A stretch of DNA of 33,147 nucleotides from the IMG/VR virus record IMGVR_UViG_3300028889_000019, positions 1-33,147 of that record, one strand, 5' to 3'. Of this stretch, positions 1 to 33,147 are shown piece by piece; position 1 is the first letter of the stretch; every line of letters begins with the position of its first letter. Below the pieces are notes generated by a model. The model made no database searches. It was not told the DNA's origin and saw only the letters and a list, made by a program, of their open reading frames with translations. The position numbers were made by a program, and so were the translations under genes. Source of the DNA: a virus.

Positions 1-59
1 CAACAAGTGAGTCTCAAGTCCCTGACCCGGTGGGTCAGGGACTTGAGACTCACTTGTTG
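1..59. repeat. Perfect 28-bp inverted repeat at window edge
   Basis: Bases 1-28 are the exact reverse complement of bases 32-59, with a 3-base loop (29-31). The inner arm overlaps the last codons and the stop of the NTPase gene that ends at 50. A stem this long and perfect with so small a loop is far beyond an ordinary terminator. No T-tract can be assessed because the downstream side lies outside the window. It could be a strong bidirectional terminator, or a fold-back made during sequencing or assembly. Confidence 0.9.
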
Positions 60-547
60 TTCTCCCGAACAGTGTCGTAGTGGTTGGGGCCGAGCTCGCG
101 GTAAGTCGCGAGACAACGGGTAGCGATGGCGCCCATGTGGGAAGAAATGAATCCCGCGAGCAAGTAGAAGTTGTTCAGCGTGAGGGTGTAGCCGGTAGTG
201 GGGACTTCGATGATGCGCTCGGGGATCTTGAACCAGCGCTCGGCGAGGCCTGGACGGTTGTCCTCGATCAGCATGAAGCGGTCCATGTCTGGATCAGAGG
301 CGCCCGATCGTCTGACGGCCACGGGGAGACTGTCCTCCTCGCGGTGCATCTCGATCACGCGCTCCATGAGCGTCAGGATGGAGCTCTTCCCGCTTTTCTC
401 CGGACCGGTGATGACGAGCATCTTGGTTGGGCCTCCGGCGATGATCGCACCGATTGCCCATTCGATCTTCTTCCGATCCTCGTCTTCCAGAAGAACGCCG
501 AGAAGCTCGTTCCACGAACCAACAGCGCGGTCAGCGGGATTCATCAT
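50..547 (-). CDS. Small P-loop NTPase, phage hypothetical
   Basis: A 165-residue protein with a clear Walker A motif GPEKSGKS at residues 48-55 and a Walker B-like strand FMLIEDN at 91-97. This makes it a nucleotide-binding P-loop protein. The stretch after Walker B (IPERIIEVPTTGYTL) and the compact size recall the ATPase core of phage SF3/D5-like proteins, but no primase or DNA-binding domain is present, so helicase activity is not claimed. The start is a double ATG (542-547) with GGAGGAG seven bases upstream. It overlaps the preceding small gene by 17 bases, which suggests translational coupling. The gene ends inside the inverted repeat at the window edge. Confidence 0.75.
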   Translation of the reverse strand: MMNPADRAVGSWNELLGVLLEDEDRKKIEWAIGAIIAGGPTKMLVITGPEKSGKSSILTLMERVIEMHREEDSLPVAVRRSGASDPDMDRFMLIEDNRPGLAERWFKIPERIIEVPTTGYTLTLNNFYLLAGFISSHMGAIATRCLATYRELGPNHYDTVRENNK

Positions 548-725
548 TACGCTTCTCCTCCATCTTCCGGTGCAGGTTGTCGCCGAGAGCGACGAGTCGG
601 ACGTTGATGGCGTTGAGCCCGTCGATCACTTTTTCGTGAACGATCGGAGGGACGTATTTGTCCACCAACGTAAGAACGGGCCGGGCTACGGCTACACCGC
701 AGACGAACCCGATCGCGAACCGCAT
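531..725 (-). CDS. Small membrane-anchored protein
   Basis: A 64-residue protein starting MRFAIGFVCGVAVARPVLTL: one N-terminal hydrophobic helix, then a charged, helical C-terminus (HRKMEEKRNDESR). The start is chosen because its ATG shares one base with the stop of the upstream gene (TGATG at 723-727). The longer open frame running to 833 is inside that neighbour. Family not recognised. It is probably translated together with its two neighbours, the 130-residue protein upstream and the P-loop NTPase downstream. Confidence 0.65.
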   Translation of the reverse strand: MRFAIGFVCGVAVARPVLTLVDKYVPPIVHEKVIDGLNAINVRLVALGDNLHRKMEEKRNDESR

Positions 726-1117
726 CAGAGCTTCCCCTCTGTTTTCAACTTCGCTATTCGACGAGGCATGGATATGGTGGTTCTGTCCACGTTCAAGCGA
801 ATCGTCATGACATCGAGCTTGCCATGAATCCACGCTTTCCCGTGATCGAATCCTTCAGCCCAGACCCCGAAGTCGATGTATCCGTCACCCTCGCCAGAAT
901 GGTCTCGGATCCACCCGGCCTGACCGCCCTTGATCGTGCGTTCAAAACCGAGTAGTTCCAGAGCCTCGTTTGCCGAAACGTATCCCTTGACCTGAAGTCG
1001 ATGGTTGAGAACATCCTGAACCCAGCTGATGTACAGCGGATTCTGGATTCTCTGGTGTTCGTTCCAGCGAGGGTTGTGCTTGTCGAATACCCGAACGAAG
1101 GTCCAGGGCTTCTTCAT
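725..1117 (-). CDS. Phage hypothetical with Gly-Trp domain
   Basis: A 130-residue soluble protein. Residues 45-88 carry a pattern GYVSANEALELLGF, then GGQAGW, then YIDFGVW. The same pattern recurs at the C-termini of the proteins ending at 1262 and 4295, so a small shared alpha/beta domain is inferred. Here it is nearly stand-alone, preceded by about 40 polar residues. The start ATG (1115-1117) overlaps the stop of a 44-codon gene upstream (ATGA), and its own stop overlaps the next start, so it sits in the middle of a coupled four-gene run (1248 to 50). No enzyme motif seen. Confidence 0.75.
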   Translation of the reverse strand: MKKPWTFVRVFDKHNPRWNEHQRIQNPLYISWVQDVLNHRLQVKGYVSANEALELLGFERTIKGGQAGWIRDHSGEGDGYIDFGVWAEGFDHGKAWIHGKLDVMTIRLNVDRTTISMPRRIAKLKTEGKL

Positions 1118-1248
1118 ACTTTGCCCTTCCTCCGTAGACTGAAGAATATGGCGACTACCTGACTGTCAGGCATCTTGTCGACCTTAGCGGCCCAGGCTTT
1201 AGTGGGGTAAGCCTTTTTGATCATCTCCCTCTTGGATATGCCGGACAT
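1114..1248 (-). CDS. 44-residue hypothetical protein
   Basis: Read directly from the gap between larger genes. It begins MSGISKREMIKKAYPTKAWA and ends FFSLRRKGKV, a very basic helical protein. The stop overlaps the ATG of the next gene (ATGA), and it starts 14 bases after the stop of the gene before, which fills the gap neatly. The ribosome site at this ATG is weak. A second ATG eight codons in follows AGAGGGAG directly. Function unknown. The W-x2-KVDKM-x-D-x-QVxAI pattern looks like a conserved phage microprotein, but that is from memory and unverified. Confidence 0.6.
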   Translation of the reverse strand: MSGISKREMIKKAYPTKAWAAKVDKMPDSQVVAIFFSLRRKGKV

Positions 1249-1261
1249 GGCGGTGGGGCGC

Positions 1262-1963
1262 CTAGTAGGTCTGGATCTCTATGGGCTTCGGCATGACCAA
1301 TACGTACTCGCCAGTCGTCAGCTGACGAGCGCCGGCACCCCTGAGATTGTTCCAGCCCCAGCCCTCGTCCGTCTGGTTCGGCTGAATGCCCACGCAGACG
1401 TAGAGGTCCCCAACGGTGCAGTGCCCGACACTCTGAATGACCTCGGTGAGCTCGCCGATGACCGCGTTGCAGTCCTCACGGGTCGGAAGGACGATGTCCT
1501 CCAGAACGTTCGATCGGCGAAGAATCCGAGGCTCCGCCTGAGTGCTCCGGGTGATCGTGGAGGAAGACCTAGAAATCTGGTTGTAGTTGATCAGCGGTGG
1601 GCGGTTGCCGCCGATGACCGTGGTGGTCCTTCCGGTCTTGTGATCCGGCGCAGGACCTCCGTGGATCGCCTCTTGGATGCCCTGGGCGATACCGTTCAGA
1701 GCCTGCGTGATGATCGTATCCAGAGTGTCCTTGGCCTTGGGGATCAGGACCTTCTGGACAAGGAACTCGGCATAGCCGGCGCCGTCGGTGATGAACATGG
1801 ACTTGAAACGTTCACCGATCGGCTTCTTCTTCGTGCTGACCTTGCCCGTGACCACACGGTCGGCCGACTTCTTCGGAGCGGCAGCCTCAGTCTTGGCTTC
1901 CTCCGGCTTGTCGGTGGGCTTGTGCATACGTGCCGAATTGCTGTTGCCGGGGAAATTCTCCAT
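1262..1963 (-). CDS. Conserved phage hypothetical with Gly-Trp domain
   Basis: A 233-residue protein. The N-terminus (1-50) is Lys/Glu/Ala rich and probably disordered. Residues 55-105 are helical (MFITDGAGYAEFLVQKVLIP). A low-complexity Ser/Thr/Arg linker follows, and residues 160-226 form a folded end with TVGDLY, VGIQPNQ and GWGWNNL, the Gly-Trp pattern shared with two other genes here. The start at 1963 is preferred over an ATG at 1993, because that one lies inside the hairpin upstream and lacks a ribosome site. AGGG precedes 1963. The order helical segment, linker, Gly-Trp domain looks like a family seen in gut phages, but its role is unknown. It has no start-associated element of its own. 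Confidence 0.75.
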   Translation of the reverse strand: MENFPGNSNSARMHKPTDKPEEAKTEAAAPKKSADRVVTGKVSTKKKPIGERFKSMFITDGAGYAEFLVQKVLIPKAKDTLDTIITQALNGIAQGIQEAIHGGPAPDHKTGRTTTVIGGNRPPLINYNQISRSSSTITRSTQAEPRILRRSNVLEDIVLPTREDCNAVIGELTEVIQSVGHCTVGDLYVCVGIQPNQTDEGWGWNNLRGAGARQLTTGEYVLVMPKPIEIQTY

Positions 1964-1976
1964 GGCTGCCCTATCT

Positions 1977-2003
1977 GAAAACCCAAACCCCATGTAGGGG
2001 TTT
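1977..2003 (-). terminator. TACAT-loop hairpin terminator T1
   Basis: On the minus strand AAACCCC pairs with GGGGTTT around the loop TACAT, followed by GGGTTTTC. It lies 20 bases after the stop of the small membrane gene ending at 2024 and just before the ribosome site of the gene starting at 1963. It is one of eight hairpins of this design (T1-T8). Confidence 0.65.
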
Positions 2004-2023
2004 AGGAGGTGAGTGATTTACGT

Positions 2024-2182
2024 TTACAGCTTCGGCTGCTTGGCTTCCTCGATCTTCGCGTCATAGTGCTCGCCGATGAGTTCGTCAGCCTGCTTTCCAA
2101 GCTTGTAGGTGGCTCCGAGAAGCGTGGAAATGGCGACGGCGACAACGGTCTGGGCAATCTTCTTAGCGATACGGGGGTTCAC
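2024..2182 (-). CDS. Small single-helix membrane protein (GTG start)
   Basis: A 52-residue protein from GTG at 2182: MNPRIAKKIAQTVVAVAI, then a hydrophobic helix and an acidic/basic tail ending KIEEAKQPKL. The start is chosen because a start-associated element with AAAGGA sits directly before it, as for nine other genes here. The reading frame stays open upstream through the element to an ATG at 2380, so a 118-residue form is possible. Its extra N-terminus (DFYYTESAPNGDRVHIFQLA) looks protein-like. Both forms may be made. Function unknown; likely in the host membrane. Confidence 0.65.
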   Translation of the reverse strand: MNPRIAKKIAQTVVAVAISTLLGATYKLGKQADELIGEHYDAKIEEAKQPKL

Positions 2183-2188
2183 AGCGAA

Positions 2189-2231
2189 TCCTTTCGTAGG
2201 GGTCTCACTATAACCCCTGTAAACTTTGCGA
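2189..2231 (-). promoter_or_regulatory. Start-associated element 1
   Basis: On the minus strand: TCGCA, TTTACA, GGGGT, TATAGT, GAGACCCCTAC, GAAAGGA, then the GTG start 26 bases after GTGAGACC. It fits the consensus of the ten-copy family and is the only copy inside a longer in-frame reading frame (2024-2380). Confidence 0.85.
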
Positions 2232-2339
2232 TGCATGAGAATGCACTGGTGACCGGCCAGTTGGAAGATATGGACTCGATCACCATTCGGCGCGGATTCG
2301 GTGTAATAGAAGTCCTCTGGGTCCACCGTAATTACCCCG

Positions 2340-2558
2340 TCATTCTGGGCTGCATTCGTCGACCCACTCGGTCCATTCATCGATGGATATGGGTTCGCCT
2401 TCTCCTGCTACCCAGACCGTATGAACGACGAGCGGGTTCCGCATGATGTAGTCCATGATCTGATCCTCGGTCCCTTCGAACAGAGGATTCAGATCACGGT
2501 CCAGGATGGTTCCGTCGACGTGAGCCTTCGGATCACCCAATGCGCATTTGGCGCACAT
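2340..2558 (-). CDS. 72-residue acidic hypothetical
   Basis: Begins MCAKCALGDPKAHVDGTIL and ends EWVDECSPE. There is one CxxC pair at the N-terminus and a late Cys, too few for a confident zinc finger. The ATG at 2556-2558 overlaps the stop of the NlpC/P60 gene by one base (TGATG), so it is translationally coupled to that gene. The 108 bases between this stop and element 1 hold no separate start I can defend, only the upstream extension of the next reading frame. Function unknown. Confidence 0.65.
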   Translation of the reverse strand: MCAKCALGDPKAHVDGTILDRDLNPLFEGTEDQIMDYIMRNPLVVHTVWVAGEGEPISIDEWTEWVDECSPE

Positions 2559-3034
2559 CAATATCGTCCGTAAACGGCCGTGGGCGAGCCCGCCGTGTAC
2601 TCCTTGATTGGAGCCTCGACGACCTTCCGGCCACGATACGAGCCGGTGTTCGCGTTGAGCATGTACCCAACTCCGTTCCTGACGCCGGTGAAGATACCCG
2701 CGTGGTAGACACGCCCCCGGCTGTCGCGGATGAAGATCAGATCCCCAGCCCTCCGAGAACTGGGGGAGACCTTCTGCGACTTGTTGTACTGGTCCTGAGC
2801 AACGCGGGGCAGCGTCTTGCCGTGCTGCCTGTACGCCCAGTAGACCAAACCGGAGCAGTCGTAACCCCGGCTGTAGCCGCCTTCGGCTCCGTAGACGTAC
2901 CGAGCGCCCTTCTGGGTCTTGGCGCTGGCCATGGCGGAGCTCCGGAGAGTTGCGGCCTCCGCGCTGGGTATGGATAAGGCGAAGATACCCAAGGCCAGAG
3001 CGAATATGACGACGATTCTCTTGCTACTGTTCAT
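2558..3034 (-). CDS. Secreted NlpC/P60 family endopeptidase
   Basis: A 158-residue protein. Residues 1-27 form a signal peptide (basic MNSSKR, hydrophobic IVVIFALALGIFAL, then SIPSAEA before the likely cleavage site). The rest is an NlpC/P60 domain: the nucleophile is in YDCSGL (C60), the histidine in VYHAGIFTG (H111), and an Asn near 127-129 can supply the third polar residue. The family cleaves peptide bonds in peptidoglycan stems. A signal peptide means host Sec export. The start at 3034 has GGGAAAG upstream. The longer frame to 3133 only reads through a hairpin. It sits far from the holin group, so a role in wall access or superinfection control is as possible as lysis. Confidence 0.88.
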   Translation of the reverse strand: MNSSKRIVVIFALALGIFALSIPSAEAATLRSSAMASAKTQKGARYVYGAEGGYSRGYDCSGLVYWAYRQHGKTLPRVAQDQYNKSQKVSPSSRRAGDLIFIRDSRGRVYHAGIFTGVRNGVGYMLNANTGSYRGRKVVEAPIKEYTAGSPTAVYGRY

Positions 3035-3059
3035 GGTGCTTTCCCATCCCTCAAAGGGT

Positions 3060-3133
3060 GTGACGACCGGGGCGGTGACTACAGTCGCGGGTGAGACCCC
3101 TACTTGACTGCCATCTACCACCCCGGTCGCCAC
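3060..3133 (-). promoter_or_regulatory. Long imperfect hairpin before NlpC/P60 gene
   Basis: Bases 3060-3076 pair with 3117-3133 as a 17-bp RNA stem with two G-U pairs. An internal mismatch follows, then five more pairs (CAGTC with GACTG) around a 19-base loop. The loop carries TGAGACCCCTAC, the core of the start-associated element, on the opposite (plus) strand. The hairpin ends 25 bases before the ATG, so it would sit in the 5' leader. Confidence 0.55.
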
Positions 3134-3135
3134 GT

Positions 3136-3252
3136 TCAGAAGAGGAGTGCCTTAACTCCCCAGGCGATGAAATATCCGCTCAACACGAGGGTCGAGATGA
3201 TACCCATCTGGATGAAGAAGATCTTCAGCTTTGCAAGCTCTTCTTCGGTCAC
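3136..3252 (-). CDS. 38-residue membrane microprotein (GTG start)
   Basis: Read from the intergenic DNA. It begins MTEEELAKLKIFFIQMGIIS and continues as a hydrophobic helix ending WGVKALLF. The start GTG (3250-3252) overlaps the stop TGA of the upstream gene (GTGA), a typical coupled start. A short acidic N-terminus plus one membrane span fits a membrane microprotein. The stop lies three bases before the long hairpin at 3060-3133. Function unknown. Confidence 0.6.
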   Translation of the reverse strand: MTEEELAKLKIFFIQMGIISTLVLSGYFIAWGVKALLF

Positions 3253-3779
3253 GCAGTCTTGCCGAGCTTCCGGCTGCGCCGCTGGTACGCGATCATGAAG
3301 TGCTGCTGGGACATCTTCTTCGTGTCCGTGCCGGCGATCCGGTCGAAGTCCTCGTCGGACATCTCCAGGAGTTGCTGCTCGGTGAACTCCTGGTTCGTCT
3401 CCTCCTTGATCTTCTGCTGGATGTTCTCCGGCAGGATGCTGGTGAAGAACGCCGCGCCGATGTCGTCAGAGCTGCAGACCTCGCTGAAGATCGCGTTGTA
3501 CGCACCGCCGTACTTGAACTCGCGTAGGGTCGCCTCGTCCTTGACGAAGAGCTTCCCGATACGCTTGCCCGCCGACCTCCACATGAGTTCGCGCCACAGT
3601 TCGAGCAGTGCCCGGCTGTCGTGGTCCTCCATGATCTGCATGAGGTACTGGGCGGGGTTCGGGAGATGTGCGATCTCCATGTCGACCACGTCGGACGGCT
3701 CGAGCCCGAACCACCACTCCTCGGTGACCTCTTCACCATCGATGTTGGTGAAGGTTATCTCCTTCTTGATTACCGCCAT
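3249..3779 (-). CDS. Possible tail-assembly-chaperone-like protein
   Basis: A 176-residue soluble acidic protein beginning MAVIKKEITFTNIDGEEVTE, then EWWFGLEPSDVVDMEI. It is helical through the middle, with EQQLLEMSDEDFDRIAG near the end and a basic C-terminus (YQRRSRKLGKTA). The opening beta-strands followed by helices resemble tail assembly chaperone proteins of Gram-positive phages. The call is tentative because a chaperone candidate also exists at 23203 in the normal tail position. Codons are strongly C/G-ending, like the capsid gene, which suggests high expression. AGAGGG precedes the ATG. Confidence 0.6.
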   Translation of the reverse strand: MAVIKKEITFTNIDGEEVTEEWWFGLEPSDVVDMEIAHLPNPAQYLMQIMEDHDSRALLELWRELMWRSAGKRIGKLFVKDEATLREFKYGGAYNAIFSEVCSSDDIGAAFFTSILPENIQQKIKEETNQEFTEQQLLEMSDEDFDRIAGTDTKKMSQQHFMIAYQRRSRKLGKTA

Positions 3780-3820
3780 GGGAATATCCCTCTGTTCTTT
3801 CTGGTCTCAGACGCCTGGGA

Positions 3821-4186
3821 TCAGGCGGCGGTCTCGTCGGCCGCGGCGTCCTCGGGCTCCGCCTCGACGGTGAGCTCCATGACCTCCTCGACCTTCTCAC
3901 GGGTCAGACGGGCGACGGTGACGCCGGCAGCCACGGCCCCCACGGCGACGCCGTAGAAGAACTCCCGGTGGCCCTTGGCCTTCTCGGTCAGAGCCGCCAG
4001 ACGGTCCTTGACGGTCTTCTTGGTGGTGTCGGCCTGGTCGGCGCCGTCGGTGGTCTCCGTCCCGCTGTCCGCCGCTTCGGCCTGCTGGGGAACGGTGGGC
4101 TTGTCGGTCAGACCGGCCTGCTCGACGACCTCCTCGAGGGGGGACTTCTTCTCGGCGGCAGCGGCGGTGCTCTTGGCGTTGGACAT
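3821..4186 (-). CDS. Single-helix membrane protein, acidic flanks
   Basis: A 121-residue protein: an Ala/Glu/Thr-rich, probably disordered N-terminal 75 residues, one membrane helix (FFYGVAVGAVAAGVTVARL), then an acidic Ala/Glu/Asp tail. It shares this design with the 89-residue protein starting at 6369, though the sequences are only loosely alike. GAAAGG precedes the ATG, with no start-associated element. Codons are strongly biased to C/G endings, so it is probably abundant. A small GCCTG/CAGGC hairpin overlaps the stop. Function unknown. Confidence 0.75.
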   Translation of the reverse strand: MSNAKSTAAAAEKKSPLEEVVEQAGLTDKPTVPQQAEAADSGTETTDGADQADTTKKTVKDRLAALTEKAKGHREFFYGVAVGAVAAGVTVARLTREKVEEVMELTVEAEPEDAAADETAA

Positions 4187-4294
4187 TATCTTGTGTGGCC
4201 TTTCTTAGTTTTCCCCGAACACTTCGTCCAGGTGAGTTGTGCGGTAGTGAAAAGCGGCCCGCCAATATGGGTTATCGGCAGGGTCCGCAGCTCT

Positions 4295-5131
4295 TCAACC
4301 GGTGGCGTTCCAGTAACGCGGGATCGGCGGGGGCATGAACTCGATCGAGAAGCACGGCCGGTCGTCCGTAGTCACCGTGGTGGTGACCTTCAGCTCGAAC
4401 TGTCGGTCCGTGTTCCAGCCGATGTCGTCCGAGCCGGTAGTGTGCTGGAGGCCGAGCTTGTCCCAGACATCCGACAACGACGCGTAGCCGTTGTTCAGGA
4501 TCTCCCAGTTGATGTCGTTCTCGACCTTGCGCAGGGCCTGCATGTTGGTGTCGAAGTATCGACCGGAGAAGGAGTCCCGGCAGGGAACGTTGCCCTCGGT
4601 GATGATGATGAGCTCGTTCTTGCCCGGAGGGTTCTCAGTGACCCGGTCCTGGTTGATCTCGTCCCGGATCGCCTGTTCCTTGTTCTTACCGACCTTCGCG
4701 AGCGTCTTGGCCCGATACTCGCCGTAGCTCTTCTCTACGACGGAATATGCGGACATCAGTGCCGCGTTCCGGCGCTCGTTGACATGGGCCGCGAAGATGA
4801 TCGCGCTGATGCCCACGGCCGCACTGATCGCCGCGGGGACGTAGCACTGCCAGGTGAGCTCGAACTTCTCCTGGTTGGTGAGCTCAGTCGACCCCTCGGT
4901 GACTTCTTCGGGCTCCTGGTACTTCGGGAGCTCGGCCACCGGGTTTTCTGCCAGGGCTTCAGCCTTCTTGGCCTCCTGAGCCTCGTCCAGGATTTCCTTG
5001 GCCCGGAAGGCACCCTTGGCGGCAAGATATGCCGTGGTAATGGTGCCAGTGACACCAATCGCGGACAGAATCGCCGGTGAGTTCTTAGCGGCGACCTTAC
5101 CCGCACGCTGGAAAAGCGCGCTGAGATCCAT
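4295..5131 (-). CDS. DUF6353-type phage membrane protein
   Basis: A 278-residue protein recognised as DUF6353-like from its layout. It has an N-terminal membrane helix (about 19-43, SPAILSAIGVTGTITTAYLA), a charged linker, and a second helix (about 97-116). A soluble C-terminal half includes CRDSFSGRYFDTNMQAL and, near the end, LNNGYASLSDVWDKLGL followed by DDIGW. That last block matches the Gly-Trp pattern of the proteins ending at 725 and 1262. ACAGGAGC precedes the ATG. The family occurs in phages and its role is not established. Placement in a cassette of small membrane proteins suggests a job at the host membrane. Codon use indicates good expression. Confidence 0.75.
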   Translation of the reverse strand: MDLSALFQRAGKVAAKNSPAILSAIGVTGTITTAYLAAKGAFRAKEILDEAQEAKKAEALAENPVAELPKYQEPEEVTEGSTELTNQEKFELTWQCYVPAAISAAVGISAIIFAAHVNERRNAALMSAYSVVEKSYGEYRAKTLAKVGKNKEQAIRDEINQDRVTENPPGKNELIIITEGNVPCRDSFSGRYFDTNMQALRKVENDINWEILNNGYASLSDVWDKLGLQHTTGSDDIGWNTDRQFELKVTTTVTTDDRPCFSIEFMPPPIPRYWNATG

Positions 5132-5191
5132 TGTGTTGCTCCTGTCTAGTCGCCAGCCGGCGATTCTGTTACGTCTGCGAGTGATGCGGTA

Positions 5192-5350
5192 CTACTGCTC
5201 GGACTTGGTCTCTTCCTCCGCCATGGCGGAAACGGGCTGACCAGTGAGCTTCTCGAGGATCGAGATATAGGCGATTCCACCCATCATGGCGCCGAGACCC
5301 ATGGCCACGGTACAACCGTAGAGCGTCGCGATCCTGTTGAGCTTGTTCAA
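5192..5350 (-). CDS. 52-residue membrane protein (TTG start)
   Basis: Read from the gap between larger genes. It begins MNKLNRIATLYGCTVAMGLG, continues as a glycine/alanine/methionine-rich helix, and ends SAMAEEETKSEQ. The TTG at 5348-5350 has AAGGA eight bases upstream, and no ATG or GTG precedes the hydrophobic segment in frame. The stop of the preceding gene lies 12 bases upstream. One membrane span with an acidic tail, like several neighbours. Function unknown. Confidence 0.65.
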   Translation of the reverse strand: MNKLNRIATLYGCTVAMGLGAMMGGIAYISILEKLTGQPVSAMAEEETKSEQ

Positions 5351-5362
5351 GTCGATCAGTCC

Positions 5363-6022
5363 TTACTTCGTGACCTTGATGGCCGGCTTCGGAGCCGCGG
5401 GGGCCGGTGCCTGAACGGTGGGGACCTTCGCCGGCTTGGTCTTGACCGTGGAAGGCGTCTTCGCCGCGGGCTTCGAGGTGCTGGGAGTCTTGACGGTGGC
5501 GGTAGGCTTCGAGGTGCTGGGAGTCTTGACGGTGGCGGTAGGCTTCGTCGTCGAATGCTCCGCCTCCTTCTCGAGGATGACCGTCTTCGTGTTGCCCATG
5601 ATGGTGAACTCGAAGGTGATCCGGCCGTCCTTGTATTCGAACGTCTTCGTCTTGTCCTGGGAGCCGAGGAGCGACCGCTCCATCGCGTCCGAGTCGCCGA
5701 TGGACGTCGTCTTGAACGACTTCGCCGTGCTCTTGTCCCCGGGGAACGTGCCGAGCCAGTAGATGCTGGAATCGCCGTCGCGGGACTCGGCGTTGATCTG
5801 GATGGCGCCAGCTGTGATCTGGGCCTCCATCTCCATGCCGTTGAAGATCTCGGTGTTGGTCTGATCCCACTCACCGACGAAGCTTTCCGGAACCGACGGT
5901 CCCCCCGCCGAACCGTTCAGAGCGCTGACGGAGACGGCGAACCCGATGGCGGTGGTGAGTACTGCGGCGCCAATCAGTGGGTACGTGACCTTACGTCTGC
6001 GCTTGATGGTGTGGTTGTTCAT
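5363..6022 (-). CDS. Anchored lipocalin-like protein with Pro/Lys tail
   Basis: A 219-residue protein. The N-terminus is basic (MNNHTIKRRRKVTYP) followed by a hydrophobic segment (LIGAAVLTTAIGFAVSVSAL), an uncleaved anchor or signal peptide. Residues about 45-150 look like an all-beta domain (FVGEWDQTNTEIF, IYWLGTFPG, TFEFTIMGNTKTVILE), reminiscent of lipocalin-like folds. The tail is repetitive: TVKTPSTSKPTA twice, then Ala/Pro/Lys-rich, as in wall-spanning linkers. The start at 6022 has AGGAGGGG upstream. A surface or periplasm-like location is likely. The ligand is unknown and the fold assignment is tentative. Confidence 0.7.
   Translation of the reverse strand: MNNHTIKRRRKVTYPLIGAAVLTTAIGFAVSVSALNGSAGGPSVPESFVGEWDQTNTEIFNGMEMEAQITAGAIQINAESRDGDSSIYWLGTFPGDKSTAKSFKTTSIGDSDAMERSLLGSQDKTKTFEYKDGRITFEFTIMGNTKTVILEKEAEHSTTKPTATVKTPSTSKPTATVKTPSTSKPAAKTPSTVKTKPAKVPTVQAPAPAAPKPAIKVTK
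5469..5540 (-). repeat. 36-bp perfect tandem duplication in coding tail
   Basis: Two identical 36-base units (5469-5504 and 5505-5540), with the start of a third at 5541. They encode two 12-residue repeats of the TVKTPSTSKPTA type in the linker of the anchored protein. The exact DNA identity points to a recent duplication by slippage. Confidence 0.9.
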
Positions 6023-6046
6023 TTTGGTCCCCTCCTGTGCAAAATG

Positions 6047-6075
6047 AAAACCCAAACCCCTTGTAGGGGGTCTGG
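6047..6075 (-). terminator. TACAA-loop hairpin terminator T2
   Basis: Minus strand: ACCCCCTACAAGGGGT followed by TTGGGTTTTC. It lies 25 bases after the stop at 6100 and before the ribosome site of the gene starting at 6022. Same design as T1. Confidence 0.65.
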
Positions 6076-6099
6076 GCCTGATTCCGGTTGATGGTTCGG

Positions 6100-6369
6100 T
6101 CAGTTGTCGGTGGACTCGTCGGCCGGGGCCTCGGTGTCGGTCTCTTCGACGTCCTGCATGTTGGAAACGACCTTGACGGCGGCGTAGACGGCGGTGATTC
6201 CGGCGACGGTTGCGCCCAGCCCGATGAGGATCTTCTTGGGGTCGATCTTCTTCGGGGCGGTGCTCTCGTCGGCGGACTCCTCGCCGTCCAGCCGCGCTTC
6301 GGTCTTCTCCAGAAGGCGGGTGAGGAAGGACTTCTTCGGGGTCTCGGTCTCGGTGGTCTCAGTGGACAT
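6100..6369 (-). CDS. Single-helix membrane protein, acidic flanks
   Basis: An 89-residue protein beginning MSTETTETETPKKSFLTRLL, with one helix (ILIGLGATVAGITAVYAAVKVV) and an acidic tail ending EAPADESTDN. The start at 6369 is chosen over the in-frame GTG 27 bases upstream because that one lies in the presumed -10 of the start-associated element. AAAGG precedes 6369. It resembles the protein starting at 4186 in layout: disordered acidic N-terminus, helix, acidic C-terminus. Function unknown. Confidence 0.75.
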   Translation of the reverse strand: MSTETTETETPKKSFLTRLLEKTEARLDGEESADESTAPKKIDPKKILIGLGATVAGITAVYAAVKVVSNMQDVEETDTEAPADESTDN

Positions 6370-6375
6370 GACAAA

Positions 6376-6419
6376 GCCTTTCGATAGGGGTCTCACTATA
6401 CGCCGTGTAATTCTTGCGA
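6376..6419 (-). promoter_or_regulatory. Start-associated element 2
   Basis: Minus strand: CTCGCAAG, ATTACA, CGGCG, TATAGT, GAGACCCCTATCGAAAGG, then the ATG. All boxes of the family are present; one base is inserted between CCTA and CGAAAGG. Confidence 0.82.
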
Positions 6420-6434
6420 GCCCCTAGGTTGTGG

Positions 6435-6542
6435 CTACTCGTCGTCGCCGTCGACGAACACCTCGTCGCGTACCTTCTTCGCGATGAAGAAGATGATAAG
6501 CATGATGAGCGTGAGGATGGTGATCTTCTTACCAGCGGCCAC
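6435..6542 (-). CDS. 35-residue membrane microprotein (GTG start)
   Basis: Begins MAAGKKITILTLIMLIIFFI and ends with a charged tail (AKKVRDEVFVDGDDE). It is almost entirely one membrane helix with a Lys-rich N-terminus and an acidic C-terminus. GTG at 6540-6542 follows GAAAGG at a spacing of seven bases. It is bracketed by start-associated elements on both sides, which supports an independent gene. Function unknown; holin-like size, but there is no evidence for lysis. Confidence 0.65.
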   Translation of the reverse strand: MAAGKKITILTLIMLIIFFIAKKVRDEVFVDGDDE

Positions 6543-6571
6543 GACAGTGCCTTTCTCTCGACGAAAATGGA

Positions 6572-6629
6572 ACCCCATGCAGCTGTTAAATGGGGTCGTC
6601 TTTCATCACATGACGTGTAAAGCTTGCGA
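6572..6629 (-). promoter_or_regulatory. Divergent start-associated element 3 with leader hairpin
   Basis: Minus strand: CTCGCAAG, TTTACA, CGTCA, TGTGAT, GAAAGACGACCCC. The TCGCA and TTACA boxes are kept but the hexamer is degenerate. Then ACCCCAT pairs with ATGGGGT (6590-6596 with 6572-6578) around an 11-base loop, placing a hairpin in the leader, 30 bases before the GTG. Confidence 0.6.
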
Positions 6630-6631
6630 GG

Positions 6632-6862
6632 TTAACGCTTTCGCGTCTTCTTCGGTTTGACGTGCTCGTCCTCCAGCAGAGCCGGCGCCTTCATCCCCTC
6701 GACCTTACCCTGAGCGATGTTGGGCTCCCACCGGCCGAGCAGAGTCATCCTGCTGGCGGCCAGAATATCGGCAAGGTCCTCACGCTCGGTGTCGACAGTG
6801 AGGGGGATGTGAACGTGCACCAGCGGGTAGTCCGGGTGGGGCCGAATAACCTTGATCTGCAT
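6632..6862 (-). CDS. 76-residue hypothetical protein
   Basis: Begins MQIKVIRPHPDYPLVHVHIP and ends with a very basic tail (VKPKKTRKR). It is soluble, probably a beta-strand followed by helices, and no family was recognised. The ribosome site AAGGA overlaps the stop of the preceding 43-codon gene (TAAGGA), so it is the last gene of a three-gene run 7199 to 6632 that lacks internal start-associated elements. The basic tail could bind nucleic acid or lipid; this is a guess. Confidence 0.65.
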   Translation of the reverse strand: MQIKVIRPHPDYPLVHVHIPLTVDTEREDLADILAASRMTLLGRWEPNIAQGKVEGMKAPALLEDEHVKPKKTRKR

Positions 6863-6870
6863 GATGGTCC

Positions 6871-7002
6871 TTACTTGTTACGACGAATCTCGGCGCGCAT
6901 TTTGCGTATCTGGAGTTCTCCGAGGATTGCTCCTACGACCCCTCCAGCTGCACCGATTACCGCGACGAATACGAGCGGCTTCTCGATCCAGAGCTTCTTC
7001 AT
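6871..7002 (-). CDS. 43-residue membrane microprotein
   Basis: Begins MKKLWIEKPLVFVAVIGAAG, a single glycine-rich helix, and ends QIRKMRAEIRRNK. The ATG (7000-7002) overlaps the stop of the preceding gene (ATGA). Both this protein and the preceding one have one helix, a basic tail and end in RNK, so they may be diverged duplicates. Function unknown. Confidence 0.62.
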   Translation of the reverse strand: MKKLWIEKPLVFVAVIGAAGGVVGAILGELQIRKMRAEIRRNK

Positions 7003-7199
7003 TTGTTACGGTGCATCCTTGCGTAGGCGCGACGACTCTGAAGACCGCTGACGGCGTCGATGAACTTGCCAGCCCCGGCGAGGGCTGCACCCACCACCGC
7101 GATGACTGCGAGCGGGTTCTCCTCCCAGGACTCCTTGAGCTTGGCCATGGCCTTCGAGCGCTTCTCGTTGATGTCGGAAACGGAGGCAATGCGAACCAT
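6999..7199 (-). CDS. 66-residue single-helix membrane protein
   Basis: Begins MVRIASVSDINEKRSKAMAK, then WEENPLAVIAVVGAALAGAGKFIDAV, and ends RRAYARMHRNK. One membrane span with a basic C-terminus. The start at 7199 has AAAGG eight bases upstream. The frame upstream runs through hairpin T3 and is discarded. It is the first gene of the run 7199-6632. No start-associated element precedes it, only hairpin T3, so its promoter may be elsewhere or it may rely on readthrough. Confidence 0.68.
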   Translation of the reverse strand: MVRIASVSDINEKRSKAMAKLKESWEENPLAVIAVVGAALAGAGKFIDAVSGLQSRRAYARMHRNK

Positions 7200-7217
7200 G
7201 AATATGAACCTTTCGGC

Positions 7218-7246
7218 GAAACCCAAACCCCTTGTAGGGGTTGGGA
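7218..7246 (-). terminator. TACAA-loop hairpin terminator T3
   Basis: Minus strand: AACCCC pairs with GGGGTT around TACAA, followed by TGGGTTTCG. It lies 15 bases after the stop at 7261. Confidence 0.6.
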
Positions 7247-7260
7247 GGTAGTGGGTGAGG

Positions 7261-7467
7261 TCAGTTCTCTTCGAGTTCGTCCATGTGGTAGTACTCGTCA
7301 CTCAGGCCCTTCTCGTCCAAGAAGGCGTTGAGGGAACGGATTCCGATCTGCTGGAGCACCACGACCGTCGTGGAAACGACGGCAACGGTGCCCAGGATCT
7401 TGGTCTTGTTCTCAACGACCTTGTTCTTGGCAGAGACGAGCTTGTTCTTGACGGGGGCCATGTTCAT
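7261..7467 (-). CDS. 68-residue single-helix membrane protein
   Basis: Begins MNMAPVKNKLVSAKNKVVEN, then a helix (ILGTVAVVSTTVVVLQQIGI), then an acidic tail ending YYHMDELEEN. The ATG at 7467 follows start-associated element 4 of the TCTGATTGG subtype, in which the usual AAAGGA is replaced. A second ATG two codons in is possible. Function unknown. Confidence 0.7.
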   Translation of the reverse strand: MNMAPVKNKLVSAKNKVVENKTKILGTVAVVSTTVVVLQQIGIRSLNAFLDEKGLSDEYYHMDELEEN

Positions 7468-7471
7468 GGTG

Positions 7472-7519
7472 GGTCCAATCAGAGTAGGGGTCTCATTATA
7501 ACCCCTGTAATTCTTGCGA
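7472..7519 (-). promoter_or_regulatory. Start-associated element 4 (TCTGATTGG subtype)
   Basis: Minus strand: CTCGCAAG, ATTACA, GGGGT, TATAAT, GAGACCCCTAC, then TCTGATTGGACC in place of GAAAGGA. The hexamer is a perfect TATAAT. It begins two bases after the stop of the gene at 7522. Element 5 shares the altered leader. Confidence 0.85.
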
Positions 7520-7521
7520 GC

Positions 7522-7749
7522 TCAGTCCCACCAACCGAGTGCAGACCATAGGAGAACGACGAAGAAGCCAACAGGGATCATCGTCAGATAGAAGGCGAGT
7601 GGACCCAACGCAATGTTGACTAACCAATGAGTCAGATCTGCACCCGGCGGGACCATCTTGATCGTGAAGTACTCCCCCGATGCAACTCCGAGAGTGACCC
7701 AGACCGCGAAGGGATGCTCTTTGATGTGGAACTTGGAATTGCTTTCCAT
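7522..7749 (-). CDS. 75-residue polytopic membrane protein
   Basis: Begins MESNSKFHIKEHPFAVWVTL and contains two hydrophobic stretches: about 15-35, weaker, and about 45-72 (NIALGPLAFYLTMIPVGFFV then VLLWSALGWWD). It differs from its neighbours in having two spans and aromatic residues. GGGAGG precedes the ATG. There is no start-associated element; terminator-like T4 lies upstream, and an imperfect GAAATTCC/GGAATTTTC repeat surrounds the ribosome site. Function unknown. Confidence 0.7.
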   Translation of the reverse strand: MESNSKFHIKEHPFAVWVTLGVASGEYFTIKMVPPGADLTHWLVNIALGPLAFYLTMIPVGFFVVLLWSALGWWD

Positions 7750-7780
7750 GAAATTCCTCCCGGGGAATTTTCCGAAAACG

Positions 7781-7812
7781 AAAAGCCATACCCAATGTAG
7801 GGTAGAGGGCTT
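7781..7812 (-). terminator. Two-tier hairpin terminator T4
   Basis: Minus strand: an outer stem AAGCC/GGCTT and an inner TACCC/GGGTA around TACAT, followed by TTTTCG. It lies seven bases after the stop at 7819. Confidence 0.65.
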
Positions 7813-7818
7813 CTGAGA

Positions 7819-8061
7819 TCAGTCTTCTTTGTTGTCGGCGCTTTTGGTCTTCTTGACTGCGATCTCGCTCACCGTGTCGATAGCCTTGATTGCGGCGTAA
7901 GCGGCAACCGCGGTGATTGCGACGTACTTCGCTACCTTCTTGGTCTGGTCGGCGATTGCCTTGACGGTTTCGGGGCGAAGGAAGTTGTCATCACCGGGGG
8001 TTCCGGTCTTGTTGTCCTTTTCGAGGCTGAGACGGAGCGAGCGCTTCTTGTTCCCAAGCAT
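7819..8061 (-). CDS. 80-residue single-helix membrane protein
   Basis: Begins MLGNKKRSLRLSLEKDNKTG, has a hydrophobic Ala/Ile/Val helix (VAKYVAITAVAAYAAIKAI), and ends KKTKSADNKED. One membrane span in the C-terminal half. The start follows start-associated element 5, and terminator T4 follows the stop, so it is a complete one-gene unit. Function unknown. Confidence 0.72.
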   Translation of the reverse strand: MLGNKKRSLRLSLEKDNKTGTPGDDNFLRPETVKAIADQTKKVAKYVAITAVAAYAAIKAIDTVSEIAVKKTKSADNKED

Positions 8062-8065
8062 GGCG

Positions 8066-8112
8066 GTCCAATCAGAGTAGGGGTCTCATTAGAGGCCATG
8101 TAGACCTTGCGA
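8066..8112 (-). promoter_or_regulatory. Start-associated element 5 (TCTGATTGG subtype)
   Basis: Minus strand: TTTCGCAAGG, TCTACA, TGGCC, TCTAAT, GAGACCCCTAC, TCTGATTGGACC, then the ATG. It shares the altered leader with element 4; the hexamer has one change. Confidence 0.82.
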
Positions 8113-8146
8113 AAGCATAAACCCCGTGTAGGGGTTTAGAGGCTTT
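8112..8146 (-). terminator. Two-tier hairpin terminator T5
   Basis: Minus strand: outer AAAGC/GCTTT, inner AAACCCC/GGGGTTT around TACAC, with CTCT and AT bulges and a short T-run. It lies four bases after the stop at 8151. Confidence 0.7.
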
Positions 8147-8150
8147 GAGA

Positions 8151-8282
8151 TCAGTCGATCACAGACGGCATCTGCTCGTCCTGGATTTCAGCGTCAAGCG
8201 CGGTGTCCCGGATCTCGGCGATCGTGATGAAAGCGAGGATCAGGGGACCGATTGTGTTGATGATTACCAGGTGGAGAGGCAT
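8151..8282 (-). CDS. 43-residue membrane microprotein
   Basis: Begins MPLHLVIINTIGPLILAFIT and ends with an acidic tail (DAEIQDEQMPSVID). It is one N-terminal helix. The frame is open upstream through the element (ATG AGA CCC CTA CGA), but the ATG at 8282 follows AAAGGA and is preferred. It is bracketed by element 6 and terminator T5 as a one-gene unit. Function unknown. Confidence 0.68.
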   Translation of the reverse strand: MPLHLVIINTIGPLILAFITIAEIRDTALDAEIQDEQMPSVID

Positions 8283-8289
8283 AGCACGA

Positions 8290-8332
8290 TCCTTTCGTAG
8301 GGGTCTCATCATAACCCCTGTAAATCGTGCGA
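8290..8332 (-). promoter_or_regulatory. Start-associated element 6
   Basis: Minus strand: TTCGCACG, TTTACA, GGGGT, TATGAT, GAGACCCCTAC, GAAAGGA. It is 27 bases from ATGAGACC to the true ATG, so the upstream ATG is in frame. The 38 bases between this and T6 hold nothing recognised. Confidence 0.85.
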
Positions 8333-8370
8333 ATCTCTCAGAAACTACTACCATTTTGAAGGGATCAGAC

Positions 8371-8404
8371 AAAAGCATAAGCCCCATGTAGGGGCCCAGA
8401 GGCT
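8371..8404 (-). terminator. Two-tier hairpin terminator T6
   Basis: Minus strand: outer AGCC/GCTT-type stem, inner GGCCCC/GGGGC around TACAT, then GCTTTTG. It lies six bases after the stop at 8411. Confidence 0.65.
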
Positions 8405-8410
8405 ATTGGA

Positions 8411-8689
8411 TTAGTGAGTGTCTTCCGCGCAATCGGGATCGTAGGCGAGGTCGATGATGTGGCCGTTGTAATTCCAGATCGTGGGTTCCCCCTTCTCGAG
8501 TTCCTTGAGGCAGCAGGCTCCCAGTGCCAGGTACATCGGCTTGGAACAAGCCTCACACTTTTTGTTGAGGGATTGCTTCAAAACGATCGCGTACACGATA
8601 GAGGTGACTGCGATTGCCGCAAGGGCGATCTCGGGGGCGTGGTCTTTGATCTTGGTCTTGACTTCGGCGAACTTCTTCTTCAGGTCCAT
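8411..8689 (-). CDS. Membrane protein with Cys-rich domain
   Basis: A 92-residue protein. A charged N-terminus (MDLKKKFAEVKTKIKDHAPE) is followed by one helix (IALAAIAVTSIVYAIVL), then a soluble domain with KKCEACSKPM, GACCLKEL and a last Cys near DPDCAED. The five cysteines, with one CxxC and one CC, suggest a small zinc-binding or disulfide-bonded domain after the helix. It is the only Cys-rich member of the cassette. The start at 8689 follows AAAGG of element 7. Function unknown. Confidence 0.72.
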   Translation of the reverse strand: MDLKKKFAEVKTKIKDHAPEIALAAIAVTSIVYAIVLKQSLNKKCEACSKPMYLALGACCLKELEKGEPTIWNYNGHIIDLAYDPDCAEDTH

Positions 8690-8694
8690 GACGA

Positions 8695-8739
8695 TCCTTT
8701 CGGTTAGGGGTCTCATCATAGAGCCTGTAAACCTTGCGA
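8695..8739 (-). promoter_or_regulatory. Start-associated element 7
   Basis: Minus strand: TCTCGCAAG, TTTACA, GGCTC, TATGAT, GAGACCCCTAACC, GAAAGGA. The five bases between TTACA and TATGAT differ from copies 1 and 6, so pairing with ACCCC is not conserved, which argues against a required stem-loop there. Confidence 0.82.
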
Positions 8740-8740
8740 G

Positions 8741-8775
8741 AAAAAGCATAAACCCATGTAGGGTTCAGAGGCTCT
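8741..8775 (-). terminator. Two-tier hairpin terminator T7
   Basis: Minus strand: outer AGC/GCT stem, inner AACCC/GGGTT around TACAT, ending GCTTTTTC. It lies five bases after the stop at 8781. Confidence 0.7.
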
Positions 8776-8780
8776 TGAGA

Positions 8781-9023
8781 TCAGTCTTCGGGTTCTTCGT
8801 TCTTGTTGATCGCCTTGACGATTACGACAGCGGCTGCAGCGATGACTCCGATCCTGACGAGGCTGCGGACGATGATCCTTCGGTTACGACGTGCTTCTTC
8901 TTCGGCTTGAGCTTGCGCTCGCTGCTTCCGAATGTCTCGCATCGTCTCCTCGAAGATCTCGCCACCAGCCCGCAGGTTGGAGTCGGCCAGAAGTCGGTCG
9001 AACGGGTCGCGGGGGTCATACAT
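8781..9023 (-). CDS. 80-residue single-helix membrane protein
   Basis: A soluble, charged helical N-terminus (MYDPRDPFDRLLADSNLRAG then EETMRDIRKQRAQAQAEEEA) is followed by RRNRRIIVRSLVRIGVIAAA, a C-terminal helix, and an acidic end (NKNEEPED). A tail-anchored topology is likely. The start at 9023 follows AAAGGA; the in-frame upstream ATG overlaps the TATAAT of element 8. It is a complete unit between element 8 and T7. Function unknown. Confidence 0.72.
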   Translation of the reverse strand: MYDPRDPFDRLLADSNLRAGGEIFEETMRDIRKQRAQAQAEEEARRNRRIIVRSLVRIGVIAAAAVVIVKAINKNEEPED

Positions 9024-9030
9024 GGGAAGG

Positions 9031-9073
9031 TCCTTTCGTAGGGGTCTCATTATAAGGCGTGTAGATCCTGCGA
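9031..9073 (-). promoter_or_regulatory. Start-associated element 8
   Basis: Minus strand: TTTCGCAGG, TCTACA, CGCCT, TATAAT, GAGACCCCTAC, GAAAGGA. It has a perfect hexamer. Only four bases separate it from T8, so any promoter for the next gene must lie within the element itself. Confidence 0.87.
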
Positions 9074-9077
9074 AAGG

Positions 9078-9112
9078 AAAAGCATGAACCCATGTAGGGT
9101 TCAGAGGCTTTT
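9078..9112 (-). terminator. Two-tier hairpin terminator T8
   Basis: Minus strand: outer AAAAGC/GCTTTT, inner GAACCC/GGGTTC around TACAT, with CTCT and AT bulges. It lies four bases after the stop at 9117. Confidence 0.75.
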
Positions 9113-9116
9113 GAGA

Positions 9117-9386
9117 TCAGTCTTTGAAACGAGCTGCCATCTTAAAGAACTCGTAGTCGTCTTTCAGGGCCTTCTCTCGTGCGGCGGTGTCGGGCAGATC
9201 GTCGTAGTAACCGAGGTCGATCAGATCCTTTACCACAGCATCTGCAGCCCTGGCAGCTCGAACGTTGGCGTACCTTTCGTCGAACTCAGAACACATCAGC
9301 TTACGGTAAATGATCATGTCGGCCACGACAGGGACGATCACGGCGACAGCCATCAGAGAGAAACCGATCTTGATTCCACGATTCAT
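9117..9386 (-). CDS. 89-residue membrane protein with helical tail
   Basis: Begins MNRGIKIGFSLMAVAVIVPV, a signal-anchor helix, followed by MIIYRKLMCSEFDERYANVR and a charged helical C-terminus ending FFKMAARFKD. The bulk of the protein is soluble, on one side of the membrane. The start at 9386 follows element 9; the upstream ATG in that element hits a stop after seven codons and is not used. Function unknown. Confidence 0.72.
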   Translation of the reverse strand: MNRGIKIGFSLMAVAVIVPVVADMIIYRKLMCSEFDERYANVRAARAADAVVKDLIDLGYYDDLPDTAAREKALKDDYEFFKMAARFKD

Positions 9387-9394
9387 CGATTCAG

Positions 9395-9437
9395 TCCTTT
9401 CGTAGGGGTCTCATAATATGCCCTGTATTCCCTGCGA
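9395..9437 (-). promoter_or_regulatory. Start-associated element 9
   Basis: Minus strand: TTTCGCAGG, AATACA, GGGCA, TATTAT, GAGACCCCTAC, GAAAGGA. It is 28 bases from ATGAGACC to the true start, so the upstream ATG is out of frame. Confidence 0.83.
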
Positions 9438-9442
9438 AAGGC

Positions 9443-9491
9443 AAAAAACAAGTGGCGTGCAAACCTTGCTAGGGTCTGCACGCCGCCTGTT
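9443..9491 (-). terminator. Strong intrinsic terminator T9
   Basis: Minus strand: GGCGTGCA pairs with TGCACGCC, with an inner GACC/GGTT and outer ACA-type pairs, directly followed by TTGTTTTTT. It is the most classical rho-independent terminator in the window and differs from the TACAW family. It lies 23 bases after the stop at 9515. Confidence 0.88.
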
Positions 9492-9514
9492 GTGATCCTT
9501 CAGGTTGACGATTG

Positions 9515-9817
9515 TCAGCCGATGAACTTCCGTCCGACCATGCCGAGCGCCTTCGAGGTGAGGGCGTGCGCGTGTTCGAAGTTCAGAACCAGGGCAATAC
9601 CGGCGAGATTCGCCACGGCGCCGAGAACAGCGTCAGGGCTCACACGCCTCTTGGAGTCGATCTCCTTGAGGGGGTAGAGCTTCTTCAGCTGGTCGGCGAC
9701 CGCGTTGTACTCGTTGGTGTTGGGCTCGTGGTTCTTGAGCTCCGCGAACAGGCGCGAAACCTCGATCTCGAGTTCGCTCGGTTCAGCAGTCTTCTTGATG
9801 TTCTTCAGGTTGATCAT
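9515..9817 (-). CDS. Conserved phage membrane hypothetical
   Basis: A 100-residue protein. Residues 1-50 are charged helices (MINLKNIKKTAEPSELEIEV, then RLFAELKNHEPNTNEY), followed by QLKKLYPLKEIDSKRRVSPD, then a hydrophobic stretch (VLGAVANLAGIALVLNFEHA) and TSKALGMVGRKFIG. The layout of a basic RRVSPD turn, one helix, then EHAHALTSKALG looks like a widespread phage protein of unknown function, recalled rather than checked. The start at 9817 follows element 10, and strong terminator T9 follows the stop. Confidence 0.78.
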   Translation of the reverse strand: MINLKNIKKTAEPSELEIEVSRLFAELKNHEPNTNEYNAVADQLKKLYPLKEIDSKRRVSPDAVLGAVANLAGIALVLNFEHAHALTSKALGMVGRKFIG

Positions 9818-9822
9818 TTCGA

Positions 9823-9865
9823 TCCTTCCGTAGGGGTCTCACTATAGGGCCTGTAAAATATGCGA
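9823..9865 (-). promoter_or_regulatory. Start-associated element 10
   Basis: Minus strand: GTCGCA, TTTTACA, GGCCC, TATAGT, GAGACCCCTAC, GGAAGGA. It marks the boundary between the late/lysis genes upstream and the small-gene cassette. A CCCC/GGGG mini-hairpin lies just before it, after the stop at 9882. Confidence 0.83.
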
Positions 9866-9881
9866 CCCCTGGGGAAGAATG

Positions 9882-10265
9882 TTACAGATAGCGAACAGCG
9901 GCGACGTTGATCACCAAGTGAATCGTGTTGTCTGCGATGATCAACAACCATGTGGCGAGCCAAGCAGGCCTGCTGTGGTGATACCCAGTGCCCGAACATT
10001 CGCGCCATGAATACCACCACTTGCGAGGTGCTATGAAGTTCTTCGCCCAGACCACGTACTTCGCAAGGCGATAACGGTCGATGACCACATGCGTCACCAC
10101 AATAACCGCCAACGCCCACGGAGAATTCGTGACGAAGAGAAACGGCAGCCCGTAAGTAACGCCATGCGCCCAGGCGGGAAACCACCGCTTGGTCTTCTCG
10201 TTCGCCATCCAGTCGGATTGGAGGATATAGTCCCCCACCAAATGAGCGAGCAGGACGCCGACCAT
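9882..10265 (-). CDS. DUF3307-like membrane protein
   Basis: A 127-residue polytopic membrane protein. The N-terminus MVGVLLAHLVGDYILQSDWM carries the H-x2-GDY-x-LQSD signature of DUF3307 proteins (H8, GDY 11-13), followed by several hydrophobic segments (ALAVIVVTHVVIDRY and WLLIIADNTIHLVINVAAV). DUF3307 proteins occur in phages and bacteria; their function is unknown. The ATG overlaps the stop of the holin gene (TGATG), so it belongs to the lysis operon and may assist or regulate lysis. That is inference from position. Confidence 0.8.
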   Translation of the reverse strand: MVGVLLAHLVGDYILQSDWMANEKTKRWFPAWAHGVTYGLPFLFVTNSPWALAVIVVTHVVIDRYRLAKYVVWAKNFIAPRKWWYSWRECSGTGYHHSRPAWLATWLLIIADNTIHLVINVAAVRYL

Positions 10266-10642
10266 CAGCGGTCGACTACCGGATTCTCACCAGTGTCGGC
10301 GATGCGGAACGTCGCTTCGCTCTGCTGGATGACCTTCTCCGGATGCTCGTCGAAGACAATGCGAGCCATGCCCTCGCCGTTGACTTCGATCTCGCCCGAG
10401 TACTGGGCACCACTGGCGTAGTAAGACTTCTTCGAGATCTGAACGACCACGCCGAGGAACGTGTTGATCGCCACGATCGTCCCCATGACCTCTTCAGCCT
10501 TGGGGAGGCCCCAGATCTGGGAGAGGGCGAAATATAGGGTGCCGAGCGCCGGCAGCACGATGGTTGCGGACTTCTTGATCACGTTGTAAGAGCTATCGCC
10601 CAGGAGAGGACTCGGCTTCTTCACGTGTGACGACTCGGACAT
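10265..10642 (-). CDS. Holin (r1t-like)
   Basis: A 125-residue protein with two membrane helices: about 26-46 (ATIVLPALGTLYFALSQIWG) and about 54-70 (GTIVAINTFLGVVVQIS), separated by a short polar turn (LPKAEEVM). The YFALSQIWGLP motif is typical of small phage holins of the r1t type. Holins form membrane lesions that release or activate the endolysin. The C-terminal 55 residues are soluble (GEIEVNGEGMARIVFDEHPE), longer than in minimal holins. It overlaps the upstream gene by 50 bases, and its stop overlaps the next start. Confidence 0.85.
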   Translation of the reverse strand: MSESSHVKKPSPLLGDSSYNVIKKSATIVLPALGTLYFALSQIWGLPKAEEVMGTIVAINTFLGVVVQISKKSYYASGAQYSGEIEVNGEGMARIVFDEHPEKVIQQSEATFRIADTGENPVVDR

Positions 10643-10997
10643 TGTTGACCCATCCCTCGTTGTCCCGACCCTGGAATATCTCCGGGTGCCTGTTGTGAGA
10701 CCTGAACGGAAGTCGCTTGACCTCGTCCATGATGCGCTCGGCGACCCCGTTCCCGCCGAGAGCCTTGTACGGGACGTAGAAGTACTTGTTCAGTTCTTCG
10801 AATTCGTCCTTGGTGACGGACCCCCGCTCGATGTAGGCGATGCCGTGCTTAGTGATGGTCTCGTAGGCCATCCCCATCAGAAGCCGATTGGTCGCCTTAC
10901 GGTGTGTGTCGCGACTTCTGATGAATGCCCAGAGCCCCGTGGAACCCATTGCGGAGCCCAGGACGGTCATTAGCACCCGTATCCAAACCTCGTCCAT
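10593..10997 (-). CDS. Membrane-anchored lysis-region protein
   Basis: A 134-residue protein from ATG at 10997 (GGGGAGG six bases upstream; a GTG at 11003 is less well placed). One N-terminal helix (WIRVLMTVLGSAMGSTGLWA) is followed by a soluble domain with LLMGMAYETITKHGIAYIER and YVPYKALGGNGVAERIMDEV. The latter block is familiar from proteins next to holins in Gram-positive phages, with no assigned activity. It probably works with the holin as a partner or antiholin-like factor. Confidence 0.75.
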   Translation of the reverse strand: MDEVWIRVLMTVLGSAMGSTGLWAFIRSRDTHRKATNRLLMGMAYETITKHGIAYIERGSVTKDEFEELNKYFYVPYKALGGNGVAERIMDEVKRLPFRSHNRHPEIFQGRDNEGWVNNVRVVTREEAESSPGR

Positions 10998-11019
10998 GCG
11001 CACCCTCCCCTAACACAAT

Positions 11020-12006
11020 CTAAGTGGTTCTCTTCCAGACCCCTACGCTTCGGACCCATGGCTCGGCAATCTTCCATACCCCGCCTACCTTCACGTAAGG
11101 GACTGCTAGTTTCTTTTCCGCGCCTACATACACGTAGGCTCCAGCAACAGTTCTGACGCTGGCTGCCCCAGACCACGAACTCCACCCCACCGCGCTCTTT
11201 GCCCGGGTTCGGAAGTAATATACGGTCCCAGGGTTGAGACCAGTCACCACCTGAGGAGACTTGGCGGCGACAGAGTTCGTCGGATTGCCCGTTGAACTCG
11301 TACTCCACCCGATCTCGTAGCCGGTGATTGTTGAGCCGCCACTAGCGTTGGGGCTAAAGGCGACGTCTACACTCGTCATCCTGGCGCTCGATAGAAGCGG
11401 AATGCTTGGGGCGTCTGGAGCTGTGAGTGTTTTAGCGGTTGCTCGGCCCGACCACGAGCTCCAGCCTTCGGAGTTGTGAGTGCGGGCCCAGAAGTAGTAA
11501 GTCGTTCCAGGAGACAACCCGAATATGGTCGTCGACCGGTCAGAGCTTACTGTGTCCTGCGGTGATGTCGAGCTCGTGCCGTAACCGATCTGCCGGGCGT
11601 CAATCGCATCACCACCGTTGGATCCGTCCGAGAATGTAGCATGGACGGAATTGGCTGTGATGCTGGATATGACTGGTGTAGTCGGCTTGGCAGGTACCGT
11701 GTCCCGCTTGATTGCCTGACTGAACGACGTAGGACCACCGATACCGGTCGCACTTGATCGGTCGGTGATCCTGAACGTGACCGTCTGGGAATCTGTAATA
11801 CGAACTTCACCGATCTTGTGCCAGTCGGCACCTGTCGGATAGTCGTACTTCCTGGACGTTGTTGTTCCGTTCGCCGTCCAGTTGAACGGCATGTCGTTCC
11901 ACCAGTCAGACGAATATCCGGCCTTGAACCAGAACTCGACATCGAGTCCGGTGTCCCGGATCATCATCTTTCCGTTGACGCCGGTGGTCTTGATATAATC
12001 GGTCAC
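11020..12006 (-). CDS. Minor tail protein with two Fn3 domains
   Basis: A 328-residue protein (GTG start). Residues 1-95 form a beta-rich head. Two fibronectin type III domains follow (about 105-195 and 198-288), each ending in YYF-x-(A/T)R followed by GWSSWSG. The C-terminus has YVYVGAEKKLAVPYVKVGGV, then WKIAEPWVRSVGVWKR: short VGGVWK-type repeats also found at the end of the tail protein at 21653. Fn3 domains on phage tails bind carbohydrate or the cell surface. It is the last tail gene before the lysis group. Probably a surface-exposed baseplate or fibre component. Confidence 0.85.
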   Translation of the reverse strand: MTDYIKTTGVNGKMMIRDTGLDVEFWFKAGYSSDWWNDMPFNWTANGTTTSRKYDYPTGADWHKIGEVRITDSQTVTFRITDRSSATGIGGPTSFSQAIKRDTVPAKPTTPVISSITANSVHATFSDGSNGGDAIDARQIGYGTSSTSPQDTVSSDRSTTIFGLSPGTTYYFWARTHNSEGWSSWSGRATAKTLTAPDAPSIPLLSSARMTSVDVAFSPNASGGSTITGYEIGWSTSSTGNPTNSVAAKSPQVVTGLNPGTVYYFRTRAKSAVGWSSWSGAASVRTVAGAYVYVGAEKKLAVPYVKVGGVWKIAEPWVRSVGVWKRTT

Positions 12007-12014
12007 GGCAACAC

Positions 12015-12254
12015 CTAACTGATGATCTTGAAGTAGATGTCTCCGTCAGAACCACCAGTCGGGTCGGTCGTGCCCGAAGTGATGCCGGCTGCGGTGCGGT
12101 ACCCCGATTTGCCTGTAGGGATGAGAGCCTTCAAGGCGGCGATGTAGTCCCGGGTACGGTTGATTTCCCGTGCTCCCCAGCGAACCCGGCCTTCTTCGCC
12201 TGTTTCGGGTACTGTCGCATAGCCGGCGGCATTTGCCGCATCTCCGACGGCCAT
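12015..12254 (-). CDS. Small tail-region protein
   Basis: A 79-residue protein beginning MAVGDAANAAGYATVPETGE. The central part has VRWGAREINRTRDYIAALKA, a helical stretch; the end SGTTDPTGGSDGDIYFKIIS reads like the start of a fibre repeat (compare GSIWFDTND in the fibre at 20413). Strong ribosome site AAGGGAGG. It sits between the Gp37-like hub and the Fn3 protein. It may be a small tail attachment protein; unassigned. Confidence 0.75.
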   Translation of the reverse strand: MAVGDAANAAGYATVPETGEEGRVRWGAREINRTRDYIAALKALIPTGKSGYRTAAGITSGTTDPTGGSDGDIYFKIIS

Positions 12255-12275
12255 GTCATACCTCCCTTACGAATA

Positions 12276-13442
12276 TCACGGCTGAGTAGCCCACTCCTCC
12301 GTAGTCAGGTCAGCCCAGATCTTGTTGTTCAGCCACGAGAGCCAAGAACCAGTGTTGATGAAGGTGTTCAGAGTAAGCGTCGGATATGATCGCTCGCCCT
12401 CCTGGTCAGACACGAAAATCTGCTCAGTCACCCGCATGTTGTTCGTTACACCGCTCAGGTTACGTGTCTCGACGAGGTCGCCGAGGTTGTAGTCCCTCCC
12501 GTACTTGTACTGACTGACCTGGCTGACTTCTCCGTCGAACGCCTGGTACGTGCGGTACTTGGCGAGCTCTTCGTTCCCACGCTGCATGAGCGCGGTAGGA
12601 ACGTCCGGGTTTTCGGACGTGATGTCCGTTGCGTTGACGACCAGAACACGACGTTCGAATCCTTCGACTTCAGGATCCACTCCGAGGCCATAGACCATCT
12701 GGAATCCCGCCGGAGAATATACGTACGCTACGTTCTTGGCCTTGTCGATGGACGTGAGCTCTTTGGTGTTCTGCAGATTGTCCAGCTCCGGTGTGAAAAT
12801 GACCGGAGGAAGGACAGTCTGACCGGAAGTCCGGTTACTGCCCGCGTAGACGTCCCAGTAGATCTGAGACGCATCATGGTTCCGCAGCATCCGGAACCCG
12901 AGGGTCCAGACGTTGCAAATATCCGTGATCGCGTCGTAGACCGGTTGTGGGTCCAACTCCACCGTGATCGGGTCGATGGGCTCGACGATCGTGTCGGTAG
13001 GCATGAACGAATCTTCCACGATGAAGGGGATCACGTCGTTGGGGTCAAGAACCCCGGTGACGCAAATATCGTGGAAGATCTTACGAACAACGTCGGCCGG
13101 AGGAAGCGTGATGGTCCACTTCGGTGAGGTCGTCAGATCGGAGAGTGACTCCTTGGCGACCCGGTCGAGGAGAATCGATTCCATCGATCGTCCTTTGACC
13201 GTCAGCATCCTCCGGCCTTCGCTGTCTTCTGCGTCCTCGACTGATTCCACGGTCATGATGTAGTTGGACTCATTCATGGCCAGACGCGTGCCGGTCTTCA
13301 GAAGATTGCGGCTCGCTTGGGTCGAGATCATGTCGACTTGGAAGTCGCCGAACTCCATGAATCGCTCAGTCCAGATAAGCGATTCAAATTGATCGATGAC
13401 CGCCTCTCGACGAAGCAGGGGGTCAAGTGTGTAAAGCTCCAC
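12276..13442 (-). CDS. Gp37-like tail hub/baseplate protein
   Basis: A 388-residue protein (GTG start overlapping the upstream stop, TAGTG). The opening ELYTLDPLLRREAVIDQFES, then SLIWTERFMEFGDFQVDM, and VKGRSMESILLDRV are characteristic of siphovirus ReqiPepy6 Gp37-like tail proteins. The middle part (LGFRMLRNHDASQIYWDVYA) and end (YKYGRDYNLGDLVETRN) match the hub fold order. It follows Dit, the normal position for a tail hub. It should form the tail tip ring on which adsorption parts are mounted. Confidence 0.88.
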   Translation of the reverse strand: MELYTLDPLLRREAVIDQFESLIWTERFMEFGDFQVDMISTQASRNLLKTGTRLAMNESNYIMTVESVEDAEDSEGRRMLTVKGRSMESILLDRVAKESLSDLTTSPKWTITLPPADVVRKIFHDICVTGVLDPNDVIPFIVEDSFMPTDTIVEPIDPITVELDPQPVYDAITDICNVWTLGFRMLRNHDASQIYWDVYAGSNRTSGQTVLPPVIFTPELDNLQNTKELTSIDKAKNVAYVYSPAGFQMVYGLGVDPEVEGFERRVLVVNATDITSENPDVPTALMQRGNEELAKYRTYQAFDGEVSQVSQYKYGRDYNLGDLVETRNLSGVTNNMRVTEQIFVSDQEGERSYPTLTLNTFINTGSWLSWLNNKIWADLTTEEWATQP

Positions 13443-14272
13443 TACAGACCCCCATACTTGGTGATGTACTCCACTTCAAGCGGGATGGGATCTCCCTCCG
13501 CGTAAACACGGATGCTGTTTTCCCCTGGCAGCAGCTCGATGAACCTGGATTGCGGGGATATACCGTAGAGCACTGAACTACTGGTACCCGCGCGAATCAG
13601 GGTGGCCCCCTTGGAGCCGAAAACTGTGCTGATGGTCAGCGTGTCTCCGGCTTCCAAGGGGTAGTTGTCGAACTCCAGCGTCTGAGTCTCGTCGTTTGGA
13701 AGGACGTGATAGACGGTGAACTCCGGAAGGGTACGGTCCACGTTGAGCACAAGCTGGATACCTGTGTTAACGGTTCCGTCGTACTCGATAACCATCGAGT
13801 TCGTTTCGTCGTCCACGGTGAACCCCGGCACGACTACGGGGACGGGATCGATGAAATCCGTATCCCCGTAGCACATGATGGATATGTCCGCCTTGGGCTC
13901 CTGAGTGAAGTGTTCGACGTCGCACTCTTCGACCACTCCAAAGATGTCGACGGTCAGCCCAACCTCAAGAATGAAGCTGAGCTTGACCTTCGACTCCGGC
14001 ATGAACACCCGGTACAGCTTGTTACGAAGTCCCTGGACCGTTTCCACAGTGGGATCCGGATCGAGTTCCAGGGAGATCTTGATGTTCCGGGCTGGTCGAC
14101 GACTGGATTGGAATATCTCGCCATCAGCGTTGGCAAACCCCGAGGAAACGAGATTCGCTTTGACGGGACCCAATCCTTCTATCTTCGTGACTCGATACCC
14201 CGAAGAGTCGTCCTCCAGGGGAAAAGTGAGAAGATCACCTTTCGGAGACCTGGCCTCAACGGTTGCCAGCAT
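13442..14272 (-). CDS. Distal tail protein (Dit-like)
   Basis: A 276-residue beta-rich protein. The N-terminus has YRVTKIEGLGPVKANLVSSG and FQSSRRPARNIKISLELDP, typical of Dit proteins that ring the end of the tail tube. Residues about 165-276 carry a carbohydrate-binding-module-like beta domain (TVNTGIQLVLNVDRTLPEFT). It is placed directly after the tape measure, overlapping its end by 17 bases, as in other siphoviruses. It connects tube to baseplate. Confidence 0.87.
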   Translation of the reverse strand: MLATVEARSPKGDLLTFPLEDDSSGYRVTKIEGLGPVKANLVSSGFANADGEIFQSSRRPARNIKISLELDPDPTVETVQGLRNKLYRVFMPESKVKLSFILEVGLTVDIFGVVEECDVEHFTQEPKADISIMCYGDTDFIDPVPVVVPGFTVDDETNSMVIEYDGTVNTGIQLVLNVDRTLPEFTVYHVLPNDETQTLEFDNYPLEAGDTLTISTVFGSKGATLIRAGTSSSVLYGISPQSRFIELLPGENSIRVYAEGDPIPLEVEYITKYGGL

Positions 14273-17200
14273 TGGTACTCAGAGCCTCCTTCGCCTTGGA
14301 GAGTTGGTTGTTCGTCTGCCGGTAAAGCTCCGCCGAAGACAGAGCCTTCGGGGAGTAGTTGTTCTGAGTGAACGACACCGGAGCTGCAGTGACCGGTTCA
14401 CTCGACTGTGTAGACACAGCCTGGTTCCTCGCGTAACCGGAAGCGACGTATGCCGCCTTGGCGTAAGAGGAGTCGATCGCGATCGGCTTGGCGGAGAAGA
14501 GCCCTCCGATCGAACCCGCATCTTTCTTGACGCTGGACAAGTCCAGGACAGGAGTAATTACGGGGGACAGACCGACATCGCTGGTGATCAAATCGGAGAA
14601 CCCGGTGAGGGACTTCCGAAGTGATTCCACAGCAATCTTTCCGGTGTCCGAAGAAGCCTTCTCTACGGAACCGGACATATCGCCCAGAGCCTTGACAAGA
14701 CCCAGCGCGGAAAATCGACCGATCTCCATGAACTCGCGAGACGGCGACTTGATACCCAGCTTCTTCTTCATGGTCGAAACCATGCGAGCAGCCAGGCCGT
14801 CCATGATGCGCTCAAGCCGCTTCTGCTGCGACTCGAGGCCCTTGACGATGCCGAGTGCCGAGTTGACACCGGCCTGGTACAGCGAGTCCGAGGCGTCCTT
14901 GCCGAGCTTGCCCGCGACAGTGTCGAGGTCCTTGCCCAGCTTGTTGATCTCGTCTACGCCAGCCTTACCCTCGGTGAGAAGTTCGTTCACGAAGGGCAGA
15001 GCACTAGTACCGGTGGAAAGGAGGTCCTTGTACATCTCGTCATTGAGACCGAGGGCACGAAGCCTCTGAAGCTGGTTCATGAAGACCTTGGTGTCTTCGA
15101 TTTGCTTCTTGAGGTTCTCCTTGTAAGCCGCAACCGTAGTGTCGCCGGTGGCCGAAGCCATGTCGCCGTACTGATCGGTTATGGACTTCCGGTAATCGTC
15201 TCTCGTTTTGACGGCTGCGTCGTAAGCATCCTTGGCCGTCTTGATCTTCTCGGTGAGCTTGTCGTACTGATCGGACAACTTGCCAATCGCGGACTTCTCG
15301 TCGTTGAGTTGCTTGGTAAGTGTGGTGTAAGCCGACGCGGCCTTGCGACGTTCCGCAGACGATGCCTTGGAATTCTTCGAGAGATCCTTGAGCATCTTCT
15401 TCAGGTCGTCGAATGCCTTGTAGACCTGTGCCTTGTTGCCATCGAGGCCCTTTCGGAAACCATCGTTGACAAAGTTACCGATCTTCTCGAATTCCTTGGA
15501 GGGAGAGTGAATCCCCAGGAAGTCCTTCGCAGCGTTGAGCGCCGACTTGGCGACGTTCATAGCAGCGTTCTTGATCTCACCGAGACCAGCGCCAATGCCC
15601 TTGACCATACCCCGAATGATCGCAACGGCAAGCTTGCCGCCTTCACGACCAAGAGTTTCAGCGTTGGCGTCAACCGCCTTCCTCACGCCCTTGATGGTGT
15701 CGATGACCATCTTGAAACCGGCGTCGACAACCTTCGGAAGGTTCTTTCCGATGGCCCTGAGGAATTCGGTCACAACACGAGTTGCCTCGGTAGCGACCTT
15801 TCCGATGTTGTCTGCGATACCCCGGAGAATACCGGTCAACAGCTTGAGACCGGCATCGACCATCTTGGGCACGTACTGCGCCATCTTCTGGAGCAGCATC
15901 GTAAGCAGCCGGAGAAGAGCGTCCACAATCTTCGGAGTTACCCTTACGATCGCGGATATGAGCGACTCCAGGACCACAACCATGGCCTTGGTGATCGCTG
16001 GACCACCCGTCGCGATGACTTTCGCGAACTCGATGATTCCCAGACCGATCTGCTTCATCAGTTCTGGGATGAGTCCAATCAAGCCAGACACGATTCCTAC
16101 GACTGCTGCTGTAGCACCTGCACCTGCCGCGGCCAAGGCCGTAAGACCTGTGGCGAACAGGAACACACCGGCTCCCGCGGCCAAGAGACCGATTCCAAGG
16201 AGTCCTACGGCGACCGCAAGACCCATCATCATCGGAATGACCGGAGTAAGGAGTAGTGCTGCGGCTCCAAATATGACGAAGACGCCAGCCAGCATCAAAA
16301 GTGCCGTGCCAATTTCCCCCAGGGACATTTGGCTGAATTGTTGGAGCACCGGAGCCAATATGGCTAGTGCTCCAGCGATAATGATCGTCGCCAGCGCACC
16401 AGGAATGGCACCAGTCATCAACAACATCGCACCAGCGATGAGGCCCAGAGTACCGGCAAGCAAGGTCATAGCCTTGCCGATCTCTTCCCAGGAGTATTCG
16501 GCGAACCCCGAGAGTACCCCTGCGATCTGCTGCAGAGAAAGAGCCACGAGGAAAACGCCGGCAGCAGCGAGAGGAGCTGTAGGCGGAATAACGTAGAGAG
16601 CCGCAGCCATGAGACCGAGAGCCCCGGCCATCACAGTAAGGCTCTTTCCGATCTCGCTCCAGTTCATCTCTGCCATGTCGCCCAGGGCTTCCGCCACCAG
16701 CTTCAGTGACAGAGCGACACCCACCACACCAAGAGCCGAAAGGCCGGCCTTTGGTGGAATAAGCATCAATGCCCCGGTAATGATGCCGAGAGAGCCCGCC
16801 AGAGTCACCAGACCCTTAGCGATCTCGTTCCAGGACATGCCCGAAAGGTCCTTCACAGCACTGGCAAGGATCTTGATCCCTGTAGCCAGCAATATGATTC
16901 CAGCACCTTGCGCGAGCCCGCCCTTGTTTGCCTTGGCGAACATCGTGAAGAGCGTCAGAGCACCCAGAAGTGCGCCAACGCCGATCAAACCCTTGGCCAG
17001 TTCGTTCCAGCCGAGAGCAGCCAAGTCCTCCACCGCACTGGCAAGGATCTTGATACCCGCAGCAAGAGCGATCAAGCCGATCCCTGTGGATATCAGTCCC
17101 TTGGGATTAGGCATGAGCTTCAGGGAACCTACGATCAGTCCCAGCATTACACCGAGACCGGTAAGACCCTTGGCCAGCTCGTTCCAGTCCAGTCCAGCGA

Positions 17201-19733
17201 GCTGCTTGACTGCTTGCGTGAGGATCAGAATCGCGCCTGCAAGAAGCAGCAGTGATCCCATGATGAACGGCAGCTTGGCGAAGCCGGTGAATCCGATGAA
17301 CTTCTGGAATATGGCCATAGCCCCCAGAAGCTGCCCGAACATGACCGTGATACCAGCACTCGCCTTGGCGAGGTCTTCCGGGTCGATCTTGGACAACGTC
17401 TTCATCGACAGGGCCAGGACACCAATCGCCAAAGCGATCTGAAGGAGTGTTGCGGCCTTCAGTGTGTTCTGCATGGCGCCGAATGTACCGGTCAGGTCTT
17501 CGATGCCGTCCTGAACAGTCTGGAGGATCCCTCCAAGACCGCCACCACCGAAACCTCCGAGGAAGTTCTTGATGGTGAGGAACAGACCTACAAGAGCTCC
17601 TGTGTTGAGCCCGGCGAGGAGGTGTTCGAAGTTGAGCCCCTCGAACATTCCACCGAAACCACCGAAGAAATCGGAGATCTCGCCGCCGAGTTCGCGGAAG
17701 AAGTTACCCACGTTCCGCATAACGTCGAGGGTCTTCTCCCAAGCCGCGGAAACAACCTCACCAAGTCGGCCCAGAGGCTCAAGCTTGGAGGATGCTCCCT
17801 CGACGGACTTCTCGAAGCCGGAAGCGTCGGAGTCCTTGAACAGCGAGCCCAGGAAGCCGGCAAGCTTCTGAACCAGCTTGATGGGAACGGCGAGGACAGT
17901 CCCAAGCCCCTTGAAGAAGTTCTTCAGACCCTCGCCTTCGCGAATCCCATTCCGAAGCGCGACGAGGAAATCGCCGATCTTCGCGGTGAAGCTGAGGAAT
18001 CCGCCGGAGCCCTGAGTAGCGACCCCGATCAAGTCAAAGATTACGCCAACAACGCCCTTGATGACGTCGACCGCGATACCAAAAATCGCGAAGACGCCCG
18101 CAAAGGTTCGTTTCAGTTTGTCTGCTGTTTCGCCACCAATCTTAAGGCGCTCGGTGAAATCACGGAAGTTCTTGGTCATCTCGGCAAGTTGTTTGCCGGT
18201 TGTTGCTGGGAATATCTCCCGGAAAGCGTCCTTGATGGGCTTGAGTACCAGACCCAAAGCCTTGAACGCATTGGTGAGACCGTCGATCAGCGCATCGCGA
18301 CCGCCGAACTTGTCCCACTCCTTGAGCATCTTGTTTCGGGCGTCGGAGGACTGCTGAAGCATCCCGCCGATACCTTCGCTGATCCCAGTGAAAAGACCCT
18401 TGGCTTCAGTGAAGTCACCAAATATGGTCTTCCAAGTCTCGGACCATCCTGAAGTCAGTTGCTCCTTGAAGGTGCTGAACAGCTGAGTTGCTGTCTTGAC
18501 TTCAGTCGCAGCCGCCTTGGCCGTTTTGGCCTGGTCCTGGATCGCCTTGATCTGTGCCTTGCTGAATCCCTGCGCAGCGAGTTCAGCATCTGACAGGTCT
18601 CCGGTGAACTGGGCCAGAGTCTGGGTCAGAACCTTCGACGTCAGCCAGGATTCCTGGCCAGGCTTTGCCGTGATGGACTCACGGAAGGACTTGCCCTCGA
18701 TGGAGACGTTCTTCATGCTGCCGGTGAGCTTGACGGCACCCTTGTCGAGGGTCCCCATCGCTACCGCGTTCTGAGCAAGTGCCCGCTGGAAGACGGTACC
18801 GCCCATACCGGCGTTAACGACAGAGTTCCAGTCCTCAAGTGAAACCCGACCCGCGGATATGGCTTGAGAGAGCTGGTACATCGCCGCGGAAGCTTGCTCG
18901 GAGTTCGAGCCGGAAACCGCTGCGAGGTTGGCGATACCCTTGATCGCCGCAGTCGATTCCTTCAGACCAACACCAGCAGCCGTGAAGGTGCCGATGTTCT
19001 TCGCCATCTCGGAGAAGTTGTAGATGGTCTGGTCGGAATAATGGTTCAGCTCGTCGAGAGCGTGCGTGACGTCGTTGAGATCTGTTCCAGCAGCCCGTGT
19101 GTTCGCCAGGATGGTCTGGATCGAGTTGAGATTGGTCTCGTACTCTCTGAAACCCTCGATGATGGGTCCGAAAGTGAACGAGTTCAGCAGACGAGTTCCG
19201 GCTTCCTGAGCCCTGGCACCGATACTCAGAAGAGCACCGGATGCGATGGTCCCAAGAGCCGAGAACCTACTCGCCAAGCCGTTAACATTGCTCTCGATGT
19301 TCTTGAGGGAACCCGATTGCTTGTCAGCGGCAGCAGTGGTTTGACTGAGCTTGGATATGAATCCATTGACAGACTCAGCACCACTGGCGATCTTCTGACC
19401 GAAGTTCTGGGCGTGACCAACCGCCGTGGAGAACCCAGCAGAAAATCGCCCGAGGGCTTCCTTACCCGTTTCGATCTTCTGACCGAAGGTCGTAGCAACC
19501 GTAGACGACTGCTGAAAGCTCGTAGTGAAGCGACCAAGCGCATCCCGGTTTCGAGTCATGTGCTGCTCGAACTGTCCGGATATGGACATCACGTTCTGGA
19601 GGCCCTTGGTACCGCCCTGCATCTGCAGAGACTTATTGAGCCGTTCCAGTGCAGATATGGTCTGCTGAACGTTCTGTTGGAACGCGGCGTTCTCGAACTT
19701 CATCTGAACTACGCGCTCGTCGATCGTGCTCAT
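14256..19733 (-). CDS. Tape measure protein
   Basis: An 1825-residue protein that sets tail length and spans the tube lumen. The N-terminus MSTIDERVVQMKFENAAFQQ and the first 200 residues are helical. A conserved block (NAGMGGTVFQRALAQNA) is followed by a very hydrophobic middle with at least five diverged repeats of about 60-65 residues, each opening W-(N/S/E)-E-(L/I)-(A/G)-K and containing GIKILASAV or a similar helix. The C-terminal third is coiled-coil and has two IxSPSxEF motifs (GIHSPSKEF and GIKSPSREF). Excellent ribosome site AGGAGGTGA. Its length predicts a long flexible tail, very roughly 0.25 micrometre by the usual 1.5 angstrom per residue rule. Confidence 0.95.
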   Translation of the reverse strand: MSTIDERVVQMKFENAAFQQNVQQTISALERLNKSLQMQGGTKGLQNVMSISGQFEQHMTRNRDALGRFTTSFQQSSTVATTFGQKIETGKEALGRFSAGFSTAVGHAQNFGQKIASGAESVNGFISKLSQTTAAADKQSGSLKNIESNVNGLASRFSALGTIASGALLSIGARAQEAGTRLLNSFTFGPIIEGFREYETNLNSIQTILANTRAAGTDLNDVTHALDELNHYSDQTIYNFSEMAKNIGTFTAAGVGLKESTAAIKGIANLAAVSGSNSEQASAAMYQLSQAISAGRVSLEDWNSVVNAGMGGTVFQRALAQNAVAMGTLDKGAVKLTGSMKNVSIEGKSFRESITAKPGQESWLTSKVLTQTLAQFTGDLSDAELAAQGFSKAQIKAIQDQAKTAKAAATEVKTATQLFSTFKEQLTSGWSETWKTIFGDFTEAKGLFTGISEGIGGMLQQSSDARNKMLKEWDKFGGRDALIDGLTNAFKALGLVLKPIKDAFREIFPATTGKQLAEMTKNFRDFTERLKIGGETADKLKRTFAGVFAIFGIAVDVIKGVVGVIFDLIGVATQGSGGFLSFTAKIGDFLVALRNGIREGEGLKNFFKGLGTVLAVPIKLVQKLAGFLGSLFKDSDASGFEKSVEGASSKLEPLGRLGEVVSAAWEKTLDVMRNVGNFFRELGGEISDFFGGFGGMFEGLNFEHLLAGLNTGALVGLFLTIKNFLGGFGGGGLGGILQTVQDGIEDLTGTFGAMQNTLKAATLLQIALAIGVLALSMKTLSKIDPEDLAKASAGITVMFGQLLGAMAIFQKFIGFTGFAKLPFIMGSLLLLAGAILILTQAVKQLAGLDWNELAKGLTGLGVMLGLIVGSLKLMPNPKGLISTGIGLIALAAGIKILASAVEDLAALGWNELAKGLIGVGALLGALTLFTMFAKANKGGLAQGAGIILLATGIKILASAVKDLSGMSWNEIAKGLVTLAGSLGIITGALMLIPPKAGLSALGVVGVALSLKLVAEALGDMAEMNWSEIGKSLTVMAGALGLMAAALYVIPPTAPLAAAGVFLVALSLQQIAGVLSGFAEYSWEEIGKAMTLLAGTLGLIAGAMLLMTGAIPGALATIIIAGALAILAPVLQQFSQMSLGEIGTALLMLAGVFVIFGAAALLLTPVIPMMMGLAVAVGLLGIGLLAAGAGVFLFATGLTALAAAGAGATAAVVGIVSGLIGLIPELMKQIGLGIIEFAKVIATGGPAITKAMVVVLESLISAIVRVTPKIVDALLRLLTMLLQKMAQYVPKMVDAGLKLLTGILRGIADNIGKVATEATRVVTEFLRAIGKNLPKVVDAGFKMVIDTIKGVRKAVDANAETLGREGGKLAVAIIRGMVKGIGAGLGEIKNAAMNVAKSALNAAKDFLGIHSPSKEFEKIGNFVNDGFRKGLDGNKAQVYKAFDDLKKMLKDLSKNSKASSAERRKAASAYTTLTKQLNDEKSAIGKLSDQYDKLTEKIKTAKDAYDAAVKTRDDYRKSITDQYGDMASATGDTTVAAYKENLKKQIEDTKVFMNQLQRLRALGLNDEMYKDLLSTGTSALPFVNELLTEGKAGVDEINKLGKDLDTVAGKLGKDASDSLYQAGVNSALGIVKGLESQQKRLERIMDGLAARMVSTMKKKLGIKSPSREFMEIGRFSALGLVKALGDMSGSVEKASSDTGKIAVESLRKSLTGFSDLITSDVGLSPVITPVLDLSSVKKDAGSIGGLFSAKPIAIDSSYAKAAYVASGYARNQAVSTQSSEPVTAAPVSFTQNNYSPKALSSAELYRQTNNQLSKAKEALSTNAGNR

Positions 19734-20107
19734 GCGTTGGTCACCTCCTTCCAGACTTTGTCTGCGATGCTATCGAATACCGGTTTCATGGCCGGGTTGA
19801 TGTAGTCCCTGCCCTGCACGTAGCCGCCGGTACCAGTTCCGTAGCCGAGCTGCAGCATGATTGCTACCGGGAACCCGTTCTCGACGTCGGTGTTGAGCCA
19901 CTTGATGGTTGCCGAACCCCTGGAGTGTTCGATCTCATACGTCCAGGAATCCGCCGCCAGTCCAGAGTCCTTCGGAACTGCTGAGGCGAGGGCGGCCACT
20001 CCCTTTTGGGCTTCAGCGGCAAGCGACTTGTAAATATCGCCACGCTGAAGCTTCGCAAGGAAGTTTTCCGTTCGTTTACCCGAACGGGTGGTTGCGAACG
20101 AAATCAT
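19730..20107 (-). CDS. HK97 gp10-like tail/neck protein
   Basis: A 125-residue protein. It contains GLAADSWTYEIEHSRGSATI and LQLGYGTGTGGYVQGRDYIN followed by PAMKPVFDSIADKVWKEV, the pattern of HK97 gp10-type tail completion proteins. These usually sit near the head-tail connector genes. Here the gene lies directly before the tape measure, whose start overlaps its stop (ATGA). The function is likely in tube completion or neck assembly. Confidence 0.8.
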   Translation of the reverse strand: MISFATTRSGKRTENFLAKLQRGDIYKSLAAEAQKGVAALASAVPKDSGLAADSWTYEIEHSRGSATIKWLNTDVENGFPVAIMLQLGYGTGTGGYVQGRDYINPAMKPVFDSIADKVWKEVTNA

Positions 20108-20123
20108 CCCTACCTCTTCCGGG

Positions 20124-20402
20124 TTACTCCAGACCTGTCATCTTCCGGCCGACGGCCATCAGAGTTCCGTTCTGGGTTCGGATCTGATCAACGCTGCTGA
20201 AATACATCCTCAAAGCGTACGATTCGTCCGCCGTGTAGTTGAACGGGTCCGACCACAGAGGATCGACCTCGTTCACGACCGGGTTGTTGGCCAGCCAGGT
20301 AGCGATGGCTTCCACCTTGTCGAGGGCAGACCGGAGCTGAAGAACAGCCTCGCCGGCCTTCCCATCGAGTATGGGCTTGTTGACTTCGTAACCCAGACCC
20401 AT
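20124..20402 (-). CDS. Small tail-region hypothetical
   Basis: A 92-residue soluble protein beginning MGLGYEVNKPILDGKAGEAV, mainly helical in the first half (LQLRSALDKVEAIATWLANN), with an aromatic loop (NEVDPLWSDPFNYTADESYA). AAGGAGGG precedes the ATG. It lies between the fibre and the gp10-like gene. It may be a fibre chaperone or a small virion component; no family recognised. Confidence 0.75.
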   Translation of the reverse strand: MGLGYEVNKPILDGKAGEAVLQLRSALDKVEAIATWLANNPVVNEVDPLWSDPFNYTADESYALRMYFSSVDQIRTQNGTLMAVGRKMTGLE

Positions 20403-20412
20403 AGGGCCCTCC

Positions 20413-21636
20413 TTAGAACTGAGTGGCGATCCAGTTGAGGATGGTCGCAGTGGTGTTGGTTCGGGTGACGTAGGCGTCGAAGCCGGTCGAAGAGGCTCCG
20501 CTTGCGCCCCATCCCGTCACCTGCGTTCCCGGCACGGTTGTGATCGGAGAGATCACAATATGCGGAGTTGCCGAGAAACGTCCCGCGGGGAAAGAAACCG
20601 ACTGGGAAGTAGGCGTGTTGGCCACCGGAGTAATGGTGAGCGTTCCAGACGCCATGGCCTTGGGAATACCGGAGTCTTCGCGGAATATGGCCTTGCGCCA
20701 GGCCGTCCAGCCGTTCGCAGCGTTCGCAGTACGAACCCACATGTTGGGGGTACCGGAACCAGACGAATGCGTGGTGAACGTCTGCTTCGCGTAGTCCGTT
20801 CCATCGACGAACGTGAGAACCTCGCCGGAGTTCCCGGTGAAATCCCACGCTGACGAGTTCGCCGAGGTGTAGTACAGCCTCGACCAACCCAGAGGGTAAC
20901 CCGTGATCGCGGTCGTCTGACCGAAGTTCGCAGGGTTCAGGGTATAAAGGCCCTGGGTCTGGGACCATGCAGTCCAGTTAGATCCGTCAGCGATTCCGTG
21001 CCGCGTCCACGTTCGGGGCGTAACGGTGGTAGAGCTCGCATTGACGTGGAACGTCTGGGTAACGCGGCTGGTTTCGGACTTGTTGGTGATCACGAGACCG
21101 AAGCCGGCGTTCAGAGACCATCCCGACGAAGTCGTCGCAGTCATCACCGTAGTGCCCACAGAATATGTACTGGGGGCGTCACCTTCGGCCTTTGCGTTGG
21201 AGGCCAGAAGGATGTTCTTGTACACCTCGAGTGTGTCGAGACGGGTGTCAAACCCATTGACAATATCCGCTAGGCCTGCCGGGGATACTGCTCGAGAAGG
21301 ATCCGTGATCGCGTTTGTCTCGGCGACGGTTGCGATCTCGATGAGACCCTTCTGAGTGGTGCTTGAAACGGGTCCGGCTACGTCGTTGGTGTCGAACCAG
21401 ATCGATCCATCAGGGACCGCTCCAGGATCAGCGGCGCCTACGTAGGAGAAGACATCCTCCTTGGTGTAGGCCGCGCCGTCATACGTCTTGACGCCGGAAA
21501 CGGCACCCATGTCAATGGGCGTCCCGTCGTGACGCTCCAGAATGAGGTGTCCATCCTCATTGATCGAACCATCGACGATGTTGGCGGCCTCGATTTCGAG
21601 TGTCCGCTCGGCGTTTACTACAGTTACCGTAGCCAC
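20413..21636 (-). CDS. Tail fibre / receptor-binding protein
   Basis: A 407-residue protein. Residues 1-90 form a collar-like N-terminus (VPDGSIWFDTND). Residues about 94-125 carry a fibre repeat (STTQKGLIEIATVAETNAIT, then DPSRAVSPAGLADI). The middle has pyocin-knob-like segments (ITGYPLGWSRLYYTSAN and WVRTANAANGWTAWRKAI). The last 70 residues form a beta-sandwich (VSFPAGRFSATPHIVISPIT, then GFDAYVTRTNTTATILNW) like H-type lectin tips. Probably the host-recognition fibre. Its place upstream of the tape measure gene is unusual, since fibres normally follow the tail tip genes. Confidence 0.85.
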   Translation of the reverse strand: MATVTVVNAERTLEIEAANIVDGSINEDGHLILERHDGTPIDMGAVSGVKTYDGAAYTKEDVFSYVGAADPGAVPDGSIWFDTNDVAGPVSSTTQKGLIEIATVAETNAITDPSRAVSPAGLADIVNGFDTRLDTLEVYKNILLASNAKAEGDAPSTYSVGTTVMTATTSSGWSLNAGFGLVITNKSETSRVTQTFHVNASSTTVTPRTWTRHGIADGSNWTAWSQTQGLYTLNPANFGQTTAITGYPLGWSRLYYTSANSSAWDFTGNSGEVLTFVDGTDYAKQTFTTHSSGSGTPNMWVRTANAANGWTAWRKAIFREDSGIPKAMASGTLTITPVANTPTSQSVSFPAGRFSATPHIVISPITTVPGTQVTGWGASGASSTGFDAYVTRTNTTATILNWIATQF

Positions 21637-21652
21637 GAGGCCACCTTCCTAG

Positions 21653-22387
21653 TCAGATCATCGGGTCCCAAGCACCTCCGACTCGGGGTTTGGGAGCGGC
21701 TGCTACCCAGGCTCCACCTACCCGAACCTTCGGTGTCGCAGGCTTCCAGACGCCTCCGACTTGAACCTTTCTTGTGACGAACGTTTCGCTTTCGCTGGCC
21801 CAATATGACGCGTCGTCGAAGTTCGCGGAAAGAGACGGAGTTGACCCGTCCCAGACTCCGGCCATAAAAACCAGAGCCGCAGCGGTTTTGTTGAAGGTGC
21901 CGCCAAGCGTGCAATACCCCATCTCGTTCCACGTTTGACCGTCGGAAGAGTTGTACATATGCACAATGTTGTCGGATCCGATGTTGCCGATGCCCCACCA
22001 GGTTCCGGGAACCCAGTCCCAACCGACACCAACAGTGGTGTCCAGGATTACTTCGGTGTTGAAGGTTGTAGCTCCATCGCCCTGGAACGTGAGGTACGTA
22101 CCATTCGGGCCACCGAGTGCCAATATGCCGTTACCAGAAACGTCGTGGGCTCCAATGTAGAACTCAGTGTTCGGAGCCCGAGTTCCAGTTACGGACAACT
22201 TGGCTGCAAGGATCCCTTGCGAAAGGTCGAAGAGGATATCCCCGTCAACCCTTGGGTAATCCGCCACAACAGCAAGGTTCAGCGTTCCACCGGATTCGGA
22301 AGATCCGGGGCCTTGCGTTACCGTCCACTTGGCGAGATCCAGCGACGCGTCATTGAAATTGTCAATGAGCGTTTGGACGTATGGCAC
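21653..22387 (-). CDS. Lectin-like minor tail protein
   Basis: A 244-residue protein. Residues about 1-200 look like a concanavalin/DUF1349-type jelly roll (LIDNFNDASLDLAKWTVTQG, YIGAHDVSGNGILALGGPNG, MYNSSDGQTWNEMGY), which binds sugars. The C-terminus is a string of short repeats: VQVGGVWKPATPKVRVGGAW, then VAAAPKPRVGGAW. The same repeat type ends the Fn3 tail protein at 11020, suggesting a shared attachment or assembly tag. It sits next to the fibre gene and is probably part of the adsorption apparatus. Confidence 0.8.
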   Translation of the reverse strand: MPYVQTLIDNFNDASLDLAKWTVTQGPGSSESGGTLNLAVVADYPRVDGDILFDLSQGILAAKLSVTGTRAPNTEFYIGAHDVSGNGILALGGPNGTYLTFQGDGATTFNTEVILDTTVGVGWDWVPGTWWGIGNIGSDNIVHMYNSSDGQTWNEMGYCTLGGTFNKTAAALVFMAGVWDGSTPSLSANFDDASYWASESETFVTRKVQVGGVWKPATPKVRVGGAWVAAAPKPRVGGAWDPMI

Positions 22388-22399
22388 AAGGCCTCCTTT

Positions 22400-23188
22400 C
22401 TATCCGTCGCTGATGGTGTAGGTGACTGGATCGACCTCAACGACAGTCGGCCAGTCGAACTGGAGGAGGATATCGTCGAGTTCAGTGATCGCGTCGTCCG
22501 GTCCGGAGATCGTGTAGATTCCGTCTCCATTGTCGGTCACCACGTAAACGAAGAAGGCTTCGTACATGGCGATCAACTCGGTGAAACTGGGGAGGCGAGG
22601 AAGTTCCTCATCAGTCCCGTACAAAGCCTCTTCAACCAGGCCCAGAACATCCTTGCTCGTAGTCCTGGAGTCGATCTCCACGTGAGACGTCCGCTTGAAG
22701 CCGGCGATCACAGGAGGACGAGTGGCGATGGCCCAGCTGAACTCCATTGGTTCGACGTCTTCGCCGATTGACTGGAAGTTCCTGTCCGATGGTTCGGCAA
22801 GAGCGTTGTAGACGATGTGGATCTTGTACCCGAGGTTGTTGGTCTGGTCGCTCCCCACCTGCGTTCGGTACGAGAAACCGAAGGACTTCCGCCTCTGCTG
22901 GGTCACGAATAGTCCTGGGCGGACCTGACTTGATCCGTCGCACACCCCGAATTCCGGAGGGTAGGTGAAGGCGTTGATCGTCGCACCGAATTCCTCGGCG
23001 GCCGAAGCGAGCAAGTACTTGTTGCCGTCGAGGTAGTACGACTTCGCTCCGCCACCATTAGCGGCGACGTCCACAGAGGTGAGACCCGACCAGGCAACTC
23101 CAGGCTGACCGTCAACATAGAGAACGCCACGGTCAACTCCGGTTTCGAACTGGCGAGAGCCACTGGCTCCCCATTCGAGTCGTCCCAC
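22400..23188 (-). CDS. Second tail-tube paralogue
   Basis: A 262-residue protein (GTG start, GGAGGAAA upstream). Over the first 170 residues it aligns with the major tail protein encoded at 23772: FETGVDRGVLY, EEFGATINAFTYPPEFG, CDGS, RKSFGFSYRTQVG, GYKIHIVYNALAEPSDR. The C-terminal part diverges and lacks the TIPTVTGV Ig-like domain; instead it ends in an acidic stretch (AITELDDILLQFDWPTVVEV). It may be a minor tube ring, an initiator at the tube end, or a component of a two-protein tube. Codon bias is weaker than in the major copy, suggesting lower expression. Confidence 0.85.
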   Translation of the reverse strand: MGRLEWGASGSRQFETGVDRGVLYVDGQPGVAWSGLTSVDVAANGGGAKSYYLDGNKYLLASAAEEFGATINAFTYPPEFGVCDGSSQVRPGLFVTQQRRKSFGFSYRTQVGSDQTNNLGYKIHIVYNALAEPSDRNFQSIGEDVEPMEFSWAIATRPPVIAGFKRTSHVEIDSRTTSKDVLGLVEEALYGTDEELPRLPSFTELIAMYEAFFVYVVTDNGDGIYTISGPDDAITELDDILLQFDWPTVVEVDPVTYTISDG

Positions 23189-23202
23189 TCAATTTCCTCC
23201 CT

Positions 23203-23742
23203 TCATCCCCTAGTTCCGGCTTGCTTCTTCTGTCGTTCGTTGACCGCTCGTTGGTACGCAATCTGTTCACTTCGGCTCATCTTCTTAGCCGGAGCGTTCT
23301 TGGCGTTGAACACCTTGATCAGGGTCAGCAATCTACCGAGGTGCCAATGCTGACATTCCGGCCAGATGTTCAGAGAGATCATCCAGTAGTAGATGAGTTC
23401 CGCGGTTACTACCTCGGTACTCTTCTTCTGGTTGGTTGCCTCTCTGAACGTCGTGGCGGACATCTTGGCGTTGATGTACTCGTCGATCTTCGCAACGTCC
23501 TCTTTGTTGAGGCTGGCAAAAACCTCCGGAGGAACGTTGGGGGTGAGAGTCATTGCCTGGACGTACCAGAACAGTTCTTCAGCCGTCTTCTCTTTGTCGT
23601 TGAGAAACGGCTTCTCGAAATGCGACTCCCATTTTGACACGGAGGCCAGAGAGTGCTCCATCTCAAGACGGAACGTCTGGTCGACAAACTCCTTCTTGCT
23701 CTGGTCGTAAGCTTCAGTTATCACGACATCAAGTATGAGCAA
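23203..23742 (-). CDS. Tail assembly chaperone candidate
   Basis: A 179-residue protein from TTG at 23742 (GGAGG seven bases upstream). The opening LILDVVITEAYDQSKKEFVD, then TFRLEMEHSLASVSKWESHF and KTAEELFWYVQAMTL, is typical of chaperones that coat the tape measure before tail assembly. The C-terminus is basic and helical (RSEQIAYQRAVNERQKKQAG). I see no slippery heptamer near the stop and no overlapping frame, so the usual frameshifted long form is not evident. Position after the tail tube fits the role, although four more tail genes and the gp10-like gene separate it from the tape measure. Confidence 0.78.
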   Translation of the reverse strand: MLILDVVITEAYDQSKKEFVDQTFRLEMEHSLASVSKWESHFEKPFLNDKEKTAEELFWYVQAMTLTPNVPPEVFASLNKEDVAKIDEYINAKMSATTFREATNQKKSTEVVTAELIYYWMISLNIWPECQHWHLGRLLTLIKVFNAKNAPAKKMSRSEQIAYQRAVNERQKKQAGTRG

Positions 23743-23771
23743 TCTCTGGCCTCCTTTCTGTCAGCCGGCGG

Positions 23772-24656
23772 TTAGATGTCGCCCTTGGCCCAGTCGGTGT
23801 CGACGTTCGACGGGAACTTGTAGCCGAGGTTCGGACGCGCCTCGACAATGACGTTCTCCGTGAGCACCACCGGACCGGCGACCTGAGCCGTGCCGTTGAT
23901 GTAGTACGTCACGCCGGTGACGGTCGGGATCGTCAGGGTGTTCGTGGCGTTGTCGTAAGCCGGCTCCGTCGGAGTGGCCGTGAGAACCGTTCCGGAGAAC
24001 ATGGCGACGACCGCCGCCGGGCTCGGCAGAGACGGGTCGGTACCTGCGGTGCCGTAGAGGAACTCCTCCAGGGTCTCCAGCGCCTCGGCGTCGACCTTCG
24101 TCGAGTCGATCGTCAGAGAAGCCGTCGGCTTGTAGGTCACGCCGGAGATGACACCGACCTCGACCGGAGTCGTGGTGAACTCCCAGCTGAGGGTGATCGC
24201 CTCGGGCGAGTCGTTGACGGTGGCGTAGGCCTTCTCGGACGGAGCCGCGAGAGCTCCGTAGACGAGGTGCAGCTTGTAGCCGGCGTCCTGACCCGCCAGG
24301 TCGTTGCCGACCTTGGTGCGGTACGACAGGCCGAAGGTCTTGCGGGTCTGCTGGCCGATCGAGACACCCGGCGTCGGAGAAGCCGAACCGTCGCACTGCC
24401 CGAACTCGTCCGGGTAGGTGAAGGCCTCGATGGTGCCGCCGAACTCCTCGGCCGAGACCAGGTTGAGGTACTTGATGTTGTCGGCGTACTGCGGGTTGGA
24501 CTCGGCGCCCGACGGCGACTCGGTGACGGCGGTGAGGCCGTTCCAAGCGTAGCCCTCGACATAGGCGCCGACGTTGTCCGGAATGTAGAGGACTCCGTGG
24601 TCGACGCCGGTCTCGAAGAGGCGTTCGCCAGCCTGGTCCCAAGTGAGCGCTGTCAT
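23772..24656 (-). CDS. Major tail (tube) protein with Ig-like domain
   Basis: A 294-residue protein. Residues 1-225 are the tube fold (LFETGVDHGVLYIPDN, EEFGGTIEAFTYPDEFG, RKTFGLSYRTKVG). Residues about 232-294 add an Ig-like domain with NTLTIPTVTGVTYYINGTAQ, VIVEARPNLGYKFPSNVDTD, the same type that ends the capsid protein. Such domains decorate the virion surface and may bind sugars weakly. Codons are almost all C/G-ending, which fits a very abundant protein. Good ribosome site GAGGGAG. Confidence 0.92.
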   Translation of the reverse strand: MTALTWDQAGERLFETGVDHGVLYIPDNVGAYVEGYAWNGLTAVTESPSGAESNPQYADNIKYLNLVSAEEFGGTIEAFTYPDEFGQCDGSASPTPGVSIGQQTRKTFGLSYRTKVGNDLAGQDAGYKLHLVYGALAAPSEKAYATVNDSPEAITLSWEFTTTPVEVGVISGVTYKPTASLTIDSTKVDAEALETLEEFLYGTAGTDPSLPSPAAVVAMFSGTVLTATPTEPAYDNATNTLTIPTVTGVTYYINGTAQVAGPVVLTENVIVEARPNLGYKFPSNVDTDWAKGDI

Positions 24657-24669
24657 GCTTGTAGCTCCC

Positions 24670-24993
24670 TCAGAAGTAGAGGTTGTAGACGTAGTGGTGG
24701 AGATTGTCCGCCGTGAATGCTCGATTGAAGTTGGCGAACCTCAGATGGGCGACCTTGTTCGGAATATCGGTGTCTGGGTTCCGATCGATCACCGTCAACT
24801 GATACCGCTTGGCGACACTGTAAGGCAGATTGCCAGCGAACTCGGTCTTTGCGTTGTCCTGAGCGTAGACAATGCAGGGGTACTGAATTGTCTTGTTCGA
24901 GGGCGGCTGGAAATATGCGTTCGGACTTCCCAGCAGCGTCTCTAGGAGTGCCTGCAGCTCAAGGCGTTTCGGGTCTGGGGCCGTTGTAGACAC
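24670..24993 (-). CDS. Tail terminator-like protein
   Basis: A 107-residue protein with LLETLLGSPNAYFQPPSNKT, IQYPCIVYAQDNAK, YQLTVIDRNPDTDIPNKVA and a C-terminal ADNLHHYVYNLYF. The YPCIVY and TVIDRNPD blocks are typical of small tail terminator or minor tail proteins encoded between the stopper and tail tube genes. The GTG start overlaps the previous gene by 35 bases with AGGGG directly adjacent, so a slightly shorter form cannot be excluded. It should cap the tube and join it to the neck. Confidence 0.8.
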   Translation of the reverse strand: MSTTAPDPKRLELQALLETLLGSPNAYFQPPSNKTIQYPCIVYAQDNAKTEFAGNLPYSVAKRYQLTVIDRNPDTDIPNKVAHLRFANFNRAFTADNLHHYVYNLYF

Positions 24994-25291
24994 CCCCTAG
25001 ACTCAGGAGAAGACGGGGGCTCTGGACCTGGACCTCAGTCACAGACCACACAGCCCCCGCCCACTCAACATAACGAATATGCGAGAAGTGCACATTCGCG
25101 TAAGCATCAGCGACAATGCTGATTGAATTACTCACCGAGAGGTCATTATTGACACTCTGACCTTCCCTGAACTTCAACGAGTTCCTCACCACATCCCCGA
25201 AATGGGGGCGTTCCGTGATGACGTCCTCGTGCACGCCAGGGGCGGTTTCTACAGTTTCGCCGTATCCCACCTTTCCTGAAAATCGTGTCAT
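24959..25291 (-). CDS. Head-tail stopper-like protein
   Basis: A 110-residue beta-rich protein: MTRFSGKVGYGETVETAPGV, then VHEDVITERPHFGDV, SVSNSISIVADAYANVHFSH, and IRYVEWAGAVWSVTEVQVQS. The VxW-AGxxWxVTxVxVxxPRL block is a common feature of head closure (stopper) proteins. It lies between capsid and tail genes as expected. It would seal the portal channel after packaging. Confidence 0.8.
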   Translation of the reverse strand: MTRFSGKVGYGETVETAPGVHEDVITERPHFGDVVRNSLKFREGQSVNNDLSVSNSISIVADAYANVHFSHIRYVEWAGAVWSVTEVQVQSPRLLLSLGGVYNGPRPETP

Positions 25292-25308
25292 GACTCTGCT
25301 CGCCTAGG

Positions 25309-27363
25309 TCAGGCGGCCTTGCGCTTGAAAGGCCACGAGTCGCTCTGGTTGTCGGCGAAGTAGTAGCCGGTCGCCGGGACGGAGTAGATCGTGGTGGACG
25401 CGCCGGCAGCCAGAGGTGCCTGGTCGCCCGCGGTCAGGGTGGTGCCGCTGCCGTTCTTGTAGACCACGCCGGTGACGGTCGGGATCGTGACGACGCCCGT
25501 GTCAGCGTTGAACGCCGGCTTCTGCGGGGTCGCGAGAACGTCGTCTGCCTCGGTCTCGCGGATCACGATGGCCGACTTCGGACGCACCAGGGCGCCGGAC
25601 GCGCGGGTCTCCAGCAGGTACTTCTGCTGGTTGTAGTCGATGTCGAAGTCCTCGAACATCGTGAGCTCGCCACCCTTGTCGGTGCCGACGTTGTAGTCGT
25701 CGAGGTTGACGATGATGCCGATCAGCCCCGGGACCTCCTTCATCGGCTCGACGGTGACGATCCGGTCGACGCCGAGGGCGTCAGCAACCTGCTGCTTGGT
25801 CTCGTAGTACCGCCGGCCGTTGAGGTCGCGGGCCTTCAGGAACTTGTTGAGGTGCGGGATCGTGGTGAAGAACGTCGGAGTGCCGGTGCCCTTGTAGTAC
25901 TCGAAGCCGTCCATGACGGCGTCCACGACCTCCTCGTAGGAGGAGTCGGCGTCGGCGACGTTGACGTTGAGCGTGGTGACGAACAGCTCGTGGTCGTTCA
26001 GGATGGAACGGAGGCCGTTGCCGTCCGCGACACCCATCGGGTCCTTGACCTTGTCCTCGTCCGAGACGTCCCGGCCGTCACCGATGAGGACCGCACGAGC
26101 GAACTCCTCCTCGGTCATCAGCCGCATCTCGGCCTTGAGGAAGGTAACGATGTCGAAGTCCGTGATGTCGAGCATGTCGTCACGGTCGAGCTTCTGCTTC
26201 TTGTAGATCGTGGTCGGGCCGGTGGTCCGCTTGGTGACGCCGAACCACTCTTCCAGCTTGTAGTTGCCCTTGATGTAGCCCTTGGCGCGAGCCTCGTCCT
26301 GGGTCAGGTCGGCGACGAAGGTCTTGATCCGGGAGAACGGCGTGTGGCGGGTCCCGTTGATGACGGCGGAGACCCATTCGGTCCGGCGCTTCTCGAGCTC
26401 GATGGTCCCGGTGGCCATCTTGGCGTCCGGGAACAGCGTGTCGATGTCGGTGATGCCGTGCTCGAGGTTGTTCGCCGCGTAGTTCTCGACGGCCGTCTTG
26501 AGGGAGCCGTTCTTCTTGGCGTCCTCGAAGATGCCCTTCAGCGCGTCGTGGGACAGCTCGTGCTTCTTGGTGACGCCGTCCTTGGCGTCGGTCTGGTCGA
26601 AAACGTTGCGCGACATTTCGTCGGCTCCTTCCTTGTGAATGAGGTCGCCCTCACCGGGCTTGTTGTCGGAGTGGGAAGCCGCCTCTTCGGCAACAGCTTC
26701 CTCGACGGCAGCAGCGATCATGTAGTGGAGGACGTTCTTCTCGTCCTCGTCCATGGCGTCGTAGACGTCCTTGATCGTGGCGTCCTTGGCCGTGACGCCC
26801 TTGGCCGCGTGGGCGAGGTCCTCGTCCTCGTCCTCATCGCTGTCGTCGTTGTTGTCTTCGTCGCTCTCGTCCGGCTCCTCCTCGGAGGTGGCGTGTTCGA
26901 GCTTGAGACCGGTGTGGATGATCGCGTCCTCATCCGACTCGACGAGTGTTCCATCGCCGTGCTGGAGGTTGATGAAGTCGATCTTGGCGCCGGGATTGGC
27001 GCCGGCCAGAACCAGGCTGACCTCACGGATGACGCCGTGCGTGACCTGCTTAGCGTGCTCGACGAGCTGGTTGGCGAAGATGGAAAGCGAGTCGTAGTCG
27101 CCGTGCTCGACGGACTCCTTCGCTGCCACGGCCTTCTTCGTCTTGTTGAAGAAAGCGTAGGTGTACATGCCGTCGTCGCGGGCTTCCAGAACCGCGTGTC
27201 CGAGCACGTTCTCCGGGTCGTGGTGACCGTGCATCCAGACGAGCGGGATCCGCTTGCCGTCCATGTGCTTGAAGGCGTCGGGCGTAATGGTCCGGCCATC
27301 GGAGCACCTGAGCCCAGCCTTGGTGGCGTAACCGCTGAAGTCGTGCTTACGGTCGTCTGCCAT
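25309..27363 (-). CDS. Protease-scaffold-capsid-Ig fusion (major capsid)
   Basis: A 684-residue polyprotein. Residues 1-133 form a prohead protease (VWMHGHH with H45 as candidate His, YDSLSIFA with S92/S94 as candidate Ser, VSLVLAGANPGAKI). Residues about 135-250 are acidic and low-complexity, like a scaffold (EEEPDESDEDNNDDSDEDED). Residues about 250-612 are an HK97-fold capsid (PHLNKFLKARDLNGRRYY, VDRIVTVEP, LLETRASGALVRPKSAIVIR). The end is an Ig-like domain (VVTIPTVTGVVYKNGSG). A second in-frame ATG at residue 250 has its own strong ribosome site, so separate capsid protein is likely made. Codon bias is extreme, fitting abundance. The start ATG has AAGGAGA upstream. Confidence 0.93.
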   Translation of the reverse strand: MADDRKHDFSGYATKAGLRCSDGRTITPDAFKHMDGKRIPLVWMHGHHDPENVLGHAVLEARDDGMYTYAFFNKTKKAVAAKESVEHGDYDSLSIFANQLVEHAKQVTHGVIREVSLVLAGANPGAKIDFINLQHGDGTLVESDEDAIIHTGLKLEHATSEEEPDESDEDNNDDSDEDEDEDLAHAAKGVTAKDATIKDVYDAMDEDEKNVLHYMIAAAVEEAVAEEAASHSDNKPGEGDLIHKEGADEMSRNVFDQTDAKDGVTKKHELSHDALKGIFEDAKKNGSLKTAVENYAANNLEHGITDIDTLFPDAKMATGTIELEKRRTEWVSAVINGTRHTPFSRIKTFVADLTQDEARAKGYIKGNYKLEEWFGVTKRTTGPTTIYKKQKLDRDDMLDITDFDIVTFLKAEMRLMTEEEFARAVLIGDGRDVSDEDKVKDPMGVADGNGLRSILNDHELFVTTLNVNVADADSSYEEVVDAVMDGFEYYKGTGTPTFFTTIPHLNKFLKARDLNGRRYYETKQQVADALGVDRIVTVEPMKEVPGLIGIIVNLDDYNVGTDKGGELTMFEDFDIDYNQQKYLLETRASGALVRPKSAIVIRETEADDVLATPQKPAFNADTGVVTIPTVTGVVYKNGSGTTLTAGDQAPLAAGASTTIYSVPATGYYFADNQSDSWPFKRKAA
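26625..26634 (-). promoter_or_regulatory. Internal ribosome site for mature-length capsid
   Basis: Minus strand AAGGAAGGAG, eight bases before an in-frame ATG (26616) inside the fusion gene. The product would be 435 residues, beginning MSRNVFDQTDAKDGVTKKHE, without protease and acidic scaffold. The site lies exactly at the scaffold/capsid junction, as in nested capsid genes of other phages. Confidence 0.75.
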
Positions 27364-27379
27364 TTTGACTGTCTCCTTC

Positions 27380-27868
27380 CTACTTCGAGTTCTTCCGGGC
27401 TCCGATGGAGCCTTCCTTGCGCATCTTGGCGATCCGCTCTTGGATGGTCTTGATCTTGCCGTTCAACGACTTGACCTGGTCTTCGAGAAGTAGGTCCTGG
27501 TTCTTCTTCCGGTATTCCTCCGCCGCCTTCGCTGCTTTGGCTTTCTGAGCCGCCGTCAACTTCGGAGTTTTGGATGATGACTTACTGGGAGAAGCTTTCT
27601 TGGCTGGGGTCTTGGAGTCCTTCACCCCGCTACGGGCTTGGGCCTTCTTGACTTCGGCGGCAAGAACTTCCCGGAGCTTTTCGAGACGAGCCTTGAGCGC
27701 GTCTACCTGAGCTTCGAGTTTCCTCCGTCGTTCAGCCTGTCGCTGTGCCCTCGTCTTCTTCGGAGCAACCTTCTTGGCCCCCGGCTTGCGACCCTTCAGA
27801 TTCCGAGTTCGAAGGTAGTAGTCGCGCCTTTTGGCTGCGTCGTACGCGTGAGCGACTTCGCTATCCAT
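27380..27868 (-). CDS. Basic coiled-coil head-region protein
   Basis: A 162-residue, very Lys/Ala/Arg-rich protein: a basic N-terminus (RKPGAKKVAPKKTRAQRQAE), a coiled coil (RRKLEAQVDALKARLEKLRE), a Ser/Lys/Pro linker, and a second coiled coil (LEDQVKSLNGKIKTIQERIA). It overlaps the end of the portal gene by eight bases. Encoded between portal and protease-capsid, it may be an internal head or scaffold-like protein, or bind the packaged DNA through its charge. No family recognised. Confidence 0.78.
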   Translation of the reverse strand: MDSEVAHAYDAAKRRDYYLRTRNLKGRKPGAKKVAPKKTRAQRQAERRRKLEAQVDALKARLEKLREVLAAEVKKAQARSGVKDSKTPAKKASPSKSSSKTPKLTAAQKAKAAKAAEEYRKKNQDLLLEDQVKSLNGKIKTIQERIAKMRKEGSIGARKNSK

Positions 27869-29228
27869 CTGGCGCCCCTAGCTCGGCCAGTATGGAATCG
27901 GCCAAGGCGTTGAGGTCTTCTAGACCACTCTGAAGGAGATCTCCCCCTTCGTCGGTCTCGTCAAAGTCCTCGTCTTCGGGATCGCCACTCGTAGGCGGAG
28001 CGGCTCCATACCCCATGTCGCTTCCGGGCTGGGGCATGTTGCTGTTGACAAGCTGATCGGCCTTCGGATCCGTGGACGGCTTGAAACCGATACCCTGACG
28101 GATCTCGTTTGCCGAAAGAATCTCGTTCCGGGTGAACTTGTCGGAGATCTCGGCGATCTGCTCCATCGGAACAAGGGCGAACGGGTCGCGGAAGAACATG
28201 ATGGAGTGCCCTTGAGAGCGAGCAGTCTTCGTCAGGAACTTCCTCTTGAACTCGTCCACTATCGCCTTGACGATCGGCTTGACCGTTCGGTTGTGATAGT
28301 TGATCATGGCCTTTTCGTCGGCCGTGCCGTCCATCACTTCCTTGGTCAGACCAAGCTCCGAATAAAGCTGAGCGATGAGGTACTCGATCTGCTTCAGGAG
28401 GTTGTTCTCGACCGGCCGGTTAAGCTGGTGGATCTTCTCCGTGCCGTCGGTGTAGGCGATCCCGTACTTCGTACCCTTGAGTTGATCCTCAATGTCCTTA
28501 CGGCGTTGCTCCGCCTGCTGACGTCGAGCTTCAGTCTTGATCACGTAGGGAAGCTGGATGATCATGTCCAGCTTGCCGGAGCTGGTCTGGTCGTCGATCG
28601 TATCCAGCATTGCCAGCTTGCGAATAAGACGCTGAAGGGTGGAGTTCGGCTCGTTCATCACCGAGTAAAGAGGGTTCTCAATAATAGCAACCATCTTTTT
28701 CGGAACGGTGATCTCTTTCCGCTGCCCGTCTCGTTCATCGTAAAGACTGACACGGACGTGCGATGGTTCCCAGCTGACGACATTACCGACACGCATCGAC
28801 TTGATGTCGAAGCCCCCGGTATCGAGCGGAGAAACGTCGGTCTCTACGGGAACTACAGCCGCGACGCCGTTCTCGAACAACGACATAGCAATATCCCGCT
28901 TGAACTGATCAGGGCCCTGGTCGAGATTGGGATTTACCTGAATGCAGTCCTGAAAACCGCTGGCTATGTCTTCGGTGTACCGCCCGACCTTGTCGGTGCG
29001 AACGTGCCGAATGTCGATTCCAGAAACATCGATCGCAAGTCGGGTGTAAATCGACGAGATAATCGAACGTTCTGTCGTGTATGACGGACGGCTGCGAGAA
29101 GGTGAGGCGTAGTGCCCCCAACCAGATCCTCCGCTATGAGCGCGAAGACCGTCGAGATAGTTCTCGTCTCGGAACGCATTCCAACCGTGCCTGAGGGTAC
29201 TCCTCACGCGGGTAAACAAGCTTGCCAC
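27861..29228 (-). CDS. Portal protein
   Basis: A 455-residue protein (GTG start with AAAGGAGGT, an ideal ribosome site). It contains RSIISSIYTRLAIDVSGIDI, LFENGVAAVVPVETD, IIQLPYVIKTEARRQQAEQR, and ELGLTKEVMDGTADEKAMIN, typical of siphovirus portals: clip, stem and wing helices followed by a helical crown. The C-terminal 60 residues are acidic and disordered (DPEDEDFDETDEGG). The portal forms the dodecameric DNA channel at the head vertex. It is placed after the terminase with only the 130-residue YGVKGMKWG gene between. Confidence 0.92.
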   Translation of the reverse strand: MASLFTRVRSTLRHGWNAFRDENYLDGLRAHSGGSGWGHYASPSRSRPSYTTERSIISSIYTRLAIDVSGIDIRHVRTDKVGRYTEDIASGFQDCIQVNPNLDQGPDQFKRDIAMSLFENGVAAVVPVETDVSPLDTGGFDIKSMRVGNVVSWEPSHVRVSLYDERDGQRKEITVPKKMVAIIENPLYSVMNEPNSTLQRLIRKLAMLDTIDDQTSSGKLDMIIQLPYVIKTEARRQQAEQRRKDIEDQLKGTKYGIAYTDGTEKIHQLNRPVENNLLKQIEYLIAQLYSELGLTKEVMDGTADEKAMINYHNRTVKPIVKAIVDEFKRKFLTKTARSQGHSIMFFRDPFALVPMEQIAEISDKFTRNEILSANEIRQGIGFKPSTDPKADQLVNSNMPQPGSDMGYGAAPPTSGDPEDEDFDETDEGGDLLQSGLEDLNALADSILAELGAPDG

Positions 29229-29266
29229 GAGTCACCTCCTTTCTGCAGAGTGACGGGCTTGTTTAC
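29212..29266 (-). promoter_or_regulatory. Hairpin enclosing the portal ribosome site
   Basis: GTAAACAAGC just after the upstream stop pairs perfectly with GCTTGTTTAC in portal codons 3-6 (29257-29266 with 29212-29221). Inside, GTCAC can pair with GTGAC. The AAAGGAGGT site and GTG start lie within the enclosed loop, so the structure could restrict portal translation. Inference from sequence only. Confidence 0.55.
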
Positions 29267-29658
29267 TATCGGTTGTAGGCGCCGCTTCGTTGCTTGTAGT
29301 CGATGACCCTAGTGGTCACTGAAGTGGCCGCAACGGCGGTCAGGCCGACGGGTCCGGCGATAAGAACTGCAGCGATCTTCTCGCCCTTGGTCGTGCGAGC
29401 CGCGGTCACTCGATCGGGATTGTTGAGGAAATCCCTAGTGGCCTTCTCGAGTTGCTTCTCTCCGCGGGCACGTTCAGCAGTGCCTCGCTTCATGTTGTCG
29501 ACCTTGTCGACCTGCACTTCGAGCTTGGCGTGTTCCGAAGCCACCCGACGACGAGCCGCTCGGATCTGCTTTCCTGATTGTCCCTTGCGGATGCCCCACT
29601 TCATGCCCTTGACGCCGTAGTGGGCAAGCTCGCCCGGCGAAGGACTTCTATCTGTCAT
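29266..29658 (-). CDS. YGVKGMKWG-motif head protein
   Basis: A 130-residue protein beginning MTDRSPSPGELAHYGVKGMK. The motif HYGVKGMKWGIR is at residues 13-24. It is followed by a basic coiled coil (RAARRRVASEHAKLEVQVDK) and a C-terminal hydrophobic helix (KIAAVLIAGPVGLTAVAATS). The motif is common near the N-terminus of head-module proteins in Gram-positive phages; its function is not established to my knowledge. A second protein with the same motif is encoded at 31409. The start overlaps the terminase stop (ATGA). Confidence 0.8.
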   Translation of the reverse strand: MTDRSPSPGELAHYGVKGMKWGIRKGQSGKQIRAARRRVASEHAKLEVQVDKVDNMKRGTAERARGEKQLEKATRDFLNNPDRVTAARTTKGEKIAAVLIAGPVGLTAVAATSVTTRVIDYKQRSGAYNR

Positions 29659-31397
29659 TCGAATTCCTCCTTATGGAGCTTGTACGCCACCCAGGCGTCC
29701 ATCAAAGCGGCGACGTTGTCGATCTTTCCTTCAGCCCGCTTCTTCAGAAGCTTCCGGTTGCCGTTCGTGTCTTCCATGGTGATCGCGTTACCCATGGCGA
29801 AAGTCATGAGCGCTTGATCAAAGAGCAAGTGTCGTTCACCACTCAGAGCCTTCATTTCCCCAAGCGGGACAGACTCTGTTCGCGCCCCCTGAATAACCTT
29901 TTCGATGCCGTGAGGCCCATTCTCCGCTTCGTAGCGGGCTACGAACTCCTTCGCGTTGTAGGGGTCGAAACCAAATGCGCGCACGTCATACATGTTTTCC
30001 TGGATGTACGTGTCCAGGTCATCGTAGACCTCCATCATGTCGAGGACCGTACCCTCAAGAACATGGAGGCTACCTTCTTCGAGGAACTCCTCATACTTCT
30101 GGCGCAAAGAGCTCTGAAGTTTGTGGAGCGTCAAAGAAGTAATGTAACTCCGGGTCTTCACCCCAAATTTGCCATTTGACAGTGGGAAGAGGAATGTGAA
30201 CGCACAGAAGTCGTCACCCTGCGAGAGGTCCGCTCCAAGAGCACATGGCATCTCCCAAAACTCACGGTGAGGATGAGGGAGTGTCTCCTCATAGGTGAAG
30301 AAGTACGTGTAACCCTCCATCGGAATCCCGAAACGCTTCGCCAGAATATCGTTCCTGGCGGCAGGAGCCTTTTCGGCTCGTTCAACGTCGAGTTGGTAGA
30401 CGTCATAAGTGACCGTCTTCCCTAGGTTCGGGTTCGCCTTCGCCCACATCGCTGGATTTGCGACCTCTTCCAGCTCATCCAGCTTGTAGTGCCAGATGGA
30501 GACGTGAGGCGCTTGGTACTCACCCTTGAGGATGTCCTGGAGCTCCAGCTTGATGGTGTCGCCACTACCATTGCGAACGGTACCTTCAGAACTGACAGCA
30601 ACGATGAGGTAGTCGTCGAGCTTCGAAGCGCCTTGCTCAATGGCACCGATGACATCCTCTCGTAGATCGCCGGACAGCCACTCGTCTACAGTCGCTACCT
30701 TCGTTCGAAGACCTTGAAGCTTGTTGATGGTCATTGGACGAACTTCGAGCATCGAACCCGTAAGGAAGTTCTCGACGCCCTTCTTGGTAGCGGCCAGCTT
30801 CACCCGGTTCACCTTGGAACCCGTGGTGTTCTGGAGAGACCCCTCGGTGAGAAATGCGAAGAGGGGACCTCGGGCCCGAACAATGGAAGTTCGAACAGGG
30901 GACATGACTTCGTCCGCCTGCTTCATTGTGGGGGCCGTGGTGATCTGATGCGTGGTACTCGAATCGATGTTCAGAAAATAGCTCTGAAGACACGACTCGT
31001 ACAGCGACTTCGCAGCACCTCGCGCAACTATGAGATACTGCTTGGTTGTCAGGCGTTTCTTGATTGTCTTGTCGACGTAACGCCCGCCCTTCTCCCCTGG
31101 CTCGTACACGCTTCGGTTCACGAAGTAGTACCAGCAGAAAATCTGCTCAGCCCACAACTTGAACGTGTCGAGTAGGTGGAGATCGCTGCCATCGGTAAGC
31201 GTGAGCTCAGCTTCGCAGTACTTGACGAAGCCCTCGACAGCATCAGGGTCGTAGTAGATGTTCGGGTTTGCGATGAGCGCGTCGATACGGTTCATCTCCA
31301 TCGAGACTTCCCGGTTGACCGGAATATCTCCACGCAACACCGCTTCACGGAACTCGCCGTAGTAGTACGGGGTCGCCGTGTTCGACAATCTCACCAC
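29655..31397 (-). CDS. Terminase large subunit
   Basis: A 580-residue packaging ATPase/nuclease. The ATPase half has a Walker A-like ARGAAKS at 125-131 and Walker B VATVDE at 234-239. A coupling-like SS pair follows in AVSSEGT (269-270). The nuclease half has candidate metal-binding aspartates D390 (GADLSQGDD), D478 (FGFDPYN) and D567 (ALMDAWV). It cuts concatemeric DNA and pumps it through the portal. The GTG start has GGGGAGGG upstream. No small terminase was recognised in the window. Confidence 0.94.
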   Translation of the reverse strand: MVRLSNTATPYYYGEFREAVLRGDIPVNREVSMEMNRIDALIANPNIYYDPDAVEGFVKYCEAELTLTDGSDLHLLDTFKLWAEQIFCWYYFVNRSVYEPGEKGGRYVDKTIKKRLTTKQYLIVARGAAKSLYESCLQSYFLNIDSSTTHQITTAPTMKQADEVMSPVRTSIVRARGPLFAFLTEGSLQNTTGSKVNRVKLAATKKGVENFLTGSMLEVRPMTINKLQGLRTKVATVDEWLSGDLREDVIGAIEQGASKLDDYLIVAVSSEGTVRNGSGDTIKLELQDILKGEYQAPHVSIWHYKLDELEEVANPAMWAKANPNLGKTVTYDVYQLDVERAEKAPAARNDILAKRFGIPMEGYTYFFTYEETLPHPHREFWEMPCALGADLSQGDDFCAFTFLFPLSNGKFGVKTRSYITSLTLHKLQSSLRQKYEEFLEEGSLHVLEGTVLDMMEVYDDLDTYIQENMYDVRAFGFDPYNAKEFVARYEAENGPHGIEKVIQGARTESVPLGEMKALSGERHLLFDQALMTFAMGNAITMEDTNGNRKLLKKRAEGKIDNVAALMDAWVAYKLHKEEFE

Positions 31398-31408
31398 TGC
31401 CCTCCCCT

Positions 31409-32467
31409 CTACCGATTGGTGACGTTACGAATAACGACGCTGGCCCCAGCACCTGCTGCCGCTGTAGCTCCGCCGGTTGCGTATGCGGCTGCGGCAGCCA
31501 AAGCACCCTTGACGCCGGTTGCGACTGCCTTGCCAGTGTCCGTCTTCATGAACTTGCGGACGTCCTCGACAGTCTTGCCGACCTTGAGTACTTTCTGAAC
31601 GGTCTGGAGGCCACGGTCCAGATCGTTAGGGTGCTGGGCAGTCATGGTGCTGTACTGTCGCTCCAGGTTCATCCGGGTAATAAGACCCTGGAGTTCCTGG
31701 TTGCTGAGCGACTGAGTACCGCTCTTGTTGATCTTGGCCTGGGCCGCGCTGGCTGCCTTGGAGTCGGCCGAAGTAGGAGCCTTCGGTTCTGAGGAAGCCT
31801 TGGCGAGTTCAGCGTCGCTTCGCCGAACACCCCACTTCATGCCCTTGACGCCGTAGTGCTCCAGAACACCTGCCAGGACATCGGGGCGGGGAGTCCCAAG
31901 ATCGGACATCGCTACCTCCATGTCATAGTCGTAGTCCTTGAGCTTGAACTCAGGGCCTGAGGAGTCGTCGAGCCACACAGCGATCCGGTTGAAGCGGACG
32001 TTGTAGAACTCGCCGTACTCCATGTCGGTTGTCTTCGCCGGGGTTTCGGGATACCCCAGAGTCAGGTGTGGGGTCCATCCCTCGAACTGTTCCGTGGAAT
32101 GGAAAGCCTGAAAGATCAGAGGGTCCTGAAGAAGTTGTTGACGAAACTCGGCGAGGTGCTTCGACCACTTCTTGTTGAAGAACAAGACGTCCGCGTTCTT
32201 GTCCCCAAGCGTCCCTCGACTTTCGACGTCGAGAGAGAACCGAGTGAGGTTGGACGCCGCATGCTCTACGAACTCCATGATGTGAACGAACTGGAACGGA
32301 GTGAACTCCGGCTCGCCCAGATACAGAAGCGTAAGATGCGGTACCTTCTCGCTGGAAACCTTGTGGACTTGGTCGTTCTCGTCAGGGAGAGCGACAACCA
32401 CGAGTTGTGTCCTGCGGTCGCTGTCGGCGTGGTTCAAGGTGCGACTGGCAGAGTCGGGTCGACCCAT
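31409..32467 (-). CDS. 2H-phosphoesterase / YGVKGMKWG fusion protein
   Basis: A 352-residue protein from ATG at 32467 (GGGAGGGAG upstream; the longer frame to 32638 lies inside the upstream gene and is rejected). Residues about 20-185 show the two HxT signatures of 2H phosphoesterases: PHLTLLYLGEP (H44, T46) and WTPHLTLGYPE (H134, T136). That family opens 2',3'- or 2',5'-linked phosphodiesters. HYGVKGMKWGVR follows at 204-215, then a helical Ala/Lys region and a C-terminal hydrophobic stretch (GALAAAAAYATGGATAAAGA). The second half matches the 29266 protein in layout, so an enzyme joined to a head-associated domain is inferred. It overlaps the adaptor gene by 34 bases. Confidence 0.85.
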   Translation of the reverse strand: MGRPDSASRTLNHADSDRRTQLVVVALPDENDQVHKVSSEKVPHLTLLYLGEPEFTPFQFVHIMEFVEHAASNLTRFSLDVESRGTLGDKNADVLFFNKKWSKHLAEFRQQLLQDPLIFQAFHSTEQFEGWTPHLTLGYPETPAKTTDMEYGEFYNVRFNRIAVWLDDSSGPEFKLKDYDYDMEVAMSDLGTPRPDVLAGVLEHYGVKGMKWGVRRSDAELAKASSEPKAPTSADSKAASAAQAKINKSGTQSLSNQELQGLITRMNLERQYSTMTAQHPNDLDRGLQTVQKVLKVGKTVEDVRKFMKTDTGKAVATGVKGALAAAAAYATGGATAAAGAGASVVIRNVTNR

Positions 32468-32805
32468 TGCTCTCCCTCCCGGATCACATTCATGCGCCAC
32501 TCGAACTCCTTGATCTGTTCCTTGAAGGATTCGAGCCCGTAAGACGTAGTCGGAGGGTCGAAGATCAGACGGAGACGGAGGTACATGTAGGTCTTGACGG
32601 CGTTGTACAGAGGACCGGCCCCGAGGAAGGCGTCCCACGTGGTCGTCTTGTCCTCGATCATGAAGCCCTCGGCTGGACCTATGCCGAGTTCGTTGAGCGT
32701 CGCGAACACAGTGTTGATGTGTATGACGATGTCGATGTCGTAAGACGTGTCATCCTCAACCAGACCCAGAAGTTTCTTGGTCTGAGTGAGTATGCTCTGT
32801 GGCAC
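32434..32805 (-). CDS. Head-tail adaptor (gp6-like)
   Basis: A 123-residue helical protein: LTQTKKLLGLVEDDTSYDID, IVIHINTVFATLNELGIGPA, WDAFLGAGPLYNAVKTYMYL, LRLIFDPPTTSYGLESFKEQ. The order IHIN, LGIGP, YxxLRLxFDPP is typical of small gp6-like head-tail connector proteins. The GTG at 32805 is preferred (AGGAGG at eight bases); a GTG three codons earlier touches the ribosome site. It would attach to the portal ring. It sits unusually far upstream, before the terminase rather than after the capsid. Confidence 0.75.
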   Translation of the reverse strand: MPQSILTQTKKLLGLVEDDTSYDIDIVIHINTVFATLNELGIGPAEGFMIEDKTTTWDAFLGAGPLYNAVKTYMYLRLRLIFDPPTTSYGLESFKEQIKEFEWRMNVIREGEQWVDPTLPVAP

Positions 32806-32837
32806 GTGAGACACCTCCTCTCATTTTGAAGGGTTGA

Positions 32838-33147
32838 TTACCGGCGGGCCCTGACCTGCCTGTTGACCTCCTTCTGGACGGCAACAGGGTCATAGCCGGC
32901 CTCCTTGAGATCCCTGGAACGGCTCGGGTCGTCACCCCACTTGCCGGCGAGAACCTCCGCGGCAAGAGTCTTGATGGACTTGGGACCCCTCTTCGGGTTC
33001 ATCAGCTCGTCGACGCGAGCCTGGACCTTCTCGGGGTCGTAGCCCGCCGCAAGAAGCTTGCGGACTCGGGCCGGACCGTTGTTCCACTTGCCGGCGATGA
33101 CTTCCTTGGCGAGCTGGTCGACCGTCTTCCTGGCGGGGGTGGAGGGG
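32838..33147 (-). CDS. Endolysin C-terminus with two CW_7 repeats (partial)
   Basis: The gene runs off the right edge; 102 residues are visible. A linker (PSTPARK) is followed by two CW_7 (Cpl-7) cell-wall-binding repeats: TVDQLAKEVIAGKWNNGPAR with LLAAGYDPEKVQARVDEL, and SIKTLAAEVLAGKWGDDPSR with LKEAGYDPVAVQKEV. Cpl-7 repeats bind the muramyl-peptide part of peptidoglycan with broad species range. The catalytic domain is outside the window. The likely product is the phage endolysin, or another wall hydrolase. It ends 32 bases before the adaptor start. Confidence 0.88.
   Translation of the reverse strand, partial: PSTPARKTVDQLAKEVIAGKWNNGPARVRKLLAAGYDPEKVQARVDELMNPKRGPKSIKTLAAEVLAGKWGDDPSRSRDLKEAGYDPVAVQKEVNRQVRARR

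Follow-up and report, generated by a model that had tools for sequence, protein, structure and literature searches.

A rigidly spaced candidate promoter and a leader-matching hairpin RNA in a Streptomyces phage fragment and its relatives

The window, that is, the whole stretch of 33,147 nucleotides (33 kb) that was analyzed, is a fragment of a Streptomyces phage. Ten near-identical control sequences lie within positions 2189-9866, all on the minus strand, which is the coding strand. The preliminary description had already counted ten minus-strand copies, and scanning the entire window with a PWM confirmed the number: nine of the copies are full and one is degenerate. The PWM, trained in part on these same copies, matched the coding strand 10 times and gave 0 matches both on the opposite strand and in Markov shuffles; the result was the same in phages outside the training set. 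The copies, the intrinsic terminators and a hairpin of the same strand are located as follows.

9830-9866, minus strand: copy 1, core 9866-9841, predicted +1 at 9840, leader GAGACCCCTAC; predicted to drive ORF 9515-9817
9402-9438, minus strand: copy 2, core and leader, predicted +1 at 9412; ORF 9117-9386
9085-9103, minus strand: intrinsic terminator, TGAACCC TACAT GGGTTCA TGCTTTT
9038-9074, minus strand: copy 3, core and leader, predicted +1 at 9048; ORF 8781-9023
8751-8765, minus strand: intrinsic terminator
8704-8740, minus strand: copy 4, core and leader GAGACCCCTAA, predicted +1 at 8714; ORF 8411-8689
8381-8395, minus strand: intrinsic terminator
8297-8333, minus strand: copy 5, core and leader, predicted +1 at 8307; ORF 8151-8282
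8077-8113, minus strand: copy 6, core with hexamer TCTAAT and leader, predicted +1 at 8087; ORF 7819-8061
7789-7804, minus strand: intrinsic terminator
7484-7520, minus strand: copy 7, core and leader, predicted +1 at 7494; ORF 7261-7467
6601-6630, minus strand: copy 8, degenerate core with TGTGAT-GAAA instead of TATAAT, PWM score 22 bits
6384-6420, minus strand: copy 9, core and leader GAGACCCCTAT, predicted +1 at 6394; ORF 6100-6369
6056-6071, minus strand: intrinsic terminator
3060-3133, minus strand: RNA hairpin with GTAGGGGTCTC, a complement of the mRNA leaders, in its apical loop
3093-3103, minus strand: GTAGGGGTCTC, the antisense block within that loop, predicted to form a duplex with the phage's own leaders
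2196-2232, minus strand: copy 10, core and leader, predicted +1 at 2206; GTG-started ORF 2024-2182
1985-2003, minus strand: intrinsic terminator

As had been described, a terminator immediately precedes some of the copies. The degenerate copy 8 lacks the CCCCTAC leader; its +1 would lie at about 6604, and it is followed by a GACCCCAT..ATGGGGTT hairpin and a small downstream ORF starting at about 6542. Copy 1 was 98% identical over 49 nt to Rimavirus phages, and copy 3 was approximately 90% identical to intergenic DNA of Rhodococcus phage ReqiPoco6 and Gordonia phage Secretariat. Leader GAGACCCCTAC, allowing up to 2 mismatches, occurred 23 times against 11.1 expected, a count reached by 0 of 100 shuffles. 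On the plus strand, CAGACCCCTAC also matches at 11036, where it runs antisense to the final coding portion of a minor tail gene; this match was set aside.

The element consists of two separable modules, a division absent from the preliminary description: a rigid core, TCGCA-N6-ACA-N5-TATAAT adjoining GAGA, and then the mRNA leader CCCCTAC. A variable spacing of 3-5 bases and a TTACA box had been proposed earlier; the spacing from TCGCA through ACA to the hexamer is instead fixed in every copy, and the supposed box is A/T-rich DNA followed by ACA. The ribosome site, given before as GAAAGGA, reads GAAAGG(A/C) in six of the nine full copies; one copy has GGAAGGA and two have TCTGATTGGA. Counted from the first base of GAGA, the start codon is 23-27 bases away. 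Three copies have TATAAT flanked by a GGGG..CCCC inverted repeat; the other copies do not conserve it, and this candidate was dropped.

The 26-nt fixed core was recovered as 552 distinct promoters at 144 loci, in which the CG, ACA, TATAAT and GAGA positions were near-invariant and an extended -10 TG occurred only four times. It is conserved in phages of Streptomyces, Gordonia, Rhodococcus, Arthrobacter and Microbacterium, with a shortened form in Lactococcus phages. Conservation of the boxes in related phages, on which the preliminary description had staked its reading, was thus tested and found. Matches occurred solely in the coding orientation, with 0 in reverse in every phage scanned. In ReqiPoco6 and ReqiPepy6 the core stands ahead of tRNA-Ala genes, which begin 7-8 nt from the predicted +1, and in relatives it also precedes self-closing (self-terminating) ncRNAs. 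Neither group carries the CCCCTAC leader, which is found mainly on mRNAs. Because the core precedes tRNA and non-coding genes without the leader, these sequence comparisons indicate that it is a transcription promoter and not a translation signal.

The self-closing ncRNAs also point to the start of transcription. When the 6-mer beside a T-run was reverse-complemented and located in the non-coding units, its matches clustered at offsets -3 to +4, reaching 20 of 84 there and no more than 2 elsewhere. Judging from these terminal stems, the +1 of the mRNAs very probably lies at GAGA, directly after TATAAT. Promoters of T7-type single-subunit RNA polymerases have an AT-rich box abutting the +1 and a purine-rich start (TATA-GGGAGA), and are present in many copies in one orientation. 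TATAAT-GAGA resembles them in the AT box at the +1, the purine start, the copy number and the orientation, but this is an analogy only; the fold of the enzyme is unrelated, and the upstream recognition sequence and spacing differ.

The polymerase encoded by the relatives (phrog_4291) is a single-chain two-barrel enzyme of QDE-1/YonO-type fold with an HTH near each end, that at the C end being sigma-4-like. Its gene lies outside the 33-kb fragment and was seen in relatives only. The ADFDGD catalytic motif (DxDGD loop) was invariant in 27 sequences, 11 of which gave a Pfam RdRP match. The top PDB folds for an AF2 model (pLDDT 79) were QDE-1 and phage P74-26 gp62; the Foldseek E value to 2j7n was 3.9e-10, with a whole-chain TM-score of only about 0.3. 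The enzyme was present in 22 of 23 large contigs found by the DNA pattern alone versus 1 of 13 comparison contigs (p = 1.3e-7), and all 14 named phages bearing the core encode it. Among 50,697 phage records, counts of element and polymerase were equal for Gordonia (55/55), Streptomyces (54/54), Rhodococcus (4/4), Siphovirus (12/12) and Microbacterium (4/4), and at the same blastn sensitivity unequal for Arthrobacter (48/95) and Lactococcus (8/13). This co-distribution could reflect shared descent, since the phages have many other genes in common. These findings suggest that the two-barrel polymerase is the best candidate for reading the core, and it quite likely does so. The earlier proposal of a promoter inside the element, read by a phage-encoded polymerase, is well supported by the one-strand orientation, the use ahead of tRNAs and ncRNAs, the +1 abutting the hexamer and the co-distribution.

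YonO of SPbeta (PMC5467207) and gp64/gp96 of P23-45 (PMC10770324) share the fold class and the catalytic DFDGD with this polymerase, and likewise each serve a phage gene set. The P23-45 enzymes use short conserved promoter motifs (PMC10770324), and the YonO promoter, including any factor requirement, was stated to be undetermined in 2017 (PMC5467207). In contrast to both systems, the promoter described here is strictly spaced, highly conserved over 26-30 bp and common to several host genera, and the enzyme has an HTH segment close to each terminus. A tblastn search found no Bacillus (SPbeta) phage.

Other readings of the element were weighed against recognition by the phage polymerase. The host polymerase with its principal sigma factor, possibly with a phage activator on TCGCA/ACA, might use TATAAT as an ordinary -10 box, since variants such as TATAGT and TATGAT resemble -10 box variation, as the preliminary description had observed. 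However, the predicted +1 abuts TATAAT, leaving less distance than a host sigma -10 box would need, about 6-8 nt to the start; the core has no -35 box 16-18 nt upstream, the extended -10 is almost absent, and the same core is shared by high-GC phages of actinobacteria and, in part, by Lactococcus phages. A normal -35/-10 promoter was ruled out on spacing, and host sigma recognition in general appears improbable. Repeated, asymmetric copies in one orientation, dispersed between genes, would also suit a set of operator sites bound by a phage repressor or silencer, as in the cluster A stoperators. This is very doubtful, given that the copies keep a fixed distance (approximately 23-34 nt) from the start codon or stand just before a tRNA or ncRNA, that the bases after the element pair with the 3' end of the transcript, and that no integrase or repressor annotation was found among the relatives examined. 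The start-associated sequences (SAS) of cluster K mycobacteriophages, GGGATAGGAGCCC at protein-gene starts, have a proposed role in translation initiation (PMC3203893). Like SAS/ESAS, the element is repeated, asymmetric and upstream of many small genes, so the analogy drawn earlier holds only for the general layout; its sequence differs from GGGATAGGAGCCC and the core also precedes non-coding genes, so the element does not belong to SAS. Action on translation at the RNA level, which had also been suggested, would fit the adjoining ribosome site and start codon and the mainly mRNA-borne leader, yet tRNA and non-coding genes without a start codon follow the same core, most of which lies upstream of the predicted 5' end. 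We consider this role highly improbable.

The hairpin at 3060-3133, likewise absent from the preliminary description, appears to be a reduced form of a conserved structured RNA. The region 3040-3140 folded with an MFE of -58.2 kcal/mol (z -6.4), and comparison with Miek showed paired changes in the stem and an unchanged loop. The loop displays GUAGGGGUCUC, which is perfectly complementary to the 5' ends of the mRNAs and sometimes to the ribosome site too. The duplex of the loop block with the phage's own leaders was predicted at -23.6 kcal/mol versus -9.6 kcal/mol for shuffled sequences (0 of 500). The canonical form was found at 39 loci in relatives. In the P1 and P2 stems 94.7% of pairs were kept, with 66 double-changed cells versus 16.9 in shuffles (0 of 500), indicating covariation. 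AGGGGTC or AGGGTCTC was present in 38 of the 39 loops; the loop-leader duplex had a median of -24.0 against -15.1 kcal/mol, and pairing with the loop gave -23.7 for mRNA leaders versus -11.9 for ncRNA 5' ends. A loop-swap test for co-adaptation was flat, own loops fitting own leaders no better than the loops of other phages, because the leaders are too uniform. The RNA core without the antisense loop occurs in L083, Tribby and L153, and the Tribby leaders are not uniform. No promoter core was found directly before the antisense RNA, and the phage RNAs gave no Rfam covariance-model match at the gathering score.

Bacterial trans-acting sRNAs are structured and expose a seed loop whose sequence complements the 5' regions of mRNAs, and 6S RNA mimics a promoter. 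The phage RNA resembles the sRNAs in being structured and in exposing such a seed loop. It differs from these RNAs in that it is phage-encoded, matches 5' ends presumably made by one polymerase, and has no Rfam family match. On balance, the complementarity slightly favors antisense pairing of the loop with the leaders in vivo, in which case repression would be more likely than activation.

Two alternatives concern this antisense step only. The hairpin might act in cis on its own transcript, as an attenuator or a processing site, its complementarity being local or without role; in ReqiPoco6, PherryCruz and RosaAsantewaa the RNA lies at most about 50 nt from a promoter-leader and can fold onto that leader. 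Bing, Rima, Secretariat and the window have no adjacent leader and nevertheless keep the loop, which makes this reading somewhat unlikely. The structured RNA might otherwise act as a polymerase decoy or template, comparable to 6S RNA, bound or copied by the RdRP-like polymerase to yield a GAGACCCC product RNA. The loop does have the template-strand sequence of the first transcribed bases, +1 to +11, and the nearest folds to that of the polymerase belong to RNA-dependent enzymes. The match, however, is not confined to the GAGA of all promoters: it takes in the CCCCTAC block, which is specific to mRNAs, and in some cases the ribosome site as well, and the 5' ends of promoter-driven ncRNAs match the loop poorly; we regard a decoy or template as rather unlikely.

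We propose a model in which the phage's own polymerase recognizes the TCGCA-N6-ACA-N5-TATAAT core and starts transcription at the adjoining GAGA. In the window phage this would produce about nine short mRNAs, mostly of single small genes and several with their own terminator; in relatives, tRNAs and self-terminating ncRNAs as well. Each mRNA would open with GAGACCCCUAC and continue into the ribosome site. GUAGGGGUCUC would be presented by a separate phage RNA, in the window the hairpin at 3060-3133, which would most likely pair with the mRNA 5' ends, tuning or switching off translation across the whole cassette. What the computation showed is conservation, module split, orientation, polymerase co-distribution, RNA covariation and complementarity; the model as a whole, with the core read by the phage's own polymerase and the hairpin RNA pairing with the leaders, is likely. 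The evidence is evenly poised on a more specific proposal: that the lineage tags all mRNAs of its own polymerase with one 5' tag (GAGACCCCUAC plus the ribosome site), that a dedicated antisense-loop RNA switches the whole small-gene cassette at once, and that in the window lineage this RNA has been pared to a single hairpin keeping only the antisense loop and the outer stem.

Neither the promoter core nor the antisense RNA was found described in the literature searched, which did not extend to Summer et al. 2011 on ReqiPepy6 and ReqiPoco6, a possible earlier mention of the repeats. For the family related to YonO, the analysis supplies a promoter candidate, a prediction of where transcription starts and an enzyme whose HTH segments are built in. 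As candidate promoter and enzyme occur in phages of common Streptomyces and Gordonia laboratory hosts, the promoter question for YonO-type enzymes is directly testable, and the two together are candidate orthogonal promoter-polymerase pairs for actinomycetes. Two unannotated layers emerge in the well-known phages among these relatives: an antisense-type RNA that is conserved, and numerous ncRNAs driven by the promoter.

A position-weight matrix was built on the 30-nt core of the element (TCGCA-N6-ACA-N5-TATAAT, then GAGA), and the window, both strands and shuffles were scanned. The matches in the window were precisely ten copies, all on the coding strand, with no core match on the other strand or in the shuffles. 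Nine full copies and one degenerate copy lie on the minus strand at 2189-9866; the count of ten in the preliminary description stands, and the spacing, given there as 3-5 bases, is actually constant. The window is a virus record of 33,147 bases, and its cassette was ~96% identical to Bingvirus phages Miek and SendItCS (host Streptomyces scabiei). At 6556-6630 (minus strand), a degenerate core has a GACCCCAT/ATGGGGTT hairpin less than ~50 nt downstream of it, ahead of a small membrane ORF, and may mark an attenuated or ncRNA unit; akin units occur in Kardashian (L021:4962; L-numbers are viral loci examined in comparison) and at L037.

The scan of related phages proposed in the preliminary description revealed the core in phages of several host genera: Streptomyces (Bing, Rima, Rainydai, Kardashian, ClubPenguin, LibertyBell, PherryCruz, RosaAsantewaa), Gordonia (Secretariat, Pherobrine, Mossy), Rhodococcus (ReqiPoco6, ReqiPepy6), Arthrobacter (Tribby) and Microbacterium (DizzyRudy), as well as one saliva siphovirus. 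In Lactococcus phage P078 the core was reduced, with just TTTTACAT.CCCTATAATGAGA retained. The leader CCCCTAC was found on mRNAs in part of this phage range. Among the leaders of 468 coding-like units, CCCCTAC led the coding class (165 units; CCCCTAT, 46), whereas the leaders common in non-coding units did not include it; read from sequence, the element is thereby composed of two separable modules, core and leader. The element resembles SAS/ESAS (PMC3203893) in layout, as the suggested analogy has it, but does not qualify as an SAS. The element sequences were not found in a phage context in the literature searched, and surveys of Microbacterium and Arthrobacter phages mention other motifs only.

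That a promoter lies inside the element is supported by the leaderless core, which precedes tRNA-Ala genes by 7-8 nt in ReqiPoco6 and ReqiPepy6 and, in many phages, short self-closing non-coding transcripts that start with GAGAGG/GAGAAG and end with CCTCTC/CTTCTC and a T-run. In 84 non-coding units, the downstream reverse complement beside a T-run was scored by offset. Counted from the G that follows TATAAT, the signal peaked between offsets -3 and +4, reaching up to 20/84 units (other offsets, ≤2); the predicted transcript start therefore coincides with GAGA or lies only a few bases away from it. The role of the core as a transcription promoter is strongly supported. A host sigma factor would start ~6-8 nt further downstream; a host sigma-type promoter was rejected because the predicted +1 is too near the hexamer, there is no -35 box, and an extended -10 occurs in only 4 of 552 promoters.

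One self-terminating RNA family behind the promoter carries the motifs GAGACACGAATGTGTAGG..CCTACC..GGTGC..AATCACAGTTTTCGATGGGCTGTGA and a T-arm-like hairpin, with no match in Rfam. Its members are as follows.

L011:24538-24650, GAGACACGAATGTGTAGG..AATCACAGTTTTCGATGGGCTGTGA RNA
L010:23124-23230, GAGACACGAATGTGTAGG..AATCACAGTTTTCGATGGGCTGTGA RNA
L023:822-930, GAGACACGAATGTGTAGG..AATCACAGTTTTCGATGGGCTGTGA RNA
L030, L149, L155, L191, L207 and L234, further loci of the family

In P078 (L015:4645, L015:9330, L015:5013), the core lies upstream of a tRNA-like gene and of a pair of short ncRNAs that are identical to each other; all three finish in a long T-run. In Gordonia phages (L020:4224, L025:3663), tRNA-like transcripts are closed by GAGAGG/CATCTCATTTTTT and received no ARAGORN call.

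The candidate reader is encoded at the right end of relatives' genomes: a ~930-residue protein annotated as an RNA-dependent RNA polymerase or HTH protein, which matches phrog_4291 and has an invariant ADFDGD. Its AlphaFold model (pLDDT 79) was nearest to QDE-1, plant RDR2 and phage P74-26 gp62, with whole-chain TM-scores of ~0.3, and Pfam indicated two HTHs, one at the C end that is like sigma-70 region 4 and one close to the N end. Across 50,697 phage records, the number of elements per genus agreed closely with the number of polymerases, with no genus bearing the element without the polymerase. At record level, large viral contigs chosen by DNA patterns and bearing cores were compared with comparison contigs; the polymerase was encoded in 22/23 and 1/13, respectively, and in 14/14 named phages. 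Shared ancestry may also underlie this co-distribution. Yet where polymerases are ~50% identical, the promoters still share ~90-95% identity, a contrast that points to selection acting on the site. A phage-encoded RNA polymerase, one of the readers envisaged earlier, is the likely reader of the core, in the form of this two-barrel enzyme, given the co-distribution by genus and by record. The nearest known systems are the YonO and P23-45 polymerases (PMC5467207, PMC10770324); the authors of the YonO study stated that its promoter sequence had yet to be determined (PMC5467207). At L263:1075, L282:1103, L299:1077 and L317:1035, a core of lower score (20-24 bits) with AGAAGGG or AGAGGGG after it occurs at a distance of ~0.9-1 kb on the upstream side of the polymerase gene; it probably falls in the long gap that precedes the HNH gene.

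A single perfect opposite-strand copy of GAGACCCCTAC was found in the window at 3093-3103 (chance expectation, ~0.016), reading GTAGGGGTCTC on the coding strand, where it sits in a hairpin loop (hairpin 3060-3133, minus strand). The window and Miek differ at five base pairs and one unpaired base of this hairpin; all five pairs remain paired, three of them with both bases replaced, and there is no change in the loop. At the syntenic position, relatives carry a larger RNA with stems P1 and P2, the loop, and conserved CCGGATGC and AAACGACAGCCG. A search with these two motifs alone, to which named phages were added and in which the loop was not a criterion, turned up 39 different examples at loci that bear the promoter; AGGGGTC or AGGGTCTC was present in 38 of these examples. 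P1/P2 covariation was strong (94.7% of cells paired; double changes in 11/13 pairs; 0/500 shuffles as good). Predicted duplexes of the loop with leaders from the same phage had a median energy of -24.0 kcal/mol, versus -15.1 for shuffled loops, and were much more stable than those with the ends of promoter-driven ncRNAs; the predicted pairing reached over the ribosome site in ReqiPoco6, L045, L059 and L060. A loop-swap test revealed no fine co-adaptation of the loop to its own leaders, and the RNA lacks the antisense loop at L153, at L083 and in Tribby, a phage with non-uniform leaders. The window hairpin has retained the outer stem and antisense hairpin of the larger RNA and lost that RNA's core, which suggests that the antisense loop is the essential part. 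In DizzyRudy, a highly structured 560-nt intergenic gap (L018:8195-8765) directly upstream of a promoter contains several GGGGA-loop hairpins.

The cassette consists mostly of one-gene units, each with promoter, leader, small protein and, in several, a terminator, which the phage polymerase would transcribe; government of these units by one antisense RNA is plausible. Many of the small proteins are annotated as membrane proteins in Miek. The window terminators (8751-8765, 8381-8395, 1985-2003 and others) mostly share a common stem-loop, (A)CCCCTACATGGGG(T), so that their 5' arm is like the leader block CCCCTAC, and the antisense loop could meet these arms as well.
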